Shown: piece after piece, positions 1 to 64,000 of the stretch | How the letters are laid out: the number at the start of each line of letters is the position of its first letter | Position numbering within the stretch: the first letter of the stretch is position 1 | DNA from: Candidatus Obscuribacterales bacterium | GTDB taxonomy: Bacteria; Cyanobacteriota; Vampirovibrionia; Obscuribacterales; Obscuribacteraceae | DNA length: 64,000 nt | Reading direction: 5' to 3' | Assembly: GCA_019744775.1 (NCBI GenBank) | Contig: JAIETZ010000003.1 | Location: forward strand, 62,001-126,000 | Translations under genes and position numbers: made by a program | The notes under the pieces: model-generated | Databases searched by the model: none | What the model was told of the DNA's origin: nothing | What the model saw: the letters and a program-made list of their open reading frames with translations, nothing else

Positions 1-1121
1 GGTTTGATCATGTACGGTGATATCCCGATGATCGTTGATGGTTTGTCGGTAAACAAAGAAATAAATTGTAGCGGCGTCAACTTATTTGTCTTGACTAATT
101 TCTCGAGAGTCAAAGGCAGCGCTGTTTCTAAACCAATGACACCGAATGGAGCTTTATCAAATGGCAATGACTTCTCCAGCTTTGTATGCGGAGCGTGATC
201 TGTTGCAATTGCATCAAGCGTTCCATTTACTAGTGCTTCAACTAGTGCCGTTTGATCAGCTTCCGTGCGCAAAGGCGGGTTCATCTTGAAAGAAGTATCG
301 TATTCTTTGATGTCGTCGGCCGACAGAGTTAAGTGATGCGGTGTCGTGTCGGCTGTTACTTTCAGTCCTTGCTTTTTCGCTTGAGCAATCAAGTCAACGG
401 ATATCGCAGTGGAAATATGTCCGAAGTGTAACGTGCCACCTGTCTGTCTAACAACTTCAATCTCGCGAGCGACACAAGCGGCTTCCGAGGCATAAGGAAT
501 TCCAGGTAAACCCAACGCAGTAGCTTGCGGCCCTTCGTGCATACAGCCGCCTGCTGTCAAATCGTGATCTTCTGCATGACTAATTATTGTACGGCCGGCT
601 AATTTGGCGTGCTCAAATGCGCGACGTAAAACACCCAAATTACTGACGGGCATGCCGTCATCGGAAAACGCTTGTACACCCATGCGTGCCAAATCAACCA
701 TTGGCGTTAATTCTTCACCCGCCATACCTTTAGTAACGGTGGCAACGGGATAAACTTTCACGCAAGCTTGCTCTTCGATTTTCTTCAGCAACAAAGTCAA
801 AATAGGCGCGCTGTCAATTGGTGGATCAGTATTGGCCATTGCCAAAACTTTAGTGTAGCCACCGGCAGCAGCAGATTTTGTCCCTGTGTGAATATCTTCT
901 TTGTCCGACTGTCCAAGATCGCGTAAGTGCGTATGAATATCAACGAAGCCAGGTGTCAACCAAAGATTTTTGCCATCGATTTGGCAGTCGCCATCCTCGA
1001 CTTTCAAGTTGGTGCCGTATCCAGCTATCAAGCCATCCTTGATGCGGACATCCATCACTTCTTGCTTTTTGTTGACGGGATCAATTACCAGAACCGACTT
1101 GATGAAAAGACTTTGTTGCAT
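1..1121 (-). CDS. pyrC: Dihydroorotase, 3'-truncated by window edge
   Basis: Cyclises N-carbamoyl-aspartate to dihydroorotate, third step of pyrimidine synthesis, cytosolic. My own translation of the minus strand from the ATG at 1119-1121 gives an open frame to the window edge (about 373 residues). It holds the amidohydrolase landmarks in order: the metal-binding DIHTHL motif, a HAEDHD segment, HFGHIST, and TDHAPH near the visible end. This is the allantoinase-like long dihydroorotase type. The start lies 4 bases after the pyrB stop, so the two are almost certainly cotranscribed. The last part of the protein is outside the window. Confidence 0.95.
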   Translation of the reverse strand, partial: MQQSLFIKSVLVIDPVNKKQEVMDVRIKDGLIAGYGTNLKVEDGDCQIDGKNLWLTPGFVDIHTHLRDLGQSDKEDIHTGTKSAAAGGYTKVLAMANTDPPIDSAPILTLLLKKIEEQACVKVYPVATVTKGMAGEELTPMVDLARMGVQAFSDDGMPVSNLGVLRRAFEHAKLAGRTIISHAEDHDLTAGGCMHEGPQATALGLPGIPYASEAACVAREIEVVRQTGGTLHFGHISTAISVDLIAQAKKQGLKVTADTTPHHLTLSADDIKEYDTSFKMNPPLRTEADQTALVEALVNGTLDAIATDHAPHTKLEKSLPFDKAPFGVIGLETALPLTLEKLVKTNKLTPLQFISLFTDKPSTIIGISPYMIK

Positions 1122-1125
1122 GTGG

Positions 1126-2148
1126 CTAGTTCCCATTTAGCAGTAAGTAAAAGACGGCCATGCGAATGGCAACACCATTTTTCACTTGAGTTTCAATCAA
1201 AGACAAATTCGGATCATCAGCCAGGTCGCTTGTGATTTCAATGCCGCGATTGAGCGGCCCTGGATGCATGACTTTTACTTTTGGTTTGGCGAGAGATAAG
1301 CATTTGTGGTCAATACGATAGAGCTTTTTATACTCACCGATGCTTGCCAGCAAGCCCTGCTTCTGTCTTTCCAATTGCAGGCGCAGAGCCATAATGAAGT
1401 CAGCATTCTTAATTGCCGGTTCAAGTTCATAGTGAACTTTCACGCCCAACTTATCCAGTCCGGCTGGTATTAAAGTCGCTGGTCCGGCAATGTGCACTTC
1501 GGCACCGAATTTTTGTAAAAGCCAAATGTTGGAACGGGCAACGCGGCTATGTGTGATGTCGCCGACGATGGCAACTTTAGCTCCTTTGAGTGAACCCAAA
1601 ACTTCAAGCATAGTGAAAGCATCGAGTAATCCCTGTGTCGGATGTCCATTCCAGCCGTCGCCGGCGTTCACAAAATGCAGTTGGTCGCCTAACTGTTGCG
1701 CGAGCTGATGACACGATCCGGATGAACTATGTCTTTGCACAATGCAGTCAATGTCCATTGAGGCAAGTGTGTGTGCTGTATCCAAAATGGTTTCACCCTT
1801 GGAGACAGACGAGCTGCCCACGTCGAAGTTGAGCACGGTTGCGCCGAGCGACTTCGCCGCCAACTCAAAGCTCGAACGCGTGCGGGTGGAATTCTCGTAA
1901 AAGACATTGGCGATAGTCTTTCCAGCAAGCACATCCATCGGTGGCAAGTGCTGGCTGCGGAATTTCTTGAACTCGGCAGCCAATGCCATAGCACAATCAA
2001 TTTCGGCATTGGTCAAGTCTTTGGTGTCCAGCAAATGCCTGCGAGCTTGCCAGCATTTACGACCGTCCAGGTGTTTGGACAGCAAGTCTTCAACGCGAGT
2101 CGTTTGATTTGAGTGAGGCATATGCGCTTTCATCCGTATCTCTGCCAT
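1126..2148 (-). CDS. pyrB: Aspartate carbamoyltransferase catalytic subunit
   Basis: Condenses carbamoyl phosphate with aspartate, the committed step of pyrimidine synthesis. The carbamoyl-phosphate loop FYENSTRTRSSFE and the C-terminal MHPGPLNRGIEI motif are both intact. The frame gives 340 residues, slightly longer than the usual 305-315, so initiation may be at an internal Met (MPHSN, about residue 10). No pyrI-like regulatory subunit is visible. It is followed after 4 bases by pyrC, forming a pyrB-pyrC operon; the upstream start region at about 2149-2278 is shared with the divergent murF operon. Confidence 0.96.
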   Translation of the reverse strand: MAEIRMKAHMPHSNQTTRVEDLLSKHLDGRKCWQARRHLLDTKDLTNAEIDCAMALAAEFKKFRSQHLPPMDVLAGKTIANVFYENSTRTRSSFELAAKSLGATVLNFDVGSSSVSKGETILDTAHTLASMDIDCIVQRHSSSGSCHQLAQQLGDQLHFVNAGDGWNGHPTQGLLDAFTMLEVLGSLKGAKVAIVGDITHSRVARSNIWLLQKFGAEVHIAGPATLIPAGLDKLGVKVHYELEPAIKNADFIMALRLQLERQKQGLLASIGEYKKLYRIDHKCLSLAKPKVKVMHPGPLNRGIEITSDLADDPNLSLIETQVKNGVAIRMAVFYLLLNGN

Positions 2149-2278
2149 TTTCGCATAAAGAAACCACCTTAAATACGCTTAAGAGTGTTAAGTTTCTGGT
2201 TGCCAACATGAAACAAGTCATATAACATTTTGCCTGGTGATCTACGTATGAGCTTGGCGTGCAACGGGGGATTTTCCA

Positions 2279-2449
2279 ATGTCTAGCGATAACGCCCAGG
2301 TATCCAGTAAGACCAGCTACGCTTCTCGCCTTTTTGATCGGGTAATGACCGAGCGTAAAAAAGAAGCCGAGAAAAACCCACTAGGTGAAGTCGGCAAGTT
2401 TGCTCAAAGTCAAACTTCAAAAGAGCCGGCAGGAGCTCCGCAGAATTGA
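2279..2449 (+). CDS. Small 56-residue protein coupled to murF
   Basis: Function unknown. An ATG at 2279 follows a purine-rich GGGGGA about 8 bases upstream and opens a 56-codon frame ending in TGA at 2447-2449. The product is hydrophilic, rich in Ser, Lys, Glu and Gln, starts MSSDNAQVSSKTSYASRLFD, and has no signal peptide or membrane segment. Its stop overlaps the TTG start of murF (TTGA), the same coupling used by murF with its downstream gene, which argues that it is translated and may set murF translation. It could instead be a non-functional leader ORF. Confidence 0.6.
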   Translation: MSSDNAQVSSKTSYASRLFDRVMTERKKEAEKNPLGEVGKFAQSQTSKEPAGAPQN

Positions 2450-3828
2450 CCGCCAAATTCGGCATTGACGAAATTCTAGAAATCACGAAAGGCCGGTTGG
2501 CTCAAGGGCTCTCTCCAGACCCCGACAAGCTAGCCGGCATTTCTACGGATACGCGCAACTTAGGCGGCGGACAGTGGTATCTCGCTCTTTCCGGCGAACG
2601 CTTCGACGGTCACGACTTTCTAGGCGACGCGTACTCGGCAGGCGCAACGGGCGCCATCGTCGCCAATCGACAGCATTACTCAATCGGCAACGAGCAATTT
2701 CCCCTCATCGCAGTCGATGACACGTTGCTCGCCTACCACGCACTGGCCAACGAATGGCGAAGGCGCGTCAATCCGAAAGTCGTGGCGATTACCGGCTCGT
2801 CTGGTAAGACCACAACCAAGGAAATGGTCGCTGCGGTTTTTGGAACCAACTTACTAACTCACAAATCACAAGCAAACGAGAATAACGAGATAGGTCTGGC
2901 GAAGACCATTCTTTCCATGCCAGCGGAAACGCAAGTGTTGGTATTGGAATTAGCTATGCGCGGACTTGGCGAAATTGATCTTTTGGCACGGACGTCTGAA
3001 CCGGATGTCGGCATCATCGTCAATGTCGGCTCCGCTCACTTGGGTCGTTTGCAGACTCTGGAAAATATCATTCGCGCTAAGTGTGAGCTTTTGGAAAATC
3101 TTGATCCGTCGACGTGTGTTGCTATTTTGGGACATGATGACGCTGGACTGCTTGCGCGCGCTAAGCAAGTCTTTAGAGGCAAGACAATTGTTTGCCGGAG
3201 TGAGTCGGTAAAAGAAGTTGCCGTTGATGAAGAAGGTACTTTATTCGAAGTTGACGAGGCAACGCTGGCGAATGTTCAATTTGCTGTTCGCGCACATGGA
3301 CAATCGCACTTGCAAGACGCCTGGTGTGCAGTACTTGCCGGCTCAGTTTGTGGACTATCCGCCGAGCAAATTGTAAAAGGCTTGGGCGAGTACATGCCTG
3401 TTGCCGGTCGTGGAAATCGTCTCATTGGCTTTGCCGGATCACTAATTATCGACGAAACATACAACGCGAATCCTGACTCCGTTATGGTGGCGGTGAATGC
3501 CTTCCTCAACAAGCAAGCTTATTCTCAAGAAAGTAAATATGTAGTATTAGGTGAACTTGCAGAACTTGGCGACACATGCAATGACCTTCACCAACAACTG
3601 GGCAAGTGGCTTAAAAACAAAGATCTCAAAGCACTAGTTACTATAGGCAAAGTCGCTCGCCACATAGCCGAAGGCGCGCAAGGCGCATCTTTTGAAGTTG
3701 TCCCATGCGCAGATCAATTAGAAGCAGAAGTGTTATTGAAGAAGCGTCTAGGTAAGGACTCGGCTGTATTAATTAAGGCATCGCACAGCGCCCGGTTGGA
3801 TAAACTTGTGTCATCATTGAGTAAGTGA
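2446..3828 (+). CDS. murF: UDP-N-acetylmuramoyl-tripeptide--D-alanyl-D-alanine ligase
   Basis: Adds D-Ala-D-Ala to UDP-MurNAc-tripeptide, the last cytoplasmic step in making the peptidoglycan monomer. The 460-residue product has the Mur ligase P-loop ITGSSGKTTTKEM at about 115-127, the central NEN/IGLAKTIL region, and the C-terminal ligase part with DETYNANPDS. The start is TTG at 2446, overlapping the upstream 56-residue ORF by 4 bases, with AGGAG about 10 bases before it. The stop overlaps the GTG of the next gene, so the three are one coupled unit. Confidence 0.95.
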   Translation: MTAKFGIDEILEITKGRLAQGLSPDPDKLAGISTDTRNLGGGQWYLALSGERFDGHDFLGDAYSAGATGAIVANRQHYSIGNEQFPLIAVDDTLLAYHALANEWRRRVNPKVVAITGSSGKTTTKEMVAAVFGTNLLTHKSQANENNEIGLAKTILSMPAETQVLVLELAMRGLGEIDLLARTSEPDVGIIVNVGSAHLGRLQTLENIIRAKCELLENLDPSTCVAILGHDDAGLLARAKQVFRGKTIVCRSESVKEVAVDEEGTLFEVDEATLANVQFAVRAHGQSHLQDAWCAVLAGSVCGLSAEQIVKGLGEYMPVAGRGNRLIGFAGSLIIDETYNANPDSVMVAVNAFLNKQAYSQESKYVVLGELAELGDTCNDLHQQLGKWLKNKDLKALVTIGKVARHIAEGAQGASFEVVPCADQLEAEVLLKKRLGKDSAVLIKASHSARLDKLVSSLSK

Positions 3829-5405
3829 GTCGGCAAGAAAGAGCTTTTTGGTATTTATTGACTGGCGCAATTGCGACTGCCGTATTGGCATGTATTCCAT
3901 TCCTGCCATGGCAGAACTCGATTGAGTGGGATCCTTGGAATGTGAATCAGAATATGAGGTTCCTTCCAGTATTGTGTTTTCCTTTGGCGATTATTTTGGT
4001 GAGTTTGCTTAGACTAAGGTTAGTCAAAGCAAACTCACTGGAGTTTGTCATAGTCTCATTTGTTTGCTATCAGGTTCTGACTTTTACTGGGTTATTGTGT
4101 GTGCTGTTTGGAGTGGAACCATTTATATGGGTTGCGGCTCGTGGTGCTTCACTGGGAATGTCGAGCGTAAGTTTCGTTTTTCAAGTTCTAGCGCTAATAT
4201 GGGCTGTCGCTGTTGTGGCTGCCATAAGTGCGGTGAATAAGTGGAAATTTCCTCCTACTACTGGCAAGCGTCGATTTATAGCTTTATGTGCAGTGACATT
4301 TTTGTTAGGTCTGGTATTCAATTTCATATGGTTTGTCCTTCCGCCATATGAGGAAATCAACGATTATTTTGGAAATATGGCCGACTGGCACATTATGCAA
4401 AATTATGAATATGCGAAAACCAAGGCAGGCTTTAAGAATAGTGGACCAGATTCGCCAAATTATGTAAATCAATGCATGTCCATGATGTGGGTGACTAATA
4501 GGCTTGCTTATAGAGAACCAAGCAAAATTGCAGAGGTAAGGACAATAGGCAAAATAGCTCTGGAGAAGTGTACGAAGCCTGCAGACAGAGAAAAAATTTA
4601 CGATACACTCTCCTACTGTGATAGAGAAAATGCTCTTGAATATAGAGCCAAACAATTGACTGTTTTGGAAGGTCTTGGAAAAGAAAAGGACTGGGCGAGG
4701 GCTTGTTGCCTAGAACAGATTGGGGAACTGCAAGTCCCTCTTAACAGGAGTAAAGCTATTGAATACTTTACGAAAGCGGCAGATTTACGAAAGCAAATTG
4801 GGAAGCAGCCCGAATCAGTACTGTGGACTGCTGGACTGGCATTCAAAAGAAATGGTAATTATGAGGAGGCAGAGAAATATTTCACAAGATTGAGCTTGGT
4901 TCCACTGAATGAGCATAATCGCGGAATCAAGCGGTATGGCAATCTTAATTTAGCAGAGTGTTTCTATAGGAAAGGGAAAATCGCTAGTGCCAGTCCTTAT
5001 ATGGAAAAGTATTTTGAAGAAAACGATTTTTATGATTCAGATTCAAATAACATTTTAGAAATGGCGCATAACCCGGCTATCGTCAATTCGTGGCCTAGGA
5101 TAGGTCGGCTGAGAGTAGCTAAAACAATGGTGTACAGAGATCGTTTTCAGCAAGCCTATCCATTGTTTTTGCAACTTTATTCCACTGCGCCGAACAACCA
5201 ATTAGGAGAAGTCGAAAGACACATATGCGCCGAAGGAATTGGTTTAAGTCTATACGGCTTGGGTAGATTATCTGAGGCAATTCCGTACTTTAAGGAAGCT
5301 GAAGCTACAATGCCTAAATCGAGACAGACAAGTCCATATTCAGAGTTCTCGGACTTTTTGCAAACTTATGCCGAATTGAAGCGAAAGGTTAAGTCAAGCA
5401 ATTGA
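3825..5405 (+). CDS. Membrane protein with C-terminal TPR-like repeats
   Basis: No named family recognised. The GTG start overlaps the murF stop (GTGA). Of 526 residues, the first about 180 hold four or five hydrophobic segments (first about 8-27, last about 150-170). The rest is a helical repeat region with TPR-like features, for example pairs such as YEEAEKYFTRL and LSEAIPYFKEAE. This suggests a membrane-anchored scaffold. Tight coupling to murF hints at an envelope role, but that is inference. Codon use looks more AT-rich than in murF. Confidence 0.75.
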   Translation: MSRQERAFWYLLTGAIATAVLACIPFLPWQNSIEWDPWNVNQNMRFLPVLCFPLAIILVSLLRLRLVKANSLEFVIVSFVCYQVLTFTGLLCVLFGVEPFIWVAARGASLGMSSVSFVFQVLALIWAVAVVAAISAVNKWKFPPTTGKRRFIALCAVTFLLGLVFNFIWFVLPPYEEINDYFGNMADWHIMQNYEYAKTKAGFKNSGPDSPNYVNQCMSMMWVTNRLAYREPSKIAEVRTIGKIALEKCTKPADREKIYDTLSYCDRENALEYRAKQLTVLEGLGKEKDWARACCLEQIGELQVPLNRSKAIEYFTKAADLRKQIGKQPESVLWTAGLAFKRNGNYEEAEKYFTRLSLVPLNEHNRGIKRYGNLNLAECFYRKGKIASASPYMEKYFEENDFYDSDSNNILEMAHNPAIVNSWPRIGRLRVAKTMVYRDRFQQAYPLFLQLYSTAPNNQLGEVERHICAEGIGLSLYGLGRLSEAIPYFKEAEATMPKSRQTSPYSEFSDFLQTYAELKRKVKSSN

Positions 5406-5419
5406 TTGAGGCGAATGTT

Positions 5420-5836
5420 TCAGTCTATAAAAGCATCTATCGACATTTTGAAATAATCTGAAAGCCGTCGCGCCTGTGCTTTGCTTATTCGTCTGTGACC
5501 ACTCAGTATTTCAGATAGATTCGATTTTGAAGAAAATAGATGTGCGAGATCGGCTTGTTTTAAGTTGTTGATTTCCATTAGGTCCCTGAGTGTTTCCAAA
5601 GGACTGAGCTTTTTGATCGGATAGTGTATTTTTTCATAGCTAATAACAAGGCTAGTGAGCACATCGAAGTATTCTTCTTCCTCTTGTGTGAGATTTCCTG
5701 CACGTCTTCGATCGAACAGGTGTTCGATTACTTTGTAGGCTTCTTTTAAGTGCTTTGTATTTTTTATAGGTGCTAGAGGAAACTGTTTGATTAGTCTTAT
5801 ATACTCGCTTGTCGCACTAGACTTAAGTGTTTTCAT
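5420..5836 (-). CDS. higA: HigA-type antitoxin with HTH domain
   Basis: Antitoxin and likely autorepressor of the adjacent HigB-like toxin. An N-terminal helical region is followed by a C-terminal XRE/Cro helix-turn-helix (LRDLMEINNLKQADLAHLFS, then the recognition helix region SNLSEILSGHRRIS), the COG5499 arrangement. I chose the ATG at 5834-5836 (MKTLKSS, 138 residues), which overlaps the toxin stop by 14 bases; an earlier Met at 5863 would give 147 residues. Toxin-before-antitoxin order is typical of hig modules. It ends 14 bases from the convergent TPR membrane gene. Confidence 0.85.
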   Translation of the reverse strand: MKTLKSSATSEYIRLIKQFPLAPIKNTKHLKEAYKVIEHLFDRRRAGNLTQEEEEYFDVLTSLVISYEKIHYPIKKLSPLETLRDLMEINNLKQADLAHLFSSKSNLSEILSGHRRISKAQARRLSDYFKMSIDAFID

Positions 5837-6125
5837 ATCGCTTTTTCCATTTGTTTTCAGCATATTCCTGATGAGTTAGAACTTTGTATATGTATACGGC
5901 TTGTTTTTCGTAGGCAATGTCTGCGATGAGTCTAAACTTGTTGCCACCAATATCGAAAATTACTGCTCCGCGATAATAGTCTGCGGAACGGAATGTTTCT
6001 TTGAGCTCGGCGAAGTTAGCCCACTTTGCTTTTTCCGCAAAAGACAACCATCGTTTGAGTGGAGCTTCTGCATGTGTATGACTAGTTGCAAATTCAGTTA
6101 GCGTTTCCGCTCCGAAGATCTCCAT
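5823..6125 (-). CDS. higB: HigB-family mRNA interferase toxin
   Basis: 100 residues, the normal size for the HigB/COG4680 branch of RelE-like ribosome-dependent mRNA endonucleases. Visible family features are the N-terminal amphipathic segment, RSADYYRGAVIFDIGGNKFRLIADI in the central sheet, and the final strand VYIYKVLTHQEY. It is the first gene of the module, directly downstream of a promoter that contains palindromic operators, and it overlaps higA. No damage to the frame is seen, so the module looks intact. Confidence 0.88.
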   Translation of the reverse strand: MEIFGAETLTEFATSHTHAEAPLKRWLSFAEKAKWANFAELKETFRSADYYRGAVIFDIGGNKFRLIADIAYEKQAVYIYKVLTHQEYAENKWKKRYENT

Positions 6126-6139
6126 AAAGGTACCTTCAA

Positions 6140-6175
6140 TCCAATATTCTCAAAATGAGAACATTTTGTCAAGTG
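6140..6175 (-). promoter_or_regulatory. higBA promoter with overlapping palindromic operators
   Basis: Read on the minus strand, a consensus TTGACA (plus 6168-6173) is followed 17-18 bases later by a weak GAATAT/AATATT -10. The spacer and -10 contain two nested inverted repeats: TTCTC-AAAAT-GAGAA (6147-6161) and CAAAATG-AGAA-CATTTTG (6151-6168). The placement inside the promoter fits autorepression by HigA. Confidence 0.65.
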
Positions 6176-6245
6176 TGAGTGTGATTCCTACCTCTAATAC
6201 GGAAAAGAGGCGAAAAAGTTCACAGTCAAGTGATTAATTCGGTAA

Positions 6246-6833
6246 TTACTTCTTCTTGGTCTTATTCTTATCGTCGTGATTAGCGCAGCAGCCGCCTGGT
6301 TCGCCGGGTTCGGGCTTTTTGTTCATGATGAGTGGGCGACGCATCGGATCTTTTTCGCGATCGGCAGTTACTTTTGCTTCTGCAGCGGTATCAGCTTTGT
6401 ACAAGCGAGATGCTTTGTATTTTTTGAGTTTGTCTGTTTCTGTTTGGAATGGATATTTGTCGGAAAACATTTGATCAACTTTTTGCTGAATCTCAGCAAT
6501 TGATTTTCCTTCGCGCTTCATCGTTAATGCTTGCATTGCCTCTTCAACGCAAATGTGGCAATCAACTCCGTGATAGCCTTCGAAGCAATCGAGTAAGCGA
6601 CCGTGACCGTCGGTTATATCGCATCCGCAGTAACAGAATAATTTGGAAATTGTTTCCGGAGCCAGCTTGGCGGCCATGTATCCCATTTGTGCAGCGCCGA
6701 AGAATTGTTCAGGCGGCAATACATGGTAAGTCTCTTGAACGGCTGCCGTCTTGGGTGGCTGGGCGTTAACTTGTCCGCTGACGAAAGCCAGGGCGAGCAC
6801 TAGGGGCAAGATTTGGGCAAAACGTGAGTTCAT
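6246..6833 (-). CDS. Secreted PCYCGC-motif protein
   Basis: Resembles the PCYCGC-motif family of exported proteins of unknown function. From the ATG at 6831-6833 (CGGAG 6 bases upstream) it is about 195 residues with a signal peptide ending near VSGQVNAQ. The mature part carries FCYCGCDITDGHG followed by LLDCFEGYHGVDCHIC, a Cys/His pattern expected to bind metal or form disulphides. The C-terminus is Lys-rich with a GGCCANHDD segment. Here Phe replaces Pro in the PCYCGC signature. It lies alone between higBA and mnmG, so the context gives no further clue. Confidence 0.78.
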   Translation of the reverse strand: MNSRFAQILPLVLALAFVSGQVNAQPPKTAAVQETYHVLPPEQFFGAAQMGYMAAKLAPETISKLFCYCGCDITDGHGRLLDCFEGYHGVDCHICVEEAMQALTMKREGKSIAEIQQKVDQMFSDKYPFQTETDKLKKYKASRLYKADTAAEAKVTADREKDPMRRPLIMNKKPEPGEPGGCCANHDDKNKTKKK

Positions 6834-6983
6834 GGAGACTCCGGATGATGATATTCGTTTCACTAAAACTAGTTGTAGCAAATCTATGTAGTGGAGGTCA
6901 AATTCCCTGGCGGGAATGCCCCGGATTTGCTACTATTTGCAATCCACTTGGCTAGTTCCGAGTTGGCTAGTCCCGAGGCTCTT

Positions 6984-8882
6984 ATGGCGTCTAATGTTTT
7001 TGACTACGATGTAATTGTCATCGGCGGCGGCCATGCCGGCGTTGAAGCCGCCAATGCGTCCGCCAAATTGGGCGTAAAGACGCTGCTTTTAGCCGTCAAT
7101 TTGGACACAATAGGCGCCATGCCCTGCAACCCAGCCGTTGGCGGGCCAGGCAAGTCGCAGCTGGTCAAGGAAGTCGATGCGCTGGGCGGTATTATGGGCA
7201 TTGCAGCTGATGCCACGTATTTACAGATGCGCATGCTCAACTTGAGTCGCGGTCCAGCTGTGCAGTCGTTGCGCGCGCAGTCTGATAAGCGCGAATACAG
7301 CACTTGGATGAAGGCTTACATGGAGTCTTTGCCCAACTTGACCATCAAGCAGGGCATGGTCACGAAATTTTTGATTGAAGATGGAAAAGCTGCCGGAGTC
7401 GAACTTCAATTTGGCGAACGCGTAAATGCAAAGGCGCTTGTTTTATGTGCCGGTACTTTTCTTGAAGGAACAATCTGGATTGGCAAACAAACTCAGTCTG
7501 CCGGTCGTGCCGGAGAGTTCGCATCAATTGGTTTGTCGGCGAGTCTGAAAGCATTAGGCTTCACGATGGACCGCCTGAAGACTGGTACGCCGCCGCGTAT
7601 CGATGGACGCACAATTGACTACACTAATTTGCCGATTGTGCCTGGTGATGAAAACCACGCGTTCTTTTCTTTCTTGGACAACAGACCTGAGCGTGAACAA
7701 TTGCCGTGTCACCAAACACGCACGACAGAAAAGACTCACGAGGTTATTCGCAACAACTTAGGCGAGTCGCCCATGTATTCGGGAATGATTCATGGCGTCG
7801 GTCCGCGTTACTGTCCGTCCATTGAAGACAAGGTTGTGCGCTTTGCGGACAAAGAAAGCCATTCTTTCTTTTTGGAACCAGAAGGCAGATCGACATTTGA
7901 AGTGTATTTGCAAGGCTGTTCAACGAGCTTACCCATTCATGTCCAGCACGAGATAGTCAAATCTTTGCCCGGACTAGAAAACGCCACAATTATTCGTCCG
8001 GCTTATGCTGTTGAATATGACTACTTGCCGGCTATTCAGTTTAATCACACATTGATGTCGAAAGACATGCCGGGATTCTTTGCTGCCGGTCAGATGCTCG
8101 GCACGAGTGGCTATGAAGAAGCCGCCGCGCAAGGACTAATTGCTGGTATCAACGCGGCGTTGTATGTACATGGCGGCAATGAGTTTGTATTGAGTCGTGC
8201 ATCGAGTTATACAGGCACTCTCATCGATGATTTGGTTAGTAAGGAAATTGGCGAGCCGTATCGCATGATGACGTCACGTTCGGAATATCGCTTGTTGTTG
8301 CGTCAAGATAACGCAGATACGCGCCTTACACCATTTGGTCGTGAGATTGGTCTCGTCGATGATTATCGTTGGAATCTCTATCAGAAGAAGCAAGAAGAAG
8401 TTGCTGCCGAGCACAAGCGTCTACAAACAACGCGCGTGCATCCGAGTGCCGAATGGCAAGCGGCTCTTAGAGAATTCGATGAAGAGCTGAGACAGCCAGT
8501 GTTATTGGAAGAGCTGCTTAGACGCCCACGCGTGCCTTATTCCGTAATTGAAAAAATGGCTCCTGCCGTCGATGGCGGCAAATTCGCCTGGTCGCTTGAA
8601 ATAGAGACGGAAGTCAAATATGCAGGCTACATCGAGAGACAAAAAGCGCAAGTAAAACAAGCTGAGCGTTTGGACAATGTTAAATTGCCAACTGACTTTG
8701 ATTACATGAACATGGAAAATCTAGCCAAAGAAGCTCGCGAAAAACTAACACGCATCAAGCCGCTGACACTCGGACAAGCCTCGCGCATTGGCGGTATTAC
8801 ACCGGCAGATGTATCCGTGCTGCTCGTATTTATAGAAGCCCGCCGCCGTGCCGGACAAGCTCCAGAGTTGGCGACTGTCTAA
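6984..8882 (+). CDS. mnmG: tRNA uridine-5-carboxymethylaminomethyl synthesis enzyme MnmG
   Basis: FAD-dependent partner of MnmE that installs the cmnm5 group on U34 of tRNAs. The FAD-binding VIVIGGGHAGVEAA motif lies just after the start, with the conserved CNPAVGGPGKS loop, the TGTPPRIDGRTIDY region and the MMTSRSEYRLLLRQDNAD signature of GidA proteins. The frame is open from 6891, but the ATG at 6984 (MASNVFDYD, GAGG 6 bases before) gives the usual N-terminus and 632 residues. The stop overlaps the start of csaA by one base. Confidence 0.96.
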   Translation: MASNVFDYDVIVIGGGHAGVEAANASAKLGVKTLLLAVNLDTIGAMPCNPAVGGPGKSQLVKEVDALGGIMGIAADATYLQMRMLNLSRGPAVQSLRAQSDKREYSTWMKAYMESLPNLTIKQGMVTKFLIEDGKAAGVELQFGERVNAKALVLCAGTFLEGTIWIGKQTQSAGRAGEFASIGLSASLKALGFTMDRLKTGTPPRIDGRTIDYTNLPIVPGDENHAFFSFLDNRPEREQLPCHQTRTTEKTHEVIRNNLGESPMYSGMIHGVGPRYCPSIEDKVVRFADKESHSFFLEPEGRSTFEVYLQGCSTSLPIHVQHEIVKSLPGLENATIIRPAYAVEYDYLPAIQFNHTLMSKDMPGFFAAGQMLGTSGYEEAAAQGLIAGINAALYVHGGNEFVLSRASSYTGTLIDDLVSKEIGEPYRMMTSRSEYRLLLRQDNADTRLTPFGREIGLVDDYRWNLYQKKQEEVAAEHKRLQTTRVHPSAEWQAALREFDEELRQPVLLEELLRRPRVPYSVIEKMAPAVDGGKFAWSLEIETEVKYAGYIERQKAQVKQAERLDNVKLPTDFDYMNMENLAKEAREKLTRIKPLTLGQASRIGGITPADVSVLLVFIEARRRAGQAPELATV

Positions 8883-9214
8883 TGGAAATTACCTACGCGG
8901 ATTTTGAAAAGGTCGAAATAAGAGTAGGCAAGATTGTAAGAGTTGAGGAATTTGCCAAGGCTCGAAAGCCGGCATTTAAACTGTGGATTGATTTTGGTCC
9001 ACTAGGTACAAAGCAATCGAGCGCGCAGATAACGAAGTTCTACAATACGGAAGAGCTAGTTGGGCGACAAGTTGTTGCCGTCGTTAACTTTCCACCTCGT
9101 CAGGTAGCAGATTTCATGTCTGAGGTGCTTGTCTTAGGCGCCGTGCCCGTAGATGGTGATGTTATTTTGTTGAAGCCTGATCAAGAAGTTGAATTGGGAG
9201 CGAGGATTTCGTAG
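8882..9214 (+). CDS. csaA: CsaA-like tRNA-binding protein
   Basis: 110 residues, the full length of a stand-alone tRNA-binding OB-fold domain like CsaA and the C-terminal domain of MetRS. Conserved pieces are FEKVEIRVGKI near the start, the KLWIDFGPLG strand, SSAQIT, and VNFPPRQVADFMSEVLVLG. It overlaps the mnmG stop by one base (TAATG), and its own stop overlaps the next GTG, so it is the middle gene of a coupled operon. A role in tRNA binding or chaperoning fits the mnmG neighbour. Confidence 0.9.
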   Translation: MEITYADFEKVEIRVGKIVRVEEFAKARKPAFKLWIDFGPLGTKQSSAQITKFYNTEELVGRQVVAVVNFPPRQVADFMSEVLVLGAVPVDGDVILLKPDQEVELGARIS

Positions 9215-9705
9215 TGGATAATGACAATAGCACCTGGAAGAAGCTCATGGATGCCGGTAATTTGGCATTCGAGAAAAGGCGCCTTGCTGATGTGGAACGG
9301 CTGTATGCGGAAGCCATTAAAGAGGCAGTGAAATTCGCAGACGATGATCCGCGTCTTGCGTATACATATAATAATTACGCTGCTTTGTGCCATAGCCAAG
9401 GCAAGTATGCATTTGCGGAGAACTATTACCAGAAGGCTCTTGAGATAAACGAGAAGAATTGCGGAGCTGATAGTCTAGAAGTCGCGCAGAATTTGCACAA
9501 TCTGGCGATTGTCTACAGCGCCAAGCTTCGCTACGACGAAGCGGAGTCGTTGTATCAGCGCTCACTGGAAATCAAAGAAAAGCATCTGGGTGCGGACCAC
9601 AAAGACTTAGTATCCAACCTGAAAAACTACGCCCGCCTATTAAAGACAATGAAGCGCGATGAAGAAGCGCAGAAGCTAGAGTCGCGTGCTGCGGCGATAG
9701 GGTAG
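9214..9705 (+). CDS. Kinesin-light-chain-type TPR protein
   Basis: 163-residue cytosolic protein built of TPR units of the kinesin light chain type: YNNYAALCHSQGKYAFAENYYQKALEI followed by LHNLAIVYSAKLRYDEAESLYQRSLEI, then a final partial unit ending in MKRDEEAQKLE. Probably a protein-interaction scaffold; partner unknown. The GTG start overlaps the csaA stop by one base. It ends 6 bases before the convergent kinase gene. Confidence 0.85.
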   Translation: MDNDNSTWKKLMDAGNLAFEKRRLADVERLYAEAIKEAVKFADDDPRLAYTYNNYAALCHSQGKYAFAENYYQKALEINEKNCGADSLEVAQNLHNLAIVYSAKLRYDEAESLYQRSLEIKEKHLGADHKDLVSNLKNYARLLKTMKRDEEAQKLESRAAAIG

Positions 9706-9711
9706 TTGTTT

Positions 9712-12009
9712 TTAACCCGCCGGTAGCGTGAAATACACCAGCGTTCCGCGACCTGACTCCGACTCAGCCCAGATGCGGCCACCTATTCTCTCGATGTTAT
9801 TCCTGACCACATACATCGCCAACCGCGAAGCATAACTGTCTTCCGGATGCTTGCCTTGAATAAATCCCACGAACATGTCATTGACGTCTTCTGTCGACAA
9901 CGCTGGGCCGGAACTCGACACGCTCATTCTAACTTCGTTCGCCTTCAAGACGCTCTCGACGCGTATACGTCCGCCGGGTGCTGTGATGTCGAGCATCTTG
10001 CGCAGAAGCTCGACTATTACGTTGCGTAACACATCTTTGTCGGAATTGACTGTAGGCAAGCCGGTGACTGTCTTGTAGTCCAGCATCAATTGGCGCTCAC
10101 GGGCCAATGCTGACACTTCTTCCAAGCAATCAGCGACAAGCCTTGTTATTACGGTAGGCTCGCGCGGCGTAGTGGACGATGGTATTGTGCCGCCGTAAAT
10201 CATAAGCAGGCTGTCGACAACAGCAAGCAGTTGCACGTAGTGAGTATGCAGTTGCGCCAAGCCCTGTCCAACTGAAGCGTGCATTGTTTGTGACGCATTG
10301 GCAAGCAGCGCATTCCATGTGGGTTCGGCTGACGACAACGGCGTGCGAATAGAATCCGTCAGGAAAGTGACAATTTCTTGGCGCAGCGAAGCGGCCTCCG
10401 TGTGCAAAGTCTTATCGCGCAACACAAGAATATATCCTTGAATTACAGTGTTATCTTGCATGATTGGCTGCAAGTGGGCAAAAACTTCGACGACCCTCTT
10501 TTGCTGTCTGTGATAGATAAAGCCTTCCGGGAAAAAGGCGTTAAGAAGCTCGCCCGGCTCATTGGACCGTTTAGAAAATGCAGTAGCATCTCCATCCGGC
10601 GGATCACCTGGTTTTTTCACTAGGTCGTAACAATAACGTCCGGCGACTTCCGCCTCTGTTGAGCCCAGCCAGTTGAGGAATGCCGGATTGGCGGAAACGA
10701 TATTGCCGAATTGATCAAGAAATAGAAATCCTTCGTTGGCTATTTGAATTACAGAGTCTAATTTTTGTTGCAGCAAGACAGCTTGTTGATTTGCGTAATT
10801 TATTTGTTTGGCTGTCTCAGCTATCTGCCTTGTCTGTGAAGCTACCTGGCGATTCAATGTATTTATCTGGCTGTTCGCTGCTTCTAATTGATCAACAGAT
10901 ACACCGGAATCCCCTTCACTCGAAAGCAATTGTGTCTTCAAACTCTGCACTGACGAGCGCAGAGACGCAACAGCCGTATCCATCAACTCCCCAAGTTCCA
11001 GAAACTCTCCCTTGAGTACATCGAGTGCAGGCAGTGATGACTTTTGTGCCGCCAAATCCTTGGCTCTTTGGATCAAGAACTTTATCGAAGACGATGTATA
11101 AGTACCAATTGAATTAGCGAAGAACAAAGCCAGCAACAATGCCAAAATAGCCGACACGGCTGACTGTATTCCAATGCCCATCAGTTGTGGCTTGATATCG
11201 GCTACAGGTGTCGTAATTAGGATAATGCCAACTAGGTCTTTCTCCGGCGATTCTTCAAACAAAAGAAACGGCCAATACATTTTGTCGCCCACTTCCGTTA
11301 CTTTGAGTGGTGGCGTTGTCCCTTTGCTTAATGAGTCGAGATAACCGCCGTCCTTATTGAGCAGACCTGTTGTAATAACCGTTACTCGTTTATCCTTCGC
11401 TGAATACAACGCAGCGTCGACGTTGGTTATGTGTGCCGGCATCAGTGCCATTTTGGTAACAAAGCCTGTCAGTAAATCTAGATTTATTGCTTGTGTTACT
11501 ATCACTGCTCCGCCCTGATAGGGTATCGGAACAATTGCCGTAATACACGGAGCGCCGGTAACGCTAATGGTGGTCGAACCTTTCACCTTCTCGCGCGTAG
11601 AAATAGCCTTGTTGTATAAGAAGCCTTGATCGGGTACTGGGTATCCTGATTTAGACGGTGTTTCGCTTGAGTAGACTACATAGTTGTGGTCATCAACGAC
11701 AATTACTGAAGCTTCACTTTCGGCTCTATCGATAAGCGCATTTGCTTCGCGGCCAATTCTGTCCTTGTTTTTAGAAGAGTAGGCAGAATTAAACCCGGGA
11801 CTTTCCAAAAGAGACAACGCCAATCTTTCGTTGCCGTTTGCAATAGCGAGCATGTCGTCACCCAGCTGTTTTTTTGATGTCTCCAGCTTTTCTGTCGCGC
11901 TATCGTGAACTGATTTGTAGAGATTGAAAACGCCAAGGGCGGCACTGCTTATGACCATGACCACAATCACGGTAATGAAAGCGAAATTGAGTTTTGCCGT
12001 TAGTCCCAA
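9712..12009 (-). CDS. Membrane sensor with PAS and degenerate histidine kinase core
   Basis: 765 residues: TM1 at about 9-30, an extracytoplasmic sensor of about 245 residues (Cache-like by layout), TM2 at about 277-300, a coiled coil at about 345-418, PAS at about 418-530, then a kinase-like core. The core has lost key residues. The phosphoacceptor site reads TDSIRTPL, with Asp552 where His is expected. The N-box Asn is Lys671. The G1 Asp and second Gly are Ser699 and Ala703, and the G2 glycines are missing (ASRL). Only the terminal GRGTLVYFTLP strand is normal. It is likely a pseudokinase that transmits signals without phosphotransfer. No response regulator is adjacent. Confidence 0.88.
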   Translation of the reverse strand: MGLTAKLNFAFITVIVVMVISSAALGVFNLYKSVHDSATEKLETSKKQLGDDMLAIANGNERLALSLLESPGFNSAYSSKNKDRIGREANALIDRAESEASVIVVDDHNYVVYSSETPSKSGYPVPDQGFLYNKAISTREKVKGSTTISVTGAPCITAIVPIPYQGGAVIVTQAINLDLLTGFVTKMALMPAHITNVDAALYSAKDKRVTVITTGLLNKDGGYLDSLSKGTTPPLKVTEVGDKMYWPFLLFEESPEKDLVGIILITTPVADIKPQLMGIGIQSAVSAILALLLALFFANSIGTYTSSSIKFLIQRAKDLAAQKSSLPALDVLKGEFLELGELMDTAVASLRSSVQSLKTQLLSSEGDSGVSVDQLEAANSQINTLNRQVASQTRQIAETAKQINYANQQAVLLQQKLDSVIQIANEGFLFLDQFGNIVSANPAFLNWLGSTEAEVAGRYCYDLVKKPGDPPDGDATAFSKRSNEPGELLNAFFPEGFIYHRQQKRVVEVFAHLQPIMQDNTVIQGYILVLRDKTLHTEAASLRQEIVTFLTDSIRTPLSSAEPTWNALLANASQTMHASVGQGLAQLHTHYVQLLAVVDSLLMIYGGTIPSSTTPREPTVITRLVADCLEEVSALARERQLMLDYKTVTGLPTVNSDKDVLRNVIVELLRKMLDITAPGGRIRVESVLKANEVRMSVSSSGPALSTEDVNDMFVGFIQGKHPEDSYASRLAMYVVRNNIERIGGRIWAESESGRGTLVYFTLPAG

Positions 12010-12098
12010 GGAAAAACCCCCAACTAATCAGCTTATCCCCCTCAGATTTACCTTTAAATCAAAAGAAGGAGATTTGAAATGAATATTCTTCATGTAGC

Positions 12099-12115
12099 GG
12101 CGCATTGCATGCGCC
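12099..12115. repeat. Dispersed palindrome, copy 1
   Basis: GGCGCATTGCATGCGCC with GTAGC on its left, between the degenerate kinase and the MshEN-like gene. Its core matches copies near 12562, 22724, 44750 and 51935. All copies are intergenic. Confidence 0.7.
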
Positions 12116-12123
12116 AATAATCT

Positions 12124-12384
12124 TTATCCGACTGATCCGGCTTTGCGCAGTTCAGCTTGGACTTGAATGGCGTGGATGAGTTGATTGGGACCACAATAGC
12201 CAAGCTCAAGCAGAATCTGACCTAGCGGCTTTTGCTCTTTGCCTGTGGCTACATCCTGAGTCTGGATATTTAGAGCTTCGTCCAGCTGATAAATTGTGAT
12301 GTAACCCAACTGGACCAAAATTTGACCAAGCAAGGTTTTGCTCGATTCAGGCGGTCTGGCATTTTTGGAAGATCCGGTTGTCAT
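12124..12384 (-). CDS. Stand-alone MshEN-like (GspE N-terminal) domain protein
   Basis: 86 residues made almost only of two similar segments: LLGQILVQLGYITIYQLDEALNIQ and LGQILLELGYCGPNQLIHAIQVQ. This is the repeat pattern of the N-terminal domain of type II secretion/MSHA ATPases, which in MshEN binds cyclic di-GMP. No ATPase domain follows. The first 15 residues are polar and probably disordered. It lies 29 bases downstream of the SRP RNA gene and before the degenerate kinase on the same strand. Ligand binding is inference; the linker between the two segments is longer than in classical MshEN. Confidence 0.75.
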   Translation of the reverse strand: MTTGSSKNARPPESSKTLLGQILVQLGYITIYQLDEALNIQTQDVATGKEQKPLGQILLELGYCGPNQLIHAIQVQAELRKAGSVG

Positions 12385-12410
12385 ATTTTTGGCTTTCTTT
12401 ATGGATTAAG

Positions 12411-12497
12411 ACCGCTGGACACACCCGAAGGTGACAACTTATGGCTGCTGGGTTTCCCCCCTGACCAGGTTCGTTGGTCCTCGCCGTGCCCAACGAT
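12411..12497 (-). ncRNA. ffs: Signal recognition particle RNA (4.5S, small bacterial type)
   Basis: On the minus strand the domain IV signature is clear: GGTCAGG, a GGG-GAAA-CCC hairpin, then AGCAGCC. The ends pair over 10 bases (CGTTGGGCAC near 12486-12495 with GTGTCCAGCG near 12413-12422, counting G-U pairs), closing an RNA of about 85 nt. A perfect TATAAT lies 8-10 bases upstream of the 5' end. The 5' and 3' ends are set by pairing and are approximate. The protein partner ffh is at 52584-54071. Confidence 0.93.
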
Positions 12498-12504
12498 CTG
12501 TATC

Positions 12505-12510
12505 ATTATA
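12505..12510 (-). promoter_or_regulatory. -10 box of the SRP RNA promoter
   Basis: A perfect TATAAT on the minus strand ends 8-9 bases before the first paired base of the SRP RNA. No good -35 hexamer is seen at the proper spacing (TTATTG at 17 bases is weak). Confidence 0.6.
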
Positions 12511-12560
12511 GATCATCAGGAAGTTCCCAATAAGTTCAAAAACCTAAAAGTTTAGGCGTA

Positions 12561-12580
12561 CGGGCGCATTGCATGTGCGT
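12561..12580. repeat. Dispersed palindrome, copy 2 (imperfect)
   Basis: GTACGGGCGCATTGCATGTGCG, one mismatch in the right arm relative to copy 1. It lies between the SRP RNA promoter and the divergent histidine kinase gene. The rest of 12581-12780 holds no gene that I can support; an 8-base direct repeat TGCGATAA occurs at 12598 and 12630. Confidence 0.6.
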
Positions 12581-12787
12581 TGCCCTGTGCGGCAAAATGC
12601 GATAATGTGACACCAAAAGCGGTATCACTTGCGATAAAAGGACGGCAGGCGCTTGCATCCCGGCAACAGGGGCCTGTCTATACAGCAGGTGTATCCCCCA
12701 TTCGAGGTATACGCGTGAAATATTTTGACTTTTCGAGCAAATTTTATCGGCTAAGTCTCTAATTAGAGTCCATTAATTCTTGACATC

Positions 12788-12796
12788 TGATATGAT
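12788..12796 (+). promoter_or_regulatory. Extended -10 promoter for PAS histidine kinase
   Basis: TGATATGAT fits an extended -10 (TGn-TATGAT), about 77 bases before the kinase start. A TTGACA at 12779-12784 is too close to act as its -35, so the assignment rests on the extended -10 alone. Confidence 0.4.
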
Positions 12797-12873
12797 TTTA
12801 AGGGGGTTGTTCGAGCTGAAACAACAAAAATTGGTCGGTCCTGTCCCTTGTTTGCAGGACCTGGGTGGTAACC

Positions 12874-13989
12874 ATGGCCAAATGTTCGCCGAAGCAGGAA
12901 CGTACAAGTGAAAAGGTATCCACTAATGCCTATGCAGCGGCAATTTTGGAAGCTTCTCCGATTTGCATGTTCTACTGTAATGAAAGTGGTCACTGTTTAT
13001 ATGTGAATCCGGCTTATCGAAAGCTGACTGGGTTCGAAATTGAAGATGGATGCAGTTGGGAAGATGTCTTGCATGCAGAAGATCGCGCGCGTGTTGTTAC
13101 CGAATGGAAATTAGCGTGCGCTGTAGGTGCGCCGTTTGAAAATACTTGTCGTTTTGTTTGCAGCGATGAATCTATTGTATGGGTCAAAGTAACTGCCAAG
13201 AAAGTCGCGCAGGGCGACTTAATCGGCTACGTCGGCACGGTGGAAAATGTCACAGCCGTTAAAGATGGCGAACTAACCAAAATGAATGTATGGCGTTTGG
13301 AGCGCCTCGAAGAATTTGTAGCAACATTGGTTCACGATTTGAAAGCGCCTCTGGTTGGTGCTGAACGTGTACTGGAAATGTTGGTAAATAGATCGATGGG
13401 CGATTTGAACTCCCGTCAATTAGATGCAATTGCTCTTTTGAAAGCCGGCAATAATCACAAATTGAGCATGATTCAAAAACTGCTTGATGTTTATCTTTTG
13501 GAATCAGGACAACAAGAATTTCAATTTGAAACATTGAATGTGCGCACAGTTATTAGTGACAGCATTATTGATTCGGCCAAAATGGCTGAGCAGAAAAATA
13601 TTAGACTGGAGTTTGATTGCGGGATCAATTTGCATAATGTGGTTGCCGACAGAAAAGCCGTTGCTGAAGTGATTAATAATTTACTGCACAACGCTTTGAC
13701 TTATTCGCCTGAAGGCGGATTAGTGCAAGTGCAAGCACAGAATAACCACAAATACGTTGTGGTTCGCGTTGTTGATACTGGTCCTGGAATATCGCCTGAA
13801 GATCAAGCGTATTTGTTCTATCACTTTGCGCAAGGTCAAAGTGGCGGACACTACGTGGCAAACACCGGCTTCGGACTCTATATTAGTCGACTAATAGTAG
13901 AAGCACACGGCGGCACAATCAGCTGCCGTAGCGAAGAAGGACTAGGCTCCGTCTTTACCGTCATGCTTCCGTTCGAGGCAAAGAGGTAG
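12874..13989 (+). CDS. PAS-domain sensor histidine kinase
   Basis: Soluble sensor kinase of about 371 residues, no membrane segment. PAS domain at about 25-130 (ILEASPICMFYCNESG, YVNPAYRKLTGF), HisKA with LVHDLKAPL and its His near residue 154, and a complete HATPase_c: N-box NNLLHNALTYSPEGG, G1 DTGPGISPED, G2 TGFGLYIS. The start is taken as ATG 12874 with GGTGG before it; GTG 12865, with AGGA 5 bases upstream, is equally possible. It is transcribed away from the SRP RNA and pseudokinase group. No response regulator is visible in the window. Its stop codon abuts the stop of the convergent gene. Confidence 0.92.
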   Translation: MAKCSPKQERTSEKVSTNAYAAAILEASPICMFYCNESGHCLYVNPAYRKLTGFEIEDGCSWEDVLHAEDRARVVTEWKLACAVGAPFENTCRFVCSDESIVWVKVTAKKVAQGDLIGYVGTVENVTAVKDGELTKMNVWRLERLEEFVATLVHDLKAPLVGAERVLEMLVNRSMGDLNSRQLDAIALLKAGNNHKLSMIQKLLDVYLLESGQQEFQFETLNVRTVISDSIIDSAKMAEQKNIRLEFDCGINLHNVVADRKAVAEVINNLLHNALTYSPEGGLVQVQAQNNHKYVVVRVVDTGPGISPEDQAYLFYHFAQGQSGGHYVANTGFGLYISRLIVEAHGGTISCRSEEGLGSVFTVMLPFEAKR

Positions 13990-14463
13990 TTACTCGCCGG
14001 ACGCGACGTCGGGGCCGCCTTCGGACATGCCGTCTAAATTGTTGAAGCGCAAGAGTTCTCTGCGCCATTCAAGATCAGCTTGAGCTTCTTTGAGCAAGCC
14101 TTCCAATCCTTGGTAATCTGCAAACGACAAGTCGACAGCAACGCCAATATCAAATGTCAGTTTGACACGTTCGTATGTCGGCGTGCATGCCAGACAAGCC
14201 ATATGCTCAGGACCACAAATTTCAAACATGCGATTCTCGTCGCTTTGCACTGGATCTTTGCGCCAATTGATGTAGTCGCCAAATTCCTCATCTTCCATGC
14301 TCTGTTGAACAAGCAAGACCAAAGCTTGATACTGCTGCTGGTTTAAGTAAATGGTTATTTCTTGCCTGCGCAAATCCAAAGCCACTTCGCCGTTTTCCTT
14401 GTCTAGGTACAAGTCGGCAAAAGCGTTGGCAAAACTAATTTGGTAGGCGGTACTCGTTTTCAT
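13990..14463 (-). CDS. Conserved-looking hypothetical protein at end of heme operon
   Basis: Not recognised. From the ATG at 14461-14463 (AGAGGGAA upstream) it is 157 residues, acidic, no signal peptide or membrane segment. The first half is beta-rich (ISFANAFADLYLD, EVALDLRRQEITIYLN). A ...ICGPEHMACLACTP segment holds three Cys, and a second strand pair KLTFDIGVAVDLSFADY follows. It starts 24 bases after hemB on the same strand, so it is probably the last gene of the heme operon. The Cys/His cluster could bind heme or a metal, but that is a guess. Confidence 0.7.
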   Translation of the reverse strand: MKTSTAYQISFANAFADLYLDKENGEVALDLRRQEITIYLNQQQYQALVLLVQQSMEDEEFGDYINWRKDPVQSDENRMFEICGPEHMACLACTPTYERVKLTFDIGVAVDLSFADYQGLEGLLKEAQADLEWRRELLRFNNLDGMSEGGPDVASGE

Positions 14464-14487
14464 CAATTCCCTCTGTGCGCAGCGTGC

Positions 14488-15501
14488 TCAGGATAGCCAG
14501 GTGGCTACGTCCTTAGCATGATAGGTGATTATAATGTCGGCCCCAGCGCGAAAAATGCCGGTTAGAGTCTCCAATACAACCCTTCTTTCATCTATCCAGC
14601 CGTTGGCTGCAGCTGCCTTAATCATGGAGTATTCTCCTGAGACATTATATGCCGCAATTGGCAGGTTGGTTATCATTCTAGCTCTTGCGATGACATCTAG
14701 ATAGGCCAGGGCCGGTTTAACCATAACGACATCGGCGCCCTCGGCTATGTCCAGTTCTATTTCCCGGATGGCTTCCCGCCCGTTGGCAGGGTCCATCTGG
14801 TAGGAGGTGCGGTCGCCAAAGCGCGGGGCTGATTCGGCGGCTTCGCGGAATGGACCGTAAAAGCCAGAGGCGAACTTGGCACTGTAAGCCATTATTGGGA
14901 TGTTTTCAAAACCGTTTTTGTCTAAGCCTTTGCGAATTGCGCCTATTCTTCCATCCATCATGTCCGACGGAGCAATTATGTCGGCGCCTGCTTCAGCCTG
15001 TGAAATAGCGGCTTTCACCAAGATTTTTACGCTCTCGTCATTGTCTATGCCGTTGTCTGTGGCAATTCCACAGTGTCCATGGTCCATGTACTCACAAAGA
15101 CAAGTGTCGGCTATGACTATCATTTCCGGGAAAGCGTTTTTGATTGCTCTGATTGCTTCTTGTGTAATGCCTTCCTTGGCAAAAGCTTGGCTTGCTCTGT
15201 CATCCTTGTTCTCAGGTATACCGAACAAAATCACACCCTTGATACCTAGAGCTTGAACCTCTTCTACTTCTTTGAGCATCGAGTCAATGCTTTGCTGGTG
15301 AATGCCGGGCATGGAAGAAATTGGCTTCTTCACGCTGTTGCCCGGCACTATGAAAAGCGGATAGATGAGTTTTTCGACGGAGAGCTTTGTTTCACTGACT
15401 AAACCACGCAACGGGCTTGTCGCTCTCATGCGGCGCATGCGAACGGATGGGAAAGTTGCCTCGGATACGGCTGGTTTTGTCGTTATTGCCATGTTAGACA
15501 T
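14488..15501 (-). CDS. hemB: Delta-aminolevulinic acid dehydratase (porphobilinogen synthase)
   Basis: Condenses two 5-aminolevulinates to porphobilinogen. 337 residues. The zinc-site cysteines are present in DTCLCEYMDHGHCG, so this is the Zn-dependent type. The active-site lysine regions MAYSAKFASGFYGPFR and VMVKPALAYLD are intact. The start MSNMAITTK at 15501 follows an AT run without a clear ribosome site; Met4 is an alternative. Fourth gene of hemA-hemC-hemD-hemB, 59 bases after hemD. Confidence 0.95.
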   Translation of the reverse strand: MSNMAITTKPAVSEATFPSVRMRRMRATSPLRGLVSETKLSVEKLIYPLFIVPGNSVKKPISSMPGIHQQSIDSMLKEVEEVQALGIKGVILFGIPENKDDRASQAFAKEGITQEAIRAIKNAFPEMIVIADTCLCEYMDHGHCGIATDNGIDNDESVKILVKAAISQAEAGADIIAPSDMMDGRIGAIRKGLDKNGFENIPIMAYSAKFASGFYGPFREAAESAPRFGDRTSYQMDPANGREAIREIELDIAEGADVVMVKPALAYLDVIARARMITNLPIAAYNVSGEYSMIKAAAANGWIDERRVVLETLTGIFRAGADIIITYHAKDVATWLS

Positions 15502-15560
15502 ATATATATATTCGATTTACGCTCCGTTGACTTAAAAGTGGTTGCCAATCTGGCAGGAAT

Positions 15561-16397
15561 TTAATGGGAAAAGCGGTCGACAATGGCTTTGACTAATCCG
15601 TCTGTTGTAAACGTGGTTGCTTCGATGCAGTGAATTGCTGCCGGCAATTCCTTTTTGGCAGCCAGAGCCGTTTCCGGGCCAATTGCAGCCAGAGTTACTT
15701 TGGATAGTAATTGAGTCAAATCGATGTGGTTGTTCGCCTTTGCTTGCCGCTCAATTCCTAGTTGCAACAAGCGACTAAGACTACGCACTGTTTCTGAACT
15801 CATTATCGTTATGACGTTGAGTTTGTCATTTGCCAGCATATCTACGAGCGCATCTGCTTTGCTTTCCGGATCAATCGGCCCTTCCGTTTGGTAGGCAGTG
15901 ACTGCATCTACTAGGGCACCAGCTTCGTGTAATTTCTCCAGCAAATACTTGCGACCTACGTTGGTACGCGGCCAGAATATGCGAGTGCCTTTGAGATGTG
16001 GATATCCGGGAAATTCGCTGGCAAGACTTTCGGCTATGAATGCTGTGGGTGAAAATGTAGCTTCTAAGCCGAACTGTTTTAGCGCTTCAGCTGTGGCTGG
16101 ACCGATAGCTGCGATTTTCAATTGTTTGAAATCACCGACAGATTTATTCAGTGCCTGCACGCGTTCAATCACGGCATTCACTGCGTTGACACTGGCGAAG
16201 ATTACCCATTCGTATTCAGGCAGTGAATAAATGGCATCATCAAGCGGCTTGAAATCATCAGGAGGCTTAATAGAAATAACAGCCATTTCCGTCACGTCGG
16301 CACCCAGTGCGGTTAGCTTGGATGTGAGCTTCGATGCCTGGTGTGCGGAGCGCGTCACCAGGATAGACAAGTTTTTAAGTGATTTATTTTGAGACAT
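15561..16397 (-). CDS. hemD: Uroporphyrinogen-III synthase
   Basis: Closes hydroxymethylbilane with inversion of ring D. 278 residues in the two-lobed HemD fold: LSILVTRSAHQASKLTSKL at the start, the hinge region WVIFASVNAVNAVIERV, AAIGPATAEALKQFG, and the repeat in lobe two, VITIMSSETVRSLSRLL and LAAIGPETALAAKKE. HemD is poorly conserved, but the operon position between hemC and hemB supports the call. Its ATG (16395-16397) directly follows the TAA of hemC. Confidence 0.93.
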   Translation of the reverse strand: MSQNKSLKNLSILVTRSAHQASKLTSKLTALGADVTEMAVISIKPPDDFKPLDDAIYSLPEYEWVIFASVNAVNAVIERVQALNKSVGDFKQLKIAAIGPATAEALKQFGLEATFSPTAFIAESLASEFPGYPHLKGTRIFWPRTNVGRKYLLEKLHEAGALVDAVTAYQTEGPIDPESKADALVDMLANDKLNVITIMSSETVRSLSRLLQLGIERQAKANNHIDLTQLLSKVTLAAIGPETALAAKKELPAAIHCIEATTFTTDGLVKAIVDRFSH

Positions 16398-17336
16398 TTA
16401 CGGGGGTGAAACAGAGGCTGTTGTTGTTTTAAGTTGAGCAAGAATTTCTTCGGCGCCCATTTGTAGGAGTGAGTGCGCTAATTCGATTCCCATTGACTGG
16501 GCATTTTTGACTGGTCCGCTTGCAGACTTGCGCAAAATCTTGCTGCCATCCAGTGCCGCCACACAACCGGTGATATCTATCATGTTGTCTTTTTCTCTGG
16601 CGAGAACTCCGACGGGCACGGAGCAACCGCCGCCTAATTCGTTTAGAAATGCGCGCTCGGCTGTAATTTCTCCTCTGACAGAAGGGTTTTCGATAGCTTT
16701 GCACATAGCGAGAACATCTTTGTCATTCGCGCGGCACTCAACAGCAATGGCTGCTTGTCCGGCGGCAGGCAAGTTTACCGACGTATCAAAATATTCGGTT
16801 ATGTGTTGCGTGAGGTCCAAGCGAATAAGTCCGGCAGCGGCAAGAACCATCGCGTCACAAGCGCCGTCTGCATGCTTTTTTAAACGGGTGTCGATGTTGC
16901 CGCGAATGTCGGTAAAGATCAAATCCGGGCGTAAGGCTTTTAATTGAGCCAGGCGTCTACGGCTTGATGAAGCAACAGTTGCTCCTTTTGGTAAATTCAG
17001 AAAAGAAGTTTTGTTGTGGCTAATGAGAACATCGCGCGGATCTTCTCTGTCGAGAACAGAAGCAAGTGCCAGCCCCTCGATCATGTCTGTCGGCAAATCC
17101 TTGAGACTATGCACGACGAGATCAACTTCACCAGCCAGTAGGGCTTCTTCCAACTCTTTGACAAAAACACCGCGCGTGTCAAAAGCGAAGAGTGGCTTCT
17201 TCATGTCTTTTTCGGCATGAACCTTGATAGGTATTGTGACAAATTTTTGTCCGGGAAATGCTTGCTTCAGCTTAGCTAGTACGCTATTTGTTTGAAATAG
17301 CGCTAACTTGCTTTCGCGAGTACCAACTCGAATCAT
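16398..17336 (-). CDS. hemC: Porphobilinogen deaminase (hydroxymethylbilane synthase)
   Basis: Polymerises four porphobilinogens to hydroxymethylbilane. About 312 residues, with IRVGTRESKLALFQTN at the N-terminus, HSLKDLPTD, SSRRRLAQLKALRPDL, and the dipyrromethane-cofactor Cys in LGGGCSVPVG. The ATG at 17334-17336 overlaps the hemA stop (ATGA), so I prefer it to the upstream start of the same frame at 17351. Coupled to both hemA and hemD. Confidence 0.95.
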   Translation of the reverse strand: MIRVGTRESKLALFQTNSVLAKLKQAFPGQKFVTIPIKVHAEKDMKKPLFAFDTRGVFVKELEEALLAGEVDLVVHSLKDLPTDMIEGLALASVLDREDPRDVLISHNKTSFLNLPKGATVASSSRRRLAQLKALRPDLIFTDIRGNIDTRLKKHADGACDAMVLAAAGLIRLDLTQHITEYFDTSVNLPAAGQAAIAVECRANDKDVLAMCKAIENPSVRGEITAERAFLNELGGGCSVPVGVLAREKDNMIDITGCVAALDGSKILRKSASGPVKNAQSMGIELAHSLLQMGAEEILAQLKTTTASVSPP

Positions 17337-18751
17337 GTAAAACTCAGCCAAGCTTTCTTTAGCTTGTCGGAAAAATCTTTGAGGGCATCGTCAACTTGCT
17401 TGCCTGATTCCGCAAATGGGCAGCTTTTGCCTGAAGCTTGAGTGGCGTTGTGATGGCCTGTCGCCATTGGTTCGCTGACATTCAGGTTAAACAACTGGCG
17501 CAGAGCTTCTGCCTGTTGGCGCAGTGCACCGTAGTCTGTTGTTGCCTTTAGTTGAACTGTTGGGTGGTGAAGGATTTGGTTGATGATACTGCGGCTGATG
17601 TCTTCCATCTTGTCGCGCATATCGCCGGAATCGTTGCCGGCTGATTGTGATTTGGCCATTTGCGCCAGGCGAATGGACTCGATTTTTTGACGCAGTTCTG
17701 TAATTGTCGGCACAACAAGAAGCGATCTCTGCCATCCGTTGAAACTTTCCAGTGACTCAAAAACAATGTCTTCTGCTTCGGCAACAAGAGCTTCACGTTC
17801 AGCCATGTTTTTGTTGACGATAGCCATCAAATCATCGGCGTGGAATGATTTCACTCCGGCAATGTCGGCTATGTCCGGATTAACGTTGCGTGGGACGGAA
17901 ATATCAATAATGGAAAGATTTGGGTTTGTCTTTTGAGCTTGCAAGTCTTTGGCGTCCAGAAGAAACTGTGGTGCTGATGTGGAAACAAACACTATGTCGG
18001 CACTTGCTGCCAGTTGCGGCAAATCTTCCATGGTGAAACCGGTCTTCATTCTGTGCGCATTTGGTATATCACCGTTTGTCAGCGATGCCAATCTTTCTTG
18101 GCTGCGATTGAGCACAACTACAGGACCGTTGCCATTTTCTGTAAGCAAATGCTTTAGCAAGACTTTGCCCATTTTGCCCGCACCGACAACCACGATGTTT
18201 TTCTCTGCTAGTGGTCCCATTAATTCGCGCGCCAACTCGACTGCTGCCGAGCTAATGGACACAGCGCGGCGTCCCATTGATGTTTCCGTGCGTACACGCT
18301 TGCCGCAGTTGAGGGCTGTTTTGAAAAGTTGATCGAGAAATGGTCCAGCTGTGCCGGCATCAAGAGCTGCTTGATGCGAGTCCTTCACTTGGGCCATTAT
18401 CTGCCCTTCGCCCAAAACCATGCTGTCTAGTCCGCTGGCGACACGGAACAAGTGCAAGACAACGTCTTCTCTCAGAAGTTTGAAATTGGGACGTAGTGCT
18501 CCGTGGTCAGCAACAGTTTGTGTTGACAGGAAAAACGATTCGATTTCTTGGAGTCCTGCTTGCACATCGGAGACAAGCGCATAGACTTCTGTTCTGTTGC
18601 AGGTCGAAACAACTGCTGCTTCCTTGATGTGCGGCATGCGAGCAAGTGCATGCAATGCGTGCGTCAAACAGGAAGTAGGGATAATGAACCGTTCGCGGAT
18701 AGCAATTGGACTTGAGTGGTAATTGAGACCGCAGACGACCAGGTGATTCAT
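17333..18751 (-). CDS. hemA: Glutamyl-tRNA reductase
   Basis: First enzyme of the C5 route to 5-aminolevulinate, from glutamyl-tRNA. 472 residues. The catalytic Cys lies in VVSTCNRTEVYAL, the NADPH site in IVVVGAGKMGKVLLKHL, and the dimerisation helices follow. GLNYHSSPIAIRERF at the N-terminus is standard. A 45-residue C-terminal tail after the last helix (NATQASGKSCPF onward) is longer than usual. First gene of the heme operon, downstream of a promoter with a palindrome in its spacer. Confidence 0.96.
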   Translation of the reverse strand: MNHLVVCGLNYHSSPIAIRERFIIPTSCLTHALHALARMPHIKEAAVVSTCNRTEVYALVSDVQAGLQEIESFFLSTQTVADHGALRPNFKLLREDVVLHLFRVASGLDSMVLGEGQIMAQVKDSHQAALDAGTAGPFLDQLFKTALNCGKRVRTETSMGRRAVSISSAAVELARELMGPLAEKNIVVVGAGKMGKVLLKHLLTENGNGPVVVLNRSQERLASLTNGDIPNAHRMKTGFTMEDLPQLAASADIVFVSTSAPQFLLDAKDLQAQKTNPNLSIIDISVPRNVNPDIADIAGVKSFHADDLMAIVNKNMAEREALVAEAEDIVFESLESFNGWQRSLLVVPTITELRQKIESIRLAQMAKSQSAGNDSGDMRDKMEDISRSIINQILHHPTVQLKATTDYGALRQQAEALRQLFNLNVSEPMATGHHNATQASGKSCPFAESGKQVDDALKDFSDKLKKAWLSFT

Positions 18752-18787
18752 TGTGGGCTTTCAAATAGAAATAAAAGTATTGTGCAA

Positions 18788-18816
18788 ATTATATCTAGGT
18801 GAAGCTTCACTGTAAG
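18788..18816 (-). promoter_or_regulatory. Heme operon promoter with 12-bp palindrome in the spacer
   Basis: On the minus strand CTTACA (plus 18811-18816), a 17-base spacer and a perfect TATAAT (plus 18788-18793). The spacer contains GTGAAGCTTCAC (18799-18810), a perfect palindrome placed as a repressor site would be. The rest of 18752-18915 holds no gene that I can see. Confidence 0.6.
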
Positions 18817-18915
18817 TGTCCTTAAGAATAGCGTTAAGAATCTAAAGTGGTTAGCTCGAAGATATATCGCCTGTGCGCATCACCAGGGCAAGAATTATCT
18901 ACTTGACATACATAC

Positions 18916-19797
18916 TTAAAGCCTGGCTAATTTCTTCTTTGTATCAGACAGCCAGGTCTGCAACTCCGTTTGAAGCTCCGGGTGCAACTTTATTGCCAGC
19001 CAATAAAGGCCTTCTGTAATTCGCAAAGTTGGCCTGGAAAGTCGGTCTTCTTTTTGGTTTGGCAGGTAGAAGTAGCGTTTTTGTTTTATTGCTTTTAGCG
19101 AAGTCCAGGGAGATTTTTGCGGCAAGGATGATTCTTTTGCTTCGAATGGAAGGATGATTAGATCCGGATTTGCCATAACCAATTTTTCCATACTGTAATG
19201 CGGGTAGCCTTTTGTTGATTGAGTGACGATGTTGATGCCACCGGCAGTCACAATCAACTCATTGAGAAAACTATCGGTGCCGACCGTGAGTAGTGGCTCC
19301 GGCCAGACGCAGAAGAAGACGCGTGGCTTTGATTTTGCTTTGGCGATTATTGATTTGAGGTTGGTTACGCTTTCGTTGAATGCCTGTGCCAATTGATTTG
19401 CTTCTTTTGGCTTGCCGGTTATTTCGCCAAGTGCAATCAGATTCGCTGGTATTTGGCTCAGGTGATCATTGGACAAGATAATTACCTTGAAGCCCTTGTG
19501 CTTTAAAAGCGAACCAAGTGCTTCTTGTCCTTTGACCAGAATTATTGTGTCCGGTTTCAAACGCATAACGCGCTCAATGTTGACGGAGACAAATGACCCG
19601 GCTTTTTCAATCTTCGTTGTGTCCGGTGGAAAGTCGCAGTAGGTAGACACGCCAACGAGCAACTTCTCCGCCTTGAGGGAAAACAGAAGTTCCGTGTTCG
19701 ATGGTGCCAGCGAAACAATTCGCGCCGATGTCTGAACCGCCGCCATCGCGCTTGTACAAAAAAGATATAGCATCAAAAGCGCGTGAAGGAATTTCAT
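18916..19797 (-). CDS. BtuF/FhuD-type periplasmic binding protein
   Basis: Helical-backbone metal-receptor family, binding corrinoids, heme or metal chelates for ABC import. About 293 residues with a signal peptide (MKFLHALLMLYLFCTSAMA). Family features: RIVSLAPSNTELLFSLKA, GVSTYCDFPP, IERVMRLKPDTIILV, and late GGINIV...YPHYSMEKLVMANPDLIIL. The YCDFPP motif is typical of the BtuF branch. The ATG at 19795-19797 overlaps the upstream kinase stop (ATGA). No permease or ABC ATPase is in the window, so the ligand is unresolved. Confidence 0.85.
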   Translation of the reverse strand: MKFLHALLMLYLFCTSAMAAVQTSARIVSLAPSNTELLFSLKAEKLLVGVSTYCDFPPDTTKIEKAGSFVSVNIERVMRLKPDTIILVKGQEALGSLLKHKGFKVIILSNDHLSQIPANLIALGEITGKPKEANQLAQAFNESVTNLKSIIAKAKSKPRVFFCVWPEPLLTVGTDSFLNELIVTAGGINIVTQSTKGYPHYSMEKLVMANPDLIILPFEAKESSLPQKSPWTSLKAIKQKRYFYLPNQKEDRLSRPTLRITEGLYWLAIKLHPELQTELQTWLSDTKKKLARL

Positions 19798-20336
19798 AGC
19801 CAACTCGTAATTTCTTTGAGGCGCTCTTCTACTGACTTGCCTTTGACAAACAAAGTCCTATTGAGTAAATTCCATTCGTACAACGTCATACGCGTTAGCC
19901 TATCGATTTGCTTTTGATAATCCGCATCTGTCCAGCGAAAGCCGTCGTCTACCGGCGGAAACATCGGCGGTACGAAAATTATGTGCGTGTATTTTTCTGA
20001 TTGCTTGCGCGCCTTTTCGTAATATGCCTCTGTGTCATAACTCATCGCCTGGCAAATATTCCAGCGCTGCCACAAGACCCAACAATCAATTGTTGATCTA
20101 TCGGAGACAAAACCACCGTTTTTATCTTCTGTTTGAATCTGCGCATCAAGAACAGATTTCTTGAAAGCTTCTTGATCAGGAATATCGCCTATGCGTTCAT
20201 AACCCAACTGCCGACATATATCTCGTCCCAGTTCAGGAATAATGGGCAAGCCCAATTCTTTGCTGAGCGGCTCGGCCAAGGTTGTTTTACCTACGCCGGA
20301 AGCACCAGTGAGAATAATGCGACGATTTGAGGTCAA
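19794..20336 (-). CDS. NadR-like P-loop nucleoside kinase / AAA ATPase
   Basis: 180 residues with Walker A LTGASGVGKTT at the N-terminus, VSDRSTIDCWVLWQ as the kinase DRS segment, and HIIFVPPMFPP late, the pattern of the AAA_28/NadR ribosylnicotinamide-kinase-like group. The substrate cannot be told from sequence. The TTG start overlaps the flotillin stop (TTGA), and its own stop overlaps the binding-protein start, so it is translationally embedded in this operon. Confidence 0.8.
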   Translation of the reverse strand: MTSNRRIILTGASGVGKTTLAEPLSKELGLPIIPELGRDICRQLGYERIGDIPDQEAFKKSVLDAQIQTEDKNGGFVSDRSTIDCWVLWQRWNICQAMSYDTEAYYEKARKQSEKYTHIIFVPPMFPPVDDGFRWTDADYQKQIDRLTRMTLYEWNLLNRTLFVKGKSVEERLKEITSWL

Positions 20337-21823
20337 GAGTTTTCCGAATTGCCTTCTTTGTTTTCCTGGTTTGCTTTCAGTGCTTGACTTAAGTCATAAC
20401 CAGTAAGACCTTTTACCATAGTCATACCTTGCGCGGCAACATTCAATACCTCGCTTGTAATTTTGCTGGCGCTTGTTGAGTCTGAACCTGTCGCTAAAAC
20501 AGTCAGGTTGCCAATCTTGGAAATTGGCTCGGCTGCTGCGCTTACAACTTCAGGTAGCTTTTGCATGAGCATCGAAGCCACGGCTGCTTGATTGTAAAGT
20601 TTGAACGATTCGGCTCTCTTCTGCATGGCTTCAGCTTCTGCCTGACCTTGCGCTTTGATAACTTCAGCTTGGGCAAGACCTTTGGCTTTTTCCGCTTCAG
20701 CTTGTCCAACACCTATCGCCTTGGCTGCTTCAGCATCGGCCAAAGCTCGGAGTTTTGTAGCCTCAGCAAGACCTTTTGCTTCTAATTGCATTTTTTGCGC
20801 TTGTGCTTCGGCAATTAGTCTTACTCTTGTTTGCTCGGCTTCAGCAGGCTTTGTTATCTGTGCTTGCAGTTCAACTTCTCGTCTTTGTACTTCGACGTTT
20901 TGAAGTTCAACTTGCTTTTCCATTTCAACGATTTTGATTTTTTGGTTTTCCACAACCAAAGTTTGTTGTTGTTGAGCTTTTACGATGTCGTAAGCCATAT
21001 CGCTTTCCGCTTTTTGTTTGGCTACTTCCATTTGGTAGTTCGCTTGGTTGACTTGGAAATTCTTCGAGGCTTCCGCTACTCGAGTGTCGGCCAACAGTTT
21101 TGCCTTGGCTCCTTCTTCTGCGGCTTGTGCTTGAGCAATGGCTGAGTCGCGTTGTGCTTGTGCTTGGGCGATACTCGTGTCTCTGCTGGCTTGAGCGACA
21201 CCGATGTCGGCTGCTTTCTTGGCCTCGGCAGTTTGCTTGCGTCCCAATGCTTCGAGATAACCAACGGAGTCTTTGATTTCTTTGATGGTAAACGAAACAA
21301 CAGTCAGCCCCATTTTGTTTAAGTCGGGCACTGATTCTTTCTGTACGCGTCCGGCAAACTCGTTGAAGCTTTGAATCAATTGCTCAACTTCCATCGTTCC
21401 TAATATGGCGCGCAAGTGACCGACGAGAGTCTCATGCGCGATATTGGCTATTTCTTCATTTGATTTGCCGAGAAATTGTTCGGCTGCTGTGGCGATTGAT
21501 ACTGTGTCTCCGGCAACTTTAACTTGAGCTACACCCTCTACAAAAATCGGTACACCGGTTTTTGTAATAATCGGCGCTTGTGAATGTACTTCAATCGTCA
21601 TGATTTCCAGACTAAGAAAAGAGCGCTGTTGAATGAGTGGATAGACAACGTCGCCGCCACCCTTTATGATTTTAAACCCGTGTTCGCCGGTGCGTGCACC
21701 GACGCCGGTTATCACCATCGCTTGGTTGGGTCCACATTTTTGGTAGAAACTAGCCATGATCCATCCCACCAGGAATAGGACCACCAGGCCTAGTACACCG
21801 CTGCTTATCGTAAGTGGATCCAT
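20333..21823 (-). CDS. floT: Flotillin-like membrane scaffold protein
   Basis: Band-7/SPFH protein that organises membrane microdomains. From ATG 21821-21823 (GGAGG 7 bases upstream) it is about 496 residues: one N-terminal membrane segment (about 8-26), an SPFH domain to about 200, and a long Ala/Glu/Lys/Gln heptad region (about 200-420) with the flotillin EA repeats such as EAEKAKGLAQAE. It ends with QKLPEVVSAAAEPISKIGNLTVL, typical of FloT/YuaG. It follows the NfeD gene by 26 bases. Confidence 0.95.
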   Translation of the reverse strand: MDPLTISSGVLGLVVLFLVGWIMASFYQKCGPNQAMVITGVGARTGEHGFKIIKGGGDVVYPLIQQRSFLSLEIMTIEVHSQAPIITKTGVPIFVEGVAQVKVAGDTVSIATAAEQFLGKSNEEIANIAHETLVGHLRAILGTMEVEQLIQSFNEFAGRVQKESVPDLNKMGLTVVSFTIKEIKDSVGYLEALGRKQTAEAKKAADIGVAQASRDTSIAQAQAQRDSAIAQAQAAEEGAKAKLLADTRVAEASKNFQVNQANYQMEVAKQKAESDMAYDIVKAQQQQTLVVENQKIKIVEMEKQVELQNVEVQRREVELQAQITKPAEAEQTRVRLIAEAQAQKMQLEAKGLAEATKLRALADAEAAKAIGVGQAEAEKAKGLAQAEVIKAQGQAEAEAMQKRAESFKLYNQAAVASMLMQKLPEVVSAAAEPISKIGNLTVLATGSDSTSASKITSEVLNVAAQGMTMVKGLTGYDLSQALKANQENKEGNSENS

Positions 21824-21849
21824 GATTAACCTCCAGTCTAGTTTCGCAA

Positions 21850-22569
21850 TTAGGATTCCTTGTGCGGAAGACTGGTGTCCTCCAGCAAAAACTCTTTCCA
21901 AGGCTCGACGAGTACGACGTGATCCTGTACATCGGAGATGATCACTTTAGAGCCTTGTTCAAAATGTGCTTCCGGATTTAGTGCGCGTGCTGATTTGTTG
22001 TAGCGACTTAGTCCGATTACAAAAACTACTTCACCGACTTCTCCAGCTTGAATGGGCACGGTGACATCAGCGCGCTGTCCGATAAGATCGTCGGCATCTG
22101 GTTGTGACGTCACATGCATTTGGCGCACCATCCAGCTGAATGCTCGAAGCACTTGTCCGGTAACCAGAAGACTTACAATTGCCGCCGGTATCAAGGACCA
22201 AATTCCTAGAATCGGAACTATCTTCAATACAAAGATTCCGGCTACTCCGAAAAATGCCAGAAACACTGCTATTGTCATAGGACTGAAAATGGACAAAATC
22301 AGGCGTGGTATGCTCGTGCGCCCTCTATGGGTGGCTGGAATTACCGCTACTTTGCTTGGCGAAGTATTCATGTCCGCTAAATCGGCGTGGCTGCCATGCC
22401 CTGTGTGTCCGCCGTGAGCGCCATGTCCGAACCCGTGAGAAGCATCTATGTGCAAGCCGTGCGAACCGGCATCGGACAAGTGTCCTAGAAAAGCGCCCAC
22501 GAGCAGATAAATTGTGCCGACAGCACAACATACCAAGTACACATCACCGATTACGCCCAGAGGGGTCAC
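21850..22569 (-). CDS. NfeD/YqiJ-like membrane partner of flotillin
   Basis: 239 residues with a first membrane segment at about 5-28, a His/Gly-rich loop (about 35-62, repeated HG pairs), two further membrane segments (about 95-145), and a C-terminal OB-like domain (LIGQRADVTVPIQAGEVGEVVFVIG) as in NfeD proteins. The genomic pairing with flotillin is the classical nfeD/floT arrangement. GTG start at 22567-22569 with GAGG about 9 bases upstream. The His-rich loop could bind metal; that is inference. Confidence 0.85.
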   Translation of the reverse strand: MTPLGVIGDVYLVCCAVGTIYLLVGAFLGHLSDAGSHGLHIDASHGFGHGAHGGHTGHGSHADLADMNTSPSKVAVIPATHRGRTSIPRLILSIFSPMTIAVFLAFFGVAGIFVLKIVPILGIWSLIPAAIVSLLVTGQVLRAFSWMVRQMHVTSQPDADDLIGQRADVTVPIQAGEVGEVVFVIGLSRYNKSARALNPEAHFEQGSKVIISDVQDHVVLVEPWKEFLLEDTSLPHKES

Positions 22570-22721
22570 CTTTTTCAGCCTCAGAGAAGCCTTTCAGGTC
22601 GTTAATACCTCACATATGCAGCCTATAAACTTGTATTAGTACTTAACCTTCATCTTCCGTCATATTGCCGTCATAATGTAACTTAGTAGGACTAGTGTAG
22701 GAGGCTGATGGTTCTGGGTTG

Positions 22722-22743
22722 TAGGGGCGCATTGCATGCGCCC
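22722..22743. repeat. Dispersed palindrome, copy 3
   Basis: GGGGCGCATTGCATGCGCCC, the longest perfect copy, 24 bases before the DHH-CBS-CCA start codon and thus probably inside its 5' leader, where it could form a hairpin. Confidence 0.7.
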
Positions 22744-22767
22744 TTTCCCGGCGGTTCAAAGAACAGA

Positions 22768-25401
22768 ATGGAAATCGTACTCACCCACAACAATATGGAC
22801 TTCGACTCCTTGGCGGCGCAATACGCTGTCACCAAGTTGTTTCCTGGCACCCGTATGTTGCCTGGCTATCCTTTGGTGGGTAATGTTCGGGAATTCTTTG
22901 CCCTTTACCGTGATTCATTGCCTCTTTCGCAGCTGAAATACATCGATGCGAAAAACATCAAGCATATCTACATTGTCGATTGCCAGCATTTAGATCGCTT
23001 GGATGAATCAGCGCGTAAACTCATAAGTCGCAAGGACAATCCTGTCGGTTACACGATTTTTGATCACCATCACATTGATCCGGAAGGACTGGGTCCAAAT
23101 GCGAGAGGCGATTCAATCGTCAAAGCGGTTGGCGCAACTACGACTGTATTGGTTGACGAAATTCGCAATCGTGGTATCAAGCTCACACCTTTTGAAGCAA
23201 CGCTTCTCTTGATTGGTATCTACGAAGATACCGGATGTTTGACATATAGTGGCACGACGGCACTTGACGCGTCATGTGTTGCATATTTGCTCGAGCAAGG
23301 CGCCGACATTGCGCGCGTTAACGATTATCTAAATCCGAAGCAATCAGAAGAGCAGGTCAAATTGCTTGAAGAGCTAATCAATAACAGGCGAGTTGTTAAC
23401 GTGTCCGGCATGAAGGCGGTTATCGCCTGGTCGCAACGTACGAGATATCTTGAAGGGTTGGCCACGCTGACGAGAAAACTTGTTGAAATCGAATCTGCCG
23501 ACGCGGTAATAACAGTTGTGAAAATGCGTGATCGGATTCATCTTGTCGGTCGCTCAGATACGCAGTCAATTGATGTCCGCCAAATCGTACTTCAATTTGG
23601 CGGCGATGGACATCCGGGTGCCGGCTCTGCTGTAAGTCGCAAAACTTCCATTGAAGAGGTAATCAATGAAGTCGAAGAGTTGATCAAGAAGCAAGTAAAA
23701 CCGGAGAAGACGGCTGCGGAAATCATGCAGGCACCTGTGCGCAGTGTGAGGCCGCGCGTAACTATGGAAGAAGCTTCGCGTATTATGCTTCGTTATGGTT
23801 TGGACGGACTTGTAGTTACCGAAGGCAATGAAGTTGTCGGTGTTGTATCGCGCAGAGATATTGATCAAGCGCTGCATCACAAGTTGGGTCATGCTCCTGT
23901 GCAAGGGTTTATGAGCAGGCCTGTACTGTCCATTCGTCCTGAAACGCCGCTTAGCGAGATTCAACATACGATGGTTCATGAAGATATCGGCAAATTGCCG
24001 GTACTTGATGCAAGCGACCAGCTAATCGGTATTGTGACGCGTCATGAAGTGCTTAGGACTCTTTATGGTTCGCATGCGGAGGAAGATCAAGAACATTTTG
24101 CGTTGCCTCAAAAACGCTACGTTCACTATCGTGATCGTCTAAATATTTTGAGCGATTCAACGCTTTGGTTGTTCGAGGAGCTAGGTCGCCAGGCTGCGCT
24201 TTTGAATATGACTGCATATGCCGTTGGTGGTTGTGTGCGTGATTTGTTTCTTGGTTTGCCTAATTTGGACTTGGATTTCGTAGTTGAAGGTTCGGCGATC
24301 GATTTAGCTAAAGCTCTGGAAACAGCTTACCCTGGGCGTTTGCAGTTGGTCGCCAAACATGATCGTTTTCAAACGGCAACGATGATTTTCAATGCTGAGC
24401 ACAAATTGGAAATCGACATTTCGACTGCGCGAACGGAATTCTACGAATTTCCGGCAGCGTTGCCTACCGTTGAAGCGTCAGGTCTTGAGCAAGATCTTTA
24501 TCGTCGAGATTTTACAATAAATGCGTTGGCTGTCTGTTTAAATCCCGGACAATTTGGTGACGTTATAGATTACTTCGGTGGCTTGGAAGATCTTGAGGCA
24601 AGACTTGTTCGCATATTGCATCCGTTTAGTTTTATTGAAGATCCGACAAGACTCGTGAGAGCGGCGCGCTTTGCCGCAAGACTTGGCTTTGAGTTGGAAG
24701 ACAAGACTTGCAGGCAGGCTGAAAGAGCGATAAATATGGGCATCTTCGATAATCTCGGCGGTGCTCGCATGCGCACAGAATTACAATTAATTCTCGAATC
24801 AAAAGACAGATTGAAGGCATTGGATTTACTTGGGCGCCTTGGCGGACGCTTACGTTATCTTGATGCACATCTTAGCTATGGTGTTGACATTAGGCGATCT
24901 CTTCGACGAGCTGAAAGATTGCTTGCGCACTATCGAGTGGATAATAACTGGACTGTCTATTTGGGAGTCTTGTTGGCGCAACTCGGACCGTCTCAGGCTA
25001 CTGAAGCAATGGAGCGTTTGCAGATAAGCAATCAAGATATAAGTGACATCAGTCGCGGGCTTGTGTTGGCTGAAGAATTGAATTCGGTTTCTTCAGAATT
25101 AAAACGAAGTGAGATTTATGAGTTGTTTAAAGGACAAAGTGACCAGTCACTGGCAATCGCCGCGTGTCTGGCAACTCCAGGAAGTCCATTGCGCCGCATT
25201 GTCAAACTCTATCTGGAGCAATTGAAACCAATTGAACTTTCAGTAAGTGGTGCGGATTTACTTGCTATGGGTGTGCAACAAGGCCCGCAAATAGGCGAAG
25301 TGTTGAAGTCAGTGCTTGCCGCCAAACTAGATGGACAAATAAACGGATCAGACGACGAAATCGCCTTCGTCAAAGCACAACTCGGCCAAGCGCTGAAATA
25401 A
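22768..25401 (+). CDS. DHH phosphoesterase-CBS pair-tRNA nucleotidyltransferase fusion
   Basis: About 877 residues in three parts. DHH/DHHA1 phosphoesterase (1-310): THNNMDFDSLAAQ, FDHHHID, and GGDGHPGAGSAV. Two CBS domains (about 318-440): AAEIMQAPVRSVRP and VQGFMSRPVLSIRP. Class II nucleotidyltransferase (about 475 to end): AVGGCVRDLFLGLPNLDLDFV, RRDFTINALAV and EDPTRLVRAARFAARLGF, as in CCA- or A-adding enzymes. Likely matures or repairs tRNA 3' ends, with the CBS pair sensing an adenylate. The ATG at 22768 fits the domain start; the frame is open from 22708. CC-, A- or CCA-specificity cannot be told. Confidence 0.93.
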   Translation: MEIVLTHNNMDFDSLAAQYAVTKLFPGTRMLPGYPLVGNVREFFALYRDSLPLSQLKYIDAKNIKHIYIVDCQHLDRLDESARKLISRKDNPVGYTIFDHHHIDPEGLGPNARGDSIVKAVGATTTVLVDEIRNRGIKLTPFEATLLLIGIYEDTGCLTYSGTTALDASCVAYLLEQGADIARVNDYLNPKQSEEQVKLLEELINNRRVVNVSGMKAVIAWSQRTRYLEGLATLTRKLVEIESADAVITVVKMRDRIHLVGRSDTQSIDVRQIVLQFGGDGHPGAGSAVSRKTSIEEVINEVEELIKKQVKPEKTAAEIMQAPVRSVRPRVTMEEASRIMLRYGLDGLVVTEGNEVVGVVSRRDIDQALHHKLGHAPVQGFMSRPVLSIRPETPLSEIQHTMVHEDIGKLPVLDASDQLIGIVTRHEVLRTLYGSHAEEDQEHFALPQKRYVHYRDRLNILSDSTLWLFEELGRQAALLNMTAYAVGGCVRDLFLGLPNLDLDFVVEGSAIDLAKALETAYPGRLQLVAKHDRFQTATMIFNAEHKLEIDISTARTEFYEFPAALPTVEASGLEQDLYRRDFTINALAVCLNPGQFGDVIDYFGGLEDLEARLVRILHPFSFIEDPTRLVRAARFAARLGFELEDKTCRQAERAINMGIFDNLGGARMRTELQLILESKDRLKALDLLGRLGGRLRYLDAHLSYGVDIRRSLRRAERLLAHYRVDNNWTVYLGVLLAQLGPSQATEAMERLQISNQDISDISRGLVLAEELNSVSSELKRSEIYELFKGQSDQSLAIAACLATPGSPLRRIVKLYLEQLKPIELSVSGADLLAMGVQQGPQIGEVLKSVLAAKLDGQINGSDDEIAFVKAQLGQALK

Positions 25402-26457
25402 TTACGACGGCTCCGCGAATAGGCGCTGTGCCATATTCGGTGGCACGATTAATGTCACCGCTTCCGGTACAACGCTTATGTGCATCGGTGTGTGGCCGCA
25501 CGAGTCGCCGTCAATCATAGCCAGTACTTGCTTGTGTTGCGGTGCTTCAATGTGCGGCTTGCCGCCTATAAAACCACGTATCTTGTGTCCAAGTTTCTGC
25601 AACGTAGACATCGGACTTTTAATCGGCATTACATCAAGCGTGACACTTTTTACTTTGCGAATGTAATACGGTGCTTGCCCGCCAAAGAAGCCGACGGAAA
25701 ATCTAAATCCCAACTGAAGGTAATCCGCAAAATGCGAAGGATCAAGAATACAAAGATCCAGCAACCCATCATCAGGTAACGCAGTTTCCGAAAGAATTCC
25801 CATCCCTACATCGGCAATATTCGTCACGAAAATTCCTGAAGCCGTAACTTGAAATTTACTGCCGTCTGCGTTCACGCTAAAAACAACCGGAGGCAACGCA
25901 AATGTCTGCACCATCGATGTTGCATAAGCAAGCATTTTCCAATTGGCCTTATCTTGGTGCGCTGGTGAAATCACAGCATCTGACATTGGTCCCGCGCCTG
26001 CTGCAACAGAGAAGTAATGTCCGTTCATCATGCCGAGATCAATTTTTCTCGTAACGCCGTGACAGATGATGTTCAACGCCTTGTGCAACGGATCAGCAAG
26101 CAAGTTGTCTTCATAAATTCCCAAATTGCGCGCCAGGATATTTCCAGTTCCCATCGGCACAATTCCAACCGGCACGGAAGAATTAGATTGCGCAAGCGCA
26201 CCAAGCAACGTGCGCACCGTACCATCACCACCTGCTGCCACCACAAGGTCAGGCGCTTGCGGCGCAGCGTTCAAAATATCTTCGCCGCTTAAATGCGCGC
26301 GTGTTGGTACAACCGTAACAGTGCAACCAAAATGTTGGCAGAGTCTGTTTACTATCGTGCCGACCCACAAATCAGGATCACCGGCTTGACCGGCAATCGG
26401 GTTGTAGACAACGACGATGTTGTTTACGGGTTCCAGAGATTCTTGTAATGATGTCAT
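25402..26457 (-). CDS. Diacylglycerol/lipid kinase family protein
   Basis: YegS/DgkB-like kinase of 351 residues. It has the ATP-binding start VVVYNPIAGQAGD, the VAAGGDGTVRTLLGAL signature, VPMGTGNILARNLGI, and the C-terminal beta domain with DDGLLDLCILDP. The lipid substrate (diacylglycerol, ceramide or other) is undetermined. An insertion of about 25 residues (SPMSTLQKLGHKIRGFIGGK) precedes the last strands. Its stop codon abuts the stop of the fusion gene (TAATTA), so the convergent genes have no spacer. Confidence 0.9.
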   Translation of the reverse strand: MTSLQESLEPVNNIVVVYNPIAGQAGDPDLWVGTIVNRLCQHFGCTVTVVPTRAHLSGEDILNAAPQAPDLVVAAGGDGTVRTLLGALAQSNSSVPVGIVPMGTGNILARNLGIYEDNLLADPLHKALNIICHGVTRKIDLGMMNGHYFSVAAGAGPMSDAVISPAHQDKANWKMLAYATSMVQTFALPPVVFSVNADGSKFQVTASGIFVTNIADVGMGILSETALPDDGLLDLCILDPSHFADYLQLGFRFSVGFFGGQAPYYIRKVKSVTLDVMPIKSPMSTLQKLGHKIRGFIGGKPHIEAPQHKQVLAMIDGDSCGHTPMHISVVPEAVTLIVPPNMAQRLFAEPS

Positions 26458-26533
26458 GAAGTTAACGATAGAAGGTCATGTAAATGCTAAAATCACCGAC
26501 CATTGCCCAATTAGCCCCATTCCGAGGACGCTC

Positions 26534-27220
26534 ATGGACGCAGAGTCTTTATACACCGGTGCCCAAATGTTTAAGCAGAAAGCCCTTGACTTCTTGCCAT
26601 TTATTGGCAAGCTCTCATTAGCCTCTGCGTTGACCGTAGCCGTTTTTCTTTCCGGTCCAGGCGTTTCTGCCAAGCAAGAGCTTGCCGCGGGCACACAGAA
26701 GCAGCCATACACGTTAGGTGAGCAACAGATAGGCAAGAAGTCGTACGTCGTCAGTTCGATGATTGTTAATGCGCGTCCTGAAGTTTGCTACAAAATATGT
26801 ACAGATTATAAAAATGCTGCTGCAACATTTCCGACATTGAAGAAGTGTCTCGTTATGCAAGACAATGGCGGCGGCAATAAAGTTATTAAGTACGTAACAC
26901 GTCCAACAGGCGCGTTTACTGATTACAGTTACACGCTGGAAGTAAAAGAAACGCCTAACCAGATGGTTGCGTGGAATCGCATTGATGGTGACTTCAAAGC
27001 TATTGATGGCTATTGGAAAATAGAGCCTTCTCAAGGCGGCAGCAAAACATTGGTCACATACATGGGCTTTGTCGATGGTGGCTTATTCATGCCGCAAGTG
27101 CTCATCAAGCGCCAATTCCGCATTGACTTGCCTCCTTGCATGACAGCTTTGAAAACAAAAGCTGAATCATCGAACAAGCCACGAGTAGCAGACAAGCCAG
27201 ACGGCAGCGTCGATCAATAG
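26534..27220 (+). CDS. Secreted SRPBCC (START/cyclase-like) protein
   Basis: About 228 residues. A hydrophobic N-terminal segment (FIGKLSLASALTVAVFLSGPG, then VSA) is a likely signal peptide. The body fits the SRPBCC fold of coenzyme Q-binding/cyclase-like proteins: SSMIVNARPEVCYKICTDYKNAAATFPTLKK at the N-terminal strand-helix and a curved sheet ending in LIKRQFRIDLPPCMTALKTKAE. It may bind a hydrophobic ligand in the periplasm. ATG 26534 has GAGG 7 bases upstream; the frame is open from 26417, and Met at 26567 is another option. Confidence 0.75.
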   Translation: MDAESLYTGAQMFKQKALDFLPFIGKLSLASALTVAVFLSGPGVSAKQELAAGTQKQPYTLGEQQIGKKSYVVSSMIVNARPEVCYKICTDYKNAAATFPTLKKCLVMQDNGGGNKVIKYVTRPTGAFTDYSYTLEVKETPNQMVAWNRIDGDFKAIDGYWKIEPSQGGSKTLVTYMGFVDGGLFMPQVLIKRQFRIDLPPCMTALKTKAESSNKPRVADKPDGSVDQ

Positions 27221-27279
27221 CTAGAACTTGGTAGGCTATAATATTCACCTGGCTTGATAGCGACAGTAGAAAGAAACGA

Positions 27280-27396
27280 GACTGGCGTTAGCAGATGAAG
27301 TGAGGCAAGAGCGGCGATGAGCCGGTCGCGCTGAACGAAGTTGGCAATGCTGGATAGCCAGCGAAGGTGAGGACTTCGTCCGAACCGGAGCATACA
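27280..27396 (+). ncRNA. Candidate structured RNA element, copy A (before tRNA-Ser)
   Basis: Fills the gap between the SRPBCC gene and tRNA-Ser. It shares ordered blocks with 62854-63002: GAC-GG-CGTTA at the 5' side, a GAG-[hairpin]-GTCGC block with hairpin CGGC-GATGA-GCCG (27312-27324), a stem TGGC (27342-27345)/GCCA (27357-27360), the block GCGAAGGTGA (27361-27370), a small hairpin GGA-CTTCG-TCC (27371-27381), and GAACCGGAGC at the 3' end. A TATAAT at 27237-27242 could start transcription. The 3' end lies within 3 bases of the tRNA. Family unknown to me. Confidence 0.65.
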
Positions 27397-27397
27397 G

Positions 27398-27481
27398 GGA
27401 GAGGTACCGAAGTGGTCATAACGGAGCCGCCTCGAAAGCGGATGGGCGCAAGCCACGTGGGTTCGAATCCCACCCTCTCCG
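27398..27481 (+). tRNA. tRNA-Ser(CGA)
   Basis: 84 nt. The acceptor GGAGAGG pairs with CCTCTCC (7 bp), discriminator G at 27481, anticodon loop CTCGAAA giving CGA, long variable arm (GGGCGCAAGCC) typical of tRNA-Ser, and T arm GTGGG-TTCGAAT-CCCAC. CCA is not encoded (GAA follows). The anticodon stem has four good pairs and a G-A at its base. Confidence 0.95.
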
Positions 27482-27536
27482 AACTCTATTCTGAAATACG
27501 ATTCTATATTGCTTGAATAAATTTCTTGCTCTGCAC

Positions 27537-28070
27537 TTATGGTCCGCAGTGCAGAGATCCTAATACGTTACCAGGGGCTGGTGACTTTACAGGCATGTAG
27601 ACAGATGGTCCTTGTCCAATGTTGCGCATTCCTTCCAGCCAGCCGTCCCAAGTTGGAGCCAACGCAATAGGAGCCGCAGCAGTATCGGCGAGTTCAATTG
27701 TTGGTGGCAAAATTGGCAATCCGGTTTGTAAAACCGTGCATTTGCCGGTAACGGTTACAACCAATAAATTATTGGCGACTACAACTGTTGTTTTGGCATT
27801 GGACATAGGTAAAGCCAATGCTGCAATTAGTTGATTGGCTTTTGTCTGTCCGAGTTGATTCAAATCCTGACCGGGTTTAGCATCAGATAAGTAGTCTGCT
27901 ATTAGATCGGTAATCAAGCCAAGTTTTATTTTGTAGCTGTTGGCCAGATAAGAATCAGTGAGAAGAAGCACGGCTCCAATAGCTATTGCAATCACTATTG
28001 CTAAACCAACAGCACCTTCAACTAGCGACTGTGCGGATTGGCTTCTTCTAACAGTGTTAGGTTTGATCAT
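27537..28070 (-). CDS. TadE-like/pseudopilin-like protein, paralogue 3
   Basis: 177 residues. A polar start (VRRSQSAQSLVEG) leads into a single hydrophobic segment (about 15-38), as in TadE/TadG or type IV pilin-like proteins with a conserved Glu. The extracytoplasmic part resembles the two upstream genes: SYKIKLGLITDLIADYL matches YYKEKFSFITNHTAQFL, and the C-terminus shares WDGWL and GNV. It contains a Cys pair near the end (KCTV, LHCGP). ATG at 28068-28070 with AAGGG 7 bases upstream; GTG 28073 is alternative. Last of three tandem paralogues. Confidence 0.7.
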   Translation of the reverse strand: MIKPNTVRRSQSAQSLVEGAVGLAIVIAIAIGAVLLLTDSYLANSYKIKLGLITDLIADYLSDAKPGQDLNQLGQTKANQLIAALALPMSNAKTTVVVANNLLVVTVTGKCTVLQTGLPILPPTIELADTAAAPIALAPTWDGWLEGMRNIGQGPSVYMPVKSPAPGNVLGSLHCGP

Positions 28071-28080
28071 CACATTGCCC

Positions 28081-28611
28081 TTACGGAATGACGGTTTTGG
28101 TTTTTGTGATGCCTGTTACGTTGCCGATGGGAGAAAACTTTACGGGCACATAGTTATTGCTACCGGCGCCAAAGCACTGCAACCAGCCATCCCAACTCAT
28201 GCTGGTAGCGCTTGTGGTGCCTACGATTGCTGAACCTACATCCTTCACGGGAATACTTATCGGCAATAGATTTAGTCCGTTCTGGGACAGCTTACAGTTA
28301 CCCTCTATTGCTACTGTCACTAGCTGTCCGTTTTTTGTCACGTTTGCTTTTAGGTTCGTAATAGGCAGTTTCATGGCAGCGATCATTTGTTGGGCAGTTT
28401 GCAAGGCTTGTTGATCCATATTTTGTGAACTGCTGCTGCCGACAAGAAATTGTGCCGTATGGTTGGTAATGAAACTAAACTTCTCTTTGTAATAGTTGGC
28501 CAATCCCACATCACAAACAAGCACGGTGGCTACTGTCACCAGCCCAACCATGAAAGCAATTGCAATAACCGCTTCCACTAGTCCTTGCCCTTTTTGTTGG
28601 CGATGAGTCAT
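28081..28611 (-). CDS. TadE-like/pseudopilin-like protein, paralogue 2
   Basis: 176 residues from the ATG at 28609-28611, which overlaps the upstream stop (ATGA); the frame is open further upstream. KGQGLVEAVIAIAFMVGLVTV resembles a prepilin-type or TadE N-terminus with Glu five residues after a Gly. The outer part carries NYYKEKFSFITNHTAQFL, Cys residues in GNCKL and LQCFG, and the WDGWL...YVPVKFSPIGNVTG tail shared with paralogue 3. A minor pilin or assembly role is inference; no tad or pil assembly gene is nearby. Confidence 0.72.
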   Translation of the reverse strand: MTHRQQKGQGLVEAVIAIAFMVGLVTVATVLVCDVGLANYYKEKFSFITNHTAQFLVGSSSSQNMDQQALQTAQQMIAAMKLPITNLKANVTKNGQLVTVAIEGNCKLSQNGLNLLPISIPVKDVGSAIVGTTSATSMSWDGWLQCFGAGSNNYVPVKFSPIGNVTGITKTKTVIP

Positions 28612-29141
28612 TGCGTATACAAACCTGCGTGAGTAAAACCAACAACGGGTCCGGATGGGTTGGCTGGTGTATTGACGCAAGGGATATAACCGTTGACGAC
28701 GCCCACTGCTTGCACGCAGCCTGTCCAAGGGCCGTTTGAATTGGTTGGTGTAGGAGTTGCCGTCTCAGTATCAGTTAGTGTGATAGGTGCTGGTATTACA
28801 TTGACCTTACCGGTCAAAGTGACTTGCATTTGTTGGCTGTTGCCTTTGGCAGTAGCTGTTTGATCGTTTATCGTTAATCCCATGCTTGAGTAGAATTGTT
28901 GACTTAAGTCCTTTGTCTGGTCGTCGAGATTTTGGGAATTACTTGTTGAAAGTAAGTATTTCGCGCATTGTCCTGCTACGAAACTCATTTTCTCTTTGTA
29001 AGTATTAGACATTCCGGAACTGCATAAAAGTGTGCAGGCGGCTGCTGTTCCCAGAGCCAATAGAGTAATGGCAATGACGCCGGCAACAATGCCTTGTCCT
29101 TTTGAACTACGTTGCAGGTTACTCCGCACTTTTCTTTTCAT
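28608..29141 (-). CDS. TadE-like/pseudopilin-like protein, paralogue 1
   Basis: 177 residues, first of the tandem set. The basic start MKRKVRSNLQRSSKGQGIVAG leads to one hydrophobic segment (about 20-42). The Glu of the pilin-like motif is Ala here. NTYKEKMSFVAGQCAKYLLS matches the paralogues, as does a W-x-G-C motif near the end (PWTGCVQAVG) followed by YIPC. A Thr/Pro-rich stretch (TDTETATPTPTNS) looks like a flexible linker. No obvious terminator or promoter; 29142-29286 upstream holds nothing I recognise. Confidence 0.7.
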   Translation of the reverse strand: MKRKVRSNLQRSSKGQGIVAGVIAITLLALGTAAACTLLCSSGMSNTYKEKMSFVAGQCAKYLLSTSNSQNLDDQTKDLSQQFYSSMGLTINDQTATAKGNSQQMQVTLTGKVNVIPAPITLTDTETATPTPTNSNGPWTGCVQAVGVVNGYIPCVNTPANPSGPVVGFTHAGLYTQ

Positions 29142-29286
29142 ACTAATTAAACCAAGTCTACTGTTGGCCAGGGTATCATTGGGAAAAGATTCCTGTCAAT
29201 GAAATCGTCCGTCCGGAAAGCTGCAAGATGAGTTTCCAGGTTGGCTAGATTTTTGTCCTTGTCCCTTGACTATCGTGAGTGAGAGG

Positions 29287-29421
29287 TCAGGCGTTGTAGA
29301 CGGTGTTTTCATCCGCGTCGGAGCCAGCAGTAACTCTTCTTCCTAATTCCAGAACGGGAATCGCCTTGCATTCATTTGGCTGCGCGTTTTGATCCATGTA
29401 CGAAGAATAGACTGACGGCAT
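29287..29421 (-). CDS. Possible 44-residue protein
   Basis: Frame from an ATG at 29419-29421 to TGA at 29287: MPSVYSSYMDQNAQPNECKA at the start, then a VLELGRRVTAGSDADENTVYNA end. The ribosome site is weak, and the same frame is open upstream through the end of the acetyltransferase gene. The composition looks protein-like, but there is no further evidence. Confidence 0.3.
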   Translation of the reverse strand: MPSVYSSYMDQNAQPNECKAIPVLELGRRVTAGSDADENTVYNA

Positions 29422-29440
29422 CTTTTTGTCGCTGGGGAAT

Positions 29441-30010
29441 CTACGCCTGTAGATTAAAACTCGTTCGGCAGGCCCAGACAGTCTTTGGAAGGCGGTAGAG
29501 AACGTGGGGTTTGAGAGGATGTCCGTCTGGCAGCTTTGGGTGTTCATAGTCATCTGATGGGTTTCGCTGCATGCCTAGCTTCTCCATCACACGCATAGAC
29601 TGTGCGTTGCTGGTAGTGGTGAAGGAGACGATCTCCTCTAGGTTAAGTCGAACAAACCCATCTTCTAGGCTCTTGGTCGCTGCTTCCGGTGCATAACCTT
29701 TGCCCCAGTGCTTGCGGGAAATTTGCCAGCCGATTTCTACGCACGGCATGAAATGTGCTTCGAAAGTTGGTTTGGATAAACCGGTGTAGCCAATGAATTC
29801 TCCCGATGACTTTAGTTCTAGTGCCCAAAGACCAAATCCCTCTCTCTCAAAATGCGATTCAAATCTTTGGATGAGTGATTTTGTTTCGTCTTTGGTCAGT
29901 GTGCTTGGATAATAATGTCTGACTTCTGCATCGGCGGTAATAGCTGAAAACGGCTCCAGATCAGAGTCTTGCCACCTGCGAAGAATTAGCCTGTCTGTTT
30001 CCAGTTGCAT
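29441..30010 (-). CDS. GNAT-family N-acetyltransferase (RimJ/RimL type)
   Basis: 189 residues. ETDRLILRRWQDSDLEPF at the N-terminus, central IGYTGLSKP strand, acetyl-CoA loop in HWGKGYAPEAATKSL, and NAQSMRVMEKLGM toward the C-terminus are all typical of the RimJ/RimL group that acetylates protein N-termini or small molecules. The substrate is unknown. It lies 2 bases after the cysS stop, so it is the likely last gene of gltX-cysS-GNAT. Confidence 0.9.
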   Translation of the reverse strand: MQLETDRLILRRWQDSDLEPFSAITADAEVRHYYPSTLTKDETKSLIQRFESHFEREGFGLWALELKSSGEFIGYTGLSKPTFEAHFMPCVEIGWQISRKHWGKGYAPEAATKSLEDGFVRLNLEEIVSFTTTSNAQSMRVMEKLGMQRNPSDDYEHPKLPDGHPLKPHVLYRLPKTVWACRTSFNLQA

Positions 30011-30012
30011 GA

Positions 30013-31536
30013 CTAGTTGTTATCGGGAAGCCATTCCCAAGTTGTGCCGTCTTTGCTGTCTTTGATGGCAACGCCTTTGCTTGTCAATTCATTGCGAAGT
30101 TGATCGGCTTTGGCAAAGTCTTTGTCTTTCTTTGCTTGCGTGCGTTGAGTGATCAAGCTGTTGATTTCAGACTCATCAATTTTGGCATTGGCTGGACGCA
30201 GTGCTAGGCCGTCTGACGATTGCGTGACCAAATTTAGACCCAAGACCAGATCGTAGATAGCAATAATGCGAATTGTCACATGTGGTGGCATTTCGCTTTC
30301 GGCAATGACTTCGTTTAAAAGTGCAAGTGCCTTAGCCGTGTTCAAATCATCGGATATTGCTGCATCAAAGTCAGTGATCCATTTTTGCTTGCCTGCGGGG
30401 ATATCCTTGCTCAATTCTCGAACCGTTTTTTCAAGAGACTCGCCGGCTTTTATTTTTAGTGCGTCTACAAGTTCCATCGCTTCAACATCAGCAGTTATTT
30501 TTATTGCTTCGATTCTTTTGATTAGTCTTGTTAGTCCGGTTTTCGCCGACATCAAAGCGTCAATGGAAAATTCCAGTGGGGTTCTGTAGCTTGCCTGTAA
30601 GCAGAAGAAGCGATAGACAAGCGGGTGAATTCCAAGATCGATAATCGACTGCAGGCGCAAGAAGTTGCCTGCGGACTTGGACATTTTTTCATCCGAGCTT
30701 AAAACAAGAAACTCATTGTGTATCCACCAGGTGGCTCCCGGATTGTTGTTGCCCAAGTAAGCCTGGTTTTGCGCAATCTCGTTGCAATGGTGTACTTGTC
30801 TGTGGTCAATGCCGCCTGTGTGAATGTCAAACTGGTTGCCCAGCTCGTTGATACTCATCACAGAGCATTCCAGGTGCCAGCCAGGGGCGCCTACTCCCCA
30901 GGGGCTATCCCATTCCATCAAGCGCTTTTGATCTTTGGGCGAAAAACGCCAGATGGCAAAATCCGCCGGATTGCGTTTGCCTGCTTTTACGGCAACGCGA
31001 GCGCCGGCTTCTTGTCCTTCGAGATCAAGTAAAGCGATTTTTCCATATTCTGATAGTTTGCTGATGTCGAAATAGAGACCATCATCCAAGACGTAGGTAA
31101 AACCTTTTTCGTCGAGCTTTTTGGCAAAGTCGATCATCTCTTGGATGTTGTCTGTTGCTTTACAGACTGTTGTCGGTGTCAGTATGTTGAGTTTTTCCAA
31201 GTCGGAGAGAAAATTGTCCGTGTAAAACTGAGCAATTTCCCAGACGGTCTTGCCTTGTTTGCTGGCCGATTGCTCCATTTTGTCTTCACCTTCATCGGCA
31301 TCCGATGTGAGGTGCCCGACATCCGTGATGTTCATCACGTGTTGTACGTCGAAGCCTTTCCACTGCAAAACGCGGCGCAAAGTATCCGTGAAAATATACG
31401 CGCGCAGGTTGCCTATGTGGGCGAAGTTGTAGACAGTTGGTCCGCAACTGTACATAAGCACCTGACCTGGTGTCAGAGGCTTGAATTCTTTTAATTCGCG
31501 TCCAAGACTGTTGAATAGTTGAATTGGAAGTGGCAT
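30013..31536 (-). CDS. cysS: Cysteinyl-tRNA synthetase
   Basis: Charges tRNA-Cys. Class I features: zinc-binding YSCGPTVYNFAHIGNLR with the HIGN motif, zinc ligands later at WHLECSVM and GGIDHRQVHH, and the KMSKS motif (DEKMSKSAGNF). From the ATG at 31534-31536 it is about 507 residues, slightly longer than usual; the frame extends upstream into the gltX end. It starts 29 bases after gltX on the same strand. Confidence 0.96.
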   Translation of the reverse strand: MPLPIQLFNSLGRELKEFKPLTPGQVLMYSCGPTVYNFAHIGNLRAYIFTDTLRRVLQWKGFDVQHVMNITDVGHLTSDADEGEDKMEQSASKQGKTVWEIAQFYTDNFLSDLEKLNILTPTTVCKATDNIQEMIDFAKKLDEKGFTYVLDDGLYFDISKLSEYGKIALLDLEGQEAGARVAVKAGKRNPADFAIWRFSPKDQKRLMEWDSPWGVGAPGWHLECSVMSINELGNQFDIHTGGIDHRQVHHCNEIAQNQAYLGNNNPGATWWIHNEFLVLSSDEKMSKSAGNFLRLQSIIDLGIHPLVYRFFCLQASYRTPLEFSIDALMSAKTGLTRLIKRIEAIKITADVEAMELVDALKIKAGESLEKTVRELSKDIPAGKQKWITDFDAAISDDLNTAKALALLNEVIAESEMPPHVTIRIIAIYDLVLGLNLVTQSSDGLALRPANAKIDESEINSLITQRTQAKKDKDFAKADQLRNELTSKGVAIKDSKDGTTWEWLPDNN

Positions 31537-31565
31537 TTTGAAATCTCTCGAAAGGTTTTGTCTGG

Positions 31566-33035
31566 CTAAACTGCTTGTTTGCTTTGACAAAATCCAAGAG
31601 CGGCTTCCAGTCTGGCTTTCACGCGTGCTTCACCGAGGTTTGAGATCATCGAACCTAGATCAGGACCTTGCACCTTGCCTGAAAGTGCTGTGCGGATTGG
31701 CCAGTAAAGATCTTTGCCCTTCAAGCCAAGTTCTTTGCCGATGGCATCGACAAGCGCCTTGCAGCCAGGAGCATCGGCATATGGGAACTTCGATGCTGAA
31801 TCAAGAACTTGCTTCAGCACTTTCCCTGATTGTTCTTTGGAAAGCACTGTGTCTTTGAGTTCGTTTGAAATTTCGACTTTGGGCTCGAAGAAGAAGCGAG
31901 TTGCTTCAGTGATTTCCGAAAGCGTAGTTAGTCCATCACGCACGCAGGCGACGATTTTTTCTAAGTCGGCACGTGAGTATCCGCTTCCTTCGAACAGCGG
32001 CAAATAAGGCATAGCCCTATCTGTAATTGTCGACAAGGAAAGATTGCGAATGTAATGGCTGTTAAACCAATTCAGTCTCTGCACATCGAAAACAGCAGGT
32101 GATTTGCTGACGCGAGATAAGTCAAATAGCTTGCAAGCTTCTTCAAGTGTGAATATTTCTTTGCCTTCTGCCGGGCTCCAGCTTACTTGAGCCAGGTAAT
32201 TGATCATCGCTTCCGGCATATAGCCAAGCTTGCGATAATTGTCGATGTGTACAGCTTCGCCGTGCAGGCGCTTGGATAATTTACGGCGCTGCTCGTCAAA
32301 GAGTAATGCCGGGTGGGCAAACTCCGGAGGAGTTGTGCCTAGGGCTTCGTAGAGAAGAATTTGCTTGGCTGTGTTGTGAATGTGATCTTCGCCGCGAATA
32401 ACGTGCGTCATCTTCATGTCGATGTCGTCTACGACAACAGCGAAGTTGTAGGTGGCAACACCTGTGGATTTGACAATAACCATGTCGCCGCCAAGATCTG
32501 AAGATGATATTTCGATACCGCCTTTAATTCCATCGTGCCAACTGACAATGCGTGGCTCGTCCATGCGAAAACGAATTGCCGGAATGCGCCCCTCTTTTTC
32601 GTATTGCGTAAGTTTGGCTTCCGACAAGTGCCTGCAGCGGTTATCGTAACGTGCAGCTTTGCCGGATGCTTTTTGTTCTTCTTTGAGCTGAGCCAGTTCG
32701 TCCTGTGTGCAATAGCAGAAATAAGCTGTGCCGTTGGCGATTAACTGATTGGCTACTTTGTCGTAGTGATCAATTTTTTCCATCTGGCGATATGGCGCAT
32801 ATGGTCCGCCGATATCCGGACCTTCGTCCCAAGTTAGTTCCAGCCATTTGAGACCGGCAAGAATATCTTGCGTGTGTTCTTCTTTGGAGCGCTCTTCATC
32901 GGTGTCTTCCAGGCGCATGATGAAGGTGCCGCCATGCTTTTTGGCGTAGAGGTAGTTGTACAACGCGGTGCGAGCGGTACCCACGTGTAGGGTGCCGGTT
33001 GGCGATGGCGCAATTCGTACTCTGACGTTAGACAT
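31566..33035 (-). CDS. gltX: Glutamyl-tRNA synthetase
   Basis: 489 residues. IAPSPTGTLHVGTARTALYN holds the class I HIGH-like motif (HVGT), and the KMSKS equivalent is RRKLSKRLHG. A short Cys cluster (YFCYCTQ...) is present. Its product, Glu-tRNA, also feeds hemA in this window. Whether it is discriminating for tRNA-Glu or also charges tRNA-Gln cannot be read by eye. A hairpin with a T-run lies 21 bases upstream of its start. Confidence 0.96.
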   Translation of the reverse strand: MSNVRVRIAPSPTGTLHVGTARTALYNYLYAKKHGGTFIMRLEDTDEERSKEEHTQDILAGLKWLELTWDEGPDIGGPYAPYRQMEKIDHYDKVANQLIANGTAYFCYCTQDELAQLKEEQKASGKAARYDNRCRHLSEAKLTQYEKEGRIPAIRFRMDEPRIVSWHDGIKGGIEISSSDLGGDMVIVKSTGVATYNFAVVVDDIDMKMTHVIRGEDHIHNTAKQILLYEALGTTPPEFAHPALLFDEQRRKLSKRLHGEAVHIDNYRKLGYMPEAMINYLAQVSWSPAEGKEIFTLEEACKLFDLSRVSKSPAVFDVQRLNWFNSHYIRNLSLSTITDRAMPYLPLFEGSGYSRADLEKIVACVRDGLTTLSEITEATRFFFEPKVEISNELKDTVLSKEQSGKVLKQVLDSASKFPYADAPGCKALVDAIGKELGLKGKDLYWPIRTALSGKVQGPDLGSMISNLGEARVKARLEAALGFCQSKQAV

Positions 33036-33055
33036 GGCTCAGGTGCGTCCTAAAT

Positions 33056-33080
33056 GAAAAATCCCATTGCGTCGCAATGA
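33056..33080 (-). terminator. Hairpin with T-run between rlpA and gltX
   Basis: On the minus strand CATTGCG-A-CGCAATG (plus 33065-33079), then GGATTTTT. It could end the rlpA transcript or act in the gltX leader. The GC content of the stem is modest. Confidence 0.4.
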
Positions 33081-33124
33081 GACTGACTTATAACACACAA
33101 TTGTAACAGGTGGTTCTTGACTTA

Positions 33125-33976
33125 CTATTCTGCGGAAGACAAGACCAAGCAGGCAACAGGCACAACACCAGCGTTCATCATGTTCAACTGGCGCGCTGCA
33201 CCGCGAGAAAGGTCGAGTACGCGGTCGCCGACAAATGGTCCTCTGTCGTTAACTTTTACTACGCAGGACTCACCTGTATTGCGATTAACAACCAGTAATC
33301 TGGTGCCGAAAGGCAATGTGCGGTGAGCAGCGGTCATGCCATCTTGGTTGTAGATCGTGCCATCGGACGTTCTGCGACCGTGGAAGTGCGGTCCGTACCA
33401 GGAAGCCTTACCGGTGAAGGAAGAGACTGCTTTGCCGGCATGAGCGAGCTTACGCACCATATTGGTGGCTAAGGCGTTTTGGTCGGCTAGTCTGCCGCCC
33501 AGTGCTTGTGGCAATAAAGGGGCGCCGTAGGCTGCACGAATGTCGTTAACCAGGCTCCAGCTCATCTCTTTAGCCTTAGACGCTTTGTTGGCGTCCTTGT
33601 CGGAGCTGTCGCTGTCAGCCATTGTGTCACCTAGATCAAATGACAAAACGGTTGTGCCGTGCAGTTGCAATCCCACGTTGTCGCCAAAACGCGACGGCAG
33701 GAGATCATTTACGTTGAGTTTTTTGTCTTCTAGAAGAGCTTGTAACTTACAAGCTAGATCTTCTGCTTTAACACCGGCAGTACCGGTGCCTGAAATGCCT
33801 TGGAAGGTAACTAATTCTTTGCCGTTAAAAGTAACGGTGGCGTATTCCATCTCGCCTTCTTGCCATACGGAGGCGGCGACGTCCGGAGCTAAAGCTGTTG
33901 TGGTCGCTGCTATCGCTGGGGACTGCCACATGGTTACGGCGGCAGTTATTGCTATTAGAGTTATTACCGTTTTCAT
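33125..33976 (-). CDS. rlpA: RlpA-like septal ring lytic transglycosylase family protein
   Basis: 283 residues with a signal peptide (to about AIAATT), an about 150-residue unique part, and a C-terminal double-psi beta-barrel: GKASWYGPHFHGRRTSDGTIYN, AAHRTLPFGTRLLV, VNDRGPFVGDRVLDLSRGAA. The Asp of the DLS segment is the catalytic type residue in RlpA glycan hydrolases. There is no lipobox Cys at the signal cleavage site and no SPOR domain, unlike the E. coli protein. Preceded by a CGGAGTA-G-TACTCCG palindrome at 33991-34005, near its start codon. Confidence 0.88.
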   Translation of the reverse strand: MKTVITLIAITAAVTMWQSPAIAATTTALAPDVAASVWQEGEMEYATVTFNGKELVTFQGISGTGTAGVKAEDLACKLQALLEDKKLNVNDLLPSRFGDNVGLQLHGTTVLSFDLGDTMADSDSSDKDANKASKAKEMSWSLVNDIRAAYGAPLLPQALGGRLADQNALATNMVRKLAHAGKAVSSFTGKASWYGPHFHGRRTSDGTIYNQDGMTAAHRTLPFGTRLLVVNRNTGESCVVKVNDRGPFVGDRVLDLSRGAARQLNMMNAGVVPVACLVLSSAE

Positions 33977-34586
33977 AGTTATTCTTGCTTCGGAGTAGTA
34001 CTCCGGTTGTTTCCTAATTCGAGTGAGGGGTTTGTACTCGCTTAAATAAGACTCGTGTGGAGTTCAATTGGGTGAGCCGCCATTTGTGAATGGGCGACTC
34101 GAGTGAAGCAGGGCAAAAGTTAGCATCCGGCTTCGGGTCGAGTCAAAAAACTCTTGGCAAGGCGAATTTTTCCTACCAGTTGGGGGATTTGTATTTTATT
34201 GGACAGAGTTAATTCCAAAGGGGTTGACAGAGCGATTTTTATAATGTGCTTGAAAAGAGGAATGGTAAGTCCTTGCCTAGCAAGGATTTCGTATTTCGCG
34301 CAATTCTCATAAAGACGAAATTTTGCAGTCGAAATAATCAAGTAGTTACGCGATGTAACACTTTCCTTAATTGCGTTGCACTGTGGTGGCAGAATGACAC
34401 CATTTTTGGTCCTTGAAGTCTGCAAACATAACGAGGATCAATGTTTGCGGGAAACACGAAGCCGCTTGATAATAAGTAAACCCTTGGTAACCATTTGTTG
34501 CGAATTATCAGGCGCTAATACTTCTCGAGGTGCTCATTCTGAGCCACTCTTTCGTATATATACGTAGAAAACTGTTTCGTTTTTCG
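33977..34586. other. Gap without supported gene
   Basis: About 610 bases between rlpA and yebC, both on the minus strand. It has several short inverted repeats with GAGT/ACTC arms: 33991-34005, and CGAGT...ACTCG at about 34020-34040. A TTGACA (34224-34229) and a TATAAT (34240-34245) on the plus strand are only 10 bases apart, too close for a normal promoter. Open frames of about 60-100 codons exist, but none has a convincing start or protein-like composition. Confidence 0.5.
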
Positions 34587-35345
34587 TCAGGAAATTGACT
34601 CTGCAAGCCAATCTGCATTCATATCAAAATTCGCGTACACGGCTTGCACATCGTCGTGATTTTCGAGCATATCGAGAAGGCGCAGCAATTGTTTTGCAAT
34701 GTCTTTGTCTGTGACTTCTACATAAGTAGATGGCACCATGGTTATTTCAGCGCGAGTAATTTTGTGTCCAGCTGCAGTCAGTCCTTTGCGCACGACATCT
34801 AAGTTATTCGGTTGGCAGATGACCGTTATTGATTCTTCGTCACTTGTGTCGAGATCTTCAGCTCCTGCTTCAAGCGCTGTCATCATCAATTCGTCTTCGT
34901 CGAGCTTTGCGTTCTTATCTATATGTAGTTCGCCGCGCTCGGTAAACATCCAGCCGACGCAACCAGTTTCACCCATGTTGCCGCCGTACTTGGAAAAGTA
35001 ACTGCGCACATCGCCGGCTGTGCGGTTGCGATTATCTGTTGTGCACTTAACGAGAATTGCTATGCCGCCTGGACCGTATCCTTCGTAGGCGAGTTCTTCG
35101 ACATTGCCTTCGCCTGCGCCGCCCTGTCCTTTTTGGATGGCGCGGTGAATGTTGTCGTTGGGCATTCCTTCCTGGCGCGCTCTATCTATTGCCTGACGCA
35201 GACGGAAGTTTGCATCCGGGTCCGGACCACCTAGTTTGCTGGCAACAATGATTTCTCTGGATAATTTGGCGTAAGCGGCACCCCGTTTTTGGTCGGTGAC
35301 AGCTTTCTGCCTTTTGATGGTTGCCCATTTGGAATGTCCGGACAC
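34587..35345 (-). CDS. yebC: YebC/PmpR-family regulator or translation factor
   Basis: 252 residues, standard for the family. MSGHSKWATIKRQKAVTDQKRG at the start is the family signature, followed by DPDANFRLRQAIDRARQEGMPNDNI, GYGPGGIAILVKCTTDNRNRT and GCVGWMFTERG. Members are described as DNA-binding regulators, and one subgroup relieves ribosome stalling at proline-rich stretches. Which role applies cannot be told. It stands alone with gaps on both sides. Confidence 0.95.
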   Translation of the reverse strand: MSGHSKWATIKRQKAVTDQKRGAAYAKLSREIIVASKLGGPDPDANFRLRQAIDRARQEGMPNDNIHRAIQKGQGGAGEGNVEELAYEGYGPGGIAILVKCTTDNRNRTAGDVRSYFSKYGGNMGETGCVGWMFTERGELHIDKNAKLDEDELMMTALEAGAEDLDTSDEESITVICQPNNLDVVRKGLTAAGHKITRAEITMVPSTYVEVTDKDIAKQLLRLLDMLENHDDVQAVYANFDMNADWLAESIS

Positions 35346-35570
35346 GCTACCTCCTGCCCGTAGCTTGGAATTTCACTATCACCTAATTTTACCGGCACTG
35401 GCTACCTATTGCTCGAACTCCCTTACCTGCCTTTTAGCTTTTCCTTCCATATATATAAGTACATATATGTATAAGAAACGGTTGGCCCAACTGCCGCGGG
35501 CGCAAACGCGGGCATATAGGAATGTGAAAACCCAGCCTGGTCTTGAGGCAATACCATCTGAGAGGTGAGT

Positions 35571-37466
35571 ATGAGGACGCATGCGCTTTTAAGTTTGCTG
35601 CTTTTGTCATCCGGAGTAACTTTCAGTAGTGCTCTGGCGGCTCCTTCTGATAAAGCTGTTACCGGGCAAGCATCGCCGGTCGTGACAGTAGCGCGCAAGA
35701 AAACGTTTCGTCTGAGAATCGAGCGCGACCAGGCAATGGCTGACGAACTTTTGCTTAAACAAAAATATGCTGATGCCGAGAAGTTGTATCGACAAGCTCT
35801 AGCGAGAAATGCGCGTAATGTGCCAGCTATTGTTGGATTGGGTATGGCGTTGGGCAAACAATTCAAACTTGATGGAGCCGACGAGCAGTTTGATAAAGCA
35901 ATTCAGATAGATCCATTCAATGCCATGGCGCACACAGGCAAGGCATTGGTATTGGTCAATAGATTGCAGTCGTCTTCGATGACTATCATCAAACAGAAAG
36001 ATTCCATGCTCAAGCAAGCGGAAAATCAGGCGAAGGAAGCGGTAAGTATTGATCCGCATTCACCAGAGTCTCACGCGATGCTTGGTACGGTGTATAAAGA
36101 ACAAGGTCGACTTGACGAAGCGGCTAACGAGTTTCGTGAAGCGACAAGGCTTGATCCTAAATATTCTGATGCGTTTGCCGGTCTTGGTCTGACAAAGTTG
36201 GCACAGGAGTCTCTAGCTGAGGCTGCGGAAAATTGCCGTCAAGCAATTAAGTTGAACTCGGGCAATTCCAGCGCTCACTTTGGACTGGGTAAAGCCTTGT
36301 TGAAACAAGGACTTGTGGATGAAGCAATTAAAGAACTGAATATTTCGCTCTACCAAAATCCAAATAGTGCACCAACGCACCAGGCAATGGGTGAAGCATA
36401 TGAAACGCAGGGTAACACCGTTGCTGCAATTAAGGAGTATCAAGAAGCTATTCGCATCAAACCGGAAAATGCGGCTAATTACATCCACATTGCCGACATT
36501 CGCGATGCGCGTGGTGATATTGAACTTGCTATTGCCGAGTTGCGAGCTGGGCTTGAGCTTATGCCAACCAATTCGGAATTGCATTTGCGCGTAGCTGATA
36601 GCTCATTGCGTGTGGACAAATTTGATGATGCTATCAAAGAATATAAAGCCTGTATGGACTTGTCGCCGAATAATGCCGGCGCAGCTAAAGGTTTGGCGCG
36701 TGCTTACTACTTGAAGTCGGCAAAAGAGGCTAGCGGTGCATTCTTTGTCTCCAATGAATTTGAGGAAGCGCAACGTCAATTGGATCAAGCAATTGCTTTG
36801 AATCCTGACGATATGGAATTGCGATTGGCGGCAGCCAAGTTGCGCTCGATGGCAGGAACACCTGTTGATCTGGCAGCGATAGGTACACCAAGGACAGATG
36901 GTGAACGCATCGCTTATGCTGAAGCGTTGCTCGCGCAGAATAAATTCAACGAATCGGCTCAGCAGATGAATATTGTTATTGGCGCAGCCACGTCCGCAAA
37001 GCAGACTTTTGCTGTAGCTGACTTAGCGTTGATGATCAAAGACTTGGATAATGCCGAAGCGGCGTACAAAAAGGCAGCGACATTTCCAGGTGGTGAGGAG
37101 CGATCCAAGCGTGGCTTGAGTCAAGTTGCAAAAGCTCGTGATATCGCCAGACAGGATTTGACGTTAGCTGATGACTTGGCACGCAAACGCCAACTTGCTT
37201 CTGCAATTGATAAGTATCACGCTGCAATTTTCGACAATCCAAAAGTGTCTGATTCGCGTTTGGGTCTAGCGCAGACGCTAGAGCGCATTTCACCGGCGAC
37301 ACCTGCTGAGTTGCGCGAAGCCATCGTGCAATACAAGGCTTACATGGCGCTCGAGCCGAATATCCCGGAGAAAGAGCGCCAGCGCATTGTGCGAAAGATG
37401 CAACGGCTTGAGGAGAAGGCTTTCCGTCTAGAACAAAAAGCCAAGGCCGCTAAGCGGGGATATTAG
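35571..37466 (+). CDS. Secreted or periplasmic TPR-repeat protein
   Basis: About 631 residues. Signal peptide MRTHALLSLLLLSSGVTFSSALA, then at least 8 TPR units from about 60 to 400 (for example ADAEKLYRQALARNARNVPAIVGLGMALG, LDEAANEFREATRLDPKY, VAAIKEYQEAIRIKPEN) and a second helical repeat block to the end, finishing with a basic KAKAAKRGY tail. Protein-interaction scaffold outside the cytoplasm, partner unknown. ATG 35571 has AGAGG 5 bases before; the GTG at 35565 is less likely. The AT-rich leader at 35450-35475 includes ACATATATGT. Confidence 0.88.
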   Translation: MRTHALLSLLLLSSGVTFSSALAAPSDKAVTGQASPVVTVARKKTFRLRIERDQAMADELLLKQKYADAEKLYRQALARNARNVPAIVGLGMALGKQFKLDGADEQFDKAIQIDPFNAMAHTGKALVLVNRLQSSSMTIIKQKDSMLKQAENQAKEAVSIDPHSPESHAMLGTVYKEQGRLDEAANEFREATRLDPKYSDAFAGLGLTKLAQESLAEAAENCRQAIKLNSGNSSAHFGLGKALLKQGLVDEAIKELNISLYQNPNSAPTHQAMGEAYETQGNTVAAIKEYQEAIRIKPENAANYIHIADIRDARGDIELAIAELRAGLELMPTNSELHLRVADSSLRVDKFDDAIKEYKACMDLSPNNAGAAKGLARAYYLKSAKEASGAFFVSNEFEEAQRQLDQAIALNPDDMELRLAAAKLRSMAGTPVDLAAIGTPRTDGERIAYAEALLAQNKFNESAQQMNIVIGAATSAKQTFAVADLALMIKDLDNAEAAYKKAATFPGGEERSKRGLSQVAKARDIARQDLTLADDLARKRQLASAIDKYHAAIFDNPKVSDSRLGLAQTLERISPATPAELREAIVQYKAYMALEPNIPEKERQRIVRKMQRLEEKAFRLEQKAKAAKRGY

Positions 37467-37517
37467 GTTAAGAAATCCCCTGTGTCCCTTGTCAAGTAAA
37501 GCTGGTAAAATACCAGC

Positions 37518-38885
37518 GTGTTTTACTCAGGTAAAAACGTAACCATCCTAGGGGCGGGCAGATCCGGCTTAGCCACGGCTTTGTATTTGGCTAAACGGGG
37601 CGCCCAGGTGACCGTTTCCGAATTGTCAATATTAGCGTTTGATAAAGATCCGGTACTGGCAGACTTGAAGTCCCGTGGGGTCAAGTTCGAAACGGGAGCT
37701 CACTCCGACGAAGCAATCGCCGGGGCTGACCTCATCCTCACAAGCCCAGGCATAAAACCAGACGCTGAAGTTATGGTGCGTGCGCGCAAACACAACAAAG
37801 AAGTTGTGAGCGATATTGAAATTGCTTATCGCGAAGCAAAGGTGCCAATCATCGCGATTACTGGAACAAACGGCAAGTCGACAACATGCGCGCTAATTAG
37901 TCACATTCTCACAGAAGCTGGACATAAGGCTCCGGCATGCGGCAATATCGGTGTTCCAATTCTTGCTGAGTTGGAAAAGAATCCGGATTTTCTCGTAGTC
38001 GAAGTAAGCTCATATCAAATTACATACAGTCCGACGTTTGCACCGCAAGTTTCTATTTGGCTCAACATGACACCCGATCACTTAGATTGGCATGGTGGCA
38101 TGAATGGCTACATTGAGGCAAAACGCAAATTATTCGCTAATCAAAAGCCAGGACAATTTGCTGTTTTGAATATTGACGATCCAATCGTTGCCGACACAAA
38201 AACACAAGCTACAGTATTTCCGTTTAGTGTTTCATCGGCAATAAGCACAGATGGTGCCTATCTTGTAGGTGACAAACTGGCTTATCGCTTGAAAGGAACC
38301 GAACAACTTCTTTGTCGTTTCGGCGAATTGAAAATCATCGGCCAACACAACTTAGAAAATGTTTTGTCCGCAATTTCCGCATGCGCATTAGTTGGGCTGC
38401 CGGCAAAAGACATTGAGAAACACGTAAAGTCTTTCACGGCGCTCGAGCATCGACTCGAATACGTTGCCGACATAGAAGGAGTTGCTTATTACAACGACTC
38501 TAAAGCAACAAACACGGCATCAGCAATTAAAGCGCTGGAGGCATTCGGTAATGAGAAAGTTGTTCTCATCGCCGGTGGACGTGACAAAGGAACAGATCTT
38601 GGCGAATTTGTTGACTCAATTAAGAAGCACGTTTCAAATGTGATTCTTATTGGTGAAGCAAAAGATCGCTTTGAAGAAGCTTTGAAGGCAGGTGGTTATA
38701 CCAAGTGCCACAAAGTGGACAGTATGGAGGCGGCGGTGGAATTAGGTGGTCGATTAAGGCAAGGGGCGGTGTTGCTTTCACCGGCTTGCGCCAGTTTCGA
38801 CATGTTTAAGGACTATGAGGATAGAGGACGTGTCTTCAAAGATATTGTCCGTACAAGACTCAAGATCAAGACGCCGTCGTCCTGA
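37518..38885 (+). CDS. murD: UDP-N-acetylmuramoylalanine--D-glutamate ligase
   Basis: Adds D-Glu to UDP-MurNAc-L-Ala. 455 residues: Rossmann start VTILGAGRSGLATALYLAKRG, the ATP loop IAITGTNGKSTTCALI, NMTPDHLDWHGGMNGY, and C-terminal DSKATNTASAIKAL. GTG start at 37518, directly after an inverted repeat CTGGTA-AAA-TACCAG (37502-37516) that could hide or mark the ribosome site. First gene of murD-ftsW-murG; it overlaps ftsW by 71 bases. Confidence 0.96.
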   Translation: MFYSGKNVTILGAGRSGLATALYLAKRGAQVTVSELSILAFDKDPVLADLKSRGVKFETGAHSDEAIAGADLILTSPGIKPDAEVMVRARKHNKEVVSDIEIAYREAKVPIIAITGTNGKSTTCALISHILTEAGHKAPACGNIGVPILAELEKNPDFLVVEVSSYQITYSPTFAPQVSIWLNMTPDHLDWHGGMNGYIEAKRKLFANQKPGQFAVLNIDDPIVADTKTQATVFPFSVSSAISTDGAYLVGDKLAYRLKGTEQLLCRFGELKIIGQHNLENVLSAISACALVGLPAKDIEKHVKSFTALEHRLEYVADIEGVAYYNDSKATNTASAIKALEAFGNEKVVLIAGGRDKGTDLGEFVDSIKKHVSNVILIGEAKDRFEEALKAGGYTKCHKVDSMEAAVELGGRLRQGAVLLSPACASFDMFKDYEDRGRVFKDIVRTRLKIKTPSS

Positions 38886-40032
38886 TTCTTCGAGACAAAG
38901 CCGAGAACCCGCCGAACCAGAATTCCGCGGGCTGCCTAATCGCGCCATCATAAGTCTGACAATTGGTTTTGTCTGCTTTGGATTAATGGCCGTCTTCAGC
39001 GCATCAGCAAATGAAGCGTTGGTCAGCTTCCAAGATTCCACAGCATTTTTGAGAAAACAAACAATAGCGGCAATTGTCGGTATCTTCCTAATGTTTACTT
39101 TGTCGGGACAGGACTATCGCAAATTGCGTCGCTATGCCTGGCCGTTTGCGGCAGTGTCATTTATATTGCTCGCGCTTACGCTTGTTCCGCAGTTGTCGGT
39201 TACAGCAAAAGGTTCATCTCGTTGGTTGGCATTGGGTCCGTTTCAATTTCAGCCTTCTGAATTATGTAAAGTGTCGTCGTTAGTCCTAATGGCGTCCGGA
39301 CTATCAAGATTCTTTTGGTGGCATCCACAAGTAATTGCCCGCATCGGTACATCACTAGTATTTGCTTTGATTGTTGTGAAGCAGCCGGACTTGGGAACTG
39401 CTTTGATGATTATGGGTGCATTGCTGGCACTGCTCTTTATCAGCGGTACAAATGCGCTTCTTATGGGTTCGGCTTTGTTGGGTGGTGCTGTGATTATGTG
39501 GCATCACATCCAAAAGACGCCATATCAAATGGCGCGTATTCAAAGCTGGCTCGATCCATATAGTTCACCTCTAAAAGAAGGCTGGAATATTATTCAGTCG
39601 CAGCTGGCAATCGGATCAGGCGGTCTCTGGGGTGTGGGTTTTGGGCGTTCGTTGCAAAAGCTCTACTATCTTCCCGTTCAACATGCTGACTTTATTTTTG
39701 CGGTAATTGCCGAAGAATTTGGTTTGCTTGGTTGTGGCGTGCTGTTATCCATGTTTGCTTTGTTTGGTTATCATGGCTACAAGACAGCCATGCAAGCGAG
39801 ATCACTGTTCGGTCGTTATTTGGCAATCGGTATCACAACATCTATCTGTTTGCAGGCAGTAGTAAATATCGCAGTTACAACCGGATTGTTGCCGGTTACA
39901 GGTGTTACGCTGCCTTTCTTGAGTTATGGCGGCAGCTCGCTCGTTATAACGCTGTCCATGGTGGGAATTCTGCTTTCTGTTTCGCGTGACAGAGGGCAGG
40001 TTAGCGAAGAAGATGACTTTGAAGAAGCCTAG
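38815..40032 (+). CDS. ftsW: SEDS-family peptidoglycan glycosyltransferase FtsW
   Basis: 405-residue integral membrane protein, about 10 helices, polymerising lipid II at the septum with its class B PBP. Family marks: SSRWLALGPFQFQPSELCK, KQPDLGTALMIMGALLALLF, EEFGLLGC, and PFLSYGGSSLVIT near the end. A basic, disordered cytoplasmic N-terminus of about 40 residues (SRSRRRRPDSSRQ) precedes helix 1. The ATG at 38815 has AAGGA at 5 bases and lies inside the murD 3' end. Position between murD and murG favours FtsW over RodA. Confidence 0.92.
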   Translation: MRIEDVSSKILSVQDSRSRRRRPDSSRQSREPAEPEFRGLPNRAIISLTIGFVCFGLMAVFSASANEALVSFQDSTAFLRKQTIAAIVGIFLMFTLSGQDYRKLRRYAWPFAAVSFILLALTLVPQLSVTAKGSSRWLALGPFQFQPSELCKVSSLVLMASGLSRFFWWHPQVIARIGTSLVFALIVVKQPDLGTALMIMGALLALLFISGTNALLMGSALLGGAVIMWHHIQKTPYQMARIQSWLDPYSSPLKEGWNIIQSQLAIGSGGLWGVGFGRSLQKLYYLPVQHADFIFAVIAEEFGLLGCGVLLSMFALFGYHGYKTAMQARSLFGRYLAIGITTSICLQAVVNIAVTTGLLPVTGVTLPFLSYGGSSLVITLSMVGILLSVSRDRGQVSEEDDFEEA

Positions 40033-40049
40033 TCGGATGTTGGTGTAAG

Positions 40050-41189
40050 GTGGCACACAGAGTATTACTAACCGGCGGCGGCACCGGTGGTCATATTTAC
40101 CCGGCATTAGCGGTTGCTGAATGTCTTAAGGCGGATCCGGAAATTGAAGATATGCTTTACGTCGGTGCTCATGGACATTTGGAAGAGCGTCTGACATTTG
40201 AACGCGGCATTAGATTTGTTGGTCTACAAGTTCACGGATTGCCGCGCAGTCTTTCGCCGAGGTTGTTTTCCTGGCCGGTTGAGTTTACTGCTGCTGTAAT
40301 GCACGCGCACAAACTAATTCGTGTTTTTAAACCGACTGTTGTATTGGGCACAGGGGGATATGCTTCTGCCGCGCCATTGCTCGCCGCTCTGTTCAACGGT
40401 ATTCCTTATGCTATTCACGAGCCTGACGCGCATCCTGGTTTGGTCAACAGAGTTTTCAGTCGCAAAGCACATCTGGTGTCACTCGGCATGGATGGTGCTC
40501 TTGATAGACTGCGCCGTTGTCGCGGCAAAGTCATCGTAAACGGCAATCCGGTAAGAGGAAGTTTGTTGGCTCCTGTGCCGCGCGAATCAGCATGCGCCGT
40601 ATTGGGTCTTAGCCCTGCAGCCAAGACGGTTCTTGTCACCGGTGGTTCGCAAGGAGCAAAAGCGCTCAATGACGCAATTGCCAAAGTTGTTCCTGAATTG
40701 CTTGAAGACGAAAAGGAAATTCAGGTTATTCACCAGGTCGGCGCAAATAATTACGAAGCATTCAAACAACAAATCGGTGAATTAGCTCAGCACCCGCGCT
40801 ATTTGGTGAGGCCTTATTTTGATGAGTTGGCAATTGCTTATGCCGCATCAGACCTGGTTATTTGTCGTGCAGGTGCAATGACGATAGCCGAACTTTCAGT
40901 CATGGGTAAGCCGGCAATTTTTGTTCCATTGCCGACTGCCGCTGCCGATCACCAGAGCCATAACGCGCACTTTGTTGCAGGCAAGGAAGCCGCGGTTGTG
41001 CTGCCGCAAGACAGGCTAACTGCCGCGTCTTTGAAAGAACATATTTTGGCTCTGCTCATGAATGACGAAAGACTTACACACATGCAATCGAAAATGCTCA
41101 CTCTAGGCAAACCAAGAGCTGCCTCTGATTTGGCTGGACAAATCAAAGAAGTTAGCTTGAACTATTTGAAAGAAAAATTAAAAGGTTAG
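40050..41189 (+). CDS. murG: Lipid II synthase (UDP-GlcNAc transferase) MurG
   Basis: Transfers GlcNAc to lipid I on the inner membrane face. 379 residues: N-terminal LLTGGGTGGHIYPALAVAE, HEPDAHPGLVNR, TGGSQGAKALNDAI in the second lobe, and late CRAGAMTIAELSVMGKPAIFVPLPTAAADHQSHNA. GTG start with TAAGG 3-4 bases upstream, 17 bases after ftsW. Its last 4 bases overlap the end of the convergent small coiled-coil gene. Confidence 0.96.
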   Translation: MAHRVLLTGGGTGGHIYPALAVAECLKADPEIEDMLYVGAHGHLEERLTFERGIRFVGLQVHGLPRSLSPRLFSWPVEFTAAVMHAHKLIRVFKPTVVLGTGGYASAAPLLAALFNGIPYAIHEPDAHPGLVNRVFSRKAHLVSLGMDGALDRLRRCRGKVIVNGNPVRGSLLAPVPRESACAVLGLSPAAKTVLVTGGSQGAKALNDAIAKVVPELLEDEKEIQVIHQVGANNYEAFKQQIGELAQHPRYLVRPYFDELAIAYAASDLVICRAGAMTIAELSVMGKPAIFVPLPTAAADHQSHNAHFVAGKEAAVVLPQDRLTAASLKEHILALLMNDERLTHMQSKMLTLGKPRAASDLAGQIKEVSLNYLKEKLKG

Positions 41190-41389
41190 CTGGTAATTTT
41201 GCTATTGCTTGTCGGGGAAGCAGCAAGTGTTTGACCGCTTCTTTTTGCTTTGCGTTCAATTTCTGAAACAAGATTTTCCATCTGGCTAACAAGCAGATAG
41301 GCTTCGTGTTCTTGTCCGCGTAAATTGCTGATGATTTCTTTGAGCTGGCGCACGGTCGTTTGAATTGAGCTGTTGCTTGCCGGTGTCAT
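41186..41389 (-). CDS. Small coiled-coil protein
   Basis: 67 residues, convergent with murG. Residues about 10-50 form an amphipathic helix suited to a coiled coil (VRQLKEIISNLRGQEHEAYLL, QMENLVSEIERKAKR). No membrane segment. The ribosome site is not strong. The size and helix recall small accessory subunits, but no family is recognised. Confidence 0.5.
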   Translation of the reverse strand: MTPASNSSIQTTVRQLKEIISNLRGQEHEAYLLVSQMENLVSEIERKAKRSGQTLAASPTSNSKITS

Positions 41390-41508
41390 GATGTCTGTGC
41401 TCTGCGCCGATGTAACTACCTGGACGAGAGTGTATCACAGGGGCATATACGATTGAGGTTAATGTTTAAGCGTGGGTCGTCAAGCGGGGAATGGTGTAAA
41501 TTGTAAGC

Positions 41509-42015
41509 ATGTGCGGAGGAGTGGAATACAAGGCTTTTAATCCCAAAACCGGGCGATTGGAATATCGCCGGGTTTATTTCCCTATGCCGCATGCCAAATT
41601 GCCCGTGGTTGGTTCAAAAGGCGCGGCTCTGGTCACCTGGGGCAAGCGAGAAAACGAATTGCCTGATAGTGAGATACCCAGAGGTGGCTGGGCGCGTTTG
41701 GACAGCCTGCAAGCAGGCAAATGGAAGCGTTTTAAGCCACAACCAGTCATCATTCCTGTCAATCAATTCATGGAAAAAGACAAGGAGAGAGTTTCGCACT
41801 GGTTTCAACTGGAGCCACAACAAGTTATTCAAGGCGTTGGTATCATTCATGCAGGAAGTCCTGTCGTGTATGTCGTAACAGTTCAGGGAAATGAAACCAA
41901 TGTGCATGACCGAATGCCGTCTGTACTTAGCCTTGGTCAAGCGCGTGAAACTTTGCAATTTACCTGGCATGACAAAGAAGACGAGGAGTGGCCATGGCTG
42001 AAGCCAACTTCGTAG
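41509..42015 (+). CDS. Short SRAP-family protein (YedK/HMCES-like)
   Basis: 168 residues beginning MCGG, so Cys2 becomes the N-terminal catalytic residue after Met removal, as in SRAP proteins that crosslink abasic sites in single-stranded DNA. FMEKD (Glu89) matches the position of the active-site Glu, and NVHDRMPSVL (His133) matches the HDRMP motif of the family. It is about 50 residues shorter than YedK, lacking much of the N-terminal insert. A role in shielding abasic DNA is by family; the short form may differ. It overlaps the next gene by 22 bases. Confidence 0.82.
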   Translation: MCGGVEYKAFNPKTGRLEYRRVYFPMPHAKLPVVGSKGAALVTWGKRENELPDSEIPRGGWARLDSLQAGKWKRFKPQPVIIPVNQFMEKDKERVSHWFQLEPQQVIQGVGIIHAGSPVVYVVTVQGNETNVHDRMPSVLSLGQARETLQFTWHDKEDEEWPWLKPTS

Positions 42016-42482
42016 TAGGAGTTTTTGTGGTACTTGCTCTAGTTGCACTTGTTGTGCCGCTTCTAGTTTTGATATTTGCCTGGGGAAAAATATCAAGATA
42101 CTTGGAAAACCGCAGGAGAAAACGTCTCGCTAGTCTGGCGCACCATCATGCGCGGTTGCTCAAGGTGATAAATACTTTGCTGGCAAGAGCGGATCACGTG
42201 GATCAACTTTCAAAGTTTTATGCGGGCGAATCAAGTGATAAGTGGTCCGAAGATTTGGCCAATGCTTGCGAAAAACTTGTAGTTTTAACTGAAAGCACCA
42301 AGCTCATTGAATCCTCGCTGAAAAGTAAAGACCCGGGAAGCGGAGAAGAAAATCTTCTTAGCTGCATCCGCGTTGCGCACTATGTCCTAATCAGGCTGAG
42401 CAGTTTGGAGCGTCAGCTTGGCAAAGGAGAAGCTAAAAGCTTTCGAGTCAAGAACCCGCAATCGGATAAAATGCAAGGTTGA
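41994..42482 (+). CDS. Membrane-anchored hypothetical protein
   Basis: 162 residues: a single N-terminal membrane segment (FVVGVFVVLALVALVVPLLVLIFAWG), a short basic stretch (ENRRRKRLAS), then a helical cytoplasmic domain (HARLLKVINTLLARADHVDQL; RVAHYVLIRLSSLERQL). Not recognised. ATG 41994 has GAGGAG 5 bases upstream and lies within the 3' end of the SRAP gene. Its last bases overlap the region before gcvT, so SRAP, this gene and gcvT-gcvH may share one transcript. Confidence 0.65.
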   Translation: MAEANFVVGVFVVLALVALVVPLLVLIFAWGKISRYLENRRRKRLASLAHHHARLLKVINTLLARADHVDQLSKFYAGESSDKWSEDLANACEKLVVLTESTKLIESSLKSKDPGSGEENLLSCIRVAHYVLIRLSSLERQLGKGEAKSFRVKNPQSDKMQG

Positions 42483-42499
42483 ATCAGGGGTCAAAACAT

Positions 42500-43603
42500 A
42501 TGACAACAATGCAGTTGAAGGAAACTCCATTAGCTTCGTGGCACCGTGAGAACGGCGGTCGCATGGTTGATTTTGCAGGCTGGAATATGCCTGTGCAGTA
42601 CAAATCAATCGTGGCTGAGCACATGGCAGTACGAACAAAAGTAGGCTTATTCGACGTGTCCCACATGGGCGAGTTTATTGTTACCGGTGCGCATGCTCAC
42701 CAATTTGTGCAATATATGATTGCCAACGATCTGGACAAGCTGACAGGACCGAATATGGCTCTGTATACGCAATTTGTTATGCCGGACGGTGGAACAGTCG
42801 ATGATTTGATTGTTTACCGCCGGCAGGAAGACTATTTGCTTGTTGTTAACGCATCCAATATTGACAAGGATTGGGCGTGGTTGAAAAAACATATCGGCTC
42901 CTTCAGGGATGTCGACATGATCAATGTCTCTGATGAAGTTGGACTTCTAGCTTTGCAGGGACCGCACGCCAAAGATGTTTTGTCGACAGTCATTGGCCGT
43001 TCGCTTGATGACATGAAAGCATTTACCTATGGTAGTGGTATCGCTGGTGGTATCGAGATAGGTTTTGGCCGAACAGGTTACACGGGCGAAGACGGTTTTG
43101 AAATATTTGTCAAAACCGCAGAAACAGAAAAACTTTGGAAATTGCTTTTGCACGCCGGCGCGCAGTGCGGCATCGAGCCATGCGGCTTGGGTGCGCGTGA
43201 CACGTTGCGTCTGGAAGCGGGACTGCCACTCTACGGACATGAATTGTCCGAGGAAATTAGTCCTTTGGAAGCAGGCATTGGCTGGAGCGTTAAACTCGGC
43301 AAGTCTGATTTCTCCGGAAAAGAAGCTCTTGTGCGGCAGAAAGAAAATGGTTTCAAAAAACAAATCATTTGCATAAAAGCCGAAGGCAAAGCATTGCCCA
43401 GGCAAGACTACGCAGTCTACGCCGGACAAGAAAAGATAGGCATTGTTACATCAGGTTCCCAAGGCATTTTTGTTGGTTATCCAATCGCTTTCGCTATGGT
43501 GCCTGCGGCTTATGCGAAAGTCGGTCAAGCACTGAGCATTGAAATTAGAGGCAGCCATGTGCCTGTGACAGTAGTTAAAAGACCGTTTTATCAACGTCCT
43601 TAG
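42500..43603 (+). CDS. gcvT: Glycine cleavage system T protein (aminomethyltransferase)
   Basis: Releases ammonia from lipoyl-bound aminomethyl and makes methylene-tetrahydrofolate. About 367 residues: MVDFAGWNMPVQY, LFDVSHMGEF, GLLALQGPHAKDVL, and GFGRTGYTGEDGFEIF, with LRLEAGLPLYGHEL for the folate site. I chose the ATG at 42500 (MTTMQLKETPL); a TTG at 42479 is alternative. Followed 50 bases later by gcvH. The P protein gene is not in the window. Confidence 0.95.
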   Translation: MTTMQLKETPLASWHRENGGRMVDFAGWNMPVQYKSIVAEHMAVRTKVGLFDVSHMGEFIVTGAHAHQFVQYMIANDLDKLTGPNMALYTQFVMPDGGTVDDLIVYRRQEDYLLVVNASNIDKDWAWLKKHIGSFRDVDMINVSDEVGLLALQGPHAKDVLSTVIGRSLDDMKAFTYGSGIAGGIEIGFGRTGYTGEDGFEIFVKTAETEKLWKLLLHAGAQCGIEPCGLGARDTLRLEAGLPLYGHELSEEISPLEAGIGWSVKLGKSDFSGKEALVRQKENGFKKQIICIKAEGKALPRQDYAVYAGQEKIGIVTSGSQGIFVGYPIAFAMVPAAYAKVGQALSIEIRGSHVPVTVVKRPFYQRP

Positions 43604-43653
43604 AATGAACACAGTGCTAAAATTTGAACAAGCAATAATTGAAAGGTAGAAAA

Positions 43654-44055
43654 ATGGGTTCGAGCGACAAAGTATTAAGTTATCCAGCTGAATTGAAATA
43701 TGTAAAAACGCACGAGTATGTTCGTGTCGAAGGTAATAACGCCACAATCGGTGTAACTGCCTTTGCCGCCGATCAGCTTGGTGATGTAACTTACGTTGAA
43801 TTGCCGAAGGTCGGACAGACTTTCAAGCGCGATGAAAAATTCGGCGTCATCGAATCCGTCAAATCCGTCTCAGATTTGTACATGCCTTGTTCAGGCAAGA
43901 TAACTGCGATCAATGAGAAATTGGCTTCCGAGCCGGAAATAGTAAATAGTGATTGCTACGGTGAAGGCTGGATGATTAAGGTCGAACTCGATAATGCCGG
44001 CGAATTGTCAGATGCTCTTACAGCAGATGGCTACAAGGATTTCGTTGTCGACTGA
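43654..44055 (+). CDS. gcvH: Glycine cleavage system H protein
   Basis: Lipoyl carrier of the glycine cleavage system. 133 residues from ATG 43654 (GAAAGGTAG upstream). The lipoylated lysine lies in GVIESVKSVSDLY, and YVKTHEYVRVEGNNATIGVTAFA is the standard N-terminal hammerhead. Cotranscribed with gcvT. Confidence 0.96.
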   Translation: MGSSDKVLSYPAELKYVKTHEYVRVEGNNATIGVTAFAADQLGDVTYVELPKVGQTFKRDEKFGVIESVKSVSDLYMPCSGKITAINEKLASEPEIVNSDCYGEGWMIKVELDNAGELSDALTADGYKDFVVD

Positions 44056-44118
44056 TAACCGAATAAAATTTCCAGGAGTTGATGTCAAGGATCACTATTT
44101 AGAAATCCTGGGCATATC

Positions 44119-44340
44119 ATGTACGAACGAAAAAACCTGTTTACAATATCGAACTCCGGCAAGCAAGCTATTAATTTCGCCGACACCAGGCTCTGGAAGG
44201 TGGTTACCCGAATGATTGGTCTAAAAGCGAGTGTCCTTGCGGTCATAACCCTAAGCATTTACCTGGCAGCAAACAACCAGGCTTCAATGCAGGTGCAGGA
44301 AGTCAAAAAAACAGTGATAGAGCGTTTGCAGCAAAACTAA
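44119..44340 (+). CDS. Possible small membrane protein
   Basis: 73-codon frame with one hydrophobic segment (MIGLKASVLAVITLSIYLAA) after about 31 polar residues and a short charged tail (VQEVKKTVIERLQQN). Met32 could also be the start. Ribosome site weak. The frame starts 63 bases after gcvH. Composition is plausible, but no family is recognised. Confidence 0.4.
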   Translation: MYERKNLFTISNSGKQAINFADTRLWKVVTRMIGLKASVLAVITLSIYLAANNQASMQVQEVKKTVIERLQQN

Positions 44341-44458
44341 GTCAGCGCTTGACATTTCGCAAACATCTCTTAATTTAGCCCCCAACGGGGTTTAGTCGAT
44401 CTATAGTGGAGTTATCAGCCGATCTGTTTTCGCGCGGTAAATTAAGCGAGGTCGGGAT

Positions 44459-44737
44459 ATGAAACCAGTAATTCTCGCGTCGATAATAATGGTGGTAGCG
44501 CCTGCTTACGCTCAGGATGCGCCTGGTTCTTTTGCTAATCCGGAAGACTCTGCATTCAAATTGCGCGCCGAATGTTTCGGCATGCATGACTTGCCTAACT
44601 TTGAATTGAAAGATTGGCCGCAGAGACCTGAAGTCGATGCCGGCATAGTCAATCAAATTGATGCGGTAAAAACAGAAGTGCCAGACTGGCATGGACTGCA
44701 TCACCTAGTTCCAGGATCAGGCGTAGCGAAGAACTAG
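44459..44737 (+). CDS. Small secreted protein
   Basis: 92 residues. Signal peptide MKPVILASIIMVVAPAYA, then Ala-Gln-Asp, leaving a mature part of about 74 residues with aromatic and acidic composition (DLPNFELKDWPQRPEVDAG) and one Cys. Not recognised. A TTGACA at 44349-44354 has no good -10 at standard distance. A short hairpin (CCCC-CAAC-GGGG) lies upstream at about 44380-44392. Confidence 0.6.
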   Translation: MKPVILASIIMVVAPAYAQDAPGSFANPEDSAFKLRAECFGMHDLPNFELKDWPQRPEVDAGIVNQIDAVKTEVPDWHGLHHLVPGSGVAKN

Positions 44738-44747
44738 GATGACAAAA

Positions 44748-44768
44748 GGGTGCATGCAATGCGCGTAC
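44748..44768. repeat. Dispersed palindrome, copy 4 (opposite orientation)
   Basis: GGGTGCATGCAATGCGCGTAC; its reverse complement GTACGCGCATTGCATGCACCC closely resembles copy 2, including the flanking GTAC. It lies between the small secreted protein gene and the alkyltransferase-like gene. Confidence 0.6.
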
Positions 44769-44805
44769 GAGGACAGGCATCGCAAGTTCCTTTCGGGCGG
44801 ACGAA

Positions 44806-45162
44806 TTAGTCATCCGGCGAAGACAAGCCCTCTTTCCAGAGGTGTTTCGGTAGATCCATTTTTTCTTCGGCGTCGAATTTTATTCCTTCGGACATCAGCA
44901 ATTTCTTCTGCAAGCCAGGCAGAATATTCGGGTTCTTGTGAGTGGAAAGTTTTCCTTGGCTGTTAATTACTCGATGCCATGGCACATTGGTTGCGTTGTA
45001 TTTGCCCGGCTTATTGGGATTTTTTGCAAGTGCTTGCATTGCCCAGCCGACGCCTTGTGCGCTCAAGCGGCCGTTGAGCACATTCGAGATGAGTCCATAG
45101 GTAAGCACTTTGCCTTTGGGTATGCGGCAAACGATTGCGTAGACCTGTTCGTAGACTGACAC
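44806..45162 (-). CDS. Alkyltransferase-like protein (ATL)
   Basis: 118 residues, the C-terminal DNA-binding domain of O6-alkylguanine alkyltransferases. The active-site motif PCHRV reads PWHRVI (Trp62), so alkyl transfer is impossible. This is the hallmark of ATL proteins, which bind O6-alkylguanine and flag it for nucleotide excision repair. KGKVLTYGLISNVL and VGWAMQALAKNP are typical of the helix-turn-helix region. It starts 4 bases after the stop of the upstream membrane protein gene on the same strand. Confidence 0.92.
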   Translation of the reverse strand: MSVYEQVYAIVCRIPKGKVLTYGLISNVLNGRLSAQGVGWAMQALAKNPNKPGKYNATNVPWHRVINSQGKLSTHKNPNILPGLQKKLLMSEGIKFDAEEKMDLPKHLWKEGLSSPDD

Positions 45163-45166
45163 CTAG

Positions 45167-45787
45167 TTAAGGGCTTGCGTCTTGTGGAAGTTCAGGGACA
45201 ACTGACTTGCGTTCTTTAGGAGCCTTGGGATTTGTCTCTGTTACTTCGGCGCCGGCTTTTAATTGTGTTGAAGATGGTTCGAAGTCTTCAGTAATTATTT
45301 CTTGCGCTAATTTGAAAAATCTAGAACCCGGTTCAATTTGTCCTAATTCACGAATAGCGCCTTGCACATCGTTTTGCAATTCAAGTTTATCCATAGCATC
45401 GAGATAGAGAGCTTGATTCAACAACTCTTGCGTATCTGCTCCCGGCATAGCAAATATATTTGGCACAGGTGTGCCGCGCAGTATTGCAATGGCTGCAGGA
45501 TAATTGCGTTGCGTAATGCATTGTTCGGCAGTATGCGTAACGTAGATTTTGAAAAGTCCGATTGAAAAACCGCCGACTGTAATTAAGAGTCCTGCACCAA
45601 GCACAAGATCCAACCACATCGGATGACGGAAGCGTTTGGACGCAGGAATGTCGGGCTCTTCCAATACTTCATCGAGAATTTTTGAGACGTGATGTTGCTC
45701 CAAGTGATGCTCTGCACCACCGGCGTTTTCACCAGTCGACTTATTTAAGTCCTCTTCTGGGGCCCGGTCTGACGTTGAATCAGCCAT
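45167..45787 (-). CDS. Single-pass membrane protein, unknown
   Basis: 206 residues: a charged cytoplasmic N-terminus of about 50 residues with a His-rich patch (EHHLEQHHV), one membrane segment (LDLVLGAGLLITVGGFSIGLF), an extracytoplasmic helical domain (EQCITQRNYPAAIAILRG; DVQGAIRELGQIEPGSRFFKLA) with TPR-like character, and a polar tail. Not recognised. Same strand as the ATL gene, 4 bases apart. Confidence 0.65.
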   Translation of the reverse strand: MADSTSDRAPEEDLNKSTGENAGGAEHHLEQHHVSKILDEVLEEPDIPASKRFRHPMWLDLVLGAGLLITVGGFSIGLFKIYVTHTAEQCITQRNYPAAIAILRGTPVPNIFAMPGADTQELLNQALYLDAMDKLELQNDVQGAIRELGQIEPGSRFFKLAQEIITEDFEPSSTQLKAGAEVTETNPKAPKERKSVVPELPQDASP

Positions 45788-45933
45788 TGTCGAATCCTTG
45801 TAGTAAGTTCGTGACCTATTCGGAACCCTGCAAGTATTACCTTATCACGCTTTTAGGGCACATGCCAGTGAAGAGATCGCCTGAAACTACCGTCCCGCGC
45901 GCTTTTTGCTGAAAGTTGTGAAGGCTTTACACT

Positions 45934-47706
45934 TTATCGGGCTGATGACAAAACCTTCTCCAGGTCTTGTCTCTGATAAGGATCAAACTCAGTCTTAAGC
46001 TTTTGCTCGACTGCGCGACAGACAGCCTGTCCATGACCTTTTGAAGCCAATTGCAGAAGACTTGCTTTTGCTTGTCGCTTGATGGAAGGCTCTTTTGACT
46101 GACTAAGGGTGGCGACGGTTTTAGTTATTAGGTTGGTCATGCCTAACTGTCCGACAGCCTTATAAGCCACTACTTTCACAGGTGTAGACGGATCATTTAT
46201 GGCTTCCTCTACTAGATGAGCGCATTTGTCGTCCATGAGTCCCGGCTCGGAGGCAATTACCGATAATAATGATTCGAAAGCCATCTGTCGTTTGTCGGCG
46301 GCATAGTCACGACTAGCAGTGAAGAGCACTTCGTAGCTTTCCTTTGTCGGCAAAGTACCGAGGGCTCTCAGGATTATCCAGTAGGTTAATGCTGCTCGAG
46401 CATCTTCTTCCATTATCGGTTGCGCGCTCAATGGTTGAGAAGTACGTTCTTGCAAATTGACCAGTTTGTGCAGCATAGCAATTAGTCTGGGAACTGCTTG
46501 CTTATCTTTCAACAGAGATAAAGCGTCAATTGCTTCATTGGTGATAGGTGAATTGTTATCGAGGGCACGCTCTAGACTTTCATTTGCTTCAACGATGCCT
46601 AATTTGCCTGCTAAATATGCGGCATGACGCATTTGTCCAAGGGCGTCATTGTTTGCGTTTGCCGTGTTGTTTAAGCAGGCAACAATTGCATCGGCTGTTG
46701 ATTTATTGGCGAAACTATCGAGAATGGATTGAATCTCCGCATCGAGATTCGCTTCTGTTATTTGTTCCTGATTTTTCTTCAGCCAATTGGCCAGCATGAG
46801 GCTGGCGCGAATTTGTCTGGGTTCTGCTTTTGTTGCTTTACTAATTGTCGCAAAGCAGTCAGGTAAGCCAAGATCAAAGCCAATGTCGCTGTTGAATGTT
46901 TGTCCGGTGGCTTCGATAATCTGTATGACCATTTCCAGCGCGGCTTGGTAGACGATAGGATCATTTGTTTTCAGAAGCTCAGAAATTTTGTGTTGTCTGG
47001 CAACGGCTATAGACATGTAGTCTTGCAATGGATGTTTTGCCAATAGTGCATCTGCGAGTTCGTGAGAGATTATCGCTGAGGGCCATAAAGCTAAAGCTCT
47101 TGCTGTGTCTACGCGCAGCCAGTTTTCTTCGTCGTATAAATAGGGCAACAAGGCTTCTTTGGCTTGGTCGGTGCCAAGGCGACCAAGCGCGTAAGAAATA
47201 TGGGCAAATGAAATCTTGCCGTCGTATGTGGTGTCATCAAGCAATTTCGTCAAGTGATGAGAAGCTTGCTTGCAGTTGAGATCGGCTAGCATGCTGGCAG
47301 CATTTGCCCGCACGCGCCAGTCGCTGTTGCAGATTGGTACAACATTGGGATCAGCATTATCCTCATCTGCGGGCAGAAGAAGATCAATCATTTTCTGTCT
47401 AGCACCGTCTTCATTTGTTAGCTCAAGAACAATTGCCGCTAATTTCTCACCCCACCAGAGTGGTGGAATTTTCAAAGCAATTGATAGTTGGACAGAGCTT
47501 TCGGATTCCAGCGCTTGTTTTATATCGGCACGTACGTCACGAAATTCACGTTGGTTTTCCGGTGAAGAGCCAATCAGTCCATGATAGATAAGGAAGTGTT
47601 CCAGCTCAAAATCGTCGACAGCGACTTTAGGAGTTTCCTTCAGTCCGGAAGCCAAACGCTTGAATTGCTTTACCACTCTAGTGAATAATGTTGTCATAGC
47701 GCCCAT
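45934..47706 (-). CDS. HEAT-repeat protein
   Basis: About 590 residues of helical repeats of the HEAT/PBS type (RVRANAASMLADLNCKQASHHL, GKISFAHISYALGRLGTDQAKEAL, NEAIDALSLLKDKQAVPRLIAML, TPVKVVAYKAVGQLGMTNLI). No signal peptide, so a cytosolic scaffold. Met19 of the open frame (47706) is used here; Met22 (47697) is equally possible and neither has a strong ribosome site. Divergent from the MscS gene, 44 bases apart. Confidence 0.82.
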   Translation of the reverse strand: MGAMTTLFTRVVKQFKRLASGLKETPKVAVDDFELEHFLIYHGLIGSSPENQREFRDVRADIKQALESESSVQLSIALKIPPLWWGEKLAAIVLELTNEDGARQKMIDLLLPADEDNADPNVVPICNSDWRVRANAASMLADLNCKQASHHLTKLLDDTTYDGKISFAHISYALGRLGTDQAKEALLPYLYDEENWLRVDTARALALWPSAIISHELADALLAKHPLQDYMSIAVARQHKISELLKTNDPIVYQAALEMVIQIIEATGQTFNSDIGFDLGLPDCFATISKATKAEPRQIRASLMLANWLKKNQEQITEANLDAEIQSILDSFANKSTADAIVACLNNTANANNDALGQMRHAAYLAGKLGIVEANESLERALDNNSPITNEAIDALSLLKDKQAVPRLIAMLHKLVNLQERTSQPLSAQPIMEEDARAALTYWIILRALGTLPTKESYEVLFTASRDYAADKRQMAFESLLSVIASEPGLMDDKCAHLVEEAINDPSTPVKVVAYKAVGQLGMTNLITKTVATLSQSKEPSIKRQAKASLLQLASKGHGQAVCRAVEQKLKTEFDPYQRQDLEKVLSSAR

Positions 47707-47750
47707 TTTAGAATACCGGCGTTGCAAAAGGCAGAAAGGACGGTACAAAC

Positions 47751-48776
47751 TTGGACCCAAACGCTGATTTATGGCAGCACCTTGTTTACCTAGCCACGCG
47801 AGGCCCCATGGTTGTGCCTTTGTGGGCTGCAGGGCTCTGGCTTATTCTTCTTTTAACAAGGAAAGGTGTCTTAAAGATCACGTGGCATTGGCTGGGTGTC
47901 AAGGATGAAACGCTTGTTAAAGAGCTTAGTAATCGACTCGACGTGCCGTTTCAACTGCTTCTGGTGTTGTTAGCTGCTCTGCCATTTATTCGTATGATTG
48001 GCGGCGAGTTTGGACAGACGCTCGAGAAAGCCTCTTTCTTCATTGCAGCGTTTCTTGTCTGTCACGTACTTATTCAATCTTTGGACTTGCTGGTAGTCCG
48101 TTGGTATCTAGGCAAAGTAAAAGCGACAAGTGTTTCGCCGGCGTTTCACTTTCTGTTTTTTACTGTGTTGTATGTCTCAGTACTTTTGTTACTGATGGAT
48201 GCCGTTCTGAGCATGAATGTGTTGCCACTTCTTGCAACATCAACAATTGCTACGGCTGTTTTAGGTTTAGCATTGCAGGATACACTGAAAAATATATTTG
48301 CCGGTCTAACAATCAGCATGGAAAAGAGCTTCCGCCCAGGTGATTGGGTGATGTTTAAGATGGACAGTGGTGCGGAAATCCTCGGTGAAATCAGTGAAAT
48401 TGGTTGGCGTTCAATAAAAATACGCACGCATGCACGTAATTACTTGATGGTGCCGAATGCACAATTTCTGTCACAACAACTGATCAATTTGAGTTTCCCT
48501 AATTCGGTCCATGCAGTCATATTGGAAATTCCAGTGGCAAAGGAATTAGCACCACATACCGTTTCGCAAGCACTTTTGAAAGCCTTGGATTCAGTCAAGG
48601 AAGTTGCGGATGATCCAAAACCATCTGTTAGACCTGGCAAGATTTGCCCCGACGAAGTTATTTATAAGCTGCAGTATTTCACTGACAAGGTGACTGAAAA
48701 AGACCGCCTGAATGGACTTATTCTAGAAGCGGCATGGCAAGAGCTTTCTGCGATAGGCGCAATTGCTGCTAAGTGA
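47751..48776 (+). CDS. MscS-family mechanosensitive channel
   Basis: 341 residues: four or five hydrophobic helices (about 18-35, 65-82, 92-112, 128-150), the pore-lining helix TSTIATAVLGLALQDTLKNIFAGL, then the beta domain GDWVMFKMDSGAEILGEISEIGWRSIKIRT with YLMVPNAQFLSQQLINLS, and a C-terminal alpha-beta domain. It releases solutes on osmotic downshock. TTG start at 47751 with AAAGGACGG about 7 bases before it. Confidence 0.93.
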   Translation: MDPNADLWQHLVYLATRGPMVVPLWAAGLWLILLLTRKGVLKITWHWLGVKDETLVKELSNRLDVPFQLLLVLLAALPFIRMIGGEFGQTLEKASFFIAAFLVCHVLIQSLDLLVVRWYLGKVKATSVSPAFHFLFFTVLYVSVLLLLMDAVLSMNVLPLLATSTIATAVLGLALQDTLKNIFAGLTISMEKSFRPGDWVMFKMDSGAEILGEISEIGWRSIKIRTHARNYLMVPNAQFLSQQLINLSFPNSVHAVILEIPVAKELAPHTVSQALLKALDSVKEVADDPKPSVRPGKICPDEVIYKLQYFTDKVTEKDRLNGLILEAAWQELSAIGAIAAK

Positions 48777-48822
48777 TAAACTACAATGGCTATTACATAG
48801 CGTGGGCAGCCAGGAGGATCTT

Positions 48823-49962
48823 GTGAATACGTTCTTAAGTGCATCTCAGGAATCACTGAAGGAAAAATATCAGGCTTTTGCAAAGAGCACGATCGAGCCG
48901 CAGGCAAAGGCCCTGGAAGAGCACAAAGTTTCACTGAAAGATTTTCTCAAGACAGTCGGACAATCCGGCTATTGTGGTATCACTGTTCCGAAAGAATTCG
49001 GCGGACAGGGTGGTTCGCTTCTTGATCTGATTTTGTTTGTTGAATCGGCATGTTCATATGAGCCCGGCTTGGGCATGACTCTTGCTTGTCACACGGCAGC
49101 AATTGAGCTTATCAAAAAATATGGGAGCGAAACTCAGAAATCAAGATTCTTACCGCTTCTGGCTACTGGCGAAATTGTCGCCACCGTAGCTTTTGCTGAA
49201 GAAAACGCCGGCACCGATTGGCAGGCTGTAGAAACAAAAGCAATTAGTGAATCGGGCAAGCTTGTCTTAGACGGTAAAAAAGTTTGGACCGTTAATGGTG
49301 AAATTGCCGGCTTGATGGTTGTGCTTGTTCGCTCAGGCGACAAACTTTCATTGCTCTTGGTGAATTTAAATCCGGATGCTATTGCGGGCGGAACGTTGAA
49401 TTGCAGCCCTGATAAGGCACGCCTGGGTCTGCGTTCGTGCTTTGTAAACGATGTTGAGTTCAAAAGTATGAAAATTGCAGAGGACAGCTTGCTCGGCACA
49501 GACACTCAAGCGATTGCCATGGCCAATTATGTAGCCGATGTAGCGAAAGCAGTCTTATCTGCTTCTTGCATCGGACTAACCGAGGCTGCTCTCAAAGAAT
49601 CAGTTAAGCATGCTCGGGATCGCAAACAATTCGGTGTCAATATCGGGCAGTTCCAAGGAATTCAGTGGAAGTTGGCCGACATATCGACTGAACTAGAAGG
49701 AGCGCGCTTGCAGACTTATAGAGCCGCTTGGTCGCACGATGAACGTCCTGAGAATTTCCGCCGCTTTTCAGCAATGGCTAAATTGTTTGCCTCAAAAGTA
49801 GCAAAAGTCCACAGTGGCGAAGCCATGCAGGTTTTGGGTACTTTCGGTATTAGTGCTGATTCTGCATTGGAGCGCTTTTACAGAGACGCAAAAATGACCG
49901 AAATATGCCTGGGTACATCAGAGGCGCAGAAGTTAGTTTTAGTGGACGAACTGGGTATATAA
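48823..49962 (+). CDS. Acyl-CoA dehydrogenase homologue with altered active site
   Basis: About 379 residues with the full three-domain ACAD layout: GYCGITVPKEFGGQGGS, TVAFAEENAGTDWQAVETKA, KKVWTVNGEIAGLMVVL, ARDRKQFGVNIGQFQGIQWKLAD and FRDAK-type end RDAKMTEICLGTSEAQ. The catalytic Glu of the YEGT motif is Leu (CLGT), and the alternative Glu position of the isovaleryl type reads Ala (DVAKAVLSA). GTG 48823 with AGGAGGA 4 bases upstream is far better than the upstream ATG 48763. Flavin binding is likely; dehydrogenation is doubtful. Confidence 0.88.
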   Translation: MNTFLSASQESLKEKYQAFAKSTIEPQAKALEEHKVSLKDFLKTVGQSGYCGITVPKEFGGQGGSLLDLILFVESACSYEPGLGMTLACHTAAIELIKKYGSETQKSRFLPLLATGEIVATVAFAEENAGTDWQAVETKAISESGKLVLDGKKVWTVNGEIAGLMVVLVRSGDKLSLLLVNLNPDAIAGGTLNCSPDKARLGLRSCFVNDVEFKSMKIAEDSLLGTDTQAIAMANYVADVAKAVLSASCIGLTEAALKESVKHARDRKQFGVNIGQFQGIQWKLADISTELEGARLQTYRAAWSHDERPENFRRFSAMAKLFASKVAKVHSGEAMQVLGTFGISADSALERFYRDAKMTEICLGTSEAQKLVLVDELGI

Positions 49963-49989
49963 GCAGTTGACTACAATAGGGCGCCCAAG

Positions 49990-51147
49990 ATGAGAAACAA
50001 AATCCTCGCTTTGTCTGTCGCTTTTGGCTTTTGCATTTCTTCAATGTCCGCTTGGGGTGCTGCTTTTGAAGAAGGCGTAAAGCTTTTTGGACAGCGCAAC
50101 TTCAAAGCTGCTGCGCTGAAATTCGATCAGGCGGTAAAGAATAATCCCAATGACAGTAATGCCTTTTACTACAGAGCGCTTAATTATCAATATTTGGGCG
50201 ATAGAGCTAAAGCAAGTGCTGCCTACCAACAAATCATGCAAAAATTTCCTTATAGTACAGCAGCACAATATGCTCAACAAGCGCTAGCTCAGCCGGAAAA
50301 GCCGAGTCGTGCATCTAGAAGTTCGGGCACGCATGATTTTCAATCGTCTTTTGGCGCTGATCCGGAGCAGACAAAAATACACTTTACGAAACAAGGTAAG
50401 TCCTTGGTTGTTGATGCCGAGCTGAATAACAGGCGAATACCGGTAATTTTTGATACGGGTGCTGAGGATTGCGTGTTTGGTACAAATCACTTGAGGCAAC
50501 TTGGTATCAATCCACCGACAGGGCCGGCAACAGGACAGGCAGCCGGCGTAGGTTCGGCAGAGCCCGTCAAAACTTGGCAGATGAACGTTGAATTGAAAAT
50601 TGGTCAAATCAAGCGCTCAAATTTTCCCATCAGCGTTCAGGAAAACCTGCCTACAGAGCCACTTTTAGGACAATCATTTTTCAAAGACTTTGAATACACG
50701 ATTGACGACAGCATAAGTACAATAGAGTTATCGAAACGGGGTGGTGGTGCAAGGGCGTCTTCTGGTTCAGATAGTAATTCCGTGCCGTTTACACAAGAAG
50801 GTAAAGAATTAGTAGTAAGCGTGGATGTTAACGGCAAGAAGTGTCAGATGTATTTTGATACAGGAGCCGAAGGAATTACATTCACAAAAGAGCAAGCGCG
50901 GACACTTGGACTTTCCATACCGGAAGATGCTGAGCAAGGCACAAGCATGGGAATTGGCGGCACTACTAATTCTGTCAGTTTCACAGTGCAGAGAATGCGT
51001 ATGGGGCCAATTGAGAAAAGCGATATTCCGGTGAGTGTAATTGAGGCAGGTAAGATGCCGAAACCGCTTCTTGGTCAAACATTTTATGGTGGTTGGCAGT
51101 ACACAATCGATAACCAGAATAAGGTAATTAGGTTTCTAAGGCGCTAG
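49990..51147 (+). CDS. Secreted TPR protein with two retropepsin-like domains
   Basis: 385 residues: signal peptide (to about AWGAA), a short TPR region (about 25-100), then two similar clan AA aspartic protease domains. Domain 1 has VIFDTGAEDCVF (Asp155) and PLLGQSFF; domain 2 has MYFDTGAEGITF (Asp290) and PLLGQTFY. The catalytic motifs are about 135 residues apart. The pair could form one pepsin-like active site within the chain or two homodimeric sites. Both DTG triads are intact. 2 bases before the glycosyltransferase gene. Confidence 0.87.
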   Translation: MRNKILALSVAFGFCISSMSAWGAAFEEGVKLFGQRNFKAAALKFDQAVKNNPNDSNAFYYRALNYQYLGDRAKASAAYQQIMQKFPYSTAAQYAQQALAQPEKPSRASRSSGTHDFQSSFGADPEQTKIHFTKQGKSLVVDAELNNRRIPVIFDTGAEDCVFGTNHLRQLGINPPTGPATGQAAGVGSAEPVKTWQMNVELKIGQIKRSNFPISVQENLPTEPLLGQSFFKDFEYTIDDSISTIELSKRGGGARASSGSDSNSVPFTQEGKELVVSVDVNGKKCQMYFDTGAEGITFTKEQARTLGLSIPEDAEQGTSMGIGGTTNSVSFTVQRMRMGPIEKSDIPVSVIEAGKMPKPLLGQTFYGGWQYTIDNQNKVIRFLRR

Positions 51148-51149
51148 GC

Positions 51150-51920
51150 ATGAAAAAGCCGACTCTTTCTGTTGTGATAATTGCCCTCAATGAAGAGAGG
51201 CACATAGGCGATGTGTTGGCTGCGGCAACGCCTCTTGCAGACGAGATCATTCTCGTTGATTCCGGATCGACAGATAGAACTATTGAAATCGCAAAGAGCT
51301 TTAACGCAAAAGTCATTCATCAAGATTGGTTGGGTTACGGTAAACAAAAAAACTTTGCTATTGCGCAGGCTACCAGCGACTGGATATTGAGCCTTGATGG
51401 TGACGAGATAATGACACCGGAGCTTGTTGCAGAAATTGGTGCTGTTTTGGAAAGCTCGCGCATAAACGAATTTGATGGCTTCAAAATCCCGCGCATGCTT
51501 CATGTAGGTGGTGTGCCTATAGCGCATGGTGGATTCTACCCGGACAGGCATTTGCGCCTTTTTCGTCGCGGCAAGGGCAAGTTTAACGACCGGCTTGTGC
51601 ATGAATCTGTAGTCGTTGATGGACCGCTGGATAATCTCAATCACGCTCTTAAAAATATGGCTTACGAAAACCCGCAGGAGTTTGCCCAGTCAATGGAAAA
51701 CTTTGCGCGCTTGTCGGCCAAGCAGCGACTAGTGAGCGGCGCAAGCTGGTGGCATACAAGCAGAATCAATGAGTTGATTCATCCCGGTTGGACATTTGTC
51801 TATCGCTATTTCGCACGCCTGGGCTTTTTAGATGGATCACTTGGGCTGCAGTTGCAGCTTGCGTACAGTGATTACGTGCGCAATAAGATCAAATACTTGC
51901 GCGACGAAATAAAGAAATAG
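51150..51920 (+). CDS. Family 2 glycosyltransferase (WaaE/KdtX-like)
   Basis: 256 residues: LSVVIIALNEERHIGDVL, VDSGSTDRTIEIAKSF, DWLGYGKQKNFA, and the metal-binding LSLDGDE, followed by HLRLFRRGKGKFNDRLVHE, the pattern of beta-1,4-glucosyltransferases acting on lipopolysaccharide core or other envelope glycans. The acceptor is not known. Starts 2 bases after the retropepsin-like gene and likely shares its transcript. Confidence 0.92.
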   Translation: MKKPTLSVVIIALNEERHIGDVLAAATPLADEIILVDSGSTDRTIEIAKSFNAKVIHQDWLGYGKQKNFAIAQATSDWILSLDGDEIMTPELVAEIGAVLESSRINEFDGFKIPRMLHVGGVPIAHGGFYPDRHLRLFRRGKGKFNDRLVHESVVVDGPLDNLNHALKNMAYENPQEFAQSMENFARLSAKQRLVSGASWWHTSRINELIHPGWTFVYRYFARLGFLDGSLGLQLQLAYSDYVRNKIKYLRDEIKK

Positions 51921-51931
51921 GTCAAAAAATA

Positions 51932-51956
51932 AGAGGCGCATGTAATGCGCCCCTTA
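51932..51956. repeat. Dispersed palindrome, copy 5 (opposite orientation)
   Basis: GAGGCGCATGTAATGCGCCCC; its reverse complement GGGGCGCATTACATGCGCCTC differs from copy 3 only by A for G in the centre and one end base. It lies between the convergent glycosyltransferase and khpA genes. Confidence 0.65.
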
Positions 51957-51978
51957 CAAAGATAATCACAAGACCGGA

Positions 51979-52359
51979 CTAGTACTCGTCTGAGTGTTGC
52001 TCTTCACCTTGAGAGTTGATATCGATGTCGACCTTTTTGCCACGGCGGCTGGCGGCTGATTTAACCAGCAGGCGTAGTGCAGAAATGGTCTTGCCGCCTT
52101 TGCCGATAAGTCTGCCCGTATGTTCGGGATCGCAACTTACGGACAAGCGGAGGCGTCTTTCGTCGATGGGTTCTCTGATGAACTGGATACTGGAGGAATC
52201 GCGCGCCAGCACAGTGAGGACGTACTGCGCTAAATCCTCGGCAGCGGTTGAGTCACTGACGGGGACATATTCTCTTTCGCGACGGTAACCGCCTAGCCTG
52301 CGGCCTTTTTGATAAGGCTTGCGACTGTCTCTGTAGGTTGAGCGCCGTTCTTGATCCAT
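51979..52359 (-). CDS. khpA: KH-domain RNA-binding protein (KhpA-like)
   Basis: 126 residues. The KH domain occupies about 45-115 with [18 protein letters not shown]. The usual protein is about 75-80 residues; here about 40 extra N-terminal residues are basic and Arg/Tyr-rich ([20 protein letters not shown]). With this start the gene overlaps the 3' end of rpsP by 67 bases, and no later Met is available. The ffh-rpsP-khpA order is widely conserved. Confidence 0.87.
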
Positions 52360-52523
52360 TTTGAAACTGCTTCTTTGTTAACTTTGAGTTCTTTGGATTT
52401 TGGGTTGTAGTAGCCCACTTCTTCGATGGGCATGCCATCGCGTCTGTTGCGCTGGTCGGTCACCACTATTCTATAGTGTGGAGCCTTAGTTGCGCCTACG
52501 CGCTTCAGCCTGATTTTAACCAC
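52293..52523 (-). CDS. rpsP: 30S ribosomal protein S16
   Basis: 76 residues, standard size. [21 protein letters not shown] and [22 protein letters not shown] are the family signature. Located 60 bases after ffh on the same strand, with khpA overlapping its 3' end. Confidence 0.96.
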
Positions 52524-52583
52524 GGATTTTTCCTCTTAGGACCATTTTGTATATGTAGTCACGATATTCTAGCAAAGCTAGGA

Positions 52584-54071
52584 TTAGAACCGTTTCCCTT
52601 TCTTTCGATATCCACCACTAAATCCACCTTTTCTTGGGAAATTAGCGGGCGGTAATTTAGGCATACCTGCTGGTGGACTGCCAGGAAAGGGCGGCATTTG
52701 CCCTTTTGGAGCCCCAGGCATCCCAGGGAAAAGGCCAGGCAGCATTGAGGCGCCGCCTCCACCCATCATTTTATTGAGTTGTTGAAACATTGTGCGCATC
52801 TTGTCAAATTCATTTAACATTTGCCCAAGAGCGTTTTCCTGCATTCCGGACCCGTTGGCAATCCGGCGACGGCGGCTCATGTTGATAATTTCGGGTTTGC
52901 GGCGCTCTTCGGGGGTCATGGAGTTAATAGCCGTCTCATAAAGACCCAGCATTTTCTCGCCATGGTCGGCAATTTGCGATTGCTGGTCGGAGGAAATTCC
53001 GAACATGCCGCCTATGCCCATCATCTTCATGATGTCGCCAAAAGATCCCATCTTCTTCATCATGCGCTGGGCGTTGACGAACATTTCCAGAGTAAATTCG
53101 CCGGCCATCATTTGCTTCGCGACTTTCTCTGCTTCCTTTTCGTCAATTGCTTGCTGCGCTTTTTCGACAAGTGATAGAACATCACCCATTCCAAGAATGC
53201 GGCTGGCCATGCGCTCTGGATAGAAGGCTTCTAGGTCGACCAACTTCTCGCCGGTGCTGATGAACTTAATGGGACGACCGGTTGCTTCGCGTACGGAAAG
53301 CGCGGCGCCACCTCTGGCGTCTCCATCAACTTTGGTTAGGAGAACCCCTGTTGTGTCTAACTGCGTGTTGAAAGTGTCGGCAACAGTAACTGCTTCTTGT
53401 CCTGTCATCGAGTCAATTACAAGAAGCTTTTCTCCTGGCTCAAACAGGCGATCAATAATTACCAACTCTGCCATCAAATCTGTATCAATTTGCAGACGAC
53501 CGGCAGTATCGAGAAGTACTGGGTTTAGACTTTCTTCTTTTGCTTTGCTTATTGCCTTGGTGGCAATCTCACTTACGTCTGTAACGCCAGGTAACGTAAA
53601 CACTGGCACATCAATCTGTTTGCCGAGTGTCTGTAATTGCATGATGGCTGCCGGTCTTTGAATATCGCAAGCGACCATCAAAGGCTTTTTGCCTTCTTTC
53701 TTGAGCTTCAACGCAAGCTTGGCGCAGGCAGTAGTTTTACCTGAACCTTGCAAGCCGAGCAGCATGACGACAGCCGGCTCGCCTTTGAGATTGATTGGCA
53801 CATTTTCGCCACCGAAAATCGTGACCAATTCATCGTGAACGACTTTGATGAATTGCTGTCCTGGCGAAACAGACTCAATTACTTCTATTCCCAGTGCTCT
53901 TTGGCGCACACGGCTGATGAAGAGCTTTACCACCTTCAAGGAGACATCTGCCTCTAGAAGTGACTTGCGCACTTCGCGAATAGCTTCTTCGATGTTTTCC
54001 GGCGTTAGCTTGGCTTCGCCGCGGACAGTCTTGATAAAGCCCTGCAGGCGGTCTGTAAGTGTATCGAACAT
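52584..54071 (-). CDS. ffh: Signal recognition particle protein Ffh
   Basis: GTPase of SRP, targeting nascent membrane proteins. 495 residues: N domain, G domain with GLQGSGKTTACAKLA, DIQRPAAI, DTAGRLQID and TKVDGDARGGAAL, and a Met-rich M domain with the RNA-binding RRRRIANGSGMQ motif and MLNEFDKMRTMFQQLNKMMGGGG. The C-terminus is an unusual Pro/Gly/Met-rich tail of about 60 residues (PGLFPGMPGAPKGQMPPFPG). Its RNA partner is at 12411-12497. Confidence 0.97.
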   Translation of the reverse strand: MFDTLTDRLQGFIKTVRGEAKLTPENIEEAIREVRKSLLEADVSLKVVKLFISRVRQRALGIEVIESVSPGQQFIKVVHDELVTIFGGENVPINLKGEPAVVMLLGLQGSGKTTACAKLALKLKKEGKKPLMVACDIQRPAAIMQLQTLGKQIDVPVFTLPGVTDVSEIATKAISKAKEESLNPVLLDTAGRLQIDTDLMAELVIIDRLFEPGEKLLVIDSMTGQEAVTVADTFNTQLDTTGVLLTKVDGDARGGAALSVREATGRPIKFISTGEKLVDLEAFYPERMASRILGMGDVLSLVEKAQQAIDEKEAEKVAKQMMAGEFTLEMFVNAQRMMKKMGSFGDIMKMMGIGGMFGISSDQQSQIADHGEKMLGLYETAINSMTPEERRKPEIINMSRRRRIANGSGMQENALGQMLNEFDKMRTMFQQLNKMMGGGGASMLPGLFPGMPGAPKGQMPPFPGSPPAGMPKLPPANFPRKGGFSGGYRKKGKRF

Positions 54072-54179
54072 TTCTTAGCCCATTGGAACAATACGTATAG
54101 GCTAGCAAAAGATCTCAACAGGTTGTTGTTTCTGATCCAAAGCTTAAGGTTGTTTGTAATACGATTTATTACGGTTGTC

Positions 54180-54374
54180 ATGCTAGTCCGAACAAAGGGT
54201 GGAAAGTCGGGGATCAGACGTTTGTCCGGCAACGTAAAAATTACATATGGAGAACAGCCGTGTAAAGCATGTCGTGAAGGAGCGTACCAGGCATTTAGAA
54301 ACGCGCATACAAAAGCCGCCAGAAAGAACCAATTGAAAAATGTCCTTTTGCAATTGAAGATAGGTTGCCTTTGA
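54180..54374 (+). CDS. Possible small basic protein
   Basis: 64-codon frame from ATG 54180, strongly basic (MLVRTKGGKSGIRRLSGNVK) with a CKAC pair and a QAFRNAHTKAARKNQLKN helix. A hydrophobic upstream extension is open to 54123. No good ribosome site. It lies in the gap between ffh and the phosphatase gene, which otherwise shows no gene. It resembles a small RNA- or metal-binding protein only by composition. Confidence 0.3.
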   Translation: MLVRTKGGKSGIRRLSGNVKITYGEQPCKACREGAYQAFRNAHTKAARKNQLKNVLLQLKIGCL

Positions 54375-54380
54375 TTTCCG

Positions 54381-54971
54381 TCATATATGATTTACGACAA
54401 TCGGCAGCAATCTTTCGCTCTTCCACAAGAGGATAGATTGGTCTGCGTCACTGTGCTGATTAATTCTGTGAATGCTAACGTTTTCAATTAGTCCGCCAGG
54501 CATATTGAGCAGTTTTGTAATGACGTGCCAAACGCAGCCATGCGAGACGATTAATACTGGCCCTTCGTTTTGTACGGACGCTAACAGTCCGCGATGAATC
54601 CTGTCTTGAAACTCCTGTCTGGTTTCACCACCGGGAGGGTTTTCACTTCCAAGAAATAGATTTGGTACTTGGTGATACGGTTTTCTTGACCATTCACCTA
54701 CTTCCCATTCACGTAATTCGTGGACAACTGTGAGTGGGACAGACAATGCCTCATTGAGGATATGCGCTGTCTTGAGAGCTCTTTTCATTGGACTTGCGCA
54801 AATGGTTTTGATGTTGTGCTCGGTATCTTGCAATAGCTGAGTTGCAGCTTTTGCTTGGGCAATGCCTGCTTCGTTAAGCTCAATATCCCATTCGCCACCA
54901 CACATGACGGCTTGGATATTGGCGTCAGTTTGTCCATGACGGGCGAAGTAAAAACTTGAGGCATTAATCAT
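54381..54971 (-). CDS. Histidine phosphatase family protein
   Basis: 196 residues of the phosphoglycerate mutase-like superfamily. FYFARHGQTDANIQ holds the catalytic RHG near the N-terminus; ICASPMKRALKTAHIL, REWEVGEWSRK, and the second His in VLIVSHGCVWHVI are all present. The substrate (cobalamin precursor, sugar phosphate or other) cannot be told. Located 14 bases after the HD-domain gene on the same strand. Confidence 0.9.
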   Translation of the reverse strand: MINASSFYFARHGQTDANIQAVMCGGEWDIELNEAGIAQAKAATQLLQDTEHNIKTICASPMKRALKTAHILNEALSVPLTVVHELREWEVGEWSRKPYHQVPNLFLGSENPPGGETRQEFQDRIHRGLLASVQNEGPVLIVSHGCVWHVITKLLNMPGGLIENVSIHRINQHSDADQSILLWKSERLLPIVVNHI

Positions 54972-54985
54972 AATGTTGGTTGATC

Positions 54986-56272
54986 TTAGGCTATTGGTGC
55001 AGGTTCAAGAAGTCGGACAATTGTGTCCGACACTTCAGCTGGATAGATGAGCCAGAATGAGGCGAATTGCCCTTTGACCAATGCATCTACCGTTGGTGAA
55101 AGTGATGATAGTTCTTTGATTTGTCCGTTAGCTGTGCGCAACATAATATTTGACTGTGGATGATCGTTGTCCGGATGATATAACTCATATGGCTTGATAC
55201 CGGTTGAGTCCGTTGTTAAATAGAATTCCGGATCAAAGTTGGATTTCTTCAGCGCATCTGCAGCTCGCTTCTGAATGGCTTCGGCTTCTTCTGTTGTTTT
55301 TACTGGAAGACGAATAGCTTTAAAGAGTTTGCGATTGATGAGACGTGAAGCGAGATCGCGGAGAATTGGATCTTTGTCGTCCATCCAACGCTTGATGTGG
55401 TACGTGAGAGCCACATCGTCCAGACGTAAATATTCTTGGACGTCCAGGGGCTCATTCATTAGCCACTTGTGCATCGGCTCGTCCATGAAGTTTAACTGTC
55501 CGGCAAGCATGCGCGCGCGTTTGACAAGTAAGCCCAATTGGGCGCGTGCGGCAAGATTCTTCTTGTGAAAATAAACAGAGGCGTACATTGAATAGCGAGC
55601 GAAGAGATAGTGCTCGACTGCTGTTTGTGCTTTTTCTCCAGAGACAACGAGACGGTCATTAGGTTCGTCGATTTCCAGCGATGCAAGAATGCGATCGAGA
55701 GCAAAAAGTCCATAGGCTGTACCGGACATATAACTATCGCGCAACAAGTAGTCGAAACGATCACAGTCAAGTTGGCTGGAGACGATGTCGGATAAGTAGT
55801 GGGGCTTAAAAGTCTTTTTCAAGACACTAGCTATCTTTTCCGGAAGTTGTTTATCGAAACTTCTAAGTGTTTCGGTGATTCCAGTGTTCTCGGTAATAAT
55901 GCGGCTTGACCAGTCTTCGTGGTTATAGCCGACTATTTTTTCGGTGACGTGACTGTACGGACCGTGTCCGACGTCATGCAAAAGTGCCGAAGCAAGAATT
56001 AGTGGTTCATATTCGGTAAGCGATGGCGCTTTTTCCAGAAGTTGACTATATAGACGAGAAGCAATGTGCATCACGCCGACCGAGTGCGTAAAGCGTGAAT
56101 GTTCTGAGCCTAAAAATGTCAAATTGGAAATGCCGAATTGATGCACACGGCGCAAGCGCTGGAATTCCGGTGTATCAATTAGCTTTAGGATGAGGTTTTC
56201 AGCACGATTATTGCTGTCCAGAACAATGTCGTGATGAATTGGATCAAGAAATATGCGTTTGCTGCTGGCCAT
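54986..56272 (-). CDS. HD-domain phosphohydrolase (dNTPase-like, COG1078 type)
   Basis: 428 residues. DPIHHDIVLD near the start, TPEFQRLRRVHQFGISN, HSRFTHSVGVMHIA and the catalytic LASALLHDVGHGPYSH motif are typical of the dGTPase-like HD group. SQLDCDRFDYLLRDSYMSGTAYG supplies the last metal-binding Asp. Likely a nucleotide phosphohydrolase. Its start overlaps the upstream stop by one base, so the upstream membrane gene, this gene and the phosphatase are probably one operon. Confidence 0.92.
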   Translation of the reverse strand: MASSKRIFLDPIHHDIVLDSNNRAENLILKLIDTPEFQRLRRVHQFGISNLTFLGSEHSRFTHSVGVMHIASRLYSQLLEKAPSLTEYEPLILASALLHDVGHGPYSHVTEKIVGYNHEDWSSRIITENTGITETLRSFDKQLPEKIASVLKKTFKPHYLSDIVSSQLDCDRFDYLLRDSYMSGTAYGLFALDRILASLEIDEPNDRLVVSGEKAQTAVEHYLFARYSMYASVYFHKKNLAARAQLGLLVKRARMLAGQLNFMDEPMHKWLMNEPLDVQEYLRLDDVALTYHIKRWMDDKDPILRDLASRLINRKLFKAIRLPVKTTEEAEAIQKRAADALKKSNFDPEFYLTTDSTGIKPYELYHPDNDHPQSNIMLRTANGQIKELSSLSPTVDALVKGQFASFWLIYPAEVSDTIVRLLEPAPIA

Positions 56273-56769
56273 TAAGACCTCGATTCGCTCGATAGAGCAG
56301 GCGTGATAAGTGAGATCAATGCGCAGAATATTGTTCCGCCAAAGATCGTGCGTGAAAGTGTGTGCAGTTTATGAAATTCGTCATGAGCCGTCGGGTCGGT
56401 GGCAATTGCCGGCAACAGTTCAGCCATCATTGGTGTGAGTCCGAGAGAGAAAATCATTGCTGTTGCAATTGCGGCAAAGCTTGCAGCATAGCGAACGTAA
56501 GTAGATTTGGTTTTATTTGGGTTTGTGGCAAAATCAACAGCTTCAGCAGCGAGCAAACCAATTGCTGCACCTAATGCTACTTTGGCAAAGTTGATAAATA
56601 TCGGTGCATTGGCGGTTGCAGCTTCTGTTTGTGAAATACCGGCCGCTACTGCTGTTTTAACAAGAACAATAGCTGTGAATACTATTGCTGTAGATCCACC
56701 AAACAACAATGCTAAACAGACGAGTCGTACAACTGTCGTTAGTGTTTTTGCCCAGGACTGAATTTGCAT
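56272..56769 (-). CDS. Membrane protein, DUF4149-like layout
   Basis: 165 residues with four hydrophobic segments (about 10-35, 55-70, 85-105, 140-160): TVVRLVCLALLFGGSTAIVFTAIVLV, VALGAAIGLLAAEAVD, AASFAAIATAMIFSLGL, and IFGGTIFCALISLI. A DEFHKLHTLSR segment before the last helix recalls the DUF4149/TMEM205-like layout, but this is tentative. AAGGAG about 10 bases upstream. One-base overlap with the HD gene. Confidence 0.65.
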   Translation of the reverse strand: MQIQSWAKTLTTVVRLVCLALLFGGSTAIVFTAIVLVKTAVAAGISQTEAATANAPIFINFAKVALGAAIGLLAAEAVDFATNPNKTKSTYVRYAASFAAIATAMIFSLGLTPMMAELLPAIATDPTAHDEFHKLHTLSRTIFGGTIFCALISLITPALSSESRS

Positions 56770-56818
56770 TTGTATTAAGCTCCTTTTCCGGCTTAACCTA
56801 AGCCAGGTGTTTTGACCC

Positions 56819-57307
56819 TCAGCCGGGTTTCAGCGCCGGCACTTCGTCGGCCGCACTGAATAATGCCTTTGTCGGCATTCCGGATAATTCGGATAAATCT
56901 TGATTGAGTCCTTCCAATTCTGCTTTGTCAAAGCCGACGATGGTTCTGTCGATGACCAGATCTCGTCCGACAAGAAAGATGGAAGGCACGTTTGTTAAGT
57001 CATAACCGACGGACAATTCGTAGCTCTGATCGAGCAAGGCAGGAAAGGTAATGCCGAACATGCGGCAAAAGCCTTCCGTTGCATCGGTATCGTCTTGACT
57101 GATTCCCCAGATCGGCAGATTGGGATAGCTGCGGTGCAGTCTTTCCAGGTAAGGGAATGTAAACTGACAAACAGGGCAGCTAACTTTGAAAAATGCCAAA
57201 ACTACTGCCGGCTCGGAACGCAAAGTGTCAGTTAACACATAGGCGGCTTTATCGAGCCCAGTTAATCTAAATGTCGGTGCCTTGGTTCCAGGACTGAGTG
57301 CCGGCAT
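56819..57307 (-). CDS. Peroxiredoxin/TlpA-like thioredoxin-fold protein
   Basis: 162 residues with no signal peptide. SPGTKAPTFRLTGLDKAAYVL at the start, then FFKVSCPVCQFTFPYLERLH with a CPVC redox motif, IWGISQDDTDATEGFCRMFG, and VPSIFLVGRDLVIDRTIVGF with the cis-Pro. AhpC/TSA-type thiol oxidoreductase; reductant or target unknown. GGAG 6 bases before the ATG. Divergent from glgP. Confidence 0.88.
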   Translation of the reverse strand: MPALSPGTKAPTFRLTGLDKAAYVLTDTLRSEPAVVLAFFKVSCPVCQFTFPYLERLHRSYPNLPIWGISQDDTDATEGFCRMFGITFPALLDQSYELSVGYDLTNVPSIFLVGRDLVIDRTIVGFDKAELEGLNQDLSELSGMPTKALFSAADEVPALKPG

Positions 57308-57428
57308 CTGTTGCTCCGTTATTGCCCTGCACCCATCTTATATTCTTGGCAACAAGTAAAAACTTTGCCAAATCGCTTAAAAGAGCTAATTCGTGGGAAA
57401 ATTTTTACAGTAGGCCGGAGGATTTAAG

Positions 57429-60050
57429 TTGAAACCAATTCGCACTTTTGAGGTTACGCCATTCTTGCCGCCCGAGCTTGAGTGCCTGCGGGAATTGGCC
57501 TACAACCTGCGCTGGAGCTGGGACCACGAGTCAATTAACTTATTCAGGCGCATGGATAGGGAGTTGTGGGAGACGACCGGACACAATCCGGTGTTGCTTT
57601 TGGGCAAGATTAGCCAGCAGCGTTTGAATGAACTGGCAGCCGACGAAGGTTTTCTCGGACACGCCAATCGTATTTACCAAAAGTTTTGTGGATATCTCAA
57701 AAGCGAAAATACTTGGTTCGAAAAAAACTACAAAAAACTCAACACTGGCAAAATTGCATACTTTTCTGCCGAATTTGGTTTGACCGAGTCGGTGCCTATT
57801 TATTCTGGTGGTCTGGGTATTTTGGCAGGCGATCATGTTAAGGCTGCATCTGAACAAGGGCTTCCTTTTGTAGGCATGGGTATTGTTTACCAACAAGGAT
57901 ATTTCCGCCAGTATTTAAATCGTGATGGATGGCAGCAAGAGCGTTATCCGATTAATGACTTTTACAACATGCCCATTGTGCCTGCTCAGGATGCTAATGG
58001 TGAGCAAATTGTCGTCACCGTCAATTTCCCGGGGCGACCGCTTTATGTAAAAGTTTGGAAAGTGCAAGTCGGACGCGTGCCGCTTTATTTGCTTGATACG
58101 AATATCCCAGAAAATGGGCCTGGTGATGAAGATATTACGGATGCTCTCTATCACGGCGACAAAGAGACGCGTATTCAGCAGGAAATAGTTTTAGGTATAG
58201 GTGGTGTCAAAGCATTGAAAGCTTTGAATATCATGCCGACAGTCTTTCATATGAATGAAGGACACTCGGCTTTTCTAGCTCTTGAACGCGTGCGCATGCT
58301 TATGCAGGAGCAGAACTTATCCTTCTGGCAGGCACGTGAAGTCGCCGCTGCCGGAAATATCTTCACAACGCACACAGCAGTACCTGCCGGTATTGATAAG
58401 TTTCCACCGGAACTCATCGATAAATACTTGTCGGATTACTACCGTGATTTTGGTATTACGCGTGATGAGTTTTTAGGATTGGGACGTGCCAATGTTCATG
58501 ATCACTACGAGCCATTTTCCATGGCAAATCTGGCTATGAAGCTTTCATCGCGTACAAATGCGGTAAGCAAGTTGCACGGTGATGTGTCGAGAAAATTGTT
58601 CCAAGATGTTTGGCCAAGTGTGCCGGAAAACGAAGTGCCAATCACGCATGTGACAAATGGCATTCATGCTAAGTCTTGGATTTCAGAAGAGATGGCTGAT
58701 CTGTTTGATCGTTATCTTGGTCCAAAATGGTCTGAAGATGTTGAAGGACAAAACATTTGGAAAAGAGTTGCTGAAATCCCGGATGAAGAACTTTGGCGCA
58801 TTCAAGATAGAAGAAGGCAGCGTCTTGTTAGTTTCTGTCGCGGCCGATTGCGCAAACAATTGGAAGCAAAGGGTGCGTTGTCCAATGAATTGAAAGAGGC
58901 TCTGGAAATACTTGATCCGGAGGCGTTGACAATTGGATTTGCGAGACGATTCGCCACTTACAAGCGGGCGAATTTGCTCATTCGAGATATTGAGCGACTT
59001 GCCTCTATTCTCAGTAACAAAGACAGACCGGTGCAGATTATCCTTGCTGGAAAAGCACATCCGGATGATGTTCCTGCTAAAGAAATCATTCGACAACTTG
59101 TGCATTTTTCGCGCGGAGAGGATGTACGACGCCGTATTGTCTTTATTGAAGACTACGATATGAACGTCGCTCGCTGGATGTTGCAGGGTGTTGATGTGTG
59201 GTTGAACACACCAAGACGCTTCATGGAAGCTTGTGGTACATCTGGAATGAAAGCAGCTTTTAACGGCGCTATTAATTTCAGCATTCTTGATGGTTGGTGG
59301 GATGAAGCTTATCAACCAAATGTTGGATGGGCGCTTGGACGTGGCGAAGTGTATGCCGATATGGACTATCAGGATGATGTTGAATCCGGCGCACTTTACG
59401 ATATTTTGGAAAAAGAAATCGTGCCGATGTTCTATGACCGCGATGGTGACGGGCTGCCGCGCCGCTGGCTGTCGCTCATGAAGTCGTCAATGCTTCAAGT
59501 GTGTCCGCTGTTTAATATCAACAGAATGCTTAGAGAGTATGCACTGCGTGCTTACTTCCCGGCGTCACGTCGTTATTCGGAATTTTTGACGCAAGAAGCA
59601 GAGAAAGCAAAGAGTATTGCCGATTGGAAAGCTAAACTAAATCACCGCTTCCCTGCTGTGAAAATTGAAATGGTGCAAGCGGCTGATTCGGATCACGTGC
59701 GTGTTGGTGACGACATGCGAGTCAGGGCGCGGGTTTATTTGAATGGGCTCAGTCCGGATGATGTAGCTGTGCAGATTTATCATGGACCGATTAACTTCCA
59801 TGGACAAATTGAATCAGGTGAAGTTATTCCGATGACGGTGAGTGATTCTAGGGATGGCGACACTTACATGTTTAGCGGGGCGATAAGGTATTTCAGCTCG
59901 GGTAGACATGGGTTCACGGTACGTGTGCTAGCGCATCACGATGATTTAATATCGCCGTTTGAAACAGGCCAAATCGTCTGGGCAGACGCCAACTTGCACA
60001 TCGCACCGGAAGCAGATGCGACGCACAAAGAGAAGACGGCGTTGCATTAA
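57429..60050 (+). CDS. glgP: Alpha-glucan phosphorylase (DUF3417 type)
   Basis: Releases glucose-1-phosphate from glycogen or maltodextrin. 873 residues: N-terminal DUF3417 (ECLRELAYNLRWSWDHESINLFR), then the GT35 body with IAYFSAEFGLTESVPIYSGGLGILAGDH, VFHMNEGHSAF, ITHVTNGIHAKSW, TIGFARRFATYKRANL, and the PLP lysine in EACGTSGMKAAFNGAINF. A C-terminal extension of about 130 residues is beta-rich. TTG start at 57429 with GGAGG about 8 bases upstream. No other glycogen gene is in the window. Confidence 0.95.
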   Translation: MKPIRTFEVTPFLPPELECLRELAYNLRWSWDHESINLFRRMDRELWETTGHNPVLLLGKISQQRLNELAADEGFLGHANRIYQKFCGYLKSENTWFEKNYKKLNTGKIAYFSAEFGLTESVPIYSGGLGILAGDHVKAASEQGLPFVGMGIVYQQGYFRQYLNRDGWQQERYPINDFYNMPIVPAQDANGEQIVVTVNFPGRPLYVKVWKVQVGRVPLYLLDTNIPENGPGDEDITDALYHGDKETRIQQEIVLGIGGVKALKALNIMPTVFHMNEGHSAFLALERVRMLMQEQNLSFWQAREVAAAGNIFTTHTAVPAGIDKFPPELIDKYLSDYYRDFGITRDEFLGLGRANVHDHYEPFSMANLAMKLSSRTNAVSKLHGDVSRKLFQDVWPSVPENEVPITHVTNGIHAKSWISEEMADLFDRYLGPKWSEDVEGQNIWKRVAEIPDEELWRIQDRRRQRLVSFCRGRLRKQLEAKGALSNELKEALEILDPEALTIGFARRFATYKRANLLIRDIERLASILSNKDRPVQIILAGKAHPDDVPAKEIIRQLVHFSRGEDVRRRIVFIEDYDMNVARWMLQGVDVWLNTPRRFMEACGTSGMKAAFNGAINFSILDGWWDEAYQPNVGWALGRGEVYADMDYQDDVESGALYDILEKEIVPMFYDRDGDGLPRRWLSLMKSSMLQVCPLFNINRMLREYALRAYFPASRRYSEFLTQEAEKAKSIADWKAKLNHRFPAVKIEMVQAADSDHVRVGDDMRVRARVYLNGLSPDDVAVQIYHGPINFHGQIESGEVIPMTVSDSRDGDTYMFSGAIRYFSSGRHGFTVRVLAHHDDLISPFETGQIVWADANLHIAPEADATHKEKTALH

Positions 60051-60058
60051 CGTTCAGC

Positions 60059-60179
60059 TTTGTCATTTCGAGCGAAGCAGCCAAAGGCTGCGCAGTCGAG
60101 AAATCTCGTAAGTTGAACTAATTGAACGTCTGATCGTTGCGAGATCTCCCCACTCGCTTCGCTCCGTCGAGATGACAAA
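60059..60179. repeat. MITE-like element with TTTGTCAT...GAGCGAAGC terminal inverted repeats
   Basis: The left end TTTGTCATTTCGAGCGAAGC and the right end (reverse complement TTTGTCATCTCGACGGAGCGAAGC) form imperfect terminal inverted repeats. Inner hairpin arms (GCAGCCAAAGGCTGC; GAGAAATCTC and GAGATCTC) fill the rest. No coding frame. Related short repeats starting GTCATTTCGAGC are common in many bacterial genomes. A partial third end (GACTCAGAATGACAAAG) follows at 60186-60202. Confidence 0.7.
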
Positions 60180-60203
60180 AATGGGGACTCAGAATGACAA
60201 AGG

Positions 60204-60230
60204 GGGCGGGATGTTGGTCCCGCCCTCTTG
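60204..60230. terminator. Strong hairpin terminator between glgP and glycosidase-like gene
   Basis: GGGCGGGA-TGTTGG-TCCCGCCC (60204-60225), an 8-bp GC-rich stem, followed on the plus strand by TCTTGATTT. The genes on both sides converge here, so it may serve both. Confidence 0.65.
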
Positions 60231-60246
60231 ATTTATAGCACTTACG

Positions 60247-61896
60247 TTATTTGTTGACAGTTTCGGAAGCGCCTATGGATCTGCTGCTTGGCGGTAGGAT
60301 TTTGATCTTACCGATAGGAGCGGAAACAGCGGCTTTCGGTTCTTGGTTGTTCATGATGTCGATGAAGCTTATTTTGCGTTTGGTGTCGCTGTCGACAACA
60401 GACAACCAGACTGAGTATTCACCTGGTGTCAGTTGCGGCATGCGCAGTTCTTCTTCCCATGCTACCGGGTGTCCGGCTGCCCATGTGTTGGTTGGTGTTT
60501 CCGGTGTGTGGTAGGACAAGACGGCGGACTTGCCTTCGGCGTCTTTTAGCTCAATTTCCACGCGGAAGCTGGCGGCGATGTCCTTATCCAATTGCCTTGA
60601 TGGGCGCTTTGCTGTCGCTGCTCCGAAGTTCATGGCTTTGAATGTGGCTTTGATTGGCTCGCCGGAGGCAGCTTCTGCAGGTACTGTTGCTTGTTGTACA
60701 AGTAGTTGATAGCCGATGTGTGAAGCTAGTGCCGACAATGGCTTTTGAATTGCCGGATCGGTGCTGAGCAAAATACTTGCCGGGATTTCGGCATAGCTTA
60801 TGCCGTCATCGAGTGCGTACTTACTGATTTTATCTAGATCGGCTCCAGTTACGTCTTCCGCTATTTGTATACCAGTCAGAGTATCCGGACGGAACTTCAG
60901 GAATAGTCTGTATTCGTCAAACCCGTGCTTCTCGTCGGCGTTAAGGCGCGTTAGGAAAATGCGCTGTCCATAACGACGAATGGCGTAGTCGCTGATTTCA
61001 TCGAGAACATCTTGTCCCATGCGGCTCTTAACTTGTGGATCGAGGTCAAAGTTTAAGCGAGCGGTCGGGAAAGACTTGGCGAACAAATCAACAATGTACT
61101 TGCCGTGCTGGTCAAGCAATCTTTGTGTCATGCCATGTTCTTTTTTCATGGCTTCATCCAATTGATTGCCGGCTGTTTTTACTTCGGAGACCACAGTCTT
61201 GCCGTTGTATGCAGGCAACGAACTTGGAGTAACCAAATTGCCTGTCATTATGCCGCCGCCGGTGATGCCGATGCTGTGGATGTTCGGGTTTTTGTCATAA
61301 CGTGCACCGAACTCGGACAAGAAGTTGTCCCAGTTGGCTAAGTATGTCTTATCCCAGAACAAAGACAGTTGATGGTTCTGTCCATCAGCACCCTTGTAGG
61401 TAATTGCTTTAGCGCCGCCATCAAAAACCCACTTCGGAGTGTCGTTGGAATCGGTTGTTCTATCGATTCCAGAAGTCGCAACACGCACGATTGCTGTTCT
61501 GTTGGTTTGTGCGCAGAGTTCAAGAATGCGATCTAGAGATTCCCATTTGAAAGTATCTTCAACAGGTTCCAGTTCGTTCCATGTGTAAGTTACAGAGACG
61601 CCATTGACGTATGGTTTAGACAACAATTCTTTAATTGCAGTGATGTTGTCGTTATCTTTGATAACTGCGAAGTAGCCCAATTCTTTATTGGCCACTGGGG
61701 AAATTGTCGGCAGTTGATTTACCTTGAATGCTTTTTTCTTGATCAGTCTATCTTGTGATTTGTTCAAGTAAGATTTTTCTTGAATCGGATTGAAGTACTT
61801 CAAAATCTCGACAGGTTCATTTTTTGCAAAAGCTGCACCTGATGCGCTGACGGACATCAATAAGGTCAGCGACAGGGCAATATAAGAATTACGCAT
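60247..61896 (-). CDS. Secreted glycosidase-like protein
   Basis: 549 residues with a signal peptide (to about ASGAAFA). Residues about 70-390 look like a TIM barrel of glycoside hydrolase type: VSVTYTWNELEPVEDTFKWESLDRIL, IHSIGITGGGIMTG, FLKFRPDTLTGIQIAED. A beta-rich C-terminal domain follows (AAGHPVAWEEELRMPQLTPGEYSVWLSVVDSD), similar in style to DUF4832 domains. The catalytic acids cannot be assigned by eye. ATG 61896 has GGAGG 4 bases upstream. Confidence 0.7.
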   Translation of the reverse strand: MRNSYIALSLTLLMSVSASGAAFAKNEPVEILKYFNPIQEKSYLNKSQDRLIKKKAFKVNQLPTISPVANKELGYFAVIKDNDNITAIKELLSKPYVNGVSVTYTWNELEPVEDTFKWESLDRILELCAQTNRTAIVRVATSGIDRTTDSNDTPKWVFDGGAKAITYKGADGQNHQLSLFWDKTYLANWDNFLSEFGARYDKNPNIHSIGITGGGIMTGNLVTPSSLPAYNGKTVVSEVKTAGNQLDEAMKKEHGMTQRLLDQHGKYIVDLFAKSFPTARLNFDLDPQVKSRMGQDVLDEISDYAIRRYGQRIFLTRLNADEKHGFDEYRLFLKFRPDTLTGIQIAEDVTGADLDKISKYALDDGISYAEIPASILLSTDPAIQKPLSALASHIGYQLLVQQATVPAEAASGEPIKATFKAMNFGAATAKRPSRQLDKDIAASFRVEIELKDAEGKSAVLSYHTPETPTNTWAAGHPVAWEEELRMPQLTPGEYSVWLSVVDSDTKRKISFIDIMNNQEPKAAVSAPIGKIKILPPSSRSIGASETVNK

Positions 61897-61930
61897 TCAT
61901 CCTCCAGGCCGTCTATGGCTCACGGTTAGC

Positions 61931-61958
61931 TATATAGTACATATTAATAGCCTGACAA
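61931..61958 (-). promoter_or_regulatory. Promoter of the glycosidase-like gene
   Basis: On the minus strand TTGTCA (plus 61953-61958), 16-base spacer, TATATA (plus 61931-61936), about 35-40 bases before the ATG at 61896. Confidence 0.5.
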
Positions 61959-62029
61959 CCGCAGCGGGGGACTACTCACCTAAAAGATGCTACGATTCGC
62001 TATTGATTTCCGGCTTGTGGAGTGGACTG

Positions 62030-62764
62030 TTGAGTCTCACCTATTTAGGTCACAGCGCGTTCAAGTTTGATCTTCCTGGACTCTGTCTTTATGTAGATCC
62101 ATATTTCAAGCAACCAGTGGACTGGCAGAGACTTGAAAAGGGGCAGCTTGTTCTATTCACGCATGGTCACTTTGATCATGGCGTTAGGATGACGCCCAAA
62201 CTTTACGAAGCTTGGAAGTGCAAATTTGCCGGACCGAGTAAGCTCATCAAGTGGTTGCAAAAAAGATACAAGAAGCGTGTGCCGGCAAGTGCATTCATCG
62301 AGATTGACCACGGCGAAAGCATCGAATTTAATGGCGTGGAAATAAAGGCTATTCCTGCCCATCATCCAATGACCAGACTAGGCAAGATTAGTAAGGGTAT
62401 TTTCTTCTTGGTTGCGCGAGCGTCCGCTCCCGGCAATCCTGTTAATGGCTATTACTTCAACGGCTTCTATCACTCCGGAGACACCCTATATACGGAAGTA
62501 ATTGCCAAAAGCCTGAAGGGCAACAAAGTCCATACTGCTTGTTTACCTATCGGTGGTCGCTATAAGGTTGCATCCCCGCAAGAGGCACTGAGAATCGCCG
62601 AGGAGATAGGCGCAAAACGCTTGGTGCCAATGCACTGGCAGGCGCTTTACGAGCAGTTTCCGTTCAGATATCAGCCATCGCATTTATTAAAGCTGGCGAA
62701 GACCCAAGAGACTCGCGTCAAGGTCAAAGCGCTGGCAATTGGTGAGGAGCTTGACGACGGATAA
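62030..62764 (+). CDS. Metal-dependent hydrolase (UlaG/YtkL-like metallo-beta-lactamase fold)
   Basis: About 244 residues. TYLGHSAFKFD at the start, DPYFKQPVDW, the metal-binding LVLFTHGHFDHG, IPAHHPM, YHSGDT and VPMHWQALYEQF are the landmarks of the UPF0173/UlaG-like group. The HxHxDH motif is intact. The substrate is unknown. A TTG at 62030 with GGAG 7 bases upstream fits the domain start best; the frame is open from 62003. Confidence 0.88.
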   Translation: MSLTYLGHSAFKFDLPGLCLYVDPYFKQPVDWQRLEKGQLVLFTHGHFDHGVRMTPKLYEAWKCKFAGPSKLIKWLQKRYKKRVPASAFIEIDHGESIEFNGVEIKAIPAHHPMTRLGKISKGIFFLVARASAPGNPVNGYYFNGFYHSGDTLYTEVIAKSLKGNKVHTACLPIGGRYKVASPQEALRIAEEIGAKRLVPMHWQALYEQFPFRYQPSHLLKLAKTQETRVKVKALAIGEELDDG

Positions 62765-62853
62765 TATAAAACTTTTGTATAAGTTTAAGAATGCATCAAA
62801 TGTTTGTTGGCATGATGGAATCAGGCATAAGATGTTCATAGCTCCAAGGCAAA

Positions 62854-63002
62854 GACCGGAGCGTTACGAGTACGGGACCGACGAATCAGCCGAGCGAGAG
62901 CTGCGATGAGCAGGTCGCTGAGAGGCGTGAATAGCAAGGAGAAGGCACTAAATGTGCCTTCGGGCTAAGCGAAGGTGAAGACTTGTCTGAACCGGAGCGT
63001 TA
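62854..63002 (+). ncRNA. Candidate structured RNA element, copy B (dnaK leader)
   Basis: Occupies the dnaK leader. It shares with 27280-27396 the block GCGAGAG-[CTGC-GATGA-GCAG]-GTCGC (62894-62918), stem TAGC (62932-62935)/GCTA (62964-62967), GCGAAGGTGA (62969-62978), hairpin AGA-CTTG-TCT (62979-62988) and GAACCGGAGC at the end. Inside the second stem is an extra hairpin GAAGGCAC-TAAA-TGTGCCTTC. The 5' and 3' edges carry an 11-base direct repeat CCGGAGCGTTA (62856, 62992). The dnaK ribosome site AAGGAG (63005-63010) follows at once. Confidence 0.65.
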
Positions 63003-63020
63003 TTAAGGAGTACACACATA

Positions 63021-64000
63021 ATGGGTAAGTCAGTAGGAATCGACTTGGGCACCACCAACTCTGTGGTCGCCGTGATGGAAGGTGGACAACCGACCGTTAT
63101 TCCTAACGCTGAAGGCGGACGGACAACTCCATCAGTCGTGGCATTTACGAAGTCAGGCGAGCGTCTGGTTGGTCAATTGGCTCGCCGTCAGGCTGTGCTC
63201 AATCCGGAAAACACCGTTTATTCCATTAAGCGTTTCATCGGCAGACGCTTTAACGAAGTTGAATCAGAACGTTCTATCGTTTCTTACAAAGTAAAAGAAG
63301 GCGGCGACGGCGGTTGTAAGGTTTTAATTCAAGGCAAGGATTATACGCCGGAAGAAATCTCCGCAATGATCTTGCGAAAACTCAAAGAGGATGCCGAAAA
63401 ATATCTCGGTGAAAAAGTGTCTTCAGCGGTAATCACTGTACCTGCTTACTTCAATGACTCACAGCGTCAATCAACAAAAAACGCCGGCACAATTGCCGGA
63501 CTTGAAGTTCTGCGTATTATCAACGAGCCAACGGCAGCAGCGCTTGCGTATGGTCTCGACAAAAAAGAAAACGAAACCATTCTTGTATTCGACTTGGGTG
63601 GTGGCACATTCGACGTTTCAGTGTTGGATGTGGGCGATGGCGTATTCGAAGTTAAATCCACTTCCGGTGATACACACTTGGGTGGCGACGACTTTGACCA
63701 CTGCATCGTTGACTGGGTTGCCGACGAGTTTTTGAAGCTGGAAGGCATTGACTTGAGAAAAGATCGTCAAGCTTTGCAGCGTCTGACAGAAGCTGCTGAA
63801 AAAGCGAAGATTGAACTCTCATCGGTTACCGAAACAAATATCTCCTTGCCGTTTATTACCGCTGATGCCAGTGGTCCTAAGCACTTGGACATCAAGTTGA
63901 GCCGCGCAAGATTCAATGAATTAACAAGACATTTGGTTGAGCGTTGCCGCGCCCCCATGGAACAAGCATTGAGAGATGCGAAGTTGACGTATGAACAACT
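63021..64000 (+). CDS. dnaK: Chaperone protein DnaK, 3'-truncated by window edge
   Basis: Hsp70 chaperone. By my own translation the ATG at 63021 opens [20 protein letters not shown], then [34 protein letters not shown] and [15 protein letters not shown], which are the phosphate-1, connect-1 and phosphate-2 regions of the ATPase domain. About 326 residues are visible; the substrate-binding domain is outside. AAGGAG 10 bases before the ATG. No CIRCE repeat is seen upstream; instead the structured RNA element fills the leader. Confidence 0.97.

Follow-up and report, generated by a model that had tools for sequence, protein, structure and literature searches.

Why does the same structured sequence recur at unrelated loci of one genome, directly before a tRNA-Ser gene at one of them and before dnaK at the other? 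The window analyzed here is a stretch of 64,000 nt from a Candidatus Obscuribacterales bacterium, whose own genome (G000) measures 4.1 Mb and is 97.8% complete. A preliminary description of this window had reported ordered blocks shared by the two loci and had interpreted them as a functional noncoding or riboswitch-like RNA rather than a plain DNA repeat. Both copies and the common order of their blocks were confirmed by reading and by alignment, and their boundaries had to be redrawn. Copy 1 occupies positions 27297 to 27397 of the plus strand (R1 covariance model, 90.6 bits, E value of 5.8e-18), leaving the previously included positions 27280 to 27296 outside the element, and the gene for tRNA-Ser(CGA), identified by ARAGORN and Rfam at 27398 to 27481 of the plus strand, begins at the very next base. 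Copy 2 spans 62886 to 63004 of the plus strand upstream of dnaK (R1 covariance model, 57.1 bits, E value of 2.6e-10). Its earlier proposed start, 62854, had included an isolated 3' tail, ACCGGAGCGTTACG, at 62855 to 62868 of the plus strand, which by comparison with the 3' end consensus is probably the remnant of a third, truncated copy.

The element is about 100 nt long and is composed of three hairpins with GAA/GGA internal loops, closing with the end GGAGC-GTTANA. Across the family, hairpin 1 is made up of GC-GAA-GC-AA, a 7-bp stem with a GAUGA loop, and then GC-GAA/GGA-GC; hairpin 2 is GCC-GGAN-GGC; and hairpin 3 runs from GC-GAA-GGU-GAA through a variable stem to GGA-ACC-GGA-GC, with the tail GTTANA next to it. 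By composition, the GAA/GGA internal loops match a run of three sheared G-A pairs, which is a stable motif in RNA. In copy 1, RNA folding and the family structure place hairpin 1 at 27300 to 27336 (outer GU/AC and GGC/GCU pairs, a CGGC/GCCG stem, and the GAUGA loop), the family structure places hairpin 2 at 27349 to 27358 (GCU-GGAU-AGC), and pattern matching, RNA folding, and the family structure together place hairpin 3 at 27361 to 27391 (GC-GAA-GGU, an inner stem GGAC/GUCC, and ACC-GGA-GC), all on the plus strand. The corresponding parts of copy 2, likewise on the plus strand, are hairpin 1 at 62889 to 62926 (CUGC/GCAG stem and GAUGA loop, from the alignment of copies and the covariance model), hairpin 2 at 62933 to 62966 (AGC/GCU with a nested module in its loop, from the alignment, the covariance model, and a survey of modules), and hairpin 3 at 62969 to 62998 (with the end ACC-GGA-GC, from pattern matching and the family structure). 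The compensatory changes reported earlier for helix 1, CGGC/GCCG versus CTGC/GCAG around GATGA, are correct, as are those of the GGA/TCC versus AGA/TCT helix. Helix 2 had been drawn as TGGC/GCCA, but the helix 2 of the family is GCT-GGAT-AGC in copy 1. Nor does the interior of helix 2 vary freely, as had been proposed: the hairpin within it in copy 2 (62936 to 62963 of the plus strand; AAGGAG-AAGGCAC-UAAAU-GUGCCUU-CGG) is a recurring 28-nt module, AAGGAG-stem-TAAAT-stem, which takes the place of loops in some copies and lies on the strand of its host element in all 26 of the 26 copies that carry a like module.

How far does the family extend beyond the window? The core GAACCGGAGC occurs at 31 places genome-wide, compared to 4 for a reversed control, and inspection showed about half of these 31 places to be genuine additional copies in which the blocks occur in the same order. 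The first copies were aligned by hand and folded, and a covariance model was then built from nine copies. Such a search had been suggested as a check in the preliminary description, and it recovered many further copies in the bacterium's own genome and in its relatives, with 108 copies at E<=0.1 in the 4.1-Mb genome and 109 at E<=0.01 in the genome stretches examined. The ends are sharp, information being at background within ~5 nt before GAAGC and ~6 nt after GTTANA in about 200 copies, and these end profiles contain no terminal inverted repeats of the kind that mark MITE and BOX-like elements. Among 4,227 Rfam families scanned against the window, only SRP RNA and tRNA reach the gathering threshold and the element matches none; as anticipated, it has no Rfam counterpart even at permissive thresholds. 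Identity as a C/D snoRNA, raised by the permissive scans, was rejected, as scores of 8.5 to 12.7 bits versus thresholds of 36 to 55 are chance matches. A bacterial small SRP RNA lies at positions 12405 to 12500 of the window, on the minus strand. The open-licence literature that was searched holds no paper on this element family, and the viral contigs hold no exact match to the element. The family is one of small mobile structured repeats that is not listed in Rfam.

The proposal of a conserved secondary structure with compensatory changes is borne out by strong covariation. In the model-fitted alignment of 109 copies, 95.2% of the pair cells are paired and two-sided changes are seen in 23 of 25 pairs, values that 0 of 500 shuffles reach. 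Since the model itself had shaped this alignment, the test was repeated on 40 copies aligned with MAFFT by sequence alone; these copies had originally been found by the structure model and so retain some selection bias. Here, pairing is seen in 92.9% of the pair cells and two-sided changes in 13 of 21 pairs, and the covariation score is 0.388 versus 0.175 in shuffled alignments, with 0 of 500 shuffles reaching the observed score and slid versions giving 0.03 to 0.09. De novo prediction by RNAalifold from the same 40 copies returns the inner part of hairpin 1 along with hairpins 2 and 3, the last with its GAA/GGA loops. The element thus belongs to a structured RNA family, with covariation beyond shuffled controls in an alignment not fitted to the structure.

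Which strand and which nucleic acid does this structure concern? Within the pairs, 75 cells are G-U and 17 are A-C, and this excess of G-U over A-C (75:17) identifies the plus strand as the folded one. Partition-function folding gives mean consensus-pair probabilities of 0.55 for plus-strand RNA, 0.40 for minus-strand RNA, and 0.37 for plus-strand DNA, which favors folding as RNA and not as DNA, with the reservation that DNA parameters may undervalue G-A pairs. Both preferences agree with the functional-RNA side of the original interpretation. Wobble pairs are scarce (~2%), which a single-stranded DNA hairpin could show as well. Antisense copies are 96.4% paired, a figure that is biased by their having been found by structure.

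The element has a narrow phylogenetic range. Two genomes of the same genus, G001 and G002, contain at least 60 copies each (60 candidates were scored per genome), and weaker relatives of the element occur in about a dozen other genera of the same bacterial family. The sister family and other families of the class yielded no copies, and of 386 genomes sampled over the phylum under strict filters, with few candidates scored per genome, none but the bacterium's own genome matches. A search for the exact pattern in 84,980 species genomes returned two assemblies only, one a Candidatus Obscuribacterales bin and the other a bin labelled Chloroflexi, and these are G001 and G002. The SBAT01 assembly (G002) was deposited as a Chloroflexi bacterium, yet it belongs to the same genus as the Obscuribacterales genome studied here. 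Sister genera carry related versions, some of them as tandem arrays. In one sister genus, head-to-tail arrays with a period of ~108 to 111 nt are found at L211:1220-1600 (G026:C13) and on other contigs of G026, one of them before the start of a glmS-like gene. Overall, the element is lineage restricted and confined to one bacterial family.

Comparison of orthologous sites reveals gain or loss of single copies. G001 and G002 are ~90% and ~80% identical to G000, respectively, and flank matching covered about one-third of the genome. Among the G000 copies with both flanks in the examined relatives, the element is absent in 6 of 22 (G001) and in 13 of 35 (G002); reciprocally, G000 lacks 10 of the 26 copies compared from G001 and 19 of the 39 from G002, with a gap that is mostly <=60 nt. 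Overall, roughly one-third to one-half of the comparable copies are found in one genome and missing from another. One such empty site lies within the window at 45159 to 45168, for which flank matching shows the orthologous G002 locus to be occupied by a copy (L184:10643-10742). Variable occupancy of orthologous sites, combined with constant ends, makes the element a small interspersed mobile repeat. The contrast originally drawn with a plain DNA repeat does not hold: the family is a repeat and mobile, a given orthologous site may hold a copy in one genome and lack it in another, and the copies occupy the different types of gaps roughly in proportion to the frequency of each. Flanking direct repeats of 205 copies resemble those of shuffled pairings except for one 15-nt case (L164:8158) and one tandem pair. 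Some clean insertions have partial flanking repeats of 6 to 14 nt, and across the copies as a whole, target duplication does not rise above shuffles. The best identity between paralogues is 88%, and near-identical recent copies are lacking. With neither general target-site duplication nor near-identical copies, it is only from presence and absence that we infer transposition, and loss, or replacement by recombination, could lie behind part of this pattern. At some orthologous gaps, the element stands in opposite orientation in two genomes (L121:10291 versus L192:6905, L129:10004 versus L164:1651, and L092:12761 versus L158:6665), reflecting either inversion or independent insertion.

Copies that do remain in place change in a structured manner. 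In 17 orthologous copy pairs of at least 80% identity, the changes in base pairs comprise 17 compensatory, 8 wobble, and 6 broken ones, so that the fold is kept at individual sites, either by local selection or by conversion from other copies. Some orthologous copies differ by swaps of a whole stem or of an apical module, and it seems that standing copies can have their modules exchanged. Between L139:9342-9468 and L206:6448-6547, which represent the same locus and element, the loop of hairpin 1 in one is replaced by a longer nested hairpin.

Does the element favor particular genes or positions? With genes called by a simple longest-frame rule, copies divide among co-directional, divergent, and convergent gaps as 67:27:14, compared to 329:145:91 for gaps overall; a preference for terminators or promoters was rejected, since these proportions agree with those of gaps in general. 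In co-directional gaps, a sense bias is evident, with 50 copies oriented with the genes and 17 against them. About a quarter of all copies are antisense or convergent. By GC skew, copies show no bias toward one replication strand (60 of 109). Six copies stand directly upstream of tRNA genes (Ser, Ser, Lys, Ile, Ala, and Val). At L104:14629-15006, two copies and the genes for tRNA-Ile and tRNA-Ala follow one another in alternation, ~3 kb upstream of a gene for 23S rRNA. The downstream genes scanned include those for L1, L4, L13, L25, S2, and S12 as well as prfA, smpB, nusB, fabF, carA, nrdB, dnaX, and radA, and about 22 of 40 are core genes versus 1 to 2 of 17 random genes, as classed by eye. 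Antisense copies adjoin core genes too (GroEL and NrdA), and therefore the core-gene excess is not solely about sense leaders.

The spacing between the terminal GGAG of the element and the next gene falls into two classes. Among 106 copies followed by a downstream frame of at least 90 aa, the start codon comes 6 to 10 nt after GGAG in 35 (exactly 8 nt in 19 of these) and 15 to 25 nt after it in 43 (20 nt in 12 of these), but 11 to 14 nt after it in only 3. The tail in the 6- to 10-nt class, e.g., GTTANATATG, has no other ribosome-binding site, and elements of the 15- to 25-nt class are usually followed by a native AGGA or GGAG. The latter is the case at dnaK, where AAGGAG at 63005 to 63010 of the plus strand, between copy 2 and the ATG at 63021, is the gene's own ribosome-binding site. 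The void between the two spacing classes is expected if a working site must remain. In copy 1, the terminal GGAG lies inside hairpin 3 at 27387 to 27390 of the plus strand, and the spacing histogram of the 106 copies places the same motif at ribosome-binding-site distance in other copies. This spacing suggests that the GGAG of the element serves as a ribosome-binding site.

A GGAG 6 to 10 nt ahead of 35 starts and within hairpin 3, the sense bias, the share of core genes downstream (e.g., L1, prfA, and carA), and compensatory changes in place are all traits that a host-serving cis-regulatory RNA would have, be it a translation leader or an RNA thermometer, selected upstream of housekeeping genes and dispersed only secondarily. 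We consider this unlikely, since roughly a quarter of the copies are antisense or convergent and are paired equally well, tRNA neighbors have no need of a ribosome-binding site, the element is missing at many orthologous loci, and core genes also lie beside antisense copies. As general explanations, a riboswitch, a leader of a common regulon, and an RNA thermometer were rejected on account of the antisense, convergent, and tRNA-adjacent copies and the unrelated downstream genes. The riboswitch-like character assigned earlier is likewise not upheld, as ~26 to 31 of 108 copies oppose the next gene and the downstream genes share no common pathway.

If the element is mobile, what moves it? The Y1 transposase (PF01797) is absent from G000, G001, G002, G010, and G026, with control genomes positive; the reverse transcriptase (PF00078) is absent from G000, at 97.8% completeness, and from G010 and is present in G001 and G002; and neither an IS110 nor a DDE_1 transposase is detectable in G000. 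A retrotransposed (SINE-like) or a Y1 element was rejected, as G000 is without the corresponding enzymes. One weak, short resolvase-like frame (123 aa; G000:C1:839869-840219) is common to all three members of the genus, with a similar one in the carrier genome G010; it is a possible mobilizing partner, a lead only. High-copy, intergenic structured repeats with genus-specific versions, as described for REPs (PMC3116915, PMC3733652), along with rare wobble pairs and presence or absence between genomes, would also be produced by a REP/REPIN-type element, a hairpin of single-stranded DNA that owes its mobility to a Y1 (RAYT) transposase. Such an origin is improbable given that PF01797 was not found in G000, G001, and G002 while controls were positive, that the element bears no GTAG or CGTC tag and measures ~100 nt rather than 20 to 40, that folding prefers RNA to DNA, and that the replication strands are used without bias. 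Spread that needs no dedicated enzyme, with existing copies engaging in recombination, gene conversion, or template switching, would suit a genome almost devoid of transposases, the tandem copies and the arrays in sister genera, and orthologous copies that can diverge further than the flanking sequence and be distinguished by entire modules. We regard it as very unlikely, because constant-ended insertions are seen where relatives have no copy, and one such insertion (L164:8158) is flanked by a 15-nt duplication.

The observations are probably best explained by a new, lineage-restricted family of non-autonomous mobile elements of ~100 nt, in which the unit of selection is the folded sense-strand RNA with its three hairpins and GAA/GGA loops. 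A putative enzyme would recognize the folded strand and insert copies into intergenic gaps. Copies would persist where their neighbors are spared, that is, downstream of a stop codon or upstream of either a tRNA or a start codon; in the last position, either the native ribosome-binding site would be left intact or the element would supply its own GGAG, and a copy of the latter type would provide the gene with both its 5' leader and its ribosome-binding site. With GGAG predicted to lie inside hairpin 3, the element may dampen or modulate translation. A further reading, which we hold to be quite doubtful, is that of a SINE-like bacterial mobile RNA, whose folded transcript would itself be the recognized intermediate. 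The enzyme moving it would belong to none of the known families of transposases and reverse transcriptases, and the RNA would equip housekeeping genes and tRNAs with ready-made leaders and ribosome-binding sites. Small structured repeats are usually seen as Y1-linked DNA hairpins or as inverted-repeat relics of insertion sequences, and the family described here has neither trait. With a ribosome-binding site at the very end of the element, an insertion could give a core gene a new leader. Two questions are thereby made testable, namely, the spread of non-autonomous repeats in a nearly transposase-free genome and the turning of repeats into translation leaders, and a clear, searchable RNA family is added to a poorly known sister lineage of the cyanobacteria.

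How does this family compare with known systems? Rickettsia palindromic elements are mobile structured repeats of ~100 to 150 nt without a known enzyme; they are single palindromes, often in frame within genes, whereas the element described here is mostly intergenic and has multiple hairpins. Integron attC sites conserve structure over sequence, and the element resembles them in the GTTA at its 3' end; identity with an attC site was rejected, as there is no matching RYYYAAC box at the 5' end and no cassette arrangement. To our knowledge, neither the GAA/GGA loop architecture nor a ribosome-binding site at the end has an equivalent in ERIC and RU-1. These elements of enterobacteria are intergenic mobile repeats of a comparable kind, ~127 nt long, and have been described as resembling miniature inverted-repeat transposable elements (PMC2229807, PMC2759123). 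REPs are palindromes of 20 to 40 nt tagged with GTAG or CGTC, the GTAG type being linked to Y1 transposases (PMC3733652, PMC2817692). The element shares with REPs and REPINs its high copy number, intergenic location, structure, genus-specific versions, and non-autonomous nature, but it is ~100 nt long, untagged (its ends are GAAGC at the 5' side and GGAGC-GTTANA at the 3' side), and found in a genome without a Y1 gene. Pneumococcal BOX elements are modular repeats, small and interspersed, whose predicted RNA structure is strong; they are lineage restricted and slow to insert and likely affect cotranscribed genes, and in BOX and RUP the terminal inverted repeats pair in the fold (PMC3049150). 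The present element is likewise a small, modular interspersed repeat with strong predicted RNA structure and a restricted lineage, and it probably shares with them the slow insertion and an influence on cotranscribed genes; it differs from BOX and RUP in having no terminal inverted repeats and no related insertion sequence that could be found, and in possessing three separate hairpins with GA internal loops and a terminal GGAG. Although their defining tests (inverted repeats, tag, and Y1 enzyme) fail for the element, BOX elements and REPs are its closest relatives in kind (PMC3049150, PMC3733652, PMC3116915).

Follow-up and report, generated by a model that had tools for sequence, protein, structure and literature searches.

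The window analyzed here, a stretch of 64,000 nucleotides from a Candidatus Obscuribacterales bacterium, very probably encodes a single-chain aspartic protease in which two duplicated lobes form one pepsin-like active site; we infer both export and proteolysis for this protein. One retropepsin-like domain was duplicated, and the two resulting lobes, joined by a flexible Ser/Gly tether, would be folded against one another. In the inter-lobe cleft, D155 (lobe 1) and D290 (lobe 2) would make up one catalytic dyad, as in pepsin or in the tethered HIV-1 protease dimer. Recruitment of a substrate or a partner, either periplasmic or extracellular, is the probable role of the N-terminal TPR segment, and the DTGA in both lobes suggests that the pH optimum may be closer to neutral than that of pepsin.

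Gene and domain organization

The initial annotation had assigned two tandem retropepsin-like domains to an open reading frame at 49990-51147, and both the coordinates and the domains proved right (Table 1). Asp_protease_2 was detected twice in the protein (PF13650, 8.4e-30, 103.8 bits with the cut-off at 24.3), RVP was found above its Pfam cut-off (30.9 vs 20.7) and gag-asp_proteas also scored over its own. The NCBIfam model TIGR02281 (clan AA aspartic protease) matched the whole protein in two stretches with 89.4 bits (cut-off 57.95). The protein thus belongs to the retropepsin-like members of clan AA, both by these profile scores and by the DTGA and LLG motifs found in each lobe. Judging from their position, we take G186-V-G-S189 and G321-I-G-G324 to be the equivalents of the retropepsin flaps.

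By inspection, the N-terminus displayed a basic start and a hydrophobic core, the hydropathy reaching 2.6 in a 12-residue stretch, and these features suggest that the protein is secreted or exported. A lipobox was not recognized in this N-terminus by eye. The TPR ahead of the lobes, which had also been annotated initially, is short but real. It was matched by TPR_2 (Pfam, 3.2e-5, under the curated cut-off) and by a YbgF-like model (NCBIfam, 9.4e-7), and the full-length structural model contained four helices at residues 38-99.

Table 1. Features of the two-lobed protease gene and of the adjacent genes (positions in the window)
Feature	Position	Strand	Basis or remark
MscS-type mechanosensitive channel gene	47751..48776	+	PF00924 1.9e-17; conserved in 5/12 named loci
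Acyl-CoA dehydrogenase gene	48763..49962	+	Conserved in the same 5/12 named loci
Whole ORF: signal-like N-terminus, TPR segment, two retropepsin-like lobes	49990..51147	+	385 aa, ATG start
Signal-peptide-like N-terminus, residues ~1-24	49990..50061	+	Sequence inspection, hydropathy
TPR segment, residues ~25-100	50062..50289	+	Pfam/NCBIfam matches, model helices 38-99
Lobe 1, residues 125-250	50362..50739	+	Pfam/HMM and model
Catalytic triplet D155-T156-G157	50452..50460	+	D155 and G157 invariant in 38/38 aligned homologues
Flap motif of lobe 1, G186-V-G-S189	50545..50556	+	Alignment
Hydrophobic-hydrophobic-Gly motif of lobe 1, L225-L-G227	50662..50670	+	G227 invariant in 38/38 homologues
Ser/Gly-rich tether between lobes, residues 251-262	50740..50775	+	pLDDT <50 at 252-259
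Lobe 2, residues 261-385	50770..51144	+	Pfam/HMM and model
Catalytic triplet D290-T291-G292	50857..50865	+	D290 and G292 invariant in 38/38 aligned homologues
Flap motif of lobe 2, G321-I-G-G324	50950..50961	+	Alignment; model hairpin 315-321/324-338
Hydrophobic-hydrophobic-Gly motif of lobe 2, L360-L-G362	51067..51075	+	L360 and G362 invariant in 38/38
Family 2 glycosyltransferase gene	51150..51920	+	Conserved in the same 5/12 named loci

Similarity of the two halves

DTGAE is located at D155 and D290, a spacing of 135 residues, and PLLGQ at residues 224 and 359. The two lobes shared 34% identity over 123 columns (BLASTP with a one-sequence database, 4e-25). The Smith-Waterman score between the halves was 197, while 1000 shuffles averaged 28 and never exceeded 60, ruling out a chance resemblance. 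The internal duplication, first read from DTGAE and PLLGQ motifs about 135 residues apart, is therefore borne out by the motif positions, the double Pfam match and the identity between the lobes.

Predicted structure

The window protein was modeled by AlphaFold2 together with 14 homologues (an alignment of 15 rows), both at full length and for residues 122-385. The full-length model had a pLDDT of 82.6 and a pTM of 0.65. For residues 122-385 alone these values were 88.9 and 0.83, and the halves were packed as one bilobed unit. Since independently floating lobes should score far less, a pTM of 0.83 argues for intramolecular packing.

The best structural match of the two-lobe model was 9IY9, a crystal structure from Bacteroides fragilis (248 residues, 3.3 A, Z 21.1, 16% identity). 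The tethered HIV-1 protease 1lv1 was superposed with both lobes together (192/198 residues, 3.2 A, Z 17.0), and renin 5kos (237 residues, Z 17.0) and human pepsin 1pso (228 residues, Z 16.4) were aligned across both lobes. The structural matches of the full-length model gave the same picture. PE_PGRS16 (4EHC) was absent among the best 50 matches listed in either structural comparison, which does not by itself exclude it.

A short distance between Asp155 and Asp290 is implied by these superpositions. The predicted model displays a pepsin-like architecture, with two lobes, one cleft and one Asp in each lobe, as given by a program whose training presumably included pepsins and tethered HIV proteases, and the joint motif loss described below agrees with it. 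A 9IY9-type fold with both lobes in one chain is likewise predicted, with Z 21.1 over 248 residues. A model with the DTG sites far apart had been named beforehand as evidence against a pepsin-like monomer, and the model obtained did not refute it, being superposed as one body on two-lobed enzymes. The initial suggestion that the covalent pair acts as a pepsin-like monomer thus gains support from the pTM, from the superpositions with Z 17.0 and 16.4, and from three joint losses of the catalytic triplet.

Distribution in Obscuribacterales and the phylum

The window (C3:62001-126000) is part of a 4.1-Mb genome of the Obscuribacterales group (Melainabacteria), a lineage related to cyanobacteria but non-photosynthetic. 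The nearest named relatives were Candidatus Obscuribacterales or Melainabacteria records, some of them differently labeled (Chloroflexi, 'uncultured bacterium' or 'Cyanobacteria bacterium'). Matches to the two-lobe profile were detected in all 53 genomes of the order and spanned both lobes in 51 of them, which rules out a single odd gene. The two exceptions, G020 and G022, were only 66% and 65% complete.

A PF13650 census of 10 genomes of the order, including the window's own, detected 95 domains in 51 frames. By PF13650 alone, 44 frames contained exactly two domains and seven contained one. On inspection, six of these seven had a degenerate or weak second half and L109 (513 aa) was truly single, so that 50 of the 51 frames were tandems, comprising 36 short, window-like frames and 14 long ones. 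All 10 PF13650 domains of the window's own genome were arranged as five pairs. The long tandem family (about 570-940 aa) mostly carries a C-terminal TPR-like region, and both triplets were intact in all 14 frames, with the second DTG of L110, which the automatic alignment missed, read from its sequence. Two long members, L100 (301-2664) and L103 (568-2898), are both located on contig C3 of genome G000; each had about 780 aa, two DTG lobes and, by eye, a C-terminal TPR-like region. No Pfam match was found in the N-terminal region of L100 (about 290 aa).

In a sample of 292 genomes of the phylum, 87 genomes, including the window's own, matched the profile, and nearly all matches covered one lobe. 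Outside the order, proteins with two DTGA lobes were found only in G202 and G162 of this sample. In the same class, all eight fetched members of family f5 (L081-L088) displayed one DTGA lobe, at the C-terminus, and an N-terminal stretch ahead of it that looked hydrophobic by eye; TPRs were present in L082, the one scanned. The f5 layout possibly represents the architecture before duplication; the tree does not place f5 as a sister. A plasmid search gave six matches among 72,556 records, with at most 36% of the two-lobe query covered.

Origin of the pair

A lobe tree was calculated from 75 lobes. It took in 19 of the 37 tandem proteins (A3), eight of the 14 long proteins of the census, L109 and a further 16 single lobes, which came from 12 of 20 fetched loci (four of the eight f5 loci omitted). 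In this tree, whose bootstrap had not settled, lobe 1 of the short family formed one clade (99/98), and lobes 1 and 2 of the short family formed one group (99/97) apart from the long family, the cyanobacterial tandems and the single lobes. The short lobe 2 was not one clade in the best tree. Within the short family, lobes 1 and 2 were on average 30.7% identical, compared with 17-26% to any other group.

The AU test did not reject a grouping of short lobe 1 with lobe 1 of the long family (p 0.286) or with lobe 1 of the cyanobacterial tandems (p 0.171). Considering the tree and the identities together with this test, a duplication private to the short Obscuribacterales family is favored but not shown. 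One old duplication common to the other bacterial tandems, namely the long family, the cyanobacterial tandems and 9IY9, is a credible though somewhat doubtful explanation. It agrees with both AU results and with the length of the lobe alignment, only 125 columns, but it conflicts with the union of both short lobes away from all others in the best tree and with their higher identity to each other than to every other group.

As for a re-invention of the pepsin architecture in Obscuribacterales, we consider the case evenly balanced. A single lobe of cyanobacterial lineage would have been duplicated and fused once before the order diversified and then multiplied to several copies per genome, and some copies would have decayed in both lobes; the long family and the cyanobacterial tandems would then be further independent origins. 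The initial annotation had proposed an independent parallel to pepsin. The grouping of both short lobes speaks for this part of the proposal, while independence is unproven as long as a shared duplication is not rejected.

Joint loss of the catalytic triplet

The D-[TS]-G state of both lobes was compared in 86 short tandems, consisting of the 36 from the 10-genome census and 50 frames with at least two lobes; the latter came from 52 places with weaker scores among 38 further genomes. Eleven short contig-end fragments were left out of this second sample, as were all frames with more than about 218 bits, the long family, further low scorers and frames of unusual length. Genomes G045, G046, G047, G359 and G360 entered the 53-genome profile search only and neither triplet sample. 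The triplet was intact in both lobes of 75 tandems, lost in both lobes of 10 and altered on one side in one, a 75:10:1 ratio that is not a population frequency, as the second sample consisted by design of weaker short members and was enriched in degenerate copies. A loss confined to lobe 1 was found in none of the 86. The one alteration confined to lobe 2 belonged to L003, a paralogue in the window's own genome, which has D-L-G and keeps the Asp. Some of the lost copies keep the Asp as well, with T/S or G replaced, such as L114 (D-P-A with D-P-N).

A tree calculated without the motif columns required four state changes, namely the alteration in L003 and three independent joint losses. The joint losses occurred in a clade of six (L114, L170, L174, L196, L197 and L199), in a clade of three (L111-L113) and in L173, all of which are probable pseudoproteases as judged from their sequences. 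An RGExGW-like insertion in lobe 2 was common to several members of the clade of six. In the three-lobed L160 (363-2024) and L161 (372-2498), the additional lobe comes first and lacks the triplet, while the two lobes after it are intact; both proteins were scored by their last two lobes. In the lone-lobe proteins L204 (557-1507) and L205 (143-1240), F-E-P-E replaces F-D-T-G.

With a separate homodimeric site for each lobe, losses in one lobe only should be expected at times, and the joint loss of the triplets therefore suggests that both lobes contribute to a single active site. The pattern agrees with a dyad common to both lobes, but the events number only three, and in any one lineage decay after the first loss might simply account for the second.

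It seems unlikely that the protein, with the fold described above, has ceased to be a protease, or serves as one only in a minor way, and acts as a binding module. Triplet-less paralogues do exist (10 of the 86 tandems and the two lone-lobe proteins), but D-T-G-A is kept in both lobes of the window copy and of its nearest homologues. A two-lobed protease, putatively a working enzyme, is thus most likely from sequence and model. It is very improbable that two chains come together lobe by lobe, lobe 1 with lobe 1 and lobe 2 with lobe 2, in two separate homodimeric sites: single-lobe bacterial relatives such as RloA are reported to act as dimers (PMC12239564) and both lobes keep a complete motif set, but intramolecular packing is predicted, the triplets were lost jointly, and exactly two lobes of the three-lobed L160 and L161 carry the triplet.

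Genomic neighborhood

The gene order MscS-type channel, acyl-CoA dehydrogenase, protease, family 2 glycosyltransferase and KhpA-like protein was conserved in five of the 12 named loci (L038-L042), which represent the closest orthologues by position. A further neighbor, presumably Ffh from its sequence, was also kept in four of the five. A HEAT-repeat protein is likewise part of the neighborhood conserved across genera (window 45934-52359), and no HEAT match was found in L041. The glycosyltransferase gene starts 2 bases past the stop codon of the protease gene, suggesting that both may be co-transcribed. Under hypoosmotic stress, Pseudomonas is reported to need its RloA proteases, which are exported and have a single lobe (PMC12239564), and by analogy it is no more than a reasonable guess that the protease locus is tied to envelope or osmotic stress.

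Elsewhere in the window (27537-29141, minus strand), three consecutive small proteins had similar pilin-like N-termini of the GQGLVEAVIAIAF type by eye, and are perhaps TadE-like or pseudopilin paralogues.

Comparison with known aspartic proteases

Bilobed bacterial aspartic proteases are already known, namely PecA/PE_PGRS16, 9IY9 and bacterial A1 pepsins. 9IY9, a putative endopeptidase ('exported protein') of B. fragilis, has both lobes in one chain like the window protein, but it belongs to a different phylum and shares low identity (16%). A literature search of open-licence papers found no paper on 9IY9. Among the papers listed, the same search found no description of the Obscuribacterales two-lobed family under this subject, tandem or single-chain bacterial retropepsins, or aspartic proteases of Obscuribacterales or Melainabacteria.

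Each lobe of the window protein is of the TIGR02281 / Asp_protease_2 family, but the model of this family is one lobe long, whereas the window protein has two lobes and a TPR. Retropepsins (A2) are homodimers with one lobe per chain, and two lobes per chain were found here. RloA of Pseudomonas resembles the window protein in being an exported DTGA retropepsin-like lobe, but it has a single lobe. APRc and RimB are further single-lobe bacterial retropepsin-like proteases.

The mycobacterial PecA (PE_PGRS35) and PE_PGRS16 (PDB 4EHC) are exported single-chain aspartic proteases with two motifs (DTG/DSG), as proposed here. They contain the PE domain of type VII secretion, whereas the window protein contains a TPR instead. 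PecA is described as an active surface protease (PMC6819658). The PE_PGRS aspartic protease domain PF20729 scored 19.3 bits (7.9e-4) in the window protein, below its cut-off of 33.

The pepsin family A1, to which bacterial pepsins such as shewasin also belong, has two lobes with one Asp each, and the window model aligns with it over both. Membership in A1 was rejected by profile: the Pfam search listed 16 families at E up to 10, and none of these was a pepsin family. Bacterial A1 members are described as having no signal peptides, and A1 lobes as sharing only the active-site and hydrophobic-hydrophobic-Gly motifs (PMC2761423), whereas the halves of the window protein are 34% identical.

Pepsin is thought to derive from a fused pair of retropepsin-like halves, and the same source presents it as debated whether the one-lobed or the two-lobed form came first (PMC2761423). 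In Obscuribacterales nearly all domains are paired, the halves are 31-34% identical and single-lobe relatives exist in the same phylum, which makes the fusion step open to experiment. The extra or lone lobes without the catalytic triplet add to the value of the order for studying this step. If the re-invention is true, the step postulated for pepsin would have occurred repeatedly, seen here with halves still about one third identical. The value of the Obscuribacterales family thus lies in a pepsin-type fusion that is still recognizable.
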